From Cinnamomum chago (Eukaryota > Streptophyta > Magnoliopsida > Laurales > Lauraceae): DNA of 64,000 nucleotides. The stretch is taken from assembly GCA_038049695.1 (NCBI GenBank), contig CP142461.1, positions 36,226,501-36,290,500 on the forward strand, read 5' to 3'. A program made the position numbers and the translations under genes. Below, one piece after another: positions 1 through 64,000 of this stretch. The first letter of the stretch is position 1. Each line of letters begins with the position of its first letter. Under the pieces are notes generated by a model, which did no database searches, was not told the DNA's origin, and was given only the letters and a program-made list of their open reading frames with translations.

Positions 1-385
1 AGAATTAAAATTTATTTTTTATTCTCTGATTTTATTTTATTTTATTTTTATTTTTATGCATCTTCATAATTATTGTAATTGGTTGGACTAATAATTCTTA
101 TGGTGAATGCAGTAGTTAGATTATGTTTCTAGATTATGATTTTATTTTTCTTTGGTTGTAATTAATTTTATTCAGACTTATAATTAGTTTTTTTTATTAA
201 AGTAAGATTTGTGATTTTTTTATAGATTTTTGATAGGTTAGAATTGGTTTTTCAATAGGACAGGTTTTGCGTGATTACTTACTCCCTGTGGATCGACCTC
301 GGACTTCATCGAGTTATTACTACAATCGCGGACTTGTACTCGGGGCTGACGACCAGTAAACAAATATCAATTTTACACACACATG
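1..385 (+). mobile_element. Possible right end of an old LTR (fossil)
   Basis: AT-rich DNA ending in a stretch at about 270-350 (CCCTGTGGATCGACCTCGG, then ACTTGTACTCGGG) that resembles the conserved right part of LTRs in Athila/LARD-type plant elements. This rests on remembered motif similarity. No partner LTR or target duplication is visible, because the left part lies outside the window. It looks like an old fragment or solo LTR. Confidence 0.3.
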
Positions 386-668
386 AGAAGCACTAGAAAG
401 CTCTCACATAACTTTTTTTTTTTTTTTAAAGAAAAACGCCCTCCCAGTGGGCACTAGCGGAACAGGGGGTTGGGTGTGGCGATGCACCCCTAAAGAGTTT
501 CATAAAACCCCTTGTGTTTTTATAACATTATATGTAGGTTTTTTTTTTTTAATGATAAATGGCCTCTCCAAGCAAATTTTTTTAGGTCCACCCATGCAAG
601 TGGGGCCCACTGTGATGCAAGGCAACTATAAAATACCATTGGATGGAAAGATCTGCATAAGACCTACC

Positions 669-730
<62 letters not shown>
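669..730. repeat. Compound (TA)n(TG)n microsatellite
   Basis: About ten TA units run directly into about twenty TG units. The 386-668 interval before it shows no recognisable gene. The open frame that crosses this tract is an artefact of the dinucleotide run. Confidence 0.95.
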
Positions 731-732
<2 letters not shown>

Positions 733-733
733 C

Positions 734-958
734 ATGACTCTCTTAAGCTGCAGCTTATGTTGACCTAAGCTGAAACAATGTTAGTCCCACAAATCAAAAT
801 CGACTATCTCTGTTTTTGTCATGATGGAATTGGAAAATCCAGTTCTGATTGGATTTATTTTGATTTTGGAGACGATGATTTGATACAGTTTACGATCGAG
901 ATGATTTTCTAGATGATTTCTGCTTAGAATAACATAAGTTGTAGCTTAAGAGAGCCAT
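734..958. mobile_element. MITE with long terminal inverted repeats
   Basis: The left end reads ATGACTCTCTTAAGCTGCAG and the right end, reverse-complemented, reads ATGGCTCTCTTAAGCTACAA. The similarity continues inward for about 43 bp with scattered mismatches. Total length is about 225 bp with no coding capacity, as expected for a MITE. The left flank is a TG microsatellite that may have erased one target duplication, so I cannot assign a superfamily. Confidence 0.7.
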
Positions 959-1045
959 CTATAAATAAATAAATATATATAGAAATATTCATACGCATCC
1001 ATCTATCACTATGGTGAGGGACAACATAGTGGAATATGCTCTTGT

Positions 1046-1256
1046 GGGAGTTACTCTCACGGTACTATGAGAGTAAGAGGGTGGGAGTCCTCACGTTTAG
1101 GCTGTTGGCATTAGATACGGATGTGAGGGCCCCCACCCTTACTCTCATAGTACCGTGAGAGTTACTCTCATTGAGGGCCCTCACATTTAGATTGTTAGCA
1201 TTGAATATGGATGTGAGGCACCCATACTCTCATAGTACCGTGAGAGTTACTCTCAT
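1046..1256. repeat. Hairpin-forming inverted repeat with a duplicated right half
   Basis: Arms at about 1046-1094 and 1122-1168 are near-perfect reverse complements of about 48 bp around a loop of about 27 bp. The core ACTCTCACGGTACTATGAGAGT is itself almost palindromic. The loop plus right arm is then repeated, diverged, at about 1169-1256. It is probably a small foldback or MITE-derived element. No clear target duplication is visible. Confidence 0.75.
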
Positions 1257-1260
1257 AGAA

Positions 1261-1263
<3 letters not shown>

Positions 1264-1303
<40 letters not shown>
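1264..1303. repeat. (CT)n microsatellite
   Basis: About twenty uninterrupted CT units directly follow the hairpin repeat. Confidence 0.95.
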
Positions 1304-1305
<2 letters not shown>

Positions 1306-1961
1306 GGGTGACAAAGGCTCGAAAGCATCATACTAACCACTTGATCAATGACCAATAAGTTTCTCCATCCAAAAAAGTCAATCCAACAGCCCAATCCAAT
1401 TAGATAGGTGCCAATCCTAGGATCAGTAACTATCAAGTGGGTCCCTGTTCCTCCACCAAGCACCAGTGCTCAAGATAAGGTGAGCATTGCATGCCTAAAT
1501 ACCTAGTGGGCCCACCTTATGATCCATTCGAATGTACCATAAAATAGGGACCCTAATAGTTATCGATCTCAAGCTAGCACCCTTCCGAAAGGATTGGACC
1601 ATTGGGTCAATTGTGTACTCGTTTAGATGGTGAAAACTTAGCGTCTGTTGATTAAATTTTTATAGGATGATAACTCAAGCCTCCATCACCATATACAGGT
1701 GGGTTTGGTTTGGGGGGGTGGGGGGGGTGTTTCTTTTGATCTTGCTTGGTCCCATCCCCAAGTAGGGCCTTCGGTGGGCCCCGGAAGAACGTGCATTCAA
1801 TTTATATTACAGGTGGTTCACATGGGAGTTAGGGGTTCAATCCATGTTTAACTCATTTAGCCATAGTTAGAATTTCTTCATTGGCAACTTAGTAAGAGTG
1901 CGACTCAAGCCCAAGGTGGAGTAATTCATTCTAGTCATTAGTGTATATTATAACAAAGAGT
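1304..1961. other. Intergenic spacer, no gene seen
   Basis: No supported reading frame, RNA gene or bounded repeat. It contains a G-rich run near 1709-1731 and several GTGGGYCC tracts. Confidence 0.6.
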
Positions 1962-1964
1962 TTA

Positions 1965-2997
1965 GGGAGTGTTTGGAAATGAGATATTTTAAGATATTTT
2001 GCTATATTATCTATTAGTTTAGAATGCAATCTATTCGTCTGAAAATGAGGTGTTTGGATAACTTATAAAGTATCTTACAATATCCCACTTTCTTCCAAAA
2101 ACCTTCATATTACAGTATTCAAGGATATACCGTATAAAATAATCTTTAAGAAATCTTTTCTAACTACGAATGGAGGGTTTGAGTAAAAACCATAAGAGAG
2201 TTCATGAGCAACCATTAATTATAATGTCTCACTATAAGTTTTAATATTTATGAATCTCACTATTAGATTGGCCCCGCAGTGCTTACAAATTTAATGTGGA
2301 GTCTTATAGCCATATATCACGACTACATAGCCCTTGTTAATTATCAATATTAGGTGGGTCCAACAAATGTCATACTTGGGGCTTTCATTGTGATTACCAA
2401 CATTAGGTGGGTCCCATACTACCAAAATTAGCCGGGTCCCATGATTACTGAGATTGAATTTTGTGATTGTAATTATTAGTTTGCCATTATTAAATGGGTC
2501 CTACTATTTGATGACTATCCTATTGTTAATATGACTACTTGCATCAAATGTCCCACAATGATTTCTCATAAAAGAAACTAGATATGGTCATTTGTAATAA
2601 TCACCATTTGATGTATTATAGTATAGTTACCAACGTTACGTTGACCCACCTTAATTAAACAATATTGCTTGGAACTCATGATTTAAATTTAATATTATAT
2701 TTTTTTCCAATAGATGAGTCCTACCATGATTATTAACACCCGCGATTACTAATTAGTGGGTCATGTATTGGGTTAATTGATTATATTATCTCCATTTTTT
2801 TATTTGGTACATCATCTTGTGAGTTTTTTTTTTAATAAACTGTTAGACACTTCAAAGGTATATTAAAATCTGTGAAGATTACCGAACACCATAAGTGACG
2901 CAATATAATAGCATGACACTATTTTATTATATGATAATGAAATCTTATAATATTTAAACTTATTGATATTATGTTATGTATTTATCTAAACACCCCT
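1965..2997. mobile_element. Harbinger-like non-autonomous element
   Basis: The left end GGGAGTGTTTGGA and the right end, reverse-complemented, AGGGGTGTTTAGA resemble PIF/Harbinger (Tourist-type) termini. Both sides carry TTA (1962-1964 and 2998-3000), the usual 3-bp target of this superfamily. The interior is 1033 bp, AT-rich and without a transposase frame. The short ends and 3-bp duplication leave some room for chance. Confidence 0.55.
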
Positions 2998-3000
2998 TTA

Positions 3001-4094
3001 GTGCTTTATTTCTCGCTCTCTCTCTCTCTCAATCTCTAAATATCTATGGTTGTTGGTTACATATTTGGTGTCTTTCGGTTGGATATTTATAATGATTCGT
3101 ATTGATTCATTTATCACTCAATTTACTCCTTGTGCCACTTCACCAACTACCAAATCGGCTTATTATTATGTTTTTCATCTTTCTATATGAGTTCTGCTGC
3201 TCCCTCACTTGATATACTCTAACCATATAATAGAAATCAGAAGAGCTCAACCCATTAAAATTAATAGTAGGACCAATCCCTATTCTTATATATGAAGCTG
3301 ACTGAATGCAATTGCCAATTTCTAATTTTATTTTGACCATCCTATAAATTTTGACCTCCATTTAAAATATTCCTTCACCTTTACTTCTCAGAACCGTTTC
3401 TCCCAACGTGTCCATTACTACCTTGCATTCAGTTTCTCTATTCCATTCCTCTTCTTGCACGACGCTTCAAAACCAATTCATTTGCGATCATTCCTCTCTC
3501 AGGTCTCTCTCTTGACCTCTAGCTTTATTTACTCTTCAGTATTTAACCAATTCATCATTTGAAATTAAAAAAACAAATTTAAATAAAAAAATTTCAATTT
3601 TTTAGAACATATTTTTATTTATAATTAGGCTCAGGCTTATCACGAGCACCTTACGCTAGTAATATTGTATAATTACTACAAGCATATACAAATAGTGGAA
3701 ATCATGGAGACTCACCCAACCTAGGTTACTCCACCATACCAATACCTACCTCTGATGCATCGCGTTCAATTAATGTGTAGATATCATATGACTATTCAAA
3801 TTGGATGGAGTGGGTCTCTATGATTTTCATCAATTGTATATGCTTGACTTCATTACATTATTATGTTGGAGCAATCCACCATTATTTGGGATGGGTTGGG
3901 AAGGATCCCACGTTTTCTATTAGGTTGGGTTCAGTTTATTTATTATTATTATTATATTTTTTTTGTTAAAAGATGTTGTGTTCAGTTGGAGTAGACCCAA
4001 GTGAGAGAAAGAACTCTCACCCTCTTTGCCAATAAGTGATATTAGATGTTGGATAGAAGAAACACATAATAGAAAACTGCACTACCACACTGGA
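3001..4094. other. Intergenic spacer, no gene seen
   Basis: AT-rich spacer with a short (CT)n run near 3014-3030. Short open frames here lack any recognisable domain. Confidence 0.6.
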
Positions 4095-4195
4095 GTTACA
4101 AGGGAGGTTATCCGGCTTCCCTCTAGGCCCAGAGGGATTAATCCGGCCCAAAGGGTTGGAAACCCTTCGATAGCAAAAAAAAGAAAAAAAAATAG
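4095..4195 (+). mobile_element. SINE-like 3' fragment
   Basis: A segment ending in GATTAATCCGGCCCAAAGGG, then a short run of about 20 bases, then an A-rich tail. The same sequence, diverged and reversed, occurs at 20205-20275 inside the SUFB intron, also with an A-rich end. Two dispersed copies sharing a body joined to an A tail fit a SINE 3' end. The tRNA-like head is not visible here, so this copy is probably 5'-truncated. Confidence 0.5.
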
Positions 4196-5676
4196 TGATC
4201 TGTTAAAAAAAAAAACCCTACATATAACAAACCTCAGCATTGGAATATTTGAGATTTCTGTTAGATGTAAAGTTTTGACTCATATTTTCTACTTCATTGA
4301 AGTTGCATTTGCTATTTTATTGGACAAACACAATTTAGCCATTTTTTTTCACAATTTTAACTCCTAATCATTCTTCTTGTTTTCTCAGATTAGAATCTGA
4401 AAGAAGGGCACTTTTGTCTTCTAATTCTCTAAGAAAATGAAAGAATCAAAATAACCTTAAGTGGAGAGTTTTTTTGTTTGAAGCAGTTTCAACTAGGAGT
4501 TTTTAAAGAGATCTTGAAATGTTCAAGGGGTTTTTATAGAACTATGGCAAAAGGGGGTGTGGGATTTTGGGAAAGTCCATTTCTTGTTTATTGTTGTGGG
4601 AACTAAGTTTAGAAGTCCGCAGGAGCTCCACTGACCCACCTCTTCTTTCATAAGAGCCCCTTGTATTGTGGGCCACATGTTTTTTTTTTATAGACCAGAC
4701 AACAGTAGCAATCTTTCAATTGTATTTGTTGTGTATGTACAACAGTGAGAGCAGTCTGCATATAAATTAAGATGTGAATGAACTTGGGGAGCCAAATTAA
4801 GCCAATTGACACTCCCACCTAATCAATTTGGATTTTGGACACTCATCTAATCCATACCCAAGTAAGAATTAAGTTTATAATTAAACATAATTAAAAGATA
4901 CGCTGCATGTTACTTGGGAACTTTTCACCATTAAAAGCCTATTTGGATAGGGCCACTTGGGACATGACAATCAAGAGATGTGGGGCAATGAAAATGTGTT
5001 ACTATGAATTTGTAGTATACATACATTAAATCTAATCAAATGATCTTAGTCCTTCATTTAAATCCTCGAAGTTTAATTGCTGTAACATCATATTGGACAT
5101 TATATCAAGGGAGGTAATTTTATGAGGCTGATATTTCTTACCAAATCTAACTTTACCTCCACTTAATGACATGCATCTAATCAATGGGTCCATAGGACTA
5201 CAATTTTAATGTAGTCATGCAGGGTATATCTTTTTTTCCTTTCCTTTCTCTCTCCATGAGGCCATGTCACATTATTTAAAACGTGAGGGGTCGAATTCGG
5301 TGGAGTTCTTCGGTGTTTTATTCATGCGAGCATGAGATTTGAAATCGGTTGGGGAAGGTTTGGACTCTGTTATTAGTCTTCCACACACACCTACCATATA
5401 AAGTTAGCCCCGAAAAGGGTAGATTTTTGGGGTGGAAGAATTTTGTGGCTGTTGGGTCAAAAGATGTGACTGAAAATAGTATGAATATTGTATTCTTGGA
5501 CTCTGAGAAATTCATTGGGCCCTTTCGTTGGACCCAAAAATGAAAATTTTAAATCACTTAAAAGTAATGCCTCCTATTATATAGGTTCTGGCCAAATTCC
5601 ACTCTAAGATGGATTGAATTTTTTGTCATATTTATTCATGTGTTTTTATAATTGCAATTCAGAAGTGGCTCCTATT
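4196..5676. other. Intergenic spacer, no gene seen
   Basis: No domain, RNA or bounded mobile element recognised. Two overlapping 64-65 codon frames on opposite strands near 5318-5543 have no supporting similarity. Confidence 0.55.
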
Positions 5677-5677
5677 C

Positions 5678-5900
5678 TTTTTTTCTTTTTTTTTTTAAGG
5701 TAAATTGTATTAAAAGCAAAAGAAAACATTGGCAGAGAAAATCAACCCACAAAGCAAATAAAATTGTTTAATACTCAACAAGGAAAAGCCCAATACGGGG
5801 GATACAACCAAAAGAAAATGAGGAATATAAGAAAGTTTTCAACTAAAAGAGAGTTGAATACAAAAAAAAAGAAAAAGAAAAAAAACAACAACAACAAACT
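5678..5900 (-). mobile_element. LINE (L1-type) 3' end fragment
   Basis: Read on the minus strand, the segment has GTATCCCCCGTATTGGGC, then TTTTATTTG and a terminal ACCTTAAAAAA-type tail. That order (pyrimidine-rich GTATCCCCC, TTAATAAAATTTTACC, poly(A)) is common at the 3' ends of plant L1 elements. Only the non-coding tail remains. Confidence 0.5.
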
Positions 5901-5919
5901 CCAACCTTCCTACAACTTT

Positions 5920-7590
5920 TACTAGTTGATGAGAGCCTAAATACACCATTTAATAAGGACTTTGTTATACTTTTCAATGAGATTAATTAGCTTAATTATG
6001 TTACTTTCAATTTTACAGGTGTTTTAGGTGAAGAGAAGGACTTCAAAGCTAAAATGGGAGAAAAATGCAATGAACCGGAGTGACCCAAAGGATACTGCCT
6101 CCAGGTGTCCGGACACCCAGCCATAGGAACAACCCGGAGGCTACTGTCTTTGGGCGTCTGGACACCCAGACCGGGTGGACACCTCCTCCTCCGCGTTTTG
6201 AAGTGTTTTGATGAGATTTTTTAGGCCAAAAGCTATAAATATGATGCCAATATCTTTTTAGAGGCATTCACATCTTGGGAGAATATTTGGATGCTAGTTT
6301 GAGAGCTTTGGAAGAGCGCCAATGGGGATTTTGTCAGAGATTTTTCGTCAACCTCTCGCCATGAGTAATTAACTCTCTATCTTAGGGTTGCGATGAAGCC
6401 CTAATCTTGTATTTTGCTAATGTATAGGTTCTACGGTTTTACTTTAAACACTTTTGGTTATATGACATGATGCTATCCATTGATTGGTTTTTCTTTAATG
6501 CAATATTTCTTTCTTTAGTATTTTAATCTTGTAGATTTTAATATCAAGTCATATAACAATGCTTGAATGAATGTATTCTCAGATCTCAGATAATCTATGC
6601 TATAGAGATAGGTTATGCCTCGATCTAAACCCACATCCCTTATTTGTTGACTATGTGAAGGTTTGTAACAAGAACAAGTCTTTAAATCGTTAATAGTGAA
6701 ACCCTAGGTCTATATTTGCCATTGTGCGAGGTTAGAGTGGATTAATATCCTAAGACTTTTCTTTGATTGAATCAAAACATTGTTTTTAATTCGTTAATTT
6801 AGGAATCAGACCAATCAATCAACACTTCGTTTTCTATTAAGATTAATTTAGGAATTTAGGAACAATACAACTAATCCTTTTTGTCCTAGAGGATATGACA
6901 CTTGATTAACATCTTTGTTCTCGCGAGTAGAGATAGTAGCTAGGTATAATTTATATTTGCAAAAACCCTGTTTTGGAACAATCACTAGTGTTGACCTAGA
7001 GGCAGAGGAAATCGAGGAAATCCGTAACCTTGAACATAGACATCATGAAGATCTTCTGGATTCTGTGGCGGAGGACAACCTCTTAAATTCCTTATAGGAC
7101 CTGGAGCACCTGCTGATCCCTTAAATTTGCCTCTCCTAGCTTTTTTAGAAGTAGCGTTAGAGATTATGGCAATGGAAGAGTTGTTTTGGGTAGGGTCCTC
7201 ACACTGCTTGGGTTGCAGAGAGCCTAAGGAATTTTGGCTTATAGAGAAATTTGACAATGACCCATACAAGAAAGGGCATTACTTTGACCGGTCTAAATTC
7301 TTCATAAGTGAGTCCCCTGATTGACACAGGAGCCTTATGGAAGACCCAGAAATTTTGAGTCAAGATTCAGATTATTGTATGTTTCAACCTAAGAATCCCC
7401 TCCTGAAAATTATAGCCACATATTAAAAAATAATCTACATACATTTCAACGGTCTACAAAGCTTGAGTCGCATCTAGAGCTTGATCATATTGATGTTTTA
7501 GAATTGAGAGTGTAAGGTCAAAAGGCTTCTCAGGCCTCAAATAGCCTGTCAGGGCACAAGAAAAAAAAAGAAGAAAAAAAGCCGGCAGAA
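5920..7590 (+). other. Decayed repeat region, possibly LTR-derived
   Basis: A phrase near 6363-6405 (ATGAGTAATTAACTC, then AGGGTTGCGATGAAGCCC) recalls the LTRs of Athila/LARD-type elements. Near 6090-6185 the motif GTGTCCGGACACCCAG recurs in variant form. No intact end, duplication or coding domain can be placed, so I leave it as unresolved fossil sequence. Confidence 0.25.
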
Positions 7591-7599
7591 TCACACCTC

Positions 7600-8195
7600 G
7601 GTATAGTGATGGTGAAACTCGCTGTACAGCGAGCGTGGAAGAGTTAGTCGAGTTGGATTCGGACTCTCATGAGTAGTTTGAGACAGACTCTTATTTTGAT
7701 TAGATTATTATTAGGAGTCGCTTGCACGGATTTTGGACTATATATTGGGTGTTTCTCAAAACTAAAAAAGACACAGATCATCTCTTAAGTTCTGAATTAG
7801 TGATCTAATTGAGAGAAATATTCTCTAGATATTTATTAAAGAGTTGTACTGCTAAGTACTTTAGAGAGTCATATTCTCTTACATCCTTTGTAGTAGATCA
7901 TCTTCTTGCGCAGAAGACTTGAGAAGTCAAGTGCTGGATTGAATCTGTTGTAATCAACGGTGTGAAGTCGTTGAAACGTGAAGTGATACAAGGTAACTTC
8001 AGTTCTTAGGTAGAGGATATTTGGAGAGAAAATCTGAGTTTTTTACAATTATGAGATTTATAGTGTTTGATTGTTGATCCAATTCGGATCCGTGATTTTT
8101 CACCCGATTAGGATTTTTCATTCTAAATCTGGTGTCATTGTGGTGTGTGCTTGTGATTTTATTTTCGCTACGTAAATTATTATTTTTTACACACT
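7600..8195 (+). mobile_element. Copia-type LTR-like fragment (fossil)
   Basis: The segment ends with a conserved-looking run (GTGATTTTTCACCCGATT, then TGGTGTCATTGTGGTGTGTG, then TTATTTTTTACACA) like the right end of Tork/Angela-type Copia LTRs. A TATA-like TATATATTGG lies near 7740. No second LTR or coding region is adjacent, so it would be a solo or truncated LTR. The left edge is uncertain. Confidence 0.35.
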
Positions 8196-8853
8196 ATTTG
8201 ACTGATTTATTGAGTGGACCAATCTAGACATCTCATATCCTAAACCTTCATAGAGTCTATGTAGTTTGAATCATCCACTTATATATTTCAAAGCTCTACT
8301 TTATTAGGTCATTTGATTCAGGTTTTTAAACTTAACTTTCATCTTTTTAGTTGATTACAGCTCTAGCACCACCAACACATAGGAACCGCATTGGACCTGG
8401 ATCCAACCTATAGAGAACAAATCAATATCTGAATATACAATGGTACAACGCCGGATTCAACCCCCTTACAACCTTGAGGTTAATTTCAAGTCATGCTACC
8501 AATAAATAAATAAAGAACCCATGTAAAGTGCAGTCCTTATTAGAGAAGCCCACTTGGGACCAAAGGGGTGGCACCTTGACCCTACTTGCTTTTTCACGTA
8601 ACTAGACCCCCATCTAACCCACTGATTAAAAGGCGACCCACTGTCCTGTTAATTATGGGCAATCTGGTTCAGTTTTTGTGGATTGGGAGTTCCTAGGTTT
8701 TCGTTTTGGCGTTTAGGGTACGTTTGTGCAGGAGCTGCGTGCTTTTTTTTTTTCCATGGCACTTGCTTTCCAACCACGGGAGGTGAGAATCCCGGATCCT
8801 CTCTGGAGTGAAACAACAGGACGACAAGGTGATAGAAACGTTAGAGCCGTGGA

Positions 8854-9399
8854 TAGAGTTGCAAATGGAATAGTTTTGGACCGGAATCATATTGGACCCG
8901 GACCCAAACCCGAATCCGTTTCTAAATAACGATTCCGGTTTCTGATCTGGTTTTGACTCGGAATCTGTTTTATCAGTTCTAGATCCGGTTCCGATAGAAA
9001 AACTTGGATGTAGTTCTGGAACCGGATCCACTTAGAGAACTGGATCTAGTTCCAAAATTGGTTCTAATTTCTCTTATTTTTTTTTTTTCTTAAAATAAGT
9101 TTCAACTTATAACAGTGTATCAAGTCTACTGCCTCTAGTATTATACATAAAATGTAATAAAAAAAGATTTTATTATGAGGTACAACTTGCAATATCAAAG
9201 ACTCACATGTTGAGTCTTAGGTCCACGGGTCGGAACCTATATGGACCCAGAATCAGACCCGTTTATCAGTCGGAACTTAAATTGGGTTCAGGACCCAGAC
9301 TCATTTATGAATTGGAATGTAAAATGAGTTTCTAACCCAATTTTTTCCGGGTTAGAACTTTCTGAAAATCAGATAATCGGGTACCCGTTTGCAACCCTA
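8854..9399. mobile_element. hAT-type MITE
   Basis: The termini are TAGAGTTGCAAATGG on the left and TAGGGTTGCAAACGG on the right after reverse complementing, typical of a hAT-derived MITE. Flanking octamers GCCGTGGA (8846-8853) and ATCGTGAA (9400-9407) match at 5 of 8 positions, all three differences being transitions, which fits an aged 8-bp target duplication. The interior repeats GGATCCGGTTCC-like motifs and has no gene. Confidence 0.65.
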
Positions 9400-9407
9400 A
9401 TCGTGAA

Positions 9408-11251
9408 ATTGTGGTTGCCAAATAAAGGAGCCGGAAAAAAAGACGCCATCTCACTCCTTTTCCGTGGCAACTCTGTCTATGCAGACGCACCCTTGTGCCG
9501 AGGGTTGTTTTTCGGTGCTGGTTGGGTTGGTTTTTTTCCTTTTTTTTTTCCTTGATCTTATGAATGAAGCTGTTTTGTGAAAAGGAAAGGCTCGCTTCGT
9601 ATATAGGTCCTATGAAGTCAGGAAATCATGGCATATACTCTTACGCAAGTCATTCGAGCTATCTAATTAAAATGATATGGGCCATGCCTCAACTTGCAAG
9701 CCTCTGTCCATCCTATCCCATTTGCCACCAATGATTCCATCCAATATACCTGACTAGCCCATGTCTGTGGTGTCCATAAGTTCTACAATGCAACCACACA
9801 TCCTCAGAAGCGGTTTCCCAAACAAAATTTCCTGATTGCACCCATGATTATCTTATATATAGGATTAGGCAAAATTCGACCAAATCGATATCTGACCCAT
9901 GCATGTTATATGGGGTGGTCATGGGTTAGTTTAATCCCACCTAATCTGACCCTCAAAAACTCGGTTAGATTAGGGTTAACCCGTCCAACCCACACTTACG
10001 TTTAGAAAAAGGGCGCGGTAGACTAATAACCCCTCAGCCCACCTCCTACCCGGGCATAATTAGGAGTTTCCCTCAATGCCTCTAATTTTGATCATATATC
10101 AAATATGCACAACACTCATGTCTTAACAAAAGATGAATCTTCCCAAAAATATGTGTATGAGACTGACATTAAAGGCAAAGTGGAAGAAGCAGCAATAGAA
10201 AACTCAAAGTGAGCAGACAATGAGATTATAGAAGAGGAAGATGCAATACAAAACTCAAAAGGACCAGACAAACAGATGATAGACAAAAGAACTTCTGATA
10301 GTAGACACCATGTGGTTGGTGGCTACTATGTATAGAAAATGGTGGTCCACCACCAAACCCTCAAATGTAGCATAAAAAGACCACTGAACCCATGTAAAGG
10401 TACATTTGCTGACATGATGGGTGAATAAAGTATAGGGCAAGATGGTCAACTTTCTATCCTCGGATCATCAACCATTAAAAAGCTTCTGATTCGATTCCTG
10501 AGTACAAGTAAAGGGGGGGTGTTAGAAGATAGGTGAATAAAGGGACCAGGTGAACAGTCCCTTCACAAAAAGATGCCCTGTGTATAATCGACTGGCCCAC
10601 CAAATCAGATCTGAGGGTGAAGCATTAATGGAATTGTGGGTAGGCCTTGCAAAAAAAAAAATCCTGATTGGGCCGGGTAACTTGAGGCAGAGAAACCAAG
10701 TACACCTTGCCAAGGCAGGCAGTTTCCTTGAGGGGGCCACTTGTATCGTGTATAAATGTATAATTGGGTGAATAACTGTGTTTTCATCATGTGGTGCCCC
10801 ACTCCACTTCTACCATGTGTCGTGAAGTGGACTCTACCAAAGTTAATTATTAGCATCATCATAATGGATGGATGTATTTTGCACGCCATATTTTTTAGGG
10901 AGAACGTACTCTTCAGAGCATACCCATGTATGGGTTCTGGGAAAAACAGCCACACCAAAATTATCCTAACCCTTGATTTAACGGCTATTTTAATCGTGGA
11001 TTTTTTTTAGATTCAATCCAACAATGAGTGAAGGTTCAATGAGTGTAAAATTAGGCATGATGTTAGATTATGGAATGACAAAATTATCAAAGGGGTTTAT
11101 TTTATCAAAGGTGGACCCAAGTGGGCCCCATAGCTTGTAGGAGAACATTTCTCCTTCTAGTACAAGTTGACAGCCTTTGGCGTGGTAGAAGGGAGCAATC
11201 AGAGAAGAATTGTTTGCTAAAAACTTGAAGATGAATTGTGTATTAAGTAGA
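9408..11251. other. Intergenic spacer, no gene seen
   Basis: Several overlapping short frames on both strands (especially 10522-11010) show no domain and look like chance. I see no bounded repeat. Confidence 0.5.
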
Positions 11252-11376
11252 ATCAAACCGAACCGTGAAGCACGATTTTTCAATTTTAATAACCGTAATT
11301 GAAACCGTGAAACACGGTTGTTAACTATCGGTTCGGTCGGATAGACGGTTTTTTTTTTTTTCCTTTTAACACCCAT
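11252..11376. mobile_element. Fragment of a hAT-type MITE (CGGTT family)
   Basis: It shares ACCGTGAAACACGGTTGTTAAC-type sequence and a right end like TTTAACACCCA with the segment at 25030-25250. The ACACCCMTA terminus, GGGTGT when reversed, is common in plant hAT MITEs. Only one end is present. Confidence 0.5.
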
Positions 11377-13039
11377 AGCCAGAATCAAGCACTCAGGTGA
11401 GAATATCTGATATTGTCAATCTCAAAGTAATCGCATCTACTTCACTTCCCATGAACTAGAGCTAGGATGGACACCCTGATCATGGAACTTAATGATGGAT
11501 GGCTTGAATTGATCTAGATCTTATGTTTCCAAAGATAGAACCACCTTTCCAGCACCATGATTCTAGAACTTTATATGACTATTATCTAGGTTCACTTTTA
11601 CCCTTAGGGGTGCAATTGACTAGGTTCCTGGCTCAGTTGGAGGTTGCAGTTTTGAGCTCACGCACTCTTCCAAAAGCCTGATTTACCCGGTGCGTATGGG
11701 AGGCAAGGACTTTACGTGCCTATGGAATAGTTGGTTCTAAAAGAGGCTGGACACCCTCATCGGCAATAAGAAAATTTTATCCCAAGACATATTGACTTGA
11801 ATGGAAACAGATTTCATAATGAAAGCCTCAGTTTATGGAATAACATGTCAATTGAACAGTTCGGATTAGGTACGGGCTGAGATGCATAAAAAGAGGAGAG
11901 GGGTTGAGAGAGAGAACGAGGGTCGTTAATCACAAGTCTTTAAATTTCAGTTTCTTTACACCATATCAGATCTCCTTTAATTGGTGTCAATCACAAGTGT
12001 CTTTGCAAACTTTTGCAACTCTATGAATACTACATACTCCCATATCAAAGTGGCTTCTTCAATTCTGCATATCTTTAGGGAGCCTCTTTGACCTTAGGCC
12101 CAGCTGCTAGGGAGGAATGGACCTCACCAGTTGATTGTATTATATATATCTTGCATTTTTAAATGAAATGAGTGTGTTTTTTGCATGTTGTAGGAGAATC
12201 GTAATAAACATCTCACTCCCTTAGAGTGAGGATAAAATCAGTGCCTCCATTCCTAAGCCCAACTCACACTCCCACACTCACGACACATGTCCTTAACTAG
12301 CTAGACAATAGTCTCGTTTGGAGGTTCATTTGCCATTCCCATGCCTACTAACTGCGACTTCCCACCCCAATGGTATTTTCACACTCCACTTTCAAGGGTA
12401 CCTCACCTGGATCAGGAGATGGAAGGTTTCGGCGAGTCCTTCTGCAACATAAATGTATTATCTTCAATCAATTGGCATTTTGGTTGTTGTGGATAGGGTT
12501 GTTATCAATGCTCCATTATAGATGGATTCAATGCCTGACAGTTCTAGCCCCTTATCTTTATTGGCTTATACCTACTATACTAAACTAAACATACCTTTTA
12601 CAATAAAATAATTTATTATCAATGATGTTGAACAAATACAGTAGGATTGAATTATTCAATCAGTAGTCTACTACAATTGTAGATCACATTTTATCCTTAC
12701 CTCATGGAGGTCAAGATATACCTTGATGGGGCCTTAAACCTTCGGAAATGTGTACTGTCTATTTGTTTGCTGGAATTCTGAGTAGTTGTGTCTAGAGGAG
12801 GATATGTACTGATTCCAAATGCTGTTAGTACCCTTTGGATATTTTGGAAGCGGCTAGATTTTTGAGAACTCATGAACCATATAGGGATATCTAAATTTTA
12901 GGAAACAACCATTCACATGCCTTCAAAGATTTCAAATAACAAGATATCCATTCAAGAATCTTGCAAACAAACGCCCCCTAAGGAGCCTGTACTAATCTAT
13001 CCACCTCAGTTCCACAGGTCCTCATCATCCTTGGCAGAG
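11377..13039. other. Intergenic spacer, no gene seen
   Basis: No coding or RNA feature that I can support. Short open frames here have no recognisable motif. Confidence 0.5.
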
Positions 13040-13160
13040 ACTTTGGACCCAGACAATTCTTTCCAAACTCAAATTCAAGCCTTATTGGCTGGCCTAAAGC
13101 TAGTCAGATCCACGGATATCAGCGGTCTAGTTTTGGAGGATGATAGTCTCTTTCTTTTTA
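13040..13160 (+). pseudogene. RNase H-like fragment (RVT_3 type), probably from a LINE
   Basis: The translation contains QALLAGLKLVRSTDISGLVL followed by EDDS. It fits the core of the RVT_3 RNase H domain at the end of plant L1 elements (pattern: A-E-x-x-A-L-x-x-G-L, then a hydrophobic strand and E-x-D-S). The frame leaves homology soon after. The piece is about 40 residues and has no neighbouring RT. Confidence 0.4.
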
Positions 13161-13484
13161 TTCATGTATCACTACTTTCCATTTTTGGTTGCCTCTTTAG
13201 ATAGCTTGAATATTTTGAGGAGACACAAGTGTACAATTAAAGAACAGAGAACCAAAACACAGCAGTAGAATGACATATCAAAGGAATCGAAGGTACATGG
13301 CATGAATTGGGGCTTACCATTCCTGGTGTGAGGCATGTTTGAGGAGTACATCCTAGTTAAGGTGTACGTTCCACGCTCCCCATCAATGGGCATACATCTC
13401 ATGAATTATTATTATTTTTTTAAGTAAAAGAGAGGTAATAAATTTTTTCATTTAGATATAACGTAACTAAGTTCAACTAAAGTC

Positions 13485-13690
13485 GAGAACCACGGGATAG
13501 CTCAGTGGTAAAGCGCATCTAACCTAACCTAAAATTTCCCGGGGCTGATCACATCCCGGCTAACCTTAAAAGTGCCAGGGGCAGCCGGCATTCCGGCATG
13601 GATCACTGAAGTGGAGCACCCAGGGCTAATACCCAAGCCTAAATTAGGCTAGTTAACGACTAGGATAGTTTACCATTTCTCATGTGGGGT
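13485..13690 (+). mobile_element. tRNA-derived SINE (or tRNA pseudogene)
   Basis: GGGATAGCTCAGTGGTAAAGCGC at 13495-13517 matches the A box and D-arm of a tRNA-type pol III promoter. About 30 bp later, GGGGCTGATCACATCCCGGC occupies the position of the B box and T-arm, in diverged form. The anticodon region does not fold as a normal tRNA, and the sequence continues about 100 bp past the tRNA part, so a SINE is more likely than a tRNA gene. The 3' end is not clear. Confidence 0.5.
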
Positions 13691-13839
13691 CCCGTGAATT
13701 TTGTCTGCATGCCAATTGCTAACAGGTTTGTTGTCTGATTAACAAAACTTCACCGTATGGGAATTTATGAAATGAATGAATGAAATTAGGTGAGCAGTTG
13801 ATAGATTTGGAGAATTTGATAGAAAAAATTATAAAAGAA

Positions 13840-13950
13840 TAGTAATTCTATAACTATTTTTCCTCAATAAAAACTATTTCCGAGGAGAGAGCTACTGTAA
13901 AACTATTTCTCCTCATCAAAAACTATTTCCTAGGAGAGAACTATTCCACT
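13840..13950. repeat. Imperfect tandem duplication
   Basis: The motif AACTATTTCTCCTCA, AAAAACTATTTCC, then AGGAGAGA occurs twice in succession with small differences, at a period of about 57 bp. Confidence 0.7.
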
Positions 13951-14339
13951 ATCTAGTACATAAGAGTTTCAAGAATTCCATTCCACTACCAAATACAAAA
14001 TTCAGAGGAACAACTGAACAAGAATTTTCCTTGCACTCAGGTGTTAGAATCTATGACAAGCCAGCTTCTTCCCATATAGAATGTTTCTCAACCAGGTGGA
14101 CCCTTAAAACCTGAAACATCACACAGCATTCTGTGGAATTGGTTTGCAGAGAATGTTTGCAAGCTCAACCGCTGAAGAGGTGATGCAACCATTTTTCAGT
14201 TGTCTACAGCATTTGTATTTAAATAAACTAATTGCATTCCCTCATTCAGGGCCTAATTACTTACATCGAATACCACATTGAATCCTCAGTCCCACAGCAA
14301 TGGTTAAAAAACATATTTCGTAAACAAAAACGCAGAAGA

Positions 14340-14525
14340 GTATTGTTGTAGACCTCTTATTTTATTTTTTTTCAAAGAGCTACAAATATTGAATGCGTTT
14401 ATATATTGAAACATATTGCAAAAGGATTCATACATACAAGCAGCAGCGTTTCAGGACGATCACAACAAGATTCACGGCAAGGATATATTGACAAAGCAAC
14501 ATCAAAATGTCCACAGAATTGTGAT
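14340..14525 (-). terminator. SUFB 3' UTR and probable poly(A) region
   Basis: Directly downstream of the SUFB stop codon on the minus strand. An AATAAA-type signal (TTTATT on the plus strand, about 14360-14366) lies about 160 bp past the stop in an A/T-rich context, a normal distance for a plant 3' UTR. The cleavage site itself is inferred. Confidence 0.45.
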
Positions 14526-15397
14526 CTACCCAACAGATCCCTCAAGCTTAATGCTCATGAGCTCATTCGCTTCAGCTGCAAACTCTAGTGGGAGCTCGTT
14601 GAAGACCTCCCGGCAGAACCCACCAATCATAGCTGCAACAGCTTTTTCATGGTCAATACCCCTTTGCTCAAAATAGAATAGCTGATCTTCGCCAATTTTA
14701 GAGGTGCTGGCTTCATGTTCAACACGGGCTGATGGGTTCTTCACCTGTTCAGTTAGAGATCAACTAGTTTAGCATAACATTTTACTGGAATTGGTAGCAA
14801 GTACTAAGATACAGATTTACAGCAGAATGATATAGAGAAGACAATAAGGAGACCTACTCATGCAATGTCTTTTTATCATATGATATGTCAACAAGAGGTG
14901 GTGGGCATCAGTTGAGGTTACTTATGTGGCACCAGCTTAGGGGTCAAGAAGAATTTTAAGGTAGAATTTGAGCATTTGACACAACAATACCAACTGTGTG
15001 TTACCTTTCCCTTGTTTGTTTATTTATTTATTTATTTTAATCTAATGGAATGAATGCATTCCCTCATTAATGGACAGAATAGTTTAGACAAGCAGCAAAT
15101 AGGATGGCAATAAGCTGTTCATTCTGCAGTTTTCATGGATGATATGGTGTGCTTTGGCAAACATGACAAACAGTTCCTCCCCTTCAATTTTAGGGTGCAT
15201 GGACTTGTGTGGCAATCCATGTCTGGCTTAAACGGGCACTTGAATGAGATGCCTTTGCTTTTTGAGCAGTGACATTTGGCACTTGAATGAAATACCTTTG
15301 TTCCTTCAGTGGTGAGAAATTTTATTAGGGTCAAGGTCCCAAAGAGAGGGAGGTTCATTGAGCAGTGAAATTTCTTTTTATGGTCAAATAATAGAAG

Positions 15398-15453
<56 letters not shown>

Positions 15454-18400
15454 ATCTGAAGTTTATGGACCCACTGTGAAGCAGAAATATCATTCGCAAC
15501 TCTCAAAGATTGTTGCTGCTCCCACTTTTGCTAGTGTGTTTGCTTCCTCGTTTAACTCTCTTGGCACATGTCTGTGCATATTGGCACATGTCCATCCACA
15601 GTCTAGTCATATCTTGTCATGGATTAGCATATGGCTCTATATTGAAAATGATTTAATTATAATAATTCATGGAAATCTCATTAGGGCCCCAGTAATGAAT
15701 GGCTATACATATTTCATATATACTCATTAAACTTTGAAGCCCTTAATCGGATGGTTACTATCATCAGATCACGTCATGAAAAAACAAAAAAACCTAAAAA
15801 AAAAACCACAAACACACACAAAAGATAGTGGTGCTCAGGATGGAAAAAGAAGAAGAACAATTAGGATAGAAATGCGAAGCCAAATACACAATATACCTTT
15901 TTTATTATGAATTTGAACAGTTACCAAAATAACTTTCTCAAATTAATCAATCTTAGATATTAATAAATGTTTTAGAAGTTACATAATGAGGAATTTTAGG
16001 AGATTCAATCGAAGGATAGATTTTAGGAAGAAACGTGTAAAAATTACACACAGAAAGACAGAGGTGTGGGGAAGATGCTATGAGAGGATATGTCACGCCC
16101 TAGTTAACTTTCTATTTTATACAATAGATAAAGAAAATCTCAAAATATGAATTATGTTGTCTAATAAAATAGCATTTAAAGTGTGTAAAATGAAAATAAC
16201 GTTGCAACAAAAAAAAATGAATAGTCTCTTTCCATCGGTAATGTAATCACAGATTTACCAAGAGTAAGGTACATATAGTCTTACACATGCCCCTCTCTTT
16301 ACTATACTTATTCCCCTTGTTTTAGAGTATAATAGATGTTGATGTCGCACTTCAATTGAATACCCACCAGCAGACACGGTGTGACAAACCATAGCATTCA
16401 CCAATTTGATGCCAAGTCTGTCCGGTTCTAAAACATTGATTACCAGAAGGACTTGATTTGTCATGTAATTTTCTACTCAACTGATATCTTGGGGTTGGTG
16501 GTGGGAAGAGGAAGAAGAGAGAGGAAGGGAGGAGTGGGGTGGAGTTCACATGATCTCGTAATCAGTATAAACCTTTTATTGCAAGGTTGGATAAGTTGTT
16601 ATTTCTAGAGTGATGTGATTTATCAGAATATGGTGCAGCTAGCCACCCTCTTCTAATAATTGCTTCACACTCTGGGATTCTCAGCATGAAGTACAGGGGC
16701 TAGCCCCTTTCAGATTTGATTAGTCCCAGTTACAAGTGAAAGAATATGCAGACTCATAAAGGAAGCAGCATGGGTAGGGGAAGAGTAGCCAAAGACTATT
16801 CTCCAAGCCGAAGCTTAGGGATTGAAGATCCAAATAGTCTTGGTTTCACACCAAAGACAATAACCAAGAGAAAACTTGAAAGAGTTTTATTTATCAATCA
16901 ATTGATCCTTAAGGAGAGATTACAATCCTTTATATAGAGTTTAGAGTCCTAATCCTAATCTGGAAACACTTCTGAACAAAATCTACTTCTAAATCAAATA
17001 AAATCCGCTTACTAAATAATCTCTGAAATTTTAGTTATGGCACGCGCAAAGCACACTGTGACCGCACAAAATACATGTGCAGGGGTTGATCCCACTCCTC
17101 GGATGGTGCAGATGTGTTGTGCGCTTGTGCGCATAGTGCAGGAGAATATTTTCCTTTTAGCTATTACTAAAAATAGGCTAGAATAATTCAGAGAAACGAT
17201 CTGGAAATCAGGCACATTCTAGAATCTTCTTTTTAATGGGACTTCTGCTGAAAATTTTTGGCCTGTGGGTGGGGCCAGTTGGCTGGCCAACCATGGGTCT
17301 GGCTTGCATCAATACATAAATAGTGCAATAGAAAGTAAGTAGGGTTGAAGGTCGGTAGAATTTAAGTGTTTAAAAGAAAAGGAATAAGGAAAAAAAACGA
17401 TGAAAGAATTGGGTGGATTTCTTCTATCTAGACAGTCGCCACATTGATGGGTAGACACGTCGAAAAGTAAATTGTGAAAAAAAAAAAAAAAAAAGGTAAA
17501 TTGTAAATTGGGTGGATTGCTTCTATCTAGATACTGGCCATGATTGTATCCTCATGCTTGTCAGATATCACTTCAAAGCTGACCTCAAATCACTGTCTGA
17601 TCCTTCTGGATTCAAATAGTGAAAGATAGGGTCCGGCTTTCAGGTTTGATCTTAGTTGGCTTGAAGATGAGATTTCCTAGCTATTATTCAAGCTTGATGG
17701 AGGAATATCAGGGTGAGGGGGGAGAGCTCTCAACTGGCAATGAAGTTGAAGCTCTTAAAATTGAAAATTAAAGAATGGGCAAGACAGCAGCAACAGCAGC
17801 ACTCATGCACTAATGAGAAGGGTGAAACCATGATTACACATGAGATATGTGTGCTTGACAGATAGGAAGAGCGAGGTCAGCTTCTTTTGGATGACAAGTA
17901 ACAGAGATAGAATCTCAAGAAACAATTGCAAAAGAAAATCAGGGAAGAGGAGATGAAGTGGAAGCACAAGTTGCAGTGAAAATACAAAATTTTTTAAAGG
18001 CTTCGGCTAGGAACCACCCAAATAGAATCTCGATTTTTGCGCTACCCAATTTGGAATAGGGAAGAGGTCATAAAGCATGTCTCGGATTTCTCCAAGAACA
18101 TTATATTCAAGGGAAATTTGGAATTGCCCAGGCTCGAATAATTTGGAATTCAAAACTATTGGGCCCACAATGCAGATTGGTTGGAGCGGAAATTTGAACA
18201 AGAAAAGGTCAAGGATGGGATATCCGATTTGGTAGGTGGAAGAGCGCTAGGTCCAGATGCATTTTCATCGGACCTTTTTTCTTAGCAATTTTGGGAGGAG
18301 ATGACCATTTCATGCTAACTGCTAGACCACTCAAGTCCTTTGGTCATCAGTTCTTCAATGGTTCGGATGCAACTGGGTTCTCCCTTCTAGCCTTTACCTG

Positions 18401-21400
18401 TTGTTTGAAGCATGGAGATCGATAGTGGGATCATCTAGGGGAGCCATGTGGAAGTTATCAGTTCTTATTGTCATCTGGTTATTTGGAAAGAAATAAATAG
18501 GAGCTTTGAGAGATCTTCTATGGTGGAAGCTTTGGTGGATAAGTTTAGATTCTATATAGCTTCTTGGGCATCCATCCTACCTAATTTAGAGACATCTCTT
18601 TGGCCACCCTAATGAGGAGTCAACATGAGGTGGCTTCCTTCCTCAGCTTGGACATTCATCAGCTTACTGGGAAGGTGACTCTTTTTGTGCTATCTGATGG
18701 GCTTCGACCTATGGCAAGGCTCTGTGGAGATTCGCTGATGTAGTGGAAGAGGTAGTTGGCTTAGCCAGATGTCTTGGTGCTTCCTTCATCCATGTTAAAA
18801 GGAATACAAACTAGGACCTAAACAAGTTTGCGAGGAGGGTGTTGGGCATCCTAGTTTGGCTTTAGCATACTTTGGTTTTTCTTTTCTTCAGTCTGCTTGG
18901 ACTCCTTGTGCGGTATTTTCCTATTTTCTTTTTTACTTGGTTTTGTTGATAACTTGATAGGTATCCAGTATTTTTCACTTATCTCTGTCTGTCTATCATT
19001 ACTAAAATAAGCTTTTCTCCCCTACATGACTCCCACATTAGTTTTATGCAGGATTTTGAATCCCTATTCCCCACTGAATGGGGGAGATTCAAATTTCAGC
19101 ATAAGCTCTGTGGGGGAGTCCCATGAGGGGAAAAACTCCAAGAAAACTACAAGTTACCAATCATTCAAAAAAAAAAAAAAAAAAAAAAACACCTTATAAG
19201 TTACCATTAGCAAAAAGTTGAAATAAGGTCACATAAACACCAAATCCTCTCTTAGTATATTGTTGATGAGAAGGTAACGACACCCAGTGCCTTAAAAAAA
19301 AGGGTATTGCTTGGACTTTGGAAACAATGGATGATCTAACGAAACAAGAACTGATTTCTTTCAGTTACTATATATAAAGGAAATGGCAGGTATATTTTAG
19401 TTGGATAAGTTATTCTTACTCCTGATTCGTAAAGAAAGCTGATTGGTGCAATAAGGGATTTACTTTGGAAACCAGGACGATCACATTTGAAAAAAGTGGA
19501 GATGGAGCCCGAGAACTAGAGATTTTTCCTATTCACTTCTTCCAATTATGGGAGGATATAAAAGAGAAAATATTATGCCTTTCTTGAAGTATTTCCATTA
19601 TCAAGGAAAACCTTTCCAGTCACATGGGAGCTTCATTTATTGTTTTAATTCCATAAAAAGAAGGCCATTTAACCATTAGATATTACTAGCCAATATGTTT
19701 CGTAGGTAGTGTCTATAAAATCCTAACAAAGATTTATGTAGCAAAAAAAAAAAAAAAAAAAAAAAAAGAAAAAAGAAAAAAGAAAAAACAAAAAAAAATC
19801 TTAACAAAGATTTTGGCCATGTCTCTACATCAAAAGCTTTATGCAGATATATACCCTCTCAGTGTGCCCTAATTTTATGGCCATCAAGTTCTAGATGGGG
19901 TTCTTGTTACTAGTAAGTGCCTCAATTCTAGATAAATGTTCTATATCCTACTAAACTAGATCTAGAGAAGCATTCTTACAGCGTAGATTCGAGCCTTTTC
20001 ACGATCTAAGAACAATGGGGGTGCTGGTCTGGGCTCAATGAAATAGACCAAGATGGACTAGCATCAGCAGAAAATTCAATTATTATAAATAGCTCTCCAG
20101 AATCCTGAGGTTGGGGCACCTTGAAGATTGAACCAAGGAAACCCTTGATTTCCCTTATTATTTATTTATTTATTTTTGAAAGGTCACAATTTCCCATCTT
20201 TTTTTTAATTTTATAACGGAGGGTGTCCCAGCCCTTTGGGCCGGACCAATCCCTACGGGCATATTTCCCATCTTATTAGAGATAATTAAAGAAGCACTAA
20301 GCCAAATGTTAAACAAATTTAACCTGGTTGGTTCGTTTAAAAGTTTCTTAGTCAACAGAGATGACTTAAAAGTTCTACCATCATCATTGAAGCCTCATCC
20401 CATCTATCTGGGTTCAGCCTAATGAGTTGTACTTTTCTCACTAACCTATTGAAAACCATGTTCGTCTCCTTCCTCATAATTTCATGTAATGAGTTTGTTG
20501 ATTTGCCCCTTCTAGTTTCTTGAACTTGGAAGTTGCGACCCTTCAATACATATAGGGACTCTTTCTGAACTTCTACAAACGTGAAATTCTTTGATCCATC
20601 ATCTCTTCTGTTTGGAAGTTCCTCATTTGCAATTATGCAATGATGCCCAAATTTTCTACAATGCTCCTCACATCTAGAATATTAAGAATCTACTGTGATG
20701 TTGAATTTGAAAATCAATTTCTAAGTGAAATTATTGAAGTGAGGGTGCCTGCTAAGCAGCTGCATGTCTTGGGTTCAGATTTTAGACACAAGAGGGTGAT
20801 CTCCCTGCTATTTGTTCGAGCTTTGCACTATTTATAGGACAGGCATCAACCTATAGGGTCCAGTTGGGGAAATAATGGGATAAAAAATCACTACTTGGAA
20901 AAGTAGATATTTGTGGTCAAATAAATCTAATTAAGGTAGCACTTTTCTAAACACAAGTTCAATTGTGCATTAGGGATCTTTATATGATGCTAAAAAATAA
21001 ATGAAAATGAGTTGACATCAGAAGTCATATAGATTCTATGTATTTAATTAATTTATTTGTTTCAGTACTTTGGACATGTAACATCACCAGTCAAGTGCAA
21101 TCAACAAGACTACAAGAGTACATACAGTTATTTGCTTTGTTTCAACCTTTACAAGGACTAACCCTTTTCTCACTGTATCTACTCCATTATACTAATAATA
21201 CACCATTTTATAACTAATAACAGGCTGAAAAGGAACGAGGAGAAGAATGACTACTAAAATGTAGATCCAATCATTTTACAGTGCATTAATTGTTGGATTA
21301 AATTTACGTTAAAATGTGGAGTAAAGGTTCCAATGAAAGATCATTTCAAAAGGTACAAATGAAAAATCAATTGGAGACATTATCCACCAAAATGAAACTA

Positions 21401-23561
21401 CAATTAGACAAAAATGGAATATGGATGCCATAAGGTGCAACGTGTTACCATAGGACACGAGTTCTACTGTCTAAACACATGTAATTACACTTAATTACTT
21501 TTCATATTTTCATATTGGTTGCAAAATAGATCTAACAGCAACAAGGCTTTTAGCTTCAATCGCTTCATGATGCTAGTACAAGAGGACACTTAGGGCCTAT
21601 TTTGCATAGATTACATAGAATTTCATGGTCAAATGAGCTCCACCAAAGGATTATTAAGGAGGCAAGGAGTTAAAGGATAGAAGGTGAGGAGTGAAGGATA
21701 TAAGGTGGTGATGTAATGGGACTTCAACTTTCCTAGGATTTGAATTACTAGGGTAAAATGGGGGGATTCATTTCCCATCTTCCCTTTATTGGATTTTCAT
21801 TAAAGGGGAGGTTACATAACTGTCATTTTTTGAAATTCACCTTTGATTCTTCATTTTTAACCACCTGTAGAAACATAGTCTAAGAATTCCTAGGAATTCA
21901 ATTACATGAAACAAACAAGGCCTCAATGCACATTGATATGCATTCGATTTGCTTACAACCATCAGTTTGGTCCAGAACCATCTTATTTGAAGTTCATTTA
22001 TCCAAACTAAGGATCATATGGTCAAGAAATCACACAAGCATCATATAAAGCATGAATTTCACCTGAGAGCTTCATCACTTGCAATAAAAACACGCAAAAT
22101 CAATCAACATACCTGAATATAAGGGTATGTATTGGCTGCTGCATTGTCCCCAATAAGCATCGAATCACATTGTGAGAAATTCCTCGAATTATCCGCCCCA
22201 GGCATCACCTGCACGAGCCCTCTGTAGCAATTCCTTGAGCGCCCTGCCGAAATCCCCTTTGACACGATCCTACTCCTGGAATTCTTCCCCACGTGTATCA
22301 TCTTCGTCCCCGTATCCGCCTGCTGATAATTCTTCGTCAGTGCCACCGAATGGAACTCCCCCACCGTATCATCCCCCTTCAAAACCACGCTTGGGTACTT
22401 CCAAGTGATGGCAGAACCCGTCTCCAGCTGCGTCCATGATATCTTCGACCGCGCCCCATCACACAACCCCCTCTTCGTCACAAAATTATAGATCCCCCCC
22501 TTCCCTTCCTCGTCCCCGGCATACCAATTCTGCACCGTCGAGTAATTAATCTCCGCATCCTCCGCGCAATACAATTCGACCACCGCGGCATGGAGCTGGT
22601 TCTTGTCATACATAGGCGCCGTGCACCCCTCCAAATACCTCACAAAGCCGCGCTCCTCGGTGACAATTAGGGTTCGCTCGAACTGCCCCGTCTCAACCGC
22701 GTTAATCCTGAAGTAAGTCGATATATCCATGGGGCAAGTCGTGTCCTTGGGGATGTAGCAGAAGGACCCATCACTGAAAACCGCCGAATTGAGCGCCGCA
22801 TAGTAGTTATCCCCCGGAGGGACGACGCGGCCGAGATAGCGGCGGACGAGATCTGGGTACTCCTGAATTGCCTCCGATATGGAGCAGAAGATGACGCCCG
22901 CGGCCGCAAGGGTCTCACGGTGGGTGGTGGCGATGGAGACGGAGTCGAAGACGGTGTCGACCGCGACGTTGGCGAGGCGGCGCTGCTCGTTGAGGGGGAC
23001 ACGGAGGCGTTCGAAGTACTTGAGGAGCTCGGGGTCGGCATCGTCGAGGCTGTCGAGCTTGGGCTTCTGCTTAGGGGCGGAGTAGTAGGAGATGGATTGG
23101 AAATCGATGGGAGGGTGGAGATTGTCGGACCAGGTGGGTGGGGTCATGGAGAGGAACCGGCGGTAGGCGTCGAGGCGGAAGCGGAGCATCCAATCGGGTT
23201 CCTCTTTGATTTTGGAGATGAATTTGATGGTGGATTCGGAGAGGCCTTTGGGGATGGTGAAGGAGTCGATGTCAGCCCTCAGCCCGTACTTGTACTCGCG
23301 TTGGAGAAGCTTCTGGATCGGATCCGAGGAGGTTTTTGATGATGATGGTAGTGGTGGTGGTGGTGTTAGGGTTTTGGAGGAGGAGGGGGGATCGGAGTCG
23401 GCTCGGATTGAGAAGAGGGGTTTTGGGGAGAGAGGGGTTTTGATGGGAATTAGGGTTTTGGGGAGGAAAGGGGTTTTGGTGTTGGAGGTGGAGGAGGAGG
23501 AGGAAGAGGGGGTTTGGTGAGATATGGAGAAGACTCCATGAGAGAGGAGAGTCGCCGCCAT
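14526..23561 (-). CDS. SUFB: SufB, Fe-S cluster assembly scaffold subunit, chloroplast (two exons)
   Basis: Scaffold subunit of the SufBC2D complex, which builds Fe-S clusters in plastids and uses the ATPase SufC; known in Arabidopsis as ABCI8/LAF6. Exon 1 is 23561-22113 (483 codons) and exon 2 is 14744-14526 (72 codons plus TAG). The junction is CAG|GTATGT to AACAG|GTGAAG in phase 0, and the joined text reads straight through the conserved stretch [17 protein letters not shown]. Residues 1-75 are Ser/Pro-rich without acidic residues near the start, fitting a chloroplast transit peptide. The SufB core follows, beginning near [13 protein letters not shown]. Cys465 (QCDSM) and His493 (VEHEA) sit exactly 60 residues past Cys405 and His433 of E. 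coli SufB, the residues tied to nascent cluster assembly. Total 555 residues, close to plant homologues. No frameshift or missing key residue. Exon 1 is GC-rich, unlike its AT-rich surroundings. Confidence 0.95.
15401..15451. repeat. (GA)n microsatellite
   Basis: About 25 uninterrupted GA units in the SUFB intron. A 126-codon frame on the minus strand here owes its Ser-Leu run to this tract. Confidence 0.95.
16690..17330 (-). mobile_element. Possible Copia-type LTR fragment, antisense (fossil)
   Basis: Read on the minus strand there is a TATA box (CTCTATATAAAGG, near 16934), then GTAATCTCTCC and ATAAATAAAACTCTTTCAAG, a layout like the U3-R part of plant Copia LTRs. No second LTR, primer site or coding domain is adjacent. 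Edges are uncertain. Confidence 0.3.
17405..17535. repeat. Short direct duplication with A run
   Basis: TTGGGTGGATTTCTTCTATCTAGA near 17408 recurs as TTGGGTGGATTGCTTCTATCTAGA near 17508. AGTAAATTGTGA and GGTAAATTGTAA flank an 18-base A run between them. It may mark a small retroposon insertion or slippage. Confidence 0.55.
17520..19010 (+). mobile_element. Degenerate L1 LINE piece
   Basis: Several translated patches follow the order of a plant L1 ORF2. Near 17640 [13 protein letters not shown] is like the post-endonuclease linker (FRFE..WL). Near 18180-18300 [15 protein letters not shown], then [10 protein letters not shown] and QFWEEM, match the start of the RT domain (KAPGPDGF...F..FW). 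Near 18470-18530 [11 protein letters not shown] matches the zf-RVT region (IWKERNNRVF). Near 18740-18840 comes an RNase H-like end ([16 protein letters not shown]). The reading frame shifts several times and carries in-frame stops (for example after SDLFS), and the RT middle part is missing between about 18310 and 18440. It lies antisense to SUFB and cannot be active. Confidence 0.65.
19430..20050 (+). mobile_element. Second L1 LINE piece: reverse transcriptase segment
   Basis: Translations in the plus direction give [13 protein letters not shown], then [12 protein letters not shown], then [14 protein letters not shown], then AMSLHQKL and [12 protein letters not shown]. These match in order the plant L1 RT pattern (FW..IK..., NSTFI.LIPK, RPISLV..YKI..K.LA.RL, Q.AF..GR.ILDGVLI). 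Stops and frame changes are present (for example after IVLIP and before FYGHQ), and the segment is interrupted at 19721-19813 by a later poly(A) insertion. It could be part of the same original copy as the 17.5-19.0 kb piece, rearranged, or a separate copy. Confidence 0.65.
19721..19813 (+). mobile_element. Tail-only retroposon insertion with 15-bp target duplication
   Basis: TCCTAACAAAGATTT (19721-19735) and TCTTAACAAAGATTT (19799-19813) are direct repeats with one mismatch. Between them lie seven bases and an A-rich run of about 56 bp. This is the footprint of target-primed reverse transcription that copied almost only the poly(A) tail. The insertion splits the KILTK motif of the surrounding L1 RT, so it is younger than that L1 copy. 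Confidence 0.7.
20205..20275 (-). mobile_element. SINE-like 3' fragment, second copy
   Basis: Reversed, it reads TAGGGATTGGTCCGGCCC, AAAGGGCTGG and an A-rich end, matching the 4095-4195 copy in order with diverged bases. It sits in the SUFB intron, sense with respect to SUFB. A TTTA-rich stretch lies on its plus-strand left. Confidence 0.5.
21593..21922. mobile_element. Harbinger/Tourist-like MITE
   Basis: The left end GGGCCTATTTTGCATAG and the right end, reversed, GGCCTTGTTTGTTTCATG are imperfect inverted repeats in the style of Tourist MITEs. Flanks are TTA (21590-21592) and TCA (21923-21925), compatible with an aged 3-bp duplication. About 330 bp, non-coding, inside the SUFB intron about 190 bp from its donor site. 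Confidence 0.45.
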
Positions 23562-23691
23562 TGATGAATTGAATTGAATTGGAATAGGAATCGGAATGGA
23601 TGGAGGGTGTTTGAGAGAATGTCTTTGAGAAGACGAACGAGGGGTTACTTGTGCGGTGCGTGGCGGCCTCGCGACCAGGATAGAGAGGGGA

Positions 23692-23697
23692 CACGTG
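23692..23697 (-). promoter_or_regulatory. G-box (CACGTG) upstream of SUFB
   Basis: ACACGTGG with a perfect CACGTG core lies about 130 bp upstream of the SUFB start codon. G-boxes bind bZIP and bHLH (PIF-type) factors and are frequent in light-regulated promoters for plastid proteins. No TATA box is evident between it and the ATG. Confidence 0.5.
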
Positions 23698-23803
23698 GTT
23701 CACGAGTGGGGTCCATGGACGAATGTTGTGGTTGTGGTTGGCTACTTGGCTCTTGGCCGTTTGGTGAGTCCACATGCCGAGTGGAACTCAGTGTGTGGCC
23801 CGA

Positions 23804-23839
23804 ATCTCTCATCTCTCATCTCTCATCTCTCATCTCTCA
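23804..23839. repeat. 7-bp tandem repeat (CATCTCT)n
   Basis: About five copies of a 7-bp unit, CT-rich on the plus strand and GA-rich on the SUFB sense strand, about 250 bp upstream of the SUFB ATG. It may act as a GAGA-like promoter tract; that is inference. Confidence 0.85.
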
Positions 23840-23869
23840 ACTAGCAAACATAAGCACGGGCAATTAACT

Positions 23870-25029
23870 CATAAAATTAATTTTTTATAAGAAATTTAAA
23901 ATAATAACTTTTTCATTTAAATTATATTAAGATGGTTAAAGTACCACGGAGATACCATCAACATTAAAAAAACTTATCATCAAAATCAATCATTATAATA
24001 AAAAAAAACTTATAATTGGTTAATGTTACAAATAAAAGCACTAAATAAAAGAAAGTAATAGAAATTGAGAAATCAAAGTATCACATCTTAAAACATTTTT
24101 ATGCTCGTTTTTAGCATAGACAATATAATTTTTATTATTAATTATTTGTAAAAAAAGATTAAAATTTTATTTTTAAAAAAAAGGTAAACTAATGAGATTA
24201 TTTTGTATGAATCACTTTGAGATGGTTTGTAATCAAAGTCAATAACATGATAAATATAAACTAAATAAGCTTGGTCAGTCAGAATCAAGTAAGAAAAGTA
24301 TAAGCGGTTAATTTCATACACCTATACAAACATAAATTAGTTTGATTGGTATTGGAAAATCAGTTTTTTAGATCAATCTACTGCCATGTTCTAGCTAGAG
24401 GTAAATGAAACTATCATCATCATCATACAATCCATCAACTTTAATGGTTGGGATTATGAAATGGAGTCATATTTTTAGCTACGACCAATCAAACATCATA
24501 TGGGCCAATGATGAATGGATCATATAAAATTTAAAAGTAAGCAAGCTTAAAAATAATTCTTTTCTACATGGTAAAAAGAAGTATGTTTAGTAAATATTAA
24601 TAAATCATACAATGTATTCAAATTTAAAAAAAAATCTTAGTAATTATAAACTCACTGTAAAATATATTTAATATTTATAGGTTAAAGATACAGAAAAGTC
24701 GTATGTTATATAAAATAAATATCTCTTATATAGTCCATTCTTAGATCTGAAGAAAAATATTATACCAAAATAGCACTAATAAAAAGGAAAAGATAGATGG
24801 CAGAGATGGAAGAAAGCGTCATAAGCATTTATTTATATCATTTTTCACGAAAATATACACAAATAAAAGTCTAAAATGATACTACAAAACATCTATCATG
24901 CAATACAATTCTAGGAAACAGAGTCGAGTATAATCCAACTCACAAAATAATTGTATTCTTAGAAGAGAGGATGGGAAATGGGGCTTAACTGAAATCATTT
25001 TATTTCATTTAGGCCCTTTAGTATTTTTT
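23870..25029. other. AT-rich intergenic spacer, no gene seen
   Basis: Very AT-rich sequence after the SUFB promoter, with no open frame of note and no bounded repeat that I can identify. Confidence 0.6.
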
Positions 25030-25250
25030 TTATTAGTGTAACGATTCGGTTAACCGTGTGTTTTGGAAAAATAGTTAACCGAACCATATTTTATGATTTG
25101 GTTCGGTTAATAATCGTGAGTTGAGATTGAAGATCGCAACCGAGCTGTGAAGCATGGTTTTACAATTTTAACAGCCGTAACCGAACCATGAAACACGGTT
25201 ATTAACTGTCGGTTAGACATTTTTTCGATTTTTTTTTACACCCCTAATTT
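25030..25250. mobile_element. hAT-type MITE (CGGTT family), longer copy
   Basis: It contains repeated CGGTTCGGTT/AACCGAACC motifs in both orientations and the same GAAACACGGTTATTAAC block as the 11252-11376 copy. The right end TTTACACCCCTAA is the reverse of the common plant hAT MITE start TTAGGGGTGTAAA. The left end is less clear near ATTAGTGTAACG. Non-coding. Confidence 0.55.
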
Positions 25251-25437
25251 TAGTGTTGCAAAAGAAGAAAAGAGAGGGCAAGTTTGTCTTTTCATCCAAC
25301 TACAACTAAAGAAAGCGAGCTAGCAAGATGCCTTTTCACATTCCTTTTTCATTGTCTTTAATATTCCATTTTCCCATTGTCTTCTTCGTTTGCACGATAT
25401 AACCATTCCCCATTGTCTCAACTATTATTTCTACTCC

Positions 25438-25635
25438 AAGTTCGGATCCCCTGTTTCGTTGAAATAGGGAGATACTGTTTCATCCAATCAAGATTTGCCA
25501 ACCGTATAAAATCTCATGCCCTCTCAATTGCTTCTTTGAATGAAAAGAAGAAAAGAAAATATTTTATACAGTTGACAAATATTGATTGGATAAAACAGTA
25601 TCTCCCCGTTTCAATGAAATAGGGGATCCAAACTC
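25438..25635. mobile_element. Mutator-like hairpin MITE with 9-bp target duplication
   Basis: TTCTACTCC flanks both sides perfectly (25429-25437 and 25636-25644). The ends are AAGTTCGGATCCCC and, reversed, GAGTTTGGATCCCC. The two arms are inverted repeats of about 75 bp with roughly ten mismatches around a loop of about 45 bp. A 9-bp duplication with long inverted repeats is the Mutator signature. The 81-codon frame across it is incidental. Confidence 0.85.
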
Positions 25636-25644
25636 TTCTACTCC

Positions 25645-28600
25645 ATAGTGAAGAGTACAATTCCATCCAAAGCTCAAGTCAAGTACAAGTCCATTCTACC
25701 TAGGTAAGCTTCTTGCTTTCTAAACTAACTTCTTGCTTTATAGAGTATATGTCTATATCATTGCTTTAGAGAGTATATGTCTACATCATTGATGAGTGAT
25801 GCAGTGGATGTGATGATAACTTTTTATTTTATTTTATTTTACATTGCATTATTGATGGAATAATGGAGTGATGGTTATCCTTTTTTAATTTTTAATTTTT
25901 TTCCTACATAAATGAATATTCTACTTATCATAGTTATAAATGTTTCTTCTAGGTTCCTTTTGATACATATCTTCTTCTTTTTTTGTTACATATCCTTTTT
26001 TTCTATATTGAACCGTTGATTATTACTCCCTTTAATTTTTTTTTCCTACATTGATTATTGTTTTACTTTACTTTAGTTGTTTTTTCTTCTACATGTTCTT
26101 TCATTTTTTTTATTCTACATGTCCCTTGATAATGTTGGAGAGATGTTACAATATAACACACAAAAGTTATGGTGTGAGCCATATGACAAATTGGGATGAA
26201 CAATGCGAATAGTTAATTAATCAAGAATTAGCCAATAAACTTAAAACTTTATATAGATTTTAAAATGAACTTGTGAAGATTAGTAATAGGGCCAATGGAT
26301 TTAAAAATTACAGTTTTATACTTAGAGTTTTAAATAAGATTTTATTTGTAGGCACTATGTGTATCAATGTATGTGGATAACATATGTTTATTTTAATGCT
26401 TTTTAGGCTCCAATACCTTATAATAAGTAGATATATGAGTTGATAATTCAATCTTGATAATCCATAATAGGAAAAATCGTCAAGGACAATTATAAAAAAA
26501 ACATCTTTTGTTGAGTCAAATGGCCGATTGATGTACAACTATTTATTTCTATGCATCTTGCTATTTTTCCTATAATTCCCATACAACTTTTCTTCTTTTT
26601 TTTTTTTTTTGTGATTCTTAATAGTAAAAAAATGAGTCAAGAAAATTACTAACATTATGTAAGTCAACAACATTTGCCCCTCCTGAGAGAAATTTCCTAG
26701 CTCCACCATTTCAACCAACCATGCGAAGGCCTCGGACTGTCGGGCGTAGTGGCCTGGACCACCGGCGTCGAACAATTTAGACAATCAACTAACTGTTTTC
26801 ATGCAGTTTTTGCACATTGAGGTAGTTTTGCCCACGACTACCTGAGCTGAATGATTCAAACCACCGACCAGGGGCTCTAGAACAGCCGACAGTCTATGAC
26901 AGGGAAAATTTTTAGTGCCCATTTCACCTCACTTTCTCCATTTTCAACAATTGTCTTCACTCCTTGGAAGGCTTTAGATAGAAGTCCTGGGGGAGGAATG
27001 AAGCATCACTAGTTCATCCAAACTTTGCAGAAACTTCGGTAACTTCAAAAGTAAAAGGACAAACTCTGTCAAACTCTCTCCAACATCTTCAAACTTCAAC
27101 ACAAGGTACTTAACCTCTGGAAATACAACTAGAGGACTCGAAAATACTACTTGAAGCCATGTTAAACCCGTAATGCATCCAAAATCCCTTAGTCTTCTAG
27201 GTCTTTGTCTTGTTCATCGTTTCGGCTTACCATACAATGGCCCCAGAGTGGCACAACCTTGCATCCTCTCAATTGGCACAAAAACCAATAACTAACCCAG
27301 GACTCACACTTTGCGTCCCTAGATAAAGAAGTGATAATCTTCAAAGATTTCCTAAAGGACATCTAAACCCATCAACCTTCACGCCCAAAGTTTAACAACT
27401 CCCACAAAAGATTACAGATGTGTTTCCCAGCAACTCCAGAAGAATAAAGGAGAAGACAGAGGACCTGTTACCAACAACCAGCCAACTTGTCAATCTACAG
27501 CAGGCAGCCACTGGTAGTTCCCCATGGTTCTATGTTTTCTACATTCTATTGTATTTTCACGTATTTTTATTTGGCACTTGATCTCCTAAGCTGGACGGGG
27601 GAGTTGTAAAAAAAACATACATATAAACAACTTGCAGCCGGGAGGTGAGAAATGTAGAACCCACCTAAAAATAAAAACGAGAAAGGAATAAAGGCGCACT
27701 TTGGTATCCTCCACCGTAAATTTGTTTATTCTCGTATTTTCTGTATGTTCTTTAAAATGTGGCATTTTCCAAGTTCATAATTTTAGGGGCAACAGAAGAT
27801 TAGTGTCGTCTGTGGGAAAAGTCATTGAAAACTGGATTTATTGTTGATCAAGTGTCAAGGAAAACAAAAAAAAGGAAGTAGGAAATACATTACCTGCAGT
27901 TCAGCCAAAGGTCTACCTGAGAGCAACTGTTGACCGAACCAAGAATGTGATTGACTGTTATTCTATTGCCTGCAAAATGACTCGCCGACAGTCCTATGAA
28001 GGTGGCAACTAGCCAGTGTCCAGTAGTCTCATCCAAGTGCAGAAAACCAGTGTATTTCTTTGTGATTTTTTGGGAGTTCAGTTTGAAATCTTTTGCAGAT
28101 AATTGGGAAAAACATTTTGGCAAACTTAGGACCTATTTCTTCCATTTTTGGAAAACTAAGTTTAATGCCAATGATGTGGTGAAGTGAAATAAAACTTATA
28201 CCAACTTGCCTTTTGGTAGTCCCTTGTTGGTTAAAAATTTCATGGCCGTTTGGTTCCTTTTCTGTTTGGAATCGATCCAATCAAGTAAGCTCATGCTGAA
28301 AAATAGTCCATTTGACTTATGAGATTTGTCAATCTTTGTGGCTTAGCGAGCATTTAATTGCCCTGCTTTTCGCCCTTATATTTGACGGATTTTGGGTGGT
28401 CTTTTTAGTCGATTGTCACGGGCTATTAGCCAAGCGATCCCTCTGAATTGGACTAGATCTATCTCTCTTTCCTCCCATTTCTGGAATGGGATCATTCCTC
28501 TGTATCGAAATTCCCCCCGTTTCATGGTAGGCCACTGGTGTGATTAGTTTTGGATAAGATAGAGAGTTCGTGCCATTTTCTTAACCATTTGTGTTGATTA

Positions 28601-28966
28601 CTCATCCTTGATGGTTTGAGGGCACGTATCTATCATTTTGTTACACCATTTTAGGCCACCTTGTTAGTTAGATAAAAGTAATATCCTGACAAAGGATTGA
28701 GCCCAAGTATAAAATGTCTCCTATTATTGAAAGTCAGAGGACTGAATCCCATCGGTCCTATTTTGCAGGCCAACCATGGGTTCACTAATCATCACCTTTG
28801 ATTAAGCAAAGGAATGCCTTTTCAAAGTCTCTGTCTCGGAACGCGGCTCTACTTCTAAGCCCCAAAAGCAAGTCCGAGAAGAAAGCACTCGAGTCTCAGC
28901 TATCTAGAGGCTCTCCTTGACCCAAAAGTACTGCCTTTCCCTCTAGGAGTCAAGCCCTAGCAACTC
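25645..28966. other. Intergenic spacer, no gene seen
   Basis: T-rich and AT-rich to about 26.6 kb, then more balanced. No domain is recognisable in the short frames near 26539-26784 and 27890-28280. Near 27795, TAGTGTCGTCTGTGGGAAAAG weakly resembles the primer site of Tat elements (compare 40441), which might mark a very old LTR element, but no LTR pair is visible. Confidence 0.45.
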
Positions 28967-29176
28967 TAAGGGCATGTTTGTGTAGCCCATTTCCATGGAA
29001 ATGAAGACAGTTTTCCGTGGAAATGGAACTTTTCATGTGTTTGGTACATGTTTTTTCCTAGGAATCACTTTATTGCTACCTCAACATTTTCCTTCCTCAC
29101 TATGGAAATAGACTTCCCATGGGGGGGGGGGGGGGGTATGGGAAGTTTATTTCATCAGAAAACTTGCCCCCCCCCC

Positions 29177-29184
29177 CTTTATAA
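29177..29184 (+). promoter_or_regulatory. TATA box near the left end of the Harbinger element
   Basis: TTTATAAA lies about 80 bp upstream of an ATG at 29259 and 200 bp inside the element, a plausible start for its plus-strand transcript. It is followed by pyrimidine-rich sequence typical of plant leaders. Confidence 0.35.
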
Positions 29185-29258
29185 ACCTCTTTTCCTATCC
29201 ATTTCCCATCCAAAACCTTAGCCCCCACTTCTACATTGCTGGAAAATCTCCTTCATCG

Positions 29259-29660
29259 ATGAGCTTCTTCTGGACTGCAGCAGCCATCGCCCCCTTGCAG
29301 GTAAATCCCCACTCTCTTATCTTCTCTCTTCTCTGCCAAGTTCTCTCTGCCCTGTGCTTGCAGTTCATCGTCCCATCATCCTCTTGTTTGTTCGAGTTGG
29401 AGAGCTCGCTGCGCCCTGAGCAAGCAGGGTCATCGCCTGCTCTAATCCTTGGACCCAAACGACCCTTCAACAACTGATCTACTCATCCGCAAGTTCGTGG
29501 CTTCCTCTTCCAAGTCACTCCTTCTCACTACTCTCTCCCATCTCCTCTCCAACAACAACAACAGTGATTGCTCCTCTTTTGCCCTTCCTGTAACTAACTA
29601 CTCTCTCCTACTTTTACCCCCACACAAACACATTGATACATACATACATACCCACTAAGA
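29259..29660 (+). pseudogene. Host-like leader sequence inside the Harbinger element
   Basis: GC-richer than the rest of the element. An ATG at 29259 opens MSFFWTAAAIAPLQ and meets a good donor, CAG|GTAAATCC, at about 29300; an acceptor TGCTTGCAG follows near 29363. Further on, at about 29449-29520, PNDPSTTDLLIRKFVASSSK and LLLTTLSHLLS read like the N-terminus of an organelle-targeted plant protein. PPR proteins came to mind, but no motif proves it. This does not look like Harbinger protein. It may be a captured host exon or simply an element leader. Confidence 0.35.
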
Positions 29661-30139
29661 CTTTCACCTACTTGCACACAAGGACAAATGGGTAGGAACT
29701 AGGAAGGCCCACCCACCACATATTTCACTCTGATTGGATGTTCTTAAGTTCAACGGTCCTGTTCTTCTAATCATGATGATTATTACATCTGCTATAATCC
29801 TTCCATTTTTTGCCTGTTTCAGATCTAAAGGGATTTGTACCCTCTATGACGATTGTGGGTTATTTACAAGATATATAGGGTTTGCTTTTGATAATTTCTT
29901 TTAATCTGATTTCTAGTTTTTAATTATATCAGGACTAGTTATTGTGACTAGTTATTCCTTGACTTTACTTTTATAATGCAGATAACAAAATTTTATACCT
30001 TAAAATGTAGGACTCAGGGCCGATTTGCCTGCTTGGTATTAAATCTCTATGCTAGTTCTTTGTCTCTGTGCTAGTTTCAACCCAATGTGGGTGGATTCTT
30101 CCTACTCCTATTTTTTGGCAAGTTAAGACCCTGAGGCAC

Positions 30140-30260
30140 ATGTACAGTATGTTGTTGCGTCAATTGCATCCATATTGGGACCATTGATCCAAAAAGTTGA
30201 TCTGGTGGGCCGCGCAGTCAATGCGGGTCCCCCCCAAAAATCCTTGTGGAAGATCCTAGC
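30140..30260. other. Non-coding spacer between Harbinger leader and ORF1
   Basis: The 29.66-31.2 kb part of the element holds no gene. The segment listed here has GGGACCATTGATCCAAAAAG and GGTGGGCC tracts of the kind scattered over this window, and may be a small older repeat. Confidence 0.3.
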
Positions 30261-31214
30261 CACCCAATTTTGCATATGCAAATAGGCAAGCAATAACAAA
30301 ATGACAGCAGGAGACTGGCCCTGGAGAAAATGTGATAGCAGATGCTGTGCATGTTCCCTTACTACATTTGATAGCAGATGCATAGATAATTGTTATAGTT
30401 TTAAATTGGTATATCTTGCTTATGTTTGGCTAGTATTGTATAGCTAGCTACATTTGATCTAAAACAATGGGCAGTTTTATTAGTCTTTCACTTATAAATT
30501 ATATGGTTATGTTATATGTGTAGGTCTATTACTTGCCACTAAGATAGAGATTTTGATGCAATGATATATTTCATTAGAAAGTTGTGGGGATGATTCATAA
30601 GTAAGTTTTCAAAATCCGTCCTATATCAAAGAAAATCCACCATACCTATCTATTTTTACACTTTATAGTGCCCTATCTCATAGATTAGTACTGTTTATTG
30701 CTCATCTCCTCCTGCAAAAATCCGGGCTTTCAGGCTCTGTTTGTCTCCTGAGTGTTGTATTGACTCAAGCAACTACAAGTCTCACTGAAAAGGCATCTGT
30801 TGAACTACTAAGCCTAATCTTGGGCTTGAACAGTTCCGGTGCTTCTGAGGTGCCAACACTAGGCCAAACACATCAGTGACTTGGGTCACTGTCTTTTGAG
30901 CAGTCCACATGCATGCTGAATCAAAGGATGATTTTAATTTTATGATGGGTTCCTAAGAAGCCCTGCCATCCCATTGTAATGTTAGATGACTTTTATTGTT
31001 CATTCAATATCAAGTATATGAATTATCATTCAGAGGATCATTGTTGTAGTGTTGTTTAATCTAATGGATTTATAATAACTGTTGCCATTTATTTAGCATC
31101 ATACCCATTTCTTAGTTGCTTCATGATGTTGTTGTAACCCATACCGGTGAAATACTAATTTTTCATATTTGACATAGTATATAAATATTCACATCTTTAC
31201 TAAAATTTGTAGGA

Positions 31215-32180
31215 ATGGGGTCGCAAAATACAAATGATAATTTCGCTCCCCTTCCAAAAAATTTGAAATGGATGCCAATGCAAGATGACACGCTCATCCA
31301 ACTTATGGTTGAGCAATGTAAGGAGGGGCGCGGCATAAAAGGAGGTTTCACCTGTGAAGGGTGGAATTTATTAACAAAAGAAATGAAGGCTGCTCATGGT
31401 GCCTTCTTTAGTAAGGATAAACTGAAAAACAGGTTTAAAACATTGAAGAAGACTTATGGGGATTTGAAAGCAATGCTAGACCTTAGTGGATTTGGATGGG
31501 ATGATACGAGAAAAATGGTGACTACTGAACCGGATGTTTGGAAAGAATATGTGGCGGTGAGTAAATTCATACGTCTATTTTTTTATAGGTCCTATTAATG
31601 TGGTAAATGAAAATTTGTTACAAGTATGAACTATTTTGATTCACTTGCAGGCACATCCTAAGGCAGCTCTTTATAAGAACAAGACCTTCCCAGACTGGGT
31701 TTCTCTGGCCATTATCTTTGGTGACAGCGTTGCAGATGGTAGAGATGGTTTTGCTAGCAATGATCCGGAACCTATAGAAACCAAGCTAAAGAAGAGACGC
31801 AAGCTGATGATATGGATAATGCGTTTGATGATAATGCATATGAGGATATTGACATGTCCATAGGCACCAATAGGAGGCAACGCCAGCTGAGTACTACACC
31901 GACTTCTCACCATTTAGCGAGAAACCGACCAAATATGGGTCAAGCTTTGATTGCTGCAGTGGAAACTATAGCATCTGCTATGTCTGATTATGCAAACAAA
32001 AGAGCTAAAGAGCGTCCAGACATGGACAAATGCATTGATTCTCTTCGTGCTCTTGGACTTCCAAATGGTATATATTTTAAAGCACTAAACGTAATAGAAA
32101 TTGAGAAAAAGGCTGAATTCTTTCTGGCGTTGCCTGCTGGTGATCGTAAACCATGGATACTAAGTCAACCTGGATTATAA
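31215..32180 (+). pseudogene. Harbinger ORF1: Myb/SANT-like DNA-binding protein (L10-interacting MYB type), frameshifted
   Basis: In PIF/Harbinger elements ORF1 binds the transposon ends and brings the transposase to the nucleus. Exon 1 is 31215-31556 (114 codons), donor GCG|GTGAGT; exon 2 starts at 31651 after CACTTGCAG, phase 0. The Myb_DNA-bind_3 (trihelix) fold covers about residues 18-110: KWMPMQDDTLIQLM, GGFTCEGWNLL, LKNRFKTLKKTYGDL, SGFGWD, PDVWKEYVAAHPKA. After ETKLKK the frame changes near 31750-31790; the proper continuation (EETQADDMDNAFDD) is in another frame and ends at 32180 with a helical C-terminal region (IAAVETIASAMSDYANKRA, then SLRALGLP). So there is one frameshift in an otherwise open gene. 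Homologous host genes exist, but the position inside matched ends makes a transposon origin clear. Confidence 0.8.
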
Positions 32181-32620
32181 TTCAACTTGGACTAGAGTGC
32201 TGATGGGAAAGGTGGCATTATGAAGATTTTGGAACGTGACAACTTTTTGGCCTTGTAATAAAAAAACCCTAGTTGTGAATACATGGCACTTTTGGAACCT
32301 AGAACTTTGGGGTACTACTATTTTGGGCACGTTTATTTCTTGTGTGCAACATGGTAGTAAACTATTGATATGCACTTAGAATATGGATGGCATACGATCA
32401 TCTAACCTTTTTGTCTCTTATTGAGAGAACCTTTCAACTATGGATATGCATGAACTTCACTTTTGCTATATATATTGTTCTATATGGTGGTTATGCTTCA
32501 TATGCTTGTTATGTTTTATATGGTTGATTTGTTTTATGTGGTTGATATGCACCAGATGATGACTATACAATTATATAGTACTTTGTTATTAATGTGCTGC
32601 AGATTATATTTTGTTACGAA

Positions 32621-33962
32621 ATGGATGAGGATATGGAGTTCCTTTTCTTTTGTGCCCAAACTGTGGCTCTTATTTGTGTTCTTGGGTACTATTATTCGTA
32701 TGGCCATAGAGAAAGAGTTCATAACTCTATCTTAACAGGCGATTCTTTTGTGGATGAATTATTGAATGGACATGAGCGTAATTGCTTTGATCTATTACGA
32801 GTGAGCAAGGGATGCTATGTTAATCTGTCAAATGAGTTGAGACAAAGAGGTCTACTATTCGACTCACGAAATGTTAGGGTTGAGGAGCAAGTTGCCATTT
32901 TTTTATTCACGATTGCTCACAATGAGCGTAATCGAGTGATGCAGAATCGATTCCAACACTCTGGTGAGACTATTAGTAGGTACTTCAATAAGGTACTGGG
33001 TGCGATTATGAGGCTTTGCCCTCATTATATTAAGCCCGTAGGAAGTGAGACTCCAACAGAAATTGCAACAAACCCAACCTTCAACCCTTACTTCAAGGTA
33101 ATCTAAATTTGATTTAAATTATGTCATTTTCTTACAATCGGTTTAATAATATTGTGTTTATCATTAGGATTGTGTTGGAGCAATTGACGGCACACACATA
33201 CCTGCATGGGTTTGTTCAGAAGATCAAGTGCGCTACCAAAACAGAAAGGGTTTCCTCTCACAAAATGTCATGGCTGTTATATCTTTTGATATGCAATTTC
33301 AATACGTATTTACTGGTTGGGAAGTGTCGGCGTCTGACTCTAGAATACTGCAAGATGCTTTGTGGAGACGACCATATAATAGGCTTCATGTACCAACGGG
33401 TAAATTCCAATTCAACCATTCTAGAACTATATGGATTATTTCATTGTTGCAAAATTTTATAAGTGATTATATCTTGAATGTTCTAATAGATTGAATCTAT
33501 TTCTTAGGAAAGTATTATTTGGTGGATCGGGGTAATGCGAACACCCGCGGATTTATTGCACCATATCGAGGAGTGCGCTATCATCTCAAAGAGTGGTCAA
33601 CCACACAAGCACCTCAAACACCCAATGAACTCTTTAATTTACGACATTCTAAATTGCGAAATGTAGTGGAGCGTACTTTTGCGGTATTAAAGCAATGATT
33701 TCCTATCCTACAAACAGCACCACGATATCCTCTCAAGACACAAGCGAAAATAGTAGTTGCTTGTTGTGTTATGCACAACTACATCAAACAATGGAATTAT
33801 ATTGATGAAATGGATGAAGAGCATGCACAAGAGATGGGTGTTGATGAAGACATGTGTGCTTAGGAGGGAGGGGAAGTTGGATTGGGTTCGACTAATGCGG
33901 ACAGTCGATTTGCATATGAGCTACGAGATGCAATTGCTCAACAAATGTGGGATGAGTATTAA
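32621..33962 (+). pseudogene. Harbinger transposase ORF2 (DDE_Tnp_4, ALP1-like), two in-frame stops
   Basis: This nuclease cuts and joins element ends at TTA/TAA targets. Exons are 32621-33097, 33168-33399 and 33508-33962, with GT-AG introns (AAG|GTAATC to ATTAG|GAT; ACGG|GTAAAT to CTTAG|GAA). The N-terminal helical region (GHERNCFDLLRV, then VEEQVAIFLF, then RFQHSGETISRYF) is typical of plant PIF transposases. The catalytic triad is visible: Asp in GAIDGTHIPA (33186-33188), Asp in YLVDRGNANTRGF (33525-33527) and Glu in NVVERTFAVL (33669-33671). TGA at 33696-33698 sits where the family has Arg (LKQ-R-FP), and a TAG lies at 33861-33863. Both stops come after the triad. Domesticated relatives are annotated ALP1 or HARBI1, but this copy lies in its own element. 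Confidence 0.85.
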
Positions 33963-34431
33963 TTTATTAGACGTTTATTTTTAATGTTAAGACCTTGTAT
34001 GGTTGTTGGTACTTCATAGAATGTGTTGCAGTAATGGTGTTGAGACTATTTACATACATTTGACTAATTTTCTAATCATATAATGCTATTTGTAACCTAA
34101 TATATTGATGGTGTTGACATGGAAGTCTATTTTTTTTATACAAGATGTATCCCCAGTTGATGAACATGGCTGAAAAGTTTGAAGATGTATCTATAGTTGT
34201 GATGGTGTTGATATGTGTTCATAGTTGATGAACAGAGCTGAAAAGGTTGAAGAAGTGTTTCTAGTTCAGATATACTATCTTGCATTTGAAAAATAGGGTC
34301 CTTATTGGTTGACTTGTGATTTCCCTCCACATGGGAAGCACAGTTTTTGAAGATACATGAACTTGAGATTGTATCTGATAAAGAGGGTCCTGGAAGTTAA
34401 GGACCTTATTTGTATCTTTATATTTTTTAAA

Positions 34432-34858
34432 GAGGGTCCTGGAAGCACAACATTTCTGTTTTATCTTTACATGGCTTTAATTTGGCTCTTGGGTCTTACG
34501 ATTTCAATTGTAGAAGAGACTTGTTATGGGATAGAGGCACTTGTGAAGGCCGATATGCTGATGAAAGGAAGGGTTTGCTCTCGTGCTGATTTTACTACTC
34601 CTAAGTGCTCCGGTCTGGGCTTTATTCTCTCTAAACACTGTTGAGGATAAGATAGAACTAGAATATCAGGTTGCACTCGGAATTGTGGTGGCTGTTGTTG
34701 TTTGTTTGATGAAGCTTTTTGCTTTTGTTGTGTACACAGTGCTTTATTATCAATGTATGAGCAATGTAGAGAGAGACGACTTGGAAGAGGGAGCAAGGCA
34801 TAAATTAGTTTCTTCTGATGAATCTGATCTCCATGTTATTGATTCACTTTCTTGAATC
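34432..34858 (+). pseudogene. Probable captured host fragment: C-terminal part of a multi-pass membrane protein
   Basis: Between the transposase gene and the right end. The first frame gives FLFYLYMALIWLLGLTISIV, then EETCYGIEALVKADMLMKGR. After a one-base shift near 34565 the next frame gives GFALVLILLLLSAPVWALFS, then YQVALGIVVAVVVCLMKLFA, VVYTVLYYQC, and a charged tail ending in a stop at 34856-34858. Three hydrophobic segments and the pattern LYLALxWLLGLTVSVVE, then YGLxALxKAxxLxKGR, recall a plant family of unknown-function membrane proteins (At5g61340/At4g19950-like, from memory). No Harbinger protein has this. It lacks introns and its own start, and the C-terminus appears whole, so it looks like a captured fragment, now frameshifted. 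Confidence 0.55.
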
Positions 34859-35979
34859 AAGTTGTGGGGATTAGTGTATTTGGGTATTTGTCCTTTTAGG
34901 CCTCTGTTTGTATTTGGTTGTTCATTAGACTTATAACACTAATATGATTGCAGAGTGTTGGCATCATGTCATGAGGTTGGAAGATAGAGGGGAATACATG
35001 CCATGACAAATCATATTATTAATTACTTTTATGCCCTAGGAATTTTCTTGTACAAGTGTGTCTTCAAGTTTTTAGAGAATAATACACAGTAAACAGAAGG
35101 GTTAATTTTTGGAAGGACAGATTTTTTTAATGAAATATGCATCAACAACAACAAAAAAAGCCAAATTGGAGTTTTTCAGTTGCTCAACTAATGCATTTGA
35201 AATTCTGAAATTTGGAGAAATCAATTGCCATTTCAACAATTTTATGGTAGCATAGCAGGTTCTGATGATCTTTTGGGATTCTCATTACATGGGATCTTTT
35301 GGGATTCTCATTACATGAGTGTCACAGTGCAATACCAAAAATTAGACACCCATATACAAAGAGTCTAATCCTTTTTTTTCTTTTTTTTTTTGGCAATTTT
35401 GTCAGTTAGATTTTAGTGGCAGACCCAGTTATCATCATCACATGTCCAACAAAGGTACAAATTAGACTCCCACCATAACCTGATTTCTAGTTTGTGCAAG
35501 TGGGTCCATGGCCTCTGTTTCACAAGACCTCTGATATTTGGGATTGAAGATGAAGTATTATTGACTTGGATCATGAGAGAGAAGTTCTTGTGTGTACATA
35601 CCCATTAATTCACATACTTTCATGGTCCCACATGGCCATTTATTTTGTCCTAAATTTTTTAGGATCCTTGATTTTATACATAGAAGTGTGAACAAATGAG
35701 TAAATAGAAAGTAAATTACAAATGATAATACCATTGTAGTTTTATTATTTTTCCGTAGAAAATTGTCGCACCAAACAATAAATTCTAGTTTTGCGTAAGG
35801 AATCCGCAGCCGCACCAAACAACATCAACACCAATTCATCAAGGAAAAACTTTTTGCACCAAACATAAAATTTTGACTTCCACGGAAAAACTCTTCCAAA
35901 GAATTTAAAACCCATAGATTTTGCTGACGTGGCAATTTCTAATTTCCATGGAAATTACATGTATACAAACGTGCCATAA

Positions 35980-36931
35980 GGCCTTCCAAGGCCGAACTGA
36001 TTAAGAAGGCAACTGACTCCAAGCCCTGGGTGTCTAAATATGCTTAGTACCCTTTTGGAGTCTTCCATAAGATCAAGGGGCCCCCTGAAGAGCTTGCACC
36101 ATGGTCCAGTCACAGCAATAGCCTCCGCATCACTAAAGATACATAGGGACAAAAAAAAAAAAAAAAGACCCAACTCATCTAGGACCACCCCGCCTTCGAC
36201 ACCAAAGCCAAAAAGCGGGGCCAAAAACGAGTTTGTCCCTAAGAAGTTTGATACCTCTATCACTTTTTAAGGTGGAAGAGAATGCAACAAGAATCCTGCA
36301 TCCCAAGATGCAGCACGTGGTCACACAGGCCATGCAAATTCAAGAGCAAAACGAACAGGACAAACCCCAAGTCCAACTGGAAGATAACCCCTTCCACCCT
36401 CTTACTCATAAGGAGGGAGAAGGTTTGGCCGAAAGCAGCTTGCTTCCGTTATTGTGAGACTCGCTCTCCCACCTGCGGCACACAAGCTGGTGCATACAAA
36501 GCACATAAAATAGGTCCCGCATCTCACCATCAACAATGTAGCTGACTTGGTCGAGTTCAAGGACCAAATTGACAGCAAGCGGAGGAAGCAAGCACAAAAA
36601 AATGTGTGAATATTCTTCCCCTACCAATCCACAGACCAGTCATCGCGGACTATCTTCCGAGCAACTCTAAACCGATGGTGACCAGGTTCAGTCACCAAAC
36701 TTTGGCTATAAGACTGGCCAACCGGATCAAAAGAAAGGCCCTCGCCCTCCATCAGAAGCAAGCCCAACCCAGAATCATTCAAAATGGGTTATTAGGGAAA
36801 CGAATCTTGACTTGGCCACAGTTAACATGGTTGAACCAGGATCAGCTCGGCGAGTCACTAGGAGCATGGCCTGGGCCCAAATCTCGACAACTGACTCTCT
36901 CTCTAGTTCCAGCTCCAACAACACTTCCGAG
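35980..36931 (+). other. Unidentified coding-like remnant, continued at 37526-37800
   Basis: Sequence with above-average GC and fragmentary open frames (RRVTRSMAWAQIST near 36850; SSSSNNTSEGDVETESDDD, which only reads across the inserted hAT MITE). The DNA on the left of the Harbinger element, about 28.8-28.97 kb, may belong to the same unit, since that insertion sits between similar GC-rich text. I recognise no domain. It could be an old retroelement or a dead host gene. Confidence 0.3.
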
Positions 36932-37517
36932 CAGGGCCGGTCCTGAATTTTTCAGGGCCCAGGGCAAGAGTAAAAGTTAGGCCTCTTCAGCCATCATATA
37001 TGATAATATCATTGGTGGGTCCCATTGATGTGAAAAATTGGTAATGGGTTGATGATGCCCAAGTATAACTATTTGAAAAAAAAAAGAAGAAAGAAAACTC
37101 AGACCAGAATTTAAGCATCATATATGGGGAATTAAAAATCATTGGTGGGCCCCACTAACAAATGAGAAGAACGGGTGTAGGGCTGAAGGCTTGATGATCT
37201 ATTTGTAAAAAAAAAAAAAAGCCCTAAATCATCCCAACACTAGACCAGATTCTCCCAGAATTTCAGCCATCAAATATAAAATATCATTGGTGGGCCCCTC
37301 TGATGGATGCTCAAATAAGTGATGCAATAAGCACTCTCAGATGATTTGATGATGGGTCTATTGATGCCCAGGACGATAGAATTCATTGGATGAGCCCTGC
37401 CCTCACTAAATGATTGAAAAAAAAATAAAAATAGAAGGGATTTTGGTGATTTTGGGCCCCCTCAAAAAATGGGCCCGGGGCAAGGGCACTTACAGCCCTT
37501 GCCCAGGGCCGGCCCTG
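36932..37517. mobile_element. hAT-type MITE with perfect 8-bp target duplication
   Basis: CTTCCGAG flanks both sides (36924-36931 and 37518-37525). The ends are CAGGGCCGGTCCTGAA and, reversed, CAGGGCCGGCCCTGGG, typical of plant hAT elements. Its 586 bp hold three diverged internal repeats around the phrase ATCATTGGTGGGYCC (about 37007, 37140, 37279) and no transposase. Confidence 0.9.
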
Positions 37518-37525
37518 CTTCCGAG

Positions 37526-38492
37526 GGTGATGTTGAAACGGAATCAGACGATGACCAGCAAATTACCCCAAGTGCAGGGGGCGGCTCCTCTCCTTAAACC
37601 CTTTCATCTATCTGCCCACGCCAACAATTAGTCTTTATGGCTGAAGGCAGTGGGACCAACACAAAAAATGATCAAAGAGAGTTATAAGAACAAGAAGATA
37701 AATGGGGCAAAAACCAAGGCAGGAACCTCAATGATTTGGTCGAGCAGCAAGGAGCAATAAGTTATTAAATCGCAATCCAATTATAAGTTTTGATGGAAAG
37801 AGTGGTCAACTGATAAGTCCACAAAATTAGATCATTAACTCGTCATTGTATGTACATTTGTGGACTTAATTAGGGTTAATTGCATTGAATTGTATCTGAT
37901 TTTATGATTTCATGCAATTGAGCATCGAGTTGGAATTTAGGTCAAAACTAGTCAAAATTCATCACATTGCATGAATTTTATGAAATTCGGGTTTTGCATC
38001 ATCTAATCATTACACCAATTAGCTTTTGATTTTAAAAATGCATGCCTGCCATTTTTTGTTACCATTGTGTAATTCATGAAAATTTGGTCAATTTGGTACA
38101 TTATTAAGCATGTTAGGGTCCCATGCAAAATGTACAAGAAAACAAAACAAAAAGAGTCTTATGAACACATGTTTATTATAAAATATTGCATAGAAAATAT
38201 CTTATCACAGTAATATCATTGAAAGCACCCATCTAGGATTCTGGGTGATGGGTTTATGGTCATAAGTCATGGGTTTGCTGCCCATGTCTTGTGTTGGACC
38301 CTAAACTTACTTGGGGCATATGTGTTATAGGGTTGTACTTGCAATCAGGGAATAGTCTTATCGGACAAAAATAACATAAGGAAAAAGTGATGACATGCTC
38401 TATTGACAATTTAGGCATATACATTTGACATTTATAAGTGACTGATTTTTAACACAAACGATAATTGTAGTACTAGCAATTTATATGCCTAA
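37526..38492. other. Remnant tail and AT-rich spacer
   Basis: The first 270 bp continue the unidentified coding-like remnant. The rest is AT-rich with no gene that I can support. Confidence 0.4.
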
Positions 38493-38596
38493 TGATAATT
38501 CACTTTGTAATGAGAATTTATTTAATAATCATGGTCACTTTTCTAATAATTCACTTTGTAATGAGAATTTATTTAATAATTGTAGTCACTTTTCCA
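38493..38596. repeat. 51-bp tandem duplication, two copies
   Basis: ATAATTCACTTTGTAATGAG, then AATTTATTTAATAAT and GTCACTTTTC, occur twice in succession at a 51-bp period with only a few differences. Confidence 0.85.
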
Positions 38597-38610
38597 TCCT
38601 GAGCGATACA

Positions 38611-38751
38611 TGAGATTTAACCCATGCATTGCACGGACTTTAATGCTATCACAGTCCTATAGTTGAGAATACATGCACCAATGGATGGGCCATATTATCA
38701 AAATTAAGATCATCTGGCTAGAATTCCCGTGCGCTGCACGGTTAAATCTTA
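38611..38751. repeat. Small inverted-repeat element with GTGCRYTGCAC cores
   Basis: GAGATTTAACCCATGCATTG at 38611 and, reversed, AAGATTTAACCGTGCAGCGC from the right end near 38750 are inverted repeats of about 26 bp around about 85 bp. Each arm contains a near-palindrome (CATGCATTGCACGG, CCGTGCGCTGCACGG). It looks like a tiny foldback element. No target duplication is obvious. Confidence 0.55.
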
Positions 38752-39752
38752 TGTAAATCAAACAATTAAATTAAGGACTAAAATAATCTAATAAGAATGT
38801 TTATTTTCATGAATGCCCACATTTCCAATATTTGGAGAATGATATGATCGAAAGCAATGTAGATGGTGCATGCACAAAAACTGACTCAATGAATTCTAAT
38901 CATTCAGTTAGTGGCAAAAATAGATATTAATGACGAAAATACTTTCATATTCAATAGAGATGGTGAGCGAATGGATGAGTAGAGTTTGGATGTTCATGGT
39001 GGCTCGAAGTACAAATTGGAAATCAGACCAATTATAGATTCTTTTAAGGCTTGAGCATACTAATTAATAAATAATAATAAATTAACCAAACGCTAAAAAA
39101 ATTAGAAAAATAAAAAAAATCCCATTTGTCTAAGTGGAGCTTTCTCTCCCTCTTCCGGTGACAATGAAAACAACAATCTTGGGATCACTACAAAGTGACA
39201 AAGGGTATTAATAATAAATATGATTTCTGGCCCTGGGTCTTGTTCATGGAGGTCCAAGGCATCACCCCGGTGCTTGGCCCTTTTATATGCGGACACAATA
39301 TTGTCTAATAGAAAACTTTCTGAAATTAGGATCAACTGTTACGGCTCTGAAACCAAGACTTAAGCCAATTCCCCAACATCTTCTAAAATGGTCTCTTCAG
39401 GTTCTTTCCATGCCTTGCATGAAGATCCTAGACCAATAAGCCACGTCATGTGTGCTAACATATTTGTAGTGTTTCTCATGTCACAGTTGTTTTTCTGGGC
39501 CAGCCATTGATATTGCCTCATTCATGGCTTCTACTGTGGCTTCAACCTTCCATGGGTTGATCCGGATTTCCCAACTCAACATTGGAGAACATCCAATGAG
39601 TCCCGACACTAGTAACATCATCACTTGACCCTATACTACACCACCCAAATGATAATCTTAGGTTCGCCATTGGACACCATCAACATGCTCTTGTTTGAGT
39701 TTCTTGAATTTAAGGCTGATTTAGATTTTCAGACTCCTTGTCTACATACTAC
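38752..39752. other. Intergenic spacer, no gene seen
   Basis: No recognisable coding, RNA or repeat feature up to the target duplication of the following retroelement. Confidence 0.55.
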
Positions 39753-39757
39753 GTACT

Positions 39758-40440
39758 TGTGTGGGGTCATTTTGTAATCACGGATTTATGTGGGGCCACT
39801 CCCCATTTTCAAGACTATCCCTAGTCTCGGTGTTGCCCGGCTCGGCAGAAGCGCCAGTACGGGGAAGCACGGAGCCCATCTCGGTGGCCACATCTACGGA
39901 TGCCCATCTCGGTCTCGGCCTTAGCTTGATCTCGACCTCCTATCATTCAGCCATAAATACAGCTATAAATGCGCTGACATGACGGTAAATAGTGAACTGA
40001 CAAATAGAGTGAGCGCCGAACCTAGATAAGTGGCACGCCTTATCTCAAGGTCTCGTCCATAGGCGTAGGGGGATGGTTCGATGGGACATTCCCTTTTTAC
40101 CTACCCCCACTCAGGAAAGAGAGTACGTGCTGATGAGACTCCCATCTCCCTCTGAGGGGCCCAGTCCGATGATGACTCTCACGTCTATATAATACATGGA
40201 GAAAAACCACACGAGGTACGCAACAAGCCTACTCCCTATACTTCTCCTTCCTTGCTTTCCCTTAGTTATCAAACTAACTCAGGCATCGGAGTGCCTTCGG
40301 TTGCCAACAGCCAGGGGATCTGACCTTTGCTTTTCCTTTCAGATTACCGGAGGCCGATCCTTTCCCATAATCATCCCAAGATCACCAAGTCGAGAGTTTA
40401 ATTCTCTTTTAACTAAGTCCGTAATTTTTAGGCACTTACA
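39758..40440 (+). repeat. 5' LTR of the first Tat element
   Basis: 683 bp, TGTGTGGGG...CTTACA. A TATA-like CTATATAATACATGG lies near 40185-40199, suggesting where the element's transcript started. Near-identical to 51011-51693. Confidence 0.95.
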
Positions 40441-40462
40441 GTTGGCGCCGTCTGTGGGGAAC
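40441..40462 (+). other. Primer binding site
   Basis: TTGGCGCCGTCTGTGGGG directly follows the 5' LTR. This TGGCGCCGTCTGTGGG form is shared by many Tat-group elements. I do not assign the tRNA. Confidence 0.75.
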
Positions 40463-42370
40463 ATGATCTTTACCAAAATCAAACCTACAAAAGCCATGCA
40501 TCCAAAAACCAGATACGGTGGCGAGGGATCGTCAAAGTCCCGAAGAGTGTCATCCTTTCCTCCGCCGGAACAACCACCACTGCCATCGTTTTCGCGACAA
40601 AAGCCGCAGCTTTTACCGCTCCAGTCATTACCTCCAACGGCGCCCACCGGCGCTCACGCTGCTCTTCTTCCCCCTCCGGGTCCAACGGAGGCTCCCCCCG
40701 TCCTGCAGGAGCTATCGGGGATTCCCCGCCAGAGAAAGTCCAGAGGAAGATCCGGTCCCATGTATGCAGAGGGTGTTGTCTAGTCGGACTCCTCATCCCG
40801 ACCTGTGACGGCACTCCCCCGGCGTGACGACCGTCATGAGGCTCCTCACCCCCTAGATGATCAGCCACCCAGGGGCCAACAGCAGAATGTCTCCTCGTCG
40901 GATCCTCGACGACGAGGCAAGACCCCTGTCGGGGTAAAATCCCATCACTCCCATCATCGCACTCACAATGACGATCAGTCCTTTCATCGAGCCCGTGGAG
41001 GAGGAGATGATCCCCTGCTTGAAGAGCTCGAGGCCCAGAATCGGTTCCTCCATGAAAAAGAAGAGTTGATTCCTCACCTCCAAGAGCAGCTTCAGGCAAA
41101 TGAAAGGAGGACTCATATTCCACCTCTCAGACGACAACAGAACTATCTGGACAGTCGAGACTTGAGGCAAGTCCTCAACGACAGAAGAGGCAATCGCTGT
41201 GAAGAAGAAGGCTCGAGCAGCAGCCACCTACCTAGCAACCTCGGGGGGTCGCGCCGCGAGCTAGAGTCCCCGAGGCCAGAGAACATCACGGGCCTGAGGG
41301 AACTGATTGACCACTACGTCAAGCAAGAGGTCCAAGCCCGAATGTCCGAGATCGGTTTCACCCGAGACCAAACAGAAGCCTGTGATGCAGAAGATCAGGG
41401 CATGTCCCCCTTCTCCCAGGAAATAAAGAACTTCTCTCTTCCCAAGAGATTCAGCGTTCCAAGGTTCGTCCTCTATGACGGGACCTCAGACCCAGAAGCG
41501 CACCTGCGGCATTTCACTCAGCGGATGTTGGTATAGGGGGACGTCGGCCACTTTAACTGTAGGGTCTTCTCCTCCAGTCTAGGCGACCTCCCACTCCAAT
41601 GGTTCTGCGTGCTCCCTTCTGGGTCGGTCTCAAGTCGGCGACAGCTCCGAGGCTCCTTCGTTGAGAAGTTCCAAGCGCATTGTGTCATCCCGAAGACAGG
41701 TGGCAACCTCATGGCAATCCGGATGAAAGACGATGAGAGCACCACTGCATTCGCTAGAAGATTCTGGACGATCTATAGCCAGATCACGGATACCAAAGAT
41801 GACGTCGCCATCATGTGCTTCCGGCAGGCCTTACTCCCAGGCAATGAGCTCCGCAAAGACCTGGTCCGGACCCACGTGACCACGATGAAGGCACTGATGG
41901 CTAAGGTGAATCAGTACATTGAGCAGGAAGAGGACGAAGCTCGAGGCAAGGAGCGGTTCGGCCTCCCGCAGAAGGGCCAAACCTCTAGAGGAGAAAGGAT
42001 GTTCCCCAAACAAAGGCCAGATAAGAAGAGGGCCACCACCAGCTCGGCGACCTTCTTAACATCCGTCTCGGGTAACAGCAAGAGACCGAAGTTCAGGCCT
42101 ACCAAGCCGGCCGGAGATCCCTACAGGGCCGTCAATGTTGTCTTCAAGGAGCCCATTTATAGACTCCTCGGCAAAATCAAAGCAGAACCCTACTTCTAGT
42201 GGCCGCAGCCGATGAGGGGCGACCCGTCCACCCGAGATCGGAGCAAAAGTTGTTCTTACCATAAACAACACGGGCACATGACTGAGGACTACATGGCCTT
42301 GAAGTCCCACCTCGAGAAGCTCGTCAGGGACGGGCACCTTCAGGAGTACATCAAGGATGGGGAGAGGGTC
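40463..42370 (+). pseudogene. gag region of the first Tat element (fossil)
   Basis: A long Pro/Ser/Arg-rich leader (about 40463-41400) is followed by a retrotransposon gag capsid domain (about 41400-41930: FSLPKRFSVPRF near the start, then MKDDESTTAFARRFW). After a basic segment there is a knuckle-like motif (CSYHKQHGH...LKSHLEKLV, about 42248-42330). Gag packages the RNA in virus-like particles. The region is broken. Confidence 0.75.
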
Positions 42371-42479
42371 AACCAAGCTTAGCAGCGCGCCCCACTCAGC
42401 GAGGATCAGGACAACGACGAGCCAGCGGGTGTCATCAAGCTCGGTCGGAGGCCAGGAGGGTTGCCCATGGCAAACAGGT

Positions 42480-45400
42480 GATGTCGGCCGAGCTTGAACC
42501 TGCACCAAAGAAAGCCAGAAAGGAAAAGCCCAAGATCTGGTTCTCGGACGAGGACCTAGGAGGGGTCCAGCTCCCCCACAATGACGCACTCACCCTCACC
42601 CTGCGGTTGAACAATTACACCGTGAAGCGCGTCCTCGTAGATCCAGGGAGCTCATCCGAGATCCTCTACTTCAGCTGTTTCAAGCAACTTGGCCTGACCG
42701 AGTCCGATCTGCAGGAAGCCGACGTCCCCTTAGTAGGCTTCAGCACCAAGCCAGTGTACCCCACGGGGAGGATCTCACTTGAAGTCCGGATAGGAGGCGC
42801 CACGAAGATGACCGACTTTATGGTAGTGGATGTGTCGTCCCCTTACAATGTAGTAATGGGGCGGAGTTGGCTGCATGCCATGGAGGCAGTACCTTCCACC
42901 TTTCATCAGAAGCTCAAGTTTCCCCTAGAGAAGGCCGGAGGGGTGATCGAGGTAATAACCGTGCGGGGAGATCAACAGATGGCTAGACAGTGCCTCGAGG
43001 CCATAGTGCCTGGCGAAACGGAGCCGCAGCGAGTGCATATGGCCGAACTCGAGGATGTCGGACGCTCAGCTGGCCAGAAGAGCATAGAGGAACTCACCGA
43101 GGTTAGGATCAATTCCGATGACCCCAAGCGGTATTTCCTGCTGGGAAGCCAGCTCCCCGACAACGAGAGATCCAAGCTGCTCGACTTCCTACTGCAGAAT
43201 AAAGACGTTTTCGCCTGGACTCCATATGAGATGCCTGGGGTCGACCCCGAAGTCATATGCCACAAGCTAAACGTGAACCCCAGACACAAGCCCATAGTGC
43301 GAAAAGCCCGCAGAACAGGAGTCCCGCAGATAGAAGTTGTCATCAAAGAAGTAGACAAGCTCCTCGAGGCCGGAGCAATCCGCAAAGTGCATTATCCGAA
43401 GCGGCTGGCCAACACTGTGGTGGTTAAGAAGAAAAGCGGCAAATGGAAGGTCTGCGTGGACTTCACTGATCTAAATAAAGCTTGCCCCAAGGACAGCTTC
43501 CCCTTCCCAAAAATCGACCAGATGATCGACGCCACCTCAGGACATGATAGAATGAGCTTCCTCGACACCTACTGAGGTTCCCACCAGATCCCCATACACG
43601 GGCTTGATGAGGAGAAAACCACATTCATATCGCCTCGAGGCATTTACTGTTATAAAGTGATGCCCTTTGGGTTAAAGAATGCCGGGGCGACATACCAGAG
43701 ACTGGTCATGAAGATGTTTCATGCCCAGCTCGGGAAGACAGTAGTGGTCTACATCGATGACATGGTGGTCAAGTCCAAGAAGTCGCAGGACCATTTGACA
43801 GACCTGAGCCAGACATTCGCCATCCTCAGAGAGTTCCAGTTTAAACTGAATGCCTCCAAATGTGCGTTTGGCGTCGGGTCGGGCAAGTTCTTAGGAAGCC
43901 TGGTGACCCGGAGAGGGATCGAGGCTAACCCAGAGTAGATTGCAGCTATCCGGGCGATTCAGAGCCCAACCTCGGCCAAGCAGGTCCAAAGGCTCATGGG
44001 GATGGCCGCTATGCTCAATCGCTTCATCAGCCGAGCTTCGAACAAATGTCGCCCCTTCTTCCAACTTCTGAAAAAGAGCTTCAAATTCCAGTGGACCCCT
44101 GAATGTGATCGAGCACTGGAGAAACTCAAGGAATACCTTTCCTCGCCACCACTGTTGTCCACTCCATCACAAGGCGACCTCCTTTATCTCTATCTAGCGG
44201 TCTCGGACCACACAGTGAGCTCGTGTTAGTCAGAGAAAATGGCAAGCAGTAGCAACCCATTTACTACACGAGAAAAATCCTGCTCAACGCCGAGACCAGG
44301 TACCTTCCACTCGAGAAACTTGCGTTGACACTCGTCAGTGCCTCTCGCAAACTCTCCCATTATTTCCAAACATATACAGTGGTGGTTGTTACAGAACATC
44401 CGCTCAAGTCCCTATTTCGAAAGGCAGACTTTTCCGGGAGAATCTCCAAGTGGGCCGTCGAACTGGGGCAATTCGATATCCAATATCAACCCAGGACGAC
44501 GATCAAAGCACAGATTCTGACAGACTTCATCGTCGAGTTCACTTCTCCTAGTTCGGCACCGACCTCGCTCGATACCGAACTGGGGGGCAGCAGGGACAAT
44601 GATATAGCCGAGACCGAGGAAGACCGATCTTGGAGACAATTCCTTGGGTCGGCTTGGAAGATCTTCGTCGACGGATCATCAACATCCAGAAGGGCTGGCG
44701 CTGGCATAGTCCTCCAGTCTCCAAAAGGCCTAGTCATTGAACAAGCCCTGACCCTTGACTTCAAAGCCTCCAATAATGAAGTAGAGTACGAGGCACTAAT
44801 TGCGGGTCTCGGTAGCGCAAAAATCCTGGGGGCACGTCGGCTAGTAGTCTTTAGCGACTCCTAGTTGGTGACGAACCAGCTAAGCGGAGACTATCAAGCC
44901 CGTGACGAAAGGATGGCAGCATACTTAGCCCATACAAAACAGCTCCTCTCCGAGTTTAAGAAAGCAGAAGTCAAGTAAATCGGCAAAGAGTCCAACTGCC
45001 ATGCAGATGCCCTCGCCAACTTAGCTTCTGTCGTGGAAGCAGGAAAAAGAAGGACAGTTGACGTGGAGACGTTGAAAAAATCGAGCATAGAGCTCCTCCC
45101 ACCTCGACAAGTCCTGTTCGTCGGTCTCGGTCCGAGCTGGATGGATCCAATCATAGCATTCCTAAAAGAAGATAAACTCCCTGAAGACAGGAATGAAGCC
45201 CACAAGGTCAGAATGAAAGCAGCTCATTTTTTGCTGTCCCCAGATGAGAAGCTCTACAGAAAGTCCTTCACGGGACCGTATCTCCAATGCGTTCACCCGA
45301 GCAAGGTAGAAGACTTCCTTTTTGAAATTCACGAGGGAATCTGCGGAAGCCACATCGAAGGAAGATCACTGGCATACAGAGCTATCGGTCAGGGCTATTG

Positions 45401-46376
45401 GTGGCCCTATATGCAGAAGGATGCCCAGCTCTACGCCAAAAAATGTGAAAAATGTCAGAAGTTCTCTCACTCTCTATACCAACCGGCGTAGGACTTGAGT
45501 CCTCTCTCCAGCCCATGGCCCTTCGCTCAATGGGGGCTAGACATCGTGGGACCTCTTCACCGAACTCCAGGAAACAAGAGGTGGCTGATTGTGGCCACTG
45601 ATTACTTCACCAAATGGATCGAGGCAGAAACCTTATCCTCCATCACCGAGCAAGATACAAAGAATTTTGTATGAAAGAACATTGTCACAAGGTTTGGGAT
45701 CCCCCGAGCTCTGGTCTCGGACAACGGAACCCAATTCGACTCAACCTTCTTTAAGAACTTTTGCTAGGAGCTCGGTATTAGGAACCTCTATGCAACCCCG
45801 GCCTACCCACAGAGCAACGGACAAGCAGAGATCTCAAATAAGGTGGTACTGGACGGACTCAAGAAGAGACTCGATAGAGCTAAAGGCAGATGGGTAGAAG
45901 AATTACCAAGTGTCCTTTGGGCATACAGGACCACCCCAAGAGGATCCACTTCGGCAACTCCTTTCTCCTTAGCCTACGGAATGGAGGCTGTAATCCCTCT
46001 TGAGGTTGGCCTTCCGACCTTGAGATCGGATCTTTTCAACCAGGGGCAGAACGAAGTAAATCTCGCCAAAGAACTTGACTTGGCCGAGGAGCGAAGGGAA
46101 GCGGTATCCGTGCGCCTGGCCTCCTACCAGCAGTAGCTATCCAAGGGATACAATCAGAAGGTCAAAGAAAGGAAGTTCTCAATTGGGGAACTGGTCTTAA
46201 AGAGAGCACTTCCAGCAAATAAAAATCCCAATGAAGGCAAGCTCGCACCAAACTGGCTCGGGCCTTTTAAGGTGGTCTCGGCGTCCGGAAGGTCGGCTTA
46301 TAGATTTGAGAGCATGGATGGCAAGGAATTGCCACGGCCATGGAATGTCGCGCACCTCAAGAAATACTACTTCTAA
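42480..46376 (+). pseudogene. pol region of the first Tat element: PR-RT-RH-IN (fossil)
   Basis: Aspartic protease around 42600-42900 (VLVDPGSSSEIL). Reverse transcriptase around 43290-43950 ([38 protein letters not shown]). RNase H around 44000-44520, and a second, archaeal-like RNase H around 44640-44870 (IFVDGSSTSRRAGAGIVL), a Tat hallmark. Integrase zinc finger around 45330-45470 (HxxxxxxH...CxxC), catalytic core around 45520-45960 (LDIVGPL, TDYFTKWIEAE) and C-terminal part to about 46376 (AHLKKYYF). Broken in several places. Same order as the second element near the window end, but diverged. Confidence 0.88.
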
Positions 46377-46439
46377 ATGTACTCAAATGATAAGTCAATA
46401 AAAGAGGGATCTTATGGAAGACATGAGCGTTGTATCTTT

Positions 46440-47440
46440 CAAGTTGTGAATCTAGGCTTTGGTCCTCGCACCAGCCTCCTTGAGTTCGGTCGTTGGACCA
46501 GCTCCCAAAGGCTTCGGTCCTGGCGCCAACCTCCTTGAGTTCGGTCGTTGGACCAGCTCCCAAAGGCTTCGGTCCTCGTGACAGCCTCCTTGAGTTCGGT
46601 CGTTGGACCAGCTCCTAAAAGGCTTCGGTCCTCGCACCAGCCTCCTTGAGTTCGGTCGTTGGACCAGCTCCTAAAGGCTTCGGTCCTCGCACCAGCCTCC
46701 TTGAGTTCGGTCGTTGGACCAGCTCCTAAAGGCTTCAGTCCTCGCACCATCCTCATTGAGTTCGGTCGTTGGACCAGCTCCTAAAAGGTTTCGGTCCTCG
46801 CACCAGTCTCCTTGAGTTCGGTCGTTGGACCAGCTCCTAAAGGCTTCTGTCCTCGCACCAGCCTCCTTGAGTTCGGTCGTTGGACCAGCTCCTAAAGGCT
46901 CCGGTCCTCGCACCAGCCTCCTTGAGTTCGGTCGTTGGACCAGCTCCCAAAGGCTTCGGTCCTGGCGCCAACCTCCTTGAGTTCGGTCGTTGGACCAGCT
47001 CCCAAAGGCTTCGGTCCTCGTGCCAGCCTCCTTGAGTTCGGTCGTTGGACCAGCTCCTAAAAGGCTTCGGTCCTCGCACCGGCCTCCTTGAGTTCGGTCG
47101 TTGGACCAGCTCCTAAAGGCTTCGGTCCTCGCACCAGCCTCATTGAGTTCAGTCGTTGGACCAGCTCCTAAAAGGCTTCGGTCCTCGCACCAGTCTCCTT
47201 GAGTTCAGTCGTTGGACCAACTCCTAAAGGCTTCGGTCCTCGCACCAGCCTCCTTGAGTTCGGTCGTTGGACCAGCTCCTAAAGGCTCCGGTCCTCGCAC
47301 CAGCCTCTTTGAGTTCGGTCGTTGGACCAGCTCCCAAGGCTCCGGTCCCAGACCCAGCCTCCTTGAGTTCGGTCATAGGACCGGCCCCCAAGGCTCCGAT
47401 CCCGAGACCAGCCTCCTCGGATTCGAACATTGGACCAACT
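46440..47440 (+). repeat. Minisatellite, 55-bp unit, about 18 copies, inside the Tat element
   Basis: The unit is CTTCGGTCCTCGCACCAGCC, then TCCTTGAGTTCGGTCG and TTGGACCAGCTCCTAAA, 55-56 bp. Variants recur in order: the GGCGCC-type variant near 46510 recurs near 46961, about 451 bp apart, and the AGTCTCC variant near 46806 recurs near 47191, about 385 bp apart, so blocks of seven to eight units were duplicated. The last three copies are the most diverged. The period is not a multiple of three, so the open frames through it carry no constant protein. Confidence 0.93.
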
Positions 47441-48050
47441 CCCTTGGGAAAGGAACGAAATCAGCCATCTTATTTCACTCTTAAGTCACGAAATTCGGCC
47501 TGCCTTTGAGCTTGGCCGAACCTCCCAAATTATTAAAGTCGATGGTACGACCCCAGCCCTCCAGCAATAAGGTCACACCCCAGGATGTGAGTCCAAGCTA
47601 ACTACAAGGTCTTTTAATAAGGCGGGCCCCTCGGGAACATGTTGTTAAAGCCCCGACCTTAGGACCAGATGTTCACCACTTGAAGGTTTGGAGAGTTGGC
47701 CAAAAGACGGGGAGCCTTGTCATGTCCCAATCTTACGAACCCACCGATCTCAGCCACTTAAAGATCTGGAGAATCGATTAGTGACAGGGCATCAATTTCG
47801 TTCAATATCTTTCTCTGGACTAGAAGGTCAAGTCCAGTTACTATGAGTTCACCGATCTCAGCCACTTGAAGTTTTGGAAAAATTGGTCACAACATGGGTC
47901 CTCAACTTTACTCAAAATTAGAAGAACATCCACACACCATTACCAGGAGAAAGAAGTGGAAAGACAATTGAGCAAGTGAAAGAAAATTGTTTTTCATTAA
48001 TAGGAGGAAACAATTACAAAATTATGTACACTCAGAGAAAAGAGAAAAAT
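47441..48050. other. Spacer between the minisatellite and the antisense gene region
   Basis: Non-coding part of the retroelement. It has a few phrases repeated at long spacing (CACTTGAAGGTTTGGAGAG, CACTTAAAGATCTGGAGAA, CACTTGAAGTTTTGGAAAA near 47677, 47755, 47866), hinting at a decayed repeat of roughly 80-110 bp. Confidence 0.5.
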
Positions 48051-48053
48051 ACA

Positions 48054-50377
48054 TCAAAGGAGAGAAAAAAATACAGACATATTATTTCCTACATTATTCG
48101 GGCGCCGCGGCTTTATTCTCTGGCTCTGGAGGGACGGATGGAGCGAGGTCGGAAGCGCCTGGAGTTTGGGGCGGGGAGCCATTGAGGAAGCATGGGCCTG
48201 GTCGCCCTCGGCGGGAGTCGGGGGCAGAGGAGGAGGGCCTGGAGCTTCAGGAGGGGCTTCCAGAGGGTTGGAGTCGGGCTCTGACTCTGGGCTAGGTATG
48301 ACGGACTGGAATTGGGGAAGGTTCGCAAATATGGGGTCATCCTCAGAGACCCCGTACTCACGAAGCGCTTCCCTGCATCCCATCTTGTACAAGACCGGGC
48401 TCAGATCCTTGATTTGAGCCACGTACTCCTCCAATGCCCAGTCCACTCCTTCCTGATAAGCCTTTGCGGCCTGGGCTCGCAGAGTGGACTCGGCGTCGGC
48501 CCGCTCCTTCCTAGAGGACTCGAGCTCGGCCTCTTTCCCAGCCAGTTCAGTTTCCTTCTTGGCAAGCTCGGTCTCTAGTTGATGCGCCCTCTTTGCCTTG
48601 TCCTCGGCTGCACCTTTTAGGTGCTTATTTTTGGCTCGTAATTTGATGATCTCGGCCTTCGCCGCTTGTTGTTCCGTTGCGAGCTCGGCGATCTTCTCCT
48701 CCGCCTTCTTTATTTCTCCCGCACTGGCCTCCAGGGCATCCCCCATCTTCTTCCTCTCGGCGTCTGTCTCAAGAACCCGTGCAGCTATCTTCTCCATCAT
48801 TTCCAATATTATTTGGAGCCTCTGTACATTCTGCAAAAAGAAAACGGTGTTGGGGGTCAGAGATGGCAACTATGGCATAAAACTTAAAAAGAAAACGGTG
48901 TTTGGAGCCTCTGTACACCCTCATCGTCGAGTAGATCAGGCTCATTTGCCCGGCTTTATTATGCTTCTCCATATCCAAAGGGAGAGCGCACGCCCGAGCA
49001 ACTGCCGTGATCGTCGTGGTAGAGGTCCCCATCCGGTCCTCCACACTCAGGGGTTCGCCGGAGTTGAGATTGAGGTTGGGCCTGAAAGGGGGTGGCTTGA
49101 CAGACCGGAGCCGCGGGACCACTTCAGAGGCATGCTCCTCCTCACCCCCCACGCGAGGCCTCTTCTCGGAAGGGGGCCTCTCACCCTCTTTCTCGGCCTC
49201 CACAACCCGCGGCCGGGTGTCCTTGGGCGGCGGGGTCTCCTTGGGCGGCTCTTCCGACCTCCTCCTCTTCTCCTACAGGGGGCCTCGCGCGCCTTTGTCT
49301 TTCGCGGAGGAGGAGGTCCCCGCTGTGCCCGAGGGACCGGAGGGGGTGCTTGCTGAGGAGCCCTGAGGGGCGCCAGGTCCGCCGTGCGCACGCTTCAGAG
49401 CGGGAGGAACTCGGTCCTTGAGGACCAAGGCTCCCAGGTTTTTTAGAAGGGAACGCGGCCCGTCCATTTCCTCTTCTGCTTGGTCTCGGGCGGAGGGGTT
49501 GTCTTCGGCTGAGACTGGACAAAGGGGCTCCGAGGCTTGACCGCCGGTTTCTGCAAGTGCAAGTACGATCTCCCCTATCGGCTCAAGGGGGATCTCGGCA
49601 GTCTTCCTGGTGTAAGACTGGTACCGCGGCTTGTACCTGAGCAATGAGAAGGCAGCCCGATCGTGGTGACCGTGGTAATGGTAGATCTTCTCGAGCCACG
49701 CGTCGTTCCTCTTCCAACGATCAAAGGTGGCGTCCTTCCTCCTTCGTTGAACGCCTGCACAAAAACAGTACATATCAGTTAGATGAATCAGCGGTAAAAC
49801 AACACAAATTAGCTCGGGTAAACGGGTATTTACTCGGAGGGGTCCCAGGTTTCCATGGAACCTGGATTCTCAGCTCCTCCTTGGTCTCGGCCGCCCCGAA
49901 CTCCTAGTTCCCCGAGACCAGCAGACGGTCCTCCCCGGCTTACTTGTTAGAATCCTCCAGGGCATTGATCAAAGGCCGGCGTCTCGCCTTCGCCCGAAGA
50001 TAGTACGAATCCTCGCCCCCCGCGGACTTACAGATGTCATAGACATCCTCTATGTCATGCACGCCGAGGTCGATGTCGAGGATTCGGTTCAACTCCGCCA
50101 TGCCCATGATTATTTTAAACCCATTTGGCATCAGTTGGAAAGGGCAGATTCGCCACGAACTGAGACAGGATCGGAGAAGCCGGTGGACAGGGAATCTAAC
50201 CCCGCCTTCAATCACAGACACTAGAGGGAAGGGCATCCATTTTTTGTATTGGGCGAGGCCGTCAAAGAGGCCTTGAAGGTCATTGGGCTTCACCAGAACG
50301 TCGTTTGGAATCTTGAACGCCGCCCTAAGTCCCTCCAAGGCTTGGGGGCCCTTAAACCAATGGCTGTAAATTCCCAT
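48054..50377 (-). CDS. Antisense gene region of the Tat element (Transposase_28-like and coiled-coil parts; fossil)
   Basis: Several open segments on the minus strand between the array and the 3' LTR. The first (about 50377-49940) contains VRFPVHRLLRSCLSSWRICP, then QLMPNGFKIIMGMAEL, resembling the Pfam family called putative gypsy-type transposon (Transposase_28). The middle part (about 49770-48900) is Pro/Arg/Gly-rich and charged. The last (about 48835-48054) is a strong coiled coil (ERKKMGDALEASAGEIKKAE, AELATEQQAAKAEIIKLRAK), a DLSPVLYKMGCREALREYGV stretch and a Pro-rich tail. Acceptor-like TTTTTGCAG precedes the coiled-coil part. Antisense genes between pol and the 3' LTR, some of them spliced, are known in Tat-group elements such as Grande. 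Function unknown; whether this copy is whole is not clear. Confidence 0.6.
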
Positions 50378-51010
50378 TTCCTAAAAGCTAAAAAGGGGGC
50401 AGAGAGCAAAGAAGAAGGAGCAAGACCTAGAAAAACCTAGGGCGGAAACCCTCTAGACGAAAAAGAGTCGGAAGGAGAGTAACGGAGAAGAAAACTCACA
50501 GAGAGAATGTGGAGGTTTGCAAAGAGTGAAAAGCGAAGAGTAAGAAGTCTCCGGGTTTGATGAGGTTCAGTTTTCTGCAGAGTGTCTTCTTCAACGGGGT
50601 CTCCTTCCAGGCGAAAGCAAAGATAAGAGGAGAAAGGAAGGAGGGCATCCCCATTTTATAGAGGGATGCCCCTCTTGAATGTCACGCGTACGAGACAGCA
50701 CTTCAGACTCTCCACACATCGCTTCGATCACAGTAAACAACCAGACAAAGGGCTACGCGTGGCACCACCGGTTTATCTCCCTCCATAATTCTGGTACGTT
50801 ATTTGTCACCTCGGGCATACGAAATGACGTCCACGTGCCCACCTTGGTGAAGCAATTATGATACCGTATTTATTGCCTAGGGCAAACAAAAAGGCATCAT
50901 GATGAGGATCACACGTCAGCAAGATACGATAAGACGGGGCCAGCACATCCTTTCAATCTTAGCTCCCGACCTCAGAGAGAATTCTATGAGGTCAAGAGCT
51001 AGGGGGCAAT
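50378..51010 (+). other. Leader of the antisense region and polypurine tract
   Basis: Non-coding DNA between the antisense start and the 3' LTR, presumably holding the promoter of the antisense gene; on the minus strand, CTCTATAAAATGGGG at about 50665-50651 is a good TATA box. AGAGCTAGGGGGCAA at 50995-51009 is the likely polypurine tract for plus-strand synthesis. Confidence 0.5.
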
Positions 51011-51693
51011 TGTGTGGGGTCATTTAGTAATCACGGATTTATGTGGGGCCACTCCCCATTTTCACGACTATCCCTAGTCTTGGTGTTGCCCAGCTCGGTA
51101 GAAGCGCCAGTTCGGGGAAGCACGGAGCCCATCTCGGTGGCCACATCTGCGGATGCCCATCTCGGTCTCAGCCTTAGCTTGATCTCGACCTCCTGTCATT
51201 CAGCCATAAATACAGCCATAAATGCGCTGCCATGGCGGTAGACAACGAATTGACAAATAGAGTGAGCGCCGGACCTAGATAAGTGGCACGACTTATCTCA
51301 AGGTCACGTCCATAGGCGTAGGGGGATGGTCCGATGGGACATTCCCTTTTTACCTACCCCCACTCAGGAAAGAGAGTACATGCTGATGGGACTCCCATCT
51401 CCCTCTGAGGGGCCTAGTCCGATGATGATTCTCATGTCTATATAATGCATGGAGAAAAACCACATGAGGTACGCAACAAGCCTGCTCCCTATACTTCTCC
51501 TTCCTTGCTTTCCTTCAGTTATCAAACTAACTCAGGCATCGGAGTGCCTTCGGCTGCCAACAGTCAGGGGCTCTGACCTTTGCTTTTCCTTTCAGATTAC
51601 CGGAGGCCAATCCTTCCCCATAATCATCCCAAGATCACCAAGTCGAGAGTTTAATCCTCTTTTAACTAAGTCCGTAATTTTTAGGCACTTACA
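51011..51693 (+). repeat. 3' LTR of the first Tat element
   Basis: 683 bp, same ends as the 5' LTR and about 95 percent identical by hand count, followed directly by GTACT. Confidence 0.95.
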
Positions 51694-51698
51694 GTACT

Positions 51699-53200
51699 CA
51701 TGAGGCATAAGGTTCATTCCATCCCTCATAGCCATAACACCACATTGGAGTTGAAATGAGAGAGCGTAAGCAAGACCAAAATTTTGAGATATAGAGAGGG
51801 CAATGAAGATTAGAGAGAGAGAGAGAGGAGACATGCTTTTAAGTTGTGAAGAGGGATAAGAGATAAGAGTCATCCATTCAAGGAGTCGTTTCAAGATGAG
51901 GTTTTTTTTTTAATTCAAAATTGAGATGTATTAATTGGGTCCCACTTCCATATGCTGATGTGGCTAATGGTGGATCGAGTTAAACTTGAAAAAAGTGTCT
52001 CAATTGTACCAACCGTGTTCTAGCTTTCAATAGAAAGAATGATTTTTGTTGGGTTTAATTATTTCAATTTGTGTATGAAATACTCAGACGTGGGGCCCAC
52101 ATTGATGAGATTTGAGACAGGTCCAAAGGATGCCAAACAAGAATAGAAGAATTCCAAGAAATAAAGAAGACACATGACACATCTAAATGGGGTCCACCTT
52201 GGGCGAGAATCCCAAGGTGGACGTCCCACATGGTGGACCCACTTCATTCTTGGCAACTTTTGGAGAGTTTTGAAAAGTCAAAGTTTTGAACTCTATGATG
52301 GAAACTCAAGCTACAAAGGAGAATTCAGATTTGTAAAGAAATCTTAACTTACCATAATCTTAAATTCAATTTTAAGCTAAGAGTAGAAAGTTTGCTCAAG
52401 GTGCTGACTAGTCAAGCAAGTGAGCAAGGGAAGCATGCAAACATAGAAAGAAAATCAAGAAACAAGTCAAGATGGATTCCAAGGCCATATGGACATCCAA
52501 GAATGTGTTCCACATGCCTTGGACATCCACACACATGAAGCTTCCTTATGAACACAATTATTCCTGATTTTCTAAGGGGTAATAACTTTGAGTAGATATA
52601 ACTTTCAAACCAAGTGTCAGATCTGTGCATTCTATCCACCGTTGGAAAGATCTTTTCGAGATATCCGTAGAGCCCAATATTACAGCAATCGGCGCTGTAT
52701 TGAGAGATAATGACCTTGGGAAGTTGGATGTTGTAATTCTAGGCAGGAATTGCAATAAATTTCAAAATTGGCAACATGGGAGATCTTTGGATGAGTTTTG
52801 CATGAAAAGCCTTACACATCAAGACACTTAACTTGGCAAGAGATCTACTACAAATTCAAATTGTTTCCTAACCAAGAAGCTTTCGTGGAGTCTAAGCTAA
52901 GGAGCAAAGCATACAAGGAAGGAGAGCCATAAGATGAAACAATTACTAGCAAAAAGAGGGGACCAAAATCTATATAAAGGACCAAGCACTAGCATGGACG
53001 TCCAAGCCTTGCATATCCACAGTGTAGGACTTCCCACACACATATCTCCATCCCTTCCGCCCTTCTCTCTCTAGTCCCCTTCTCCACTACCCCCCTTCTA
53101 GTTCAACTAGATACTAGTTGTTTAACTTTATTTAGGAGAATGATGAAGAGGGAGTGCAATATTTTCATGAAAACTCAAGTGCAAGTAATAAATAAGTCTT
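51699..53200. other. Intergenic spacer, no gene seen
   Basis: No recognisable domain in the short open frames. It contains a (GA)n run near 51812-51830 and GTGGGGCCCAC-type tracts near 52090. Confidence 0.5.
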
Positions 53201-53431
53201 TGATTGATTTTACGTGTGATCAACTTCTTCAAGATTGGTACTTGATTTTCTTTGGCTCTTGTCTTTTGATATGCTATTTTTGTGATAGATATATCATATG
53301 CTTAGGACTAATCATTGATTGATTCTGCGTGTGATCAACTTCTTCAAGATTGGTACTTGATTTTCTTTGACTCTTGTCTTTTGATATGCTATTTTTGTGA
53401 AAGATATATCATATGCTTAGGACTAATCATT
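53201..53431. repeat. 115-bp tandem duplication, two copies
   Basis: The block starting TGATTGATTTTACGTGTGAT at 53201 is repeated from 53316 with only a handful of substitutions, so the duplication is recent. Confidence 0.93.
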
Positions 53432-53518
53432 GAGGTTATTGATTTTGACGAATTAAAGAGAATGACATCTCGCGTATGATTCAAATATTCATTCTTTTCC
53501 TATTGTTGGAAGATAAAA

Positions 53519-53553
53519 TATATATATATATATATATATTCATCATCATCATC
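53519..53553. repeat. (TA)n then (CAT)n microsatellite
   Basis: About ten TA units followed by four to five CAT units. Confidence 0.9.
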
Positions 53554-53739
53554 AATAGCATAATCTTGATCAAGTGGGATTAAATCAATTTAGCCGCCAG
53601 ACCCATCCCCAAGCCAACGATTGGTGACCACTACATGGCATGGAATTGTACCCTGATGAATTTGGTGGGTCCCGTCAAGATCTCTTGAATTTACGGGGGA
53701 GATTAACATGATTAATATAGATTCAAGTCAGCCATATCA

Positions 53740-54150
53740 TGTCCAATGAAGCCCAAGTTAAATTTTGGGGCCTAAGCAGCGTGACCAATTTTGGTTGATT
53801 CAGGCATAAGTCAATTTCTGACCCGGGCCATATAACTGATCTTGGTTGATTCAAGTCCAAGCCAATTTTTGGGCCTAAAAAATACATGACCAATTTTGGT
53901 TAAATCAGGCTCAAATCAACTTTTGACCCAGGCCATGTGACCAATCTTTGTTGATGATGGTCTGGCCTGAACCATATGAATTAATCGATGCCAATTTATG
54001 GCCAATCCATGCCAATTTCTGGCCTGAGCCATATGAATTAGTCCATACAGCCAATTTTGATTGAATAGAGGAGGGTCATTTCTGGCCTAAGTATGTGACC
54101 AATCTTGGTCTAAGCCAAAGCTAAATTCTGGCCCAGGCCTGACCCAAGAT
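53740..54150. repeat. Degenerate tandem array, about 52-bp unit
   Basis: The phrase GACCAATTTTGGTTGATTCA, then CAAGCCAATTTTTGGCCC and a CCATATGA-like link, recurs about seven times with strong divergence. An old minisatellite just left of the second Tat-like element. Confidence 0.7.
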
Positions 54151-54819
54151 AAAAATGACAATCTATGAGACATAAAATCCACTATCGCGGGACCTGTTTA
54201 GATGGGCCTAAACCCAGCGATGCATTGGGCTCACTTATGTATTGACATGCTTAAATCCATTTAGCCATTGGGCTCACTCCCAAATTAGTAACTAGCCACC
54301 TATTTATGTGAGTCACACCTCATGTTATATCCAATGGCTAGAAATAGATCTTTATCCAATTAATTTCTCATGACCCATCAAACTCTCTCACATTTATGTG
54401 ATAATGAGTTGGGACCAATTAATAGAAGACCAGGCTGATTTTTGTGACCATATCATGTTAGGCCGGTCTAACCCAATTTTTAGGTATGGTATCAATCACG
54501 TGATGGGGCCCAGGTCTTTTGCAAATATGTTGTCAAATGACAAATAGAGTCAAGGGGAGTACCCACTCCTTGGATGAAAATCCCACATGGGTAATACAAA
54601 GAAATGAGCTGGTGCATGAAACTGACATCAACACCCACTCCTTAGAAAAAAGCAACTACCCGTAGAAAATGGGTAGCCAACATGGCAGCAAGGTAGTTAA
54701 GAAAAGGACAGATGGTGCCCATCCATTCCAAACTACAGGAAATGTGTAGCAAAGTGGTAAACGTGGGGGCAGCAACTACTTCTTGGATGCTTCAAAAGGC
54801 CTATAAAAGGTCACTACCT

Positions 54820-55820
54820 GCTGAAAAAAAAAAAAAGGAAGCAGAAAAAAGAAAACCAAGACCTCTGCAGAATTTCATACAAAAAGAGAGTACTACGCTG
54901 CCATTTTTCCGACAACGTGCTGCCGGGATTATTAAGCGAAGAGATCATTCCTGAAGAGAAGATTTGAAGCAGGTTAAGGGCTAGGATTATGTCTCCATCA
55001 AGGGTGGAGCATGATTTCCTAGTTTTGAGCTATATCCCTACATTTTTTTTACTTGTCTATTTACATTTCATGTAAAGTAAAAAAAAAGGGAATTGCATGT
55101 GTAGAATCTCTTTTTGAGTCTGCAGCTTCTGATTTTTTTTTCTTTGAATTTCATTGCTTCTAGATAATATGGCATTGTAAATTTCTTTTCATGAATAAAA
55201 AAGAAAAAGAAGAAGAATGAATTGATATCTTTATCAGTAAATGTTCATAGCAAGTTTTCTTTTTCTTTTATTTGTGTTTGTAGCAATAACAAACTATAAG
55301 TCACTCAAGTAGGGGCTGACACTATATAATAAAAAAAAAAAGAGTATGCACAGCACGCATAGTTTCTTATGGCCATGGGTCTTTTTGGCTCTCATTTGTT
55401 TGAAACAATATGGGAGTTACAGTTGGCTTGATTCACACCTGATCTTTGAGGATGTTCAAATACACAATCAATTTCTAAAGACTGTTTATAAACTGTTTAT
55501 AGAGGGTTCTGTTTATGGATCGTTTATAACACAAGAAGGTTAGCTAATTGACTCATTAAGTCAATAAAAGAACAAGTCCTGTGAGTTAATACAAGCCATT
55601 TCATCCTTAAAAAAAATATCGATGCATGCGGACAAATATTTTCATACGTTCCAGAATATGATAGTGGAATAGTTTGTGGATCTATTGATTTAAGGACTCC
55701 CGAACATTTTATTAAATGTCATTTTTGTTTATGTTTAATCCAAATATCTTCCTACATCTAATAAGCTCATTGGGTTCTACAAACCCAACAAACTTTCATT
55801 GATAAATTTCTTTGTTTACA
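54820..55820 (+). repeat. 5' LTR (transcribed part) of the second element
   Basis: 54820-55155 is matched by 63672-64000. Beyond that the partner lies outside the window. The right end at about 55820 is inferred from TTTACA before the primer-site-like motif. Confidence 0.65.
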
Positions 55821-55821
55821 G

Positions 55822-55846
55822 AAATTTGGCACTCCCGATGGGACCA
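55822..55846 (+). other. Primer binding site-like motif, second element
   Basis: AATTTGGCACTCCCGATGGG follows the presumed LTR end, in the style of the TTTGGCGACTCC...GGGGA sites of some plant Gypsy elements. Confidence 0.45.
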
Positions 55847-55919
55847 CAACTCATTGTTTATTTCTTTTTTTTAGGTTGCATAACATAAAGTATCTCAAGT
55901 TGTTTTCATCAGGTTTCAT

Positions 55920-58900
55920 CAATGACAACCAAACTTGTCGTCACCTTTGACGATACCAAGTACAAGGCCTACCTAGAGGCCAAAATCCAAGCAAAAACTC
56001 CGTGCAAATGATCAAGACCCATGTAAAGACTGCAAAGAGAAGGTTTGAAGAGTTGCAAGGAGAAAATGAAGTTTTGGAAAATCAGAAGTTTGCTTTCTCC
56101 AAGACTCATGAAGAAACAAAAGAAGGCAAATTTCCTCATTTTCAAGTTGATCAGCTAGCTAATGGTCAGCAAGCTCACAAAGGGTTAGAAAACTACCAAG
56201 TTCCAAAGGACATGCAAGGGACGTCCAACCATGGAGCTGATCGTCAGTTAGCTAACTCTCGCCAAACCCCATCAACATATCAATTTCAAAATAAAGTATG
56301 TTTGAATGGATCCAAGTTTAATCAATCCATTAAATTCCAATCAAATATAAAATGTCAAATGAAGAATGACAAAGATAATTTTGTAGTCCCATGCACCCAC
56401 TTCTGCCCCACCAGAGTGGTACGGTTTATGGGTCATGGACGCTAAAAAATGAAACAAAAGTCTCTTGTATCTAGCACTTACCCCACCAGAGTGATAAGAA
56501 AGATTAGAACTTGGGATGATGTTACCAAGTCGCGTCCTAGTGCTTACCCCACCAAAGTGGCTAAGCCTGGTTGGACACAACGGCCTAGGAAGACTTCAGT
56601 GTGGGACCGATTGTCAGTACCCATTGAAAATGCTTTCGAGCCTCTCACCTTGCTTAAGGGAAAGAATGTGATAATGGATGAAAAAGCCCCACGACGCCCC
56701 CCTATGAAAATGAGAGGCCCTTTAGTTGTCAAATTTTCACCGGGCTCAAATGATCCCCGAATGGTGACAAGAAAAAACATGCCAGCAGAATTTAGAACTC
56801 GAAGCAAAAGGGATGATTATGACTTTGTTGCAAAAAAACAGATGGTTCGACCTCGAGTTCTATCCAAGAGCTATAAAAAAAGAATTAACAAACGAGTCGA
56901 CTCAAGTGGGAATCCACCTATGCAGACTCAATCCCTTCACCAAGTCAAGCAAGACAAAGCTCGTCATTATGCCAAAAAGGCTAAGGCAAAGAGGATAATT
57001 GATCCAACCCAAGTCGAAATTATGGAGCGACCTTCAAATGATGCCACACCTCAACTGATTGTAAAGCTGAAAGAAAAGGCACCATCTATGATGAGACAAG
57101 TGCACAAGTAGCATGCCAGCGGGCATCTAGAAAGAAAAGAAGAGCGGCCCACAAGGCCCATGAATTTAAGATCGCACCCATGTGGATCCCCAAAGAGCCC
57201 GAAGAATCAGTTATGTCGGTCAATATGGTTGGCAAAGGTAAGAAAAAGAAAGAATCATCGGCATATGTTAAGGAAATGGTGGAGTTATTCGACACCCAGC
57301 GGCCACAAACAAGGAGTGTCACGACTGCTAGAGGAAGGAAAGTAACAAAAAAAGATCGAATTTGTGATTCAAGTAGTTCACAAGGATCATCTAATGAACA
57401 GGCACCAAGAACATTAGGAGTATTAGGCGAGCTCACAGGTCTTCTCTTGTCAGAATCAAGTGTAGCTCCTGTTTATGTGACAGACCAAGAGGGTAATCCA
57501 GAGTTCTCAGAGTCAAATCCCCCGCCAAGTTTCATGCAATATGTCCAGGATACAAACAAACGATCTGAAGAGATGATGACAATGATGGTCACTCTTCAAA
57601 CGCAGATTAACAAAAAGGAGTCTGGACGACATTCTCGCAATGATCACAACAGACGTGATCAAAGAGATAGTCATGTCATGATATGGACCATAATAATGAC
57701 GAAAAAGAGTTGAAAAAAACTCGAGTCACGGTAGAAGCAGTCCAAAAGATGATTGAAAATGCCACTGAGGGAGTAACATCATCCAAAAAAGGATCAAACC
57801 CACCTTATCCAGCCTGGATGGATGATGAGCCATTTCCACCTAAATTCAAGCAGCCTCATTTGCAATCATATGATGGAAGCACTTCATCGTATCAGCATCT
57901 ATGCCACTTCAAGGTTTTGACTGGAGAGATATCTAATAATGATGCATTAAAAATCCGATTGTTCACCAGTACATTGAAAGGAACAGCCTTTGATTGGTAT
58001 AAAAGGCTACCAAGCGGTTCCATAAAGTCATGGAAGTATATAGAACAAAAGTTTACTGATCATTTTTTCGATGCTGACAGTTCAGTGACTACAACTCGCC
58101 TATGTACAGAAAAACAAGGCAAAGAAGAATCAGCGACTGCCTTTATCAAAAGATGGCAAGCTTTGTCATTTAAATGTCCAGAAAACCTTTCACACGAGTC
58201 CTTGACGGACATGTGTAGGACAAACTTGCATTAAAAAATAAGGGCTAAGTTGGTTGGAAATAAAGCAAAAGACCTTGGTGAGTTGTTAGAAGCAGCAATA
58301 GAAGCTGAAACAATCATTAAAGATCGAGAAATAGAGAAGAAATCTACCAGGAAGATTGAACCACCCAAAAGTGGGGGCAAAAAGAAAGAAGCTATGGCAG
58401 TTCAAGTAGCTTCACCCCTTGACTCAAGGAAACTCGAAAATAATCAGAAGAGAGATAATGAGGACCAAAACAAGATGAAGAGAAGTCAGACTTTAAAAGA
58501 AAGAATGTCTCGAGAATATGATTTTGCTATTGAAGATTCTGAGTCAATTTTTCATACTCTCCTAAAAAATGATAAAATCAAGCTTCCGCCATGTAAAAGA
58601 CCAGAAGAAGAAGCCAAAACAAGTGACCCAAAGTATTGCATATACCACAGGGTCATAAGTCATGGTATAAAAGACTGCTGGGTCTTTAAGAATAAGGTCC
58701 AGGAGTTACTTGACAATGGGATCATCACCTTGGCTAAAGAAGACAAGAAGGTGACAACTAACATGGTGTTTGTTCACTTTGGAAGTTTCAAACAACCAGT
58801 TAGAATTCCCACTGTGCAACAAGAAGAGGGAGATGTTGAGTTTTGCTTGGTAAACCCATTGGAAAGTAGGGATAGATTAGTTCCAGTAGAAATGCGAAAT

Positions 58901-59260
58901 GGTGTGATGATGTGGGTCCATCCAGATATCTTGTCAGAAGAAGGGTGGGAGACAGTAAGAAGCAAATCACGCTCTGTTGCAACGTCAAATCCCTTCTGGA
59001 ATGACAACTATCCTACGAGAAATGCTATGGGGGCAAGAAAACAAAAGAAAAGATGTAGGTCGAATAACAAGAAAAAGCCTAGTAAATCAAAAGAGGTTGT
59101 TACCCCAGTAGATTTGTTAACACAAGAGCCTCGAGTTCCATTAACTCTCAAGGACTTCTTGCCACTTGATCTCTTTTTGTCTTTAGAAAATCAAAAGTAG
59201 AAAGATGAATTAAGTGAGTCAAAAGATGATATATTCTCATGCAACTGTCTCTCACTGGTA
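55920..59260 (+). pseudogene. gag region of the second element, with a long upstream part (fossil)
   Basis: Basic, low-complexity protein-coding text (about 55920-57700) precedes a gag capsid domain at about 57810-58310 (PKFKQPHLQSYDGSTS, then AFDWYKRLPSGSIKSW). After it come a charged linker and a knuckle-like CIYHRVISHGIKDCW at about 58640-58680. The long section before the capsid domain recalls the extra upstream ORF of Ogre-type Tat elements. Confidence 0.7.
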
Positions 59261-59263
59261 GAG

Positions 59264-60523
59264 TTGAAAGAAGAACTGGATCAAGGTGATGGTAATTATG
59301 GCCTTAGATGGGGATATAGAGATGGTGTGAGTTCAACTGAGAGTTCAGATGAATTAAGTCAAGATTCAACCAGACCACATATTTTTACTCAAAGAAACCA
59401 TGATGAGCCATACTTTATCCCCGACCCCACATCGACAAAGAATGATAGTGACCCTTCAGAACCCTCGAGTTTGTCAACAGACTCAAATGATGACAATGAA
59501 TTGCTTGATGATGATGATATTAGGAGATGGATTGAAGGCATAGTGAAAATTGTTGTTTGTACTGCATCCATATGGAATTTGACTCCAGAATGGCAAAGAA
59601 AAGATCTTCCCACAATTATCATGGGGGAAGTAGCTGATGAAAATCCATATATTGATAGGATTGACGAAGTGGACAAGTCCTCAGATGTAGGTGATGATTC
59701 TCTTGCACTTGATGGGTATGATGCCGATGGTTCAGATTCAGACTCTAATGTGTGGATCTTTTACTCATCCAATAGAGAAAACATAAGATCATACGAATAT
59801 GTGTCAGAGGAAGATGAAATCTGGGCACATGATGATGCGGCTAGAAGAGAAATCAAAGCAAAAAGGATCATTCATGCAATGAGCCACATGCCTAAACCAA
59901 TTGGGCCCCTCAATCATTTAGACCCAATTCCATGGTGTTTTGTAGGAGGACCTAGGACCCCCCAAGAAATTGAATCCTTAACATGGGATAATGATACCCC
60001 ATGGGATGCGGATGAGGATGTCGAAGGATTATATTGGCCATGTAATATGGTTGGGATCGACCATGAAACTTCTTATGAAGAGAAAAATGAAGATGAAGAC
60101 AAAGCAGAGAGTTCATCAACATCCAATTTGACATCCTCCGAATCTTCAGAAACTGAAACAGCAGATAGCGAAGACATTTCCTTATGCTTTCCTACGGTGC
60201 AGGAGGTAGGCAAAGGGACTCACTCTGGGCTAGATTACCATAAAAATTATGATGCAAATGTTAACCAAGACAAGGCTACAAAGCCTACAGAAAGAAATGT
60301 CAAGACTGGTGGTTTGCCTAGTCGTCAGGAGCCCTTTAGATTTGATTTGCTTGAACATCTAGCGCACATCCCTGCACGTATAAGCATGCATGACATGTTG
60401 AGGTTGTCGCCAGAAATTCGAAAAGCTGCTGTAGCAGCTCTCATGAACCTAGACCAATATGCATCTCATGTCCACCAAGTACAAGTAAAGCAAAAGGCGA
60501 AATGTAAAGAATGCTTCAATTAA
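59264..60523 (+). pseudogene. Acidic region between gag and protease, second element (fossil)
   Basis: An open stretch of 419 codons rich in Asp, Glu and Ser (runs such as DSNDDNELLDDDDIRRW), with one more structured patch (IVCTASIWNLTPEW-like). I recognise no domain. Ogre-type elements are long in this area, but I know no family function for it. Confidence 0.55.
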
Positions 60524-60539
60524 GAGCAGCCATGGCTGC

Positions 60540-63500
60540 TACAATTAGCTTCACGAAGGATGACATGTTACTCGGGGATGTAAAGCACAATCGGCCATTA
60601 TACTTCACAGGATACATCGGTGAAGTTGAATTACCAAGAATACAAATTGACCCTAGATTAGCAATTAACCTCGTGCCACACGGGCCTTAAAATATTTGGG
60701 AATCCCAACTAGCAAGCTCATCTATAAAAAACTCAGCATATCAGCATACAATGGAGAAACACAAAAGGCTATTGGTAGGATAGTTATCCATGTCAGATTG
60801 GAGACATGAAATCTCAGGTCGTGGTTTACGCCATTGATGCCGAAACTTCCTACAATTTGCTCCTCGGAAGGCCATGGATTCATGAAAACTATGTAGTCCC
60901 TTCGACGTTACATCAATGTATCAAATACATTGATAAAAATTCAGAAGTACGTCGAGTCTTTGCTGACAAGAAACCCTTCAAAGGGATGGAAGCATATTGT
61001 GTGGATTCTAGATTTTACACGTCAGAGCCTGACGGTGATGCAAATGAAAGCACATCGGAAGCATTGATTGTCAAAAAATCTAAAAACAAAAAGAAAAATT
61101 TCAAGGTATCCATACCTCCACCCGCGAAACTACTCGAGGGTGTTGAGATAATAAATGGTAAATCCTCTACTAACGTTGCCACAAAAGCACCTGAATGCTC
61201 CAAGATCAGCATTCGTCCAAAGCATAAAGAGACAACTTTCATTAAGAAAAGCCTAGTGGAGGTTCCAAGTGCCAAATCAAAAAGAGTCTTAGTCGACATA
61301 ATATCATTGGTGGGAGAAGATGAAGGTAGAAGGAAAAAGTCACTTATCGACTCTGTTAAACTCCCTATCCCGATGATATATCTCCCGAGGCCTCCAGAAG
61401 AACTAAAAGGAGCAATATTTGTTGTGCTCATGAAACATCGGCCACCTATCGTGTTTTATAGAGTATCGTACCCTTCACAGATGATTGTTGGAGAGATTCC
61501 CATGGAAGGGACCCCGGATTTCTCTATGTATAGTTATAAGGCTAAATTGATAATGCGAAGGATGGGTTATGATCTTACCAGCCGGCAAGGACCGAAGCAG
61601 GGTTGTGGCACTCCAGTTCCATTGGAGATGCACGTAAGATTGTGGGAAAATCATGGACATGTTAGATTCATCCCATATGGTCTAGGATATTGTCCGGCAT
61701 CAACAACAACAGCCAATCACCGTTACTGCAACAAGCTCTTAACACCCTCCCATGAAGAAGAAGAAAAAGACTTGAACTGTTCATCAAGTTGGGTTGTATC
61801 TTCAATTAATTGCATTTCCATTTCAGGTGAGGACGTAGATGAAAATGAAAAAATGTACTTCGAACCGGAAAAAGAAACGGAAGATGTAAAACCAAGTCCC
61901 CCCATGGAGGATAAGGTTAAACAAATTAATCTAGGAACAAAAAGTGACCCCCGTCCAATCTTTGTAAATGCAGAACTGAATAAAGATGAAATTTCGAAGT
62001 ATACTTGTCTTTTGAATGAATTTAAAGATGTTTTTGCATGGTCTTATTCTGAAATGCCTGGCCTTCATCCAGGAATTGCAATGCATAGGTTAAATTTAAG
62101 AAAAGATGTTAAACCCATTAAACAAGCTCAAAGAAGATTCCGACCAGACATAACGAGTAAAATCGAAAAAGAGGTTCAAAAGCTAAAAGATGTTGGCTTC
62201 ATTAGGGAGGAACAACATCCTAATTGGTTAGCCAACATCGTTCCAGTTACAAAGAAAAATGGCCAGATTAGAATCTGCATTGATTTTAGAAATTTAAATG
62301 AGGCTTGTCCTAAGGATGAATTCCCTTTACCCATCGTAGAAATTATGATTGATAATACTTTTGGTTATGAAAGAATGTCTTTTATGGATGGTTTCTCAGG
62401 ATATAACCAAATCAAAATGCATCCTAATGACCAGAAGCACACTGCATTTCGAACACCATTTGGAATCTATTGTTACACCGTTATGCCTTTTGGTTTAAAA
62501 AATGCAGGGGCCACTTATCAAAGGGCAATGATGAAAATCTTTAAAGATATGCAACATAAAAAGGTGGAGTGTTATGTAGATAAGCTTGCTGTTAAAAGCA
62601 AAAGAAAGGAAGATCACCTCAAAGACCTCAGGGAAGTGTTTGAAAGACTTCGACGGTATAAACTCCGCATTAACCCATTGAAATGTTTTTTTGGTGTTTC
62701 TTCGGGAAAATTCTTAGGGTTTATTGTTCGCAAAGATGGAATCGAGCTTGATCCAATCAAGATAAGAGCCATTTTAGAAATGAAACCTCCAAGAAATCTA
62801 AAAGAGCTGAAAGGACTCCAAGTCGATTGGCCTATATTCGAAGGTTCATTTCTAATTTATCTGGCAGATGTCGGCCATTCTAACGTCTAATGAAGAAAGG
62901 AGTGAATTTTGTATGGGATCAGGCATGTGATGAAGCCTTTGAAGATATCAAGAAATATCTTATTAGGCCTCCTGTTTTAGCTGCTCCAGTGCAAGGGAGA
63001 CCATTCATTTTGTATACGCGAGCCCTTGATCACTCCTTGGGGGCAATGCTGGCACAAAAGAATAACCAAGGGCATGAGGTGGCACTTTACTACTTAAGTA
63101 GGATGATGGTAGGAGCAGAATATCGATATCCACCGATAGAGAAAGAATGCCTCGCGCTAATGTTTGCAATACAGACATTAAGGCACTACCTGCTATCACA
63201 AACAGTTTATCTTGTCTCTCGTGTAAACCCATTAAAGACCTTAGTAACAAAGGCGGGATCTTTGAGTGCAAGATTAGCAAAATGGTCCATTCTCCTTTCC
63301 CAATATGATATCATATATGTCCCACAAAAAGCAGTAAAAGGTCAAGCATTAGCAGATTTCTTGGTCGCGCATCCATTACCACCTGATTCCGAGCTAAGGG
63401 ATGCTTTTCCAGATGAACCAGTCTTTTACATTGAGACCTTTCAGACCTCAAAACAAGAAGCTTGGGAAATGTATTTTGATGGTGCTAGTAGGACGAATGG

Positions 63501-63660
63501 AAGAGGAGAAAGGATATATGGGGTAGGAGTTGTCTTCGTAACCCCTGATGGATATATGATCCCTTATTCCTTCTCACTAATCAAATCATGTTCTAATAAT
63601 ATTGCAGAATATTAGGCCCTTATTATGGGAATGGAAATAACTCATTGTAAATAAGTGGAG
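60540..63660 (+). pseudogene. Protease, RT and dual RNase H region of the second element (fossil)
   Basis: Protease-like text at about 60560-60900 (YNLLLGRPWIH near the end). A linker of about 1.1 kb follows. RT lies at about 62060-62800 ([47 protein letters not shown]), then RNase H at about 62890-63370 (KKYLIRPPVLAAP, LYYLSRMMVGAEYRYPPIEK). The beginning of an archaeal-like second RNase H lies at about 63460-63650 (WEMYFDGASRTNG, then YGVGVVFVTPDGYMIPYSFS). No integrase follows in the window. The paired RNase H domains place it in the Tat group. Confidence 0.82.
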
Positions 63661-63671
63661 ATTCAAAACGT

Positions 63672-64000
63672 GAAAAAAAAAGGGAAGTAGAAGCAAGAAC
63701 ACCAAGACCTCTGCAGAATTTCATACAAAAAGAGAGTACTACGCTGCCATTTTTCCGACAACGTTCTGCTAGGATTATTAAGCGAAGAGATCATTCCTGA
63801 AGAGAAGATTTGAAGCAGGTTAAGGGCTAGGATCATGTCTCCATCAAGGGATGGAGCATGATTTCCTAGTTTTGAGCTATATCCCTACATTTTTTTTACT
63901 TGTCTATTTACATTTCATGTAAAGTAAAAAAAAATGGGAATTACATGTGTAGAATCTCTTTTTGAGTCTACAGCTTCTGATTTTTTTTTCTTTGAGTTTC
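63672..64000 (+). repeat. LTR sequence at the right side of the second element (continues past the window)
   Basis: Matches 54820-55155 closely from the A run onward, including AAGACCTCTGCAGAATTTCA and TACTTGTCTATTTACATTTC. Roughly 2 percent different. Confidence 0.88.

Follow-up and report, generated by a model that had tools for sequence, protein, structure and literature searches.

The window analysed here, a stretch of 64,000 nucleotides from the genome of Cinnamomum chago, carries a PIF/Harbinger element of 7,007 bp at positions 28970-35976, and the 7-kb frame, ends and TAA duplication proposed in an earlier note on this DNA are borne out. The TWA-like 3-bp target-site duplication reads TAA at 28967-28969 and again at 35977-35979, and the features between them all lie on the plus strand. 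The left end (28970-29005) comprises an imperfect terminal inverted repeat and an inner palindrome of 14 bp (ATTTCCATGGAAAT), the two terminal repeats being GGCATGTTTGTGTA vs GGCACGTTTGTATA. It is followed by a native 5' leader (29006-29363), which is also found, partly diverged, in native copies of the family; native sequence is met again at 30378-31214, including a stretch of 326 bp without a match in the native copy on C3, and the native 3' region with the right end occupies 35148-35976. An exact 3-bp duplication, once in the form of TAC, was found in seven of the ten copies with both ends seen, and its two sides differ in the remaining three (C1:101, C4:79 and C3:98). Searched with a 351-bp probe from ORF2, the assembly containing the window (1.06 Gb, 14 contigs) yielded at least 41 matches, 40 of 100 candidates having been scored. 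A search with the joined flanks found no empty site, its four matches being the window's own flanks (two) and short pieces of 81-83% identity (two).

The two open reading frames described earlier were recovered by Pfam matches. ORF1 (31215-32180) matches Myb_DNA-bind_3 (7.4e-24) and represents the Myb/SANT-like second ORF of PIF/Harbinger elements; its frame is shifted in the window copy, where it is one base shorter than in seven other copies. ORF2 (32621-33962), read as three exons from its splice sites, belongs to the DDE_Tnp_4 transposases typical of this superfamily, two exon pieces matching the domain at 2.3e-6 (above the cut-off) and 1.2e-4 (below the cut-off). Premature stops occur in the window-copy ORF2 at 33696 and 33861, and the window copy is broken in both ORFs.

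Upstream of ORF1, window position 29363 (position 139-140 of the leader probe) is the point where several copies cease to match, and downstream of it the sequence is that of a PPR gene, comprising exon 1 and a portion of the first intron; the donor at C8:16.32 Mb encodes a PPR protein in its second exon (Pfam PPR_2, 2.4e-14). Exon 1 (to about 29589) and the start of intron 1 are found at 29364-29779 with 89% identity to the donor, and the rest of intron 1 is located at 30059-30369 (88%). Between these parts, at 29779-30049, sits a later captured piece of 271 bp with 97.8% identity to C1:5170408-5170678, the flanks at the latter locus being unrelated. In three copies a 589-bp piece of the tandem locus at C8:7.54 Mb is nested in the PPR piece. 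The PPR piece of C7:6.33 and that of C9:52.78 start upstream of the start codon. The leader probe yielded 41 matches from 35 candidates, the PPR donor match reaching E = 1.4e-136; as identity to this donor is only 88-91%, a paralogue may have been the real source. The captured leader that the earlier note had placed at 29259-29660 is host-derived from 29364 onward and native up to 29363, and its limits need to be corrected to the two PPR parts and the further piece enclosed by them.

Downstream of ORF2, a filler (34393-34450), the first 36 bp of which are common to copy C7:6.33 Mb, precedes the captured piece of a membrane-protein gene without introns (34451-35151), which represents the 3' end of that gene and is 95% identical to C8:65.21 Mb. 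A membrane-protein-like segment had been assigned to 34432-34858; its host origin holds, and its limits are replaced by those given here. The piece contains the C-terminal coding part, the stop codon and 3' flank, and lacks 70 bp and 11 bp of the donor, the 11-bp deletion shifting the frame. The donor gene is an ORF of 320 codons, and a Pfam search with its protein found no domain. All 15 candidates scored in the search with the membrane segment were matches, namely 13 element copies, the donor itself (C8:65.2118 Mb) and a neighbour of the donor at 80%. With E = 1.5e-189 for the membrane donor and the value given above for the PPR donor, the sequence matches are far beyond chance.

Comparison with native copies revealed what occupied both sites otherwise. 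The native copy at C3:134.32 Mb, followed end to end through both sites, holds neither the PPR nor the membrane piece, and the copy at C11:54.78, read at the 5' site, is without the PPR piece; in five further diverged copies (C8:27.98, C5:67.79, C7:39.86, C5:16.79 and C2:62.02) the absence of the pieces, and with it the native label, was judged from missing matches. Between the points corresponding to 29363 and 30378, C3:134.32 and C11:54.78 carry about 700 bp of other DNA, and at the 3' site C3:134.32 has about 285 bp in place of the membrane gene. Since native copies hold DNA of their own at both sites, the native DNA was not simply interrupted but replaced, over about 510 bp upstream of ORF1 and about 285 bp downstream of ORF2. 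Were the segments ordinary parts of the Harbinger family or shared repeats, as the leader up to 29363 indeed is native, they would not be expected to be missing from native copies and matched by full-length genes; this reading has next to no probability and is refuted for both main segments. Gene capture, as claimed in the earlier note, has withstood the refutation test proposed there and is supported for both of them by the presence/absence pattern among copies and by full-length source genes, matching beyond repeats, that remain in the same genome.

Mosaic painting of 15 copies against the donors, on the plus strand only, revealed captures stacked within captures at the 3' site. The window copy, C6:61.2 and C9:52.8 are composed as native-membrane-native, and five copies (C10:69.3, C4:10.5, C1:101.1, C4:79.3 and C9:66.7) as native-membrane-SNARE-like-membrane-native, with the 3' end of a SNARE-like gene lying within the membrane piece. 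Three copies, C1:84.72, C5:3.60 and C2:108.95 (the left native part of the last being outside the stretch taken for painting), show the order native-membrane-SNARE-like-RdRP-X-RdRP-SNARE-like-membrane-native, in which an RNA-dependent RNA polymerase (RdRP) gene contributes its 3' end, nested in the SNARE-like piece, and the innermost X is repeat-derived DNA with at least 51 matches, many at repeated places (40 of 222 candidates scored). Copy C6:77.45 reads native-membrane-SNARE-like-RdRP-C3:17 DNA-native, and in the short copies C9:1.36 and C3:98.07 (1,153 and 1,167 bp) the membrane and SNARE-like layers survive as scars only. In copy C7:6.33 the captured DNA is instead the 3' end of a gene of the PaO family, derived from C10:60.15 Mb, and the first 36 bp of this insert are the same as in the membrane copies. 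The shared 36-bp stretch of the filler is likely a scar of an earlier PaO-family capture, and the position of PaO at the base of the series depends on this scar. Donor loci were found as well for the SNARE-like gene and for the C8:7.54 and C3:17.29 pieces, and the RdRP donor gene sits in a cluster of eight matches. The name SNARE-like (SFT1/Bet1) is presumptive, because Pfam returned only sub-threshold matches (Spectrin and others) and PDB only a weak one (SNAP29, 0.13).

On a tree of 20 copies from the transposase region (window 32950-34140, partly covered in C7:6.33 and C8:27.98), the five capture states required four changes, which is the minimum and was reached by none of 200 shuffles; C1:103.26 was scored as SNARE-like from its SNARE-like match, despite having no membrane-gene match. 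All seven native copies fell on one side of a branch with 95/94 support, and the RdRP trio was supported at 99/95. Forks within the clade of 13 capture-bearing copies are mostly open, so that nesting carries more weight than the tree for the order of captures. The layers would have followed one another from native through PaO-family, membrane, SNARE-like and RNA-dependent RNA polymerase to repeat-derived DNA.

It is highly probable that this lineage has repeatedly swapped its own DNA for host DNA copied from unrelated loci of the same genome, at one site upstream of ORF1 and another downstream of ORF2, most likely by means of gap repair with template switching. A break or excision gap within the element would be repaired from a sister copy, and the repair strand would switch, where a few bases match, to an unrelated locus, copy 0.3-3 kb and return; at a site already holding foreign DNA, later jumps could land again and produce the nested order. 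The window copy would have stopped at the membrane-gene layer, the lineage presumably multiplying along with its captured DNA. When 11 junctions were set side by side by eye, without a random control, several shared 3-6 bases, such as CAAAAC where native sequence passes into PPR and TAG where C3:17 passes into native, and others carried short fillers repeating nearby sequence, microhomology not occurring at every junction. Replacement, nesting and such shared bases or repeated fillers would together fit gap repair with template switching, and no repair intermediate was seen among the copies examined. Gap repair in PIF elements has prior support in the portions of PMC2213677 and PMC6327408 that concern it, and template switching with a median microhomology of 2 bp is given for animal Pack-TIRs in the corresponding part of PMC8277862.

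The introns kept in the captured DNA show copying at the DNA level. Capture of spliced transcripts through reverse transcription was considered for the C8:7.54 piece, which lacks 588 bp of its donor and at first resembled a case of intron loss, but this jump has no GT-AG limits, and intron DNA is kept in the PPR, SNARE-like and RdRP pieces; such a route is extremely improbable and was rejected. In a Pack-TYPE manner, two neighbouring elements or ends might also transpose jointly so that the host DNA between them becomes interior, a model named in the part of the review PMC13317346 that deals with it, and it suits the SNARE-like event better, as a 480-bp derivative of the family is situated upstream of that donor gene, about 2 kb from where the copied part begins. 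However, comparison with the whole element detected no family end in five other donor loci (L046 at C1:5.17, L037x, L038x, the PPR locus and the membrane donor L012), and joint transposition alone yields neither pieces nested in pieces nor the loss of native interior at a fixed place, which makes it decidedly improbable.

ORF2 is without a premature stop from 32951 to its stop codon in seven of 13 capture-bearing copies and in one of seven native copies. Its dN/dS ranges from 0.24 to 0.43 between C6:77 and six other copies (window excluded), amounts to 0.39 when pooled over 28 non-independent pairs of eight copies, and is 1.25 for the window copy vs C6:61. Stop-free ORF2 and dN/dS mostly well below 1 outside the window copy fit a spread of elements with the captured DNA already on board; it is also possible that a helper copy supplied transposase to them. 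Between captured pieces and donors, dN/dS was 0.77-2.07 for PPR (five copies), 0.29-0.74 for the membrane gene (four), 0.21-0.43 for RdRP (four) and undefined in four of five SNARE-like comparisons, and the low values, in which the donor's own branch is included, do not demonstrate function in the element.

All five identified gene pieces are in sense orientation, the one at the 5' site (PPR) and the four downstream of ORF2 (PaO-family, membrane, SNARE-like and RdRP), each of the four including a stop codon in some if not all copies; this regularity is suggestive only. One explanation, held tentatively, is a selection filter in which captures were random and the survivors were those that spare transposase expression, whereby gene starts would be kept at the 5' side and gene ends at the 3' side, in sense. 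The common orientation and the start codon in the PPR piece of C9:52 and C7:6 agree with it, but five identified genes give a one-sided chance of 1/32 for all being in sense, four more pieces (C1:5.17, C8:7.54, C3:17.29 and the repeat-derived one) have no identified gene, and the painting covered the plus strand only. The filter is compatible with gap repair, and neither excludes the other. A rather unlikely reading is that a transposase-bearing lineage renews its outer non-coding modules by taking host gene starts at 5' and host gene ends at 3', in sense and at the same two sites, in which case every burst would carry new host regulatory ends. As a speculation, small RNAs from the 3' end of the RDR2-like RdRP, the most recent layer, might dampen host silencing.

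Taken together, the copies form a dated stack with native, one, two, and three or more layers, each source locus still being present. With source loci in hand and the transposase frame kept, this layering renders the capture of host DNA by a TIR transposon testable step by step, and it raises the question of whether the sense orientation of the gene ends reflects chance, a filter or function. Gene capture by transposons is known, and a layered record this clear is seldom seen; in the literature searched, with subscription journals mostly outside, no earlier description of serially nested captures in PIF/Harbinger was found. The earlier remark that gene capture is seldom reported for Harbinger was overstated, since cases from grapevine, maize and rice, and C. 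elegans have been published. In C. elegans, Turmoil-1 is likewise a Harbinger-kind element with two captured coding pieces, but according to the lines devoted to it in PMC2572040 it is an animal element whose pieces lie within long inverted repeats and are not layered. Pack-MULEs and animal Pack-TIRs, as far as the cited section of PMC8277862 describes them, share host DNA, short breakpoint microhomology and proposed gap filling with the present family, and differ in belonging to other superfamilies or being mostly single-copy animal cases. Pack-PIF elements of maize and rice, in the account excerpted from PMC8903248, also have Harbinger-PIF ends around host coding fragments, and host coding fragments do lie between the TIRs of the present family. 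However, Pack-TYPE elements are by definition non-autonomous and without transposase, whereas the present family keeps ORF1 and ORF2; with ORF2 free of premature stops, over the part examined, in seven of the 13 capture-bearing copies, these are not Pack-TYPE elements. The closest likeness is to Pifvine-3 of grapevine (2008), for which the pertinent passage of PMC2528002 describes PIF elements in which ORF1 and transposase coexist with exons and introns of the host, common to several copies, and capture with the transposase kept therefore belongs to a known kind. That passage makes no mention of nesting, which is seen here, and it locates the host DNA in the 5' region, whereas the present family has captures at both ends, layered at the 3' side, and, unlike Pifvine-3 as described there, offers source loci that have been identified and a tree in step with the captures.

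The right end of the Harbinger element (window 35681-35976) returned 2,163 first-look candidate places across the searched genome, from which we conclude that it is likely the mark of a big family of short derivatives. Identity ranged from 87 to 100% among the 40 candidates that were scored. Scars of two captured genes, the SNARE-like gene and the membrane-protein gene, were spread by MITE-sized Harbinger copies located at C9:1355900-1357900 (stretch L060) and C3:98067200-98069450 (L061). Two Harbinger copies, which lie head to head and share 99.6% identity in ORF2, were as well present on C9 within a span of 17 kb (C9:66649905-66666945). Along the window itself, GC content rose to 0.49-0.61 at 40001-51000, from about 0.33-0.42 in the surroundings.

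Among the donor genes, the RNA-dependent RNA polymerase gene gave 8 matches clustered at C3:24.06-24.65 Mb. The last-exon region of the SNARE-like gene (stretch L015:2190-2513, query 464-787) had 27 further genome matches at 76-84%, a sequence pattern that looks as if another repeat had taken up this region independently. Next to the SNARE-like donor gene, a Harbinger-family derivative of ~480 bp is situated ~2 kb upstream of the portion that was copied (stretches L050/L035).
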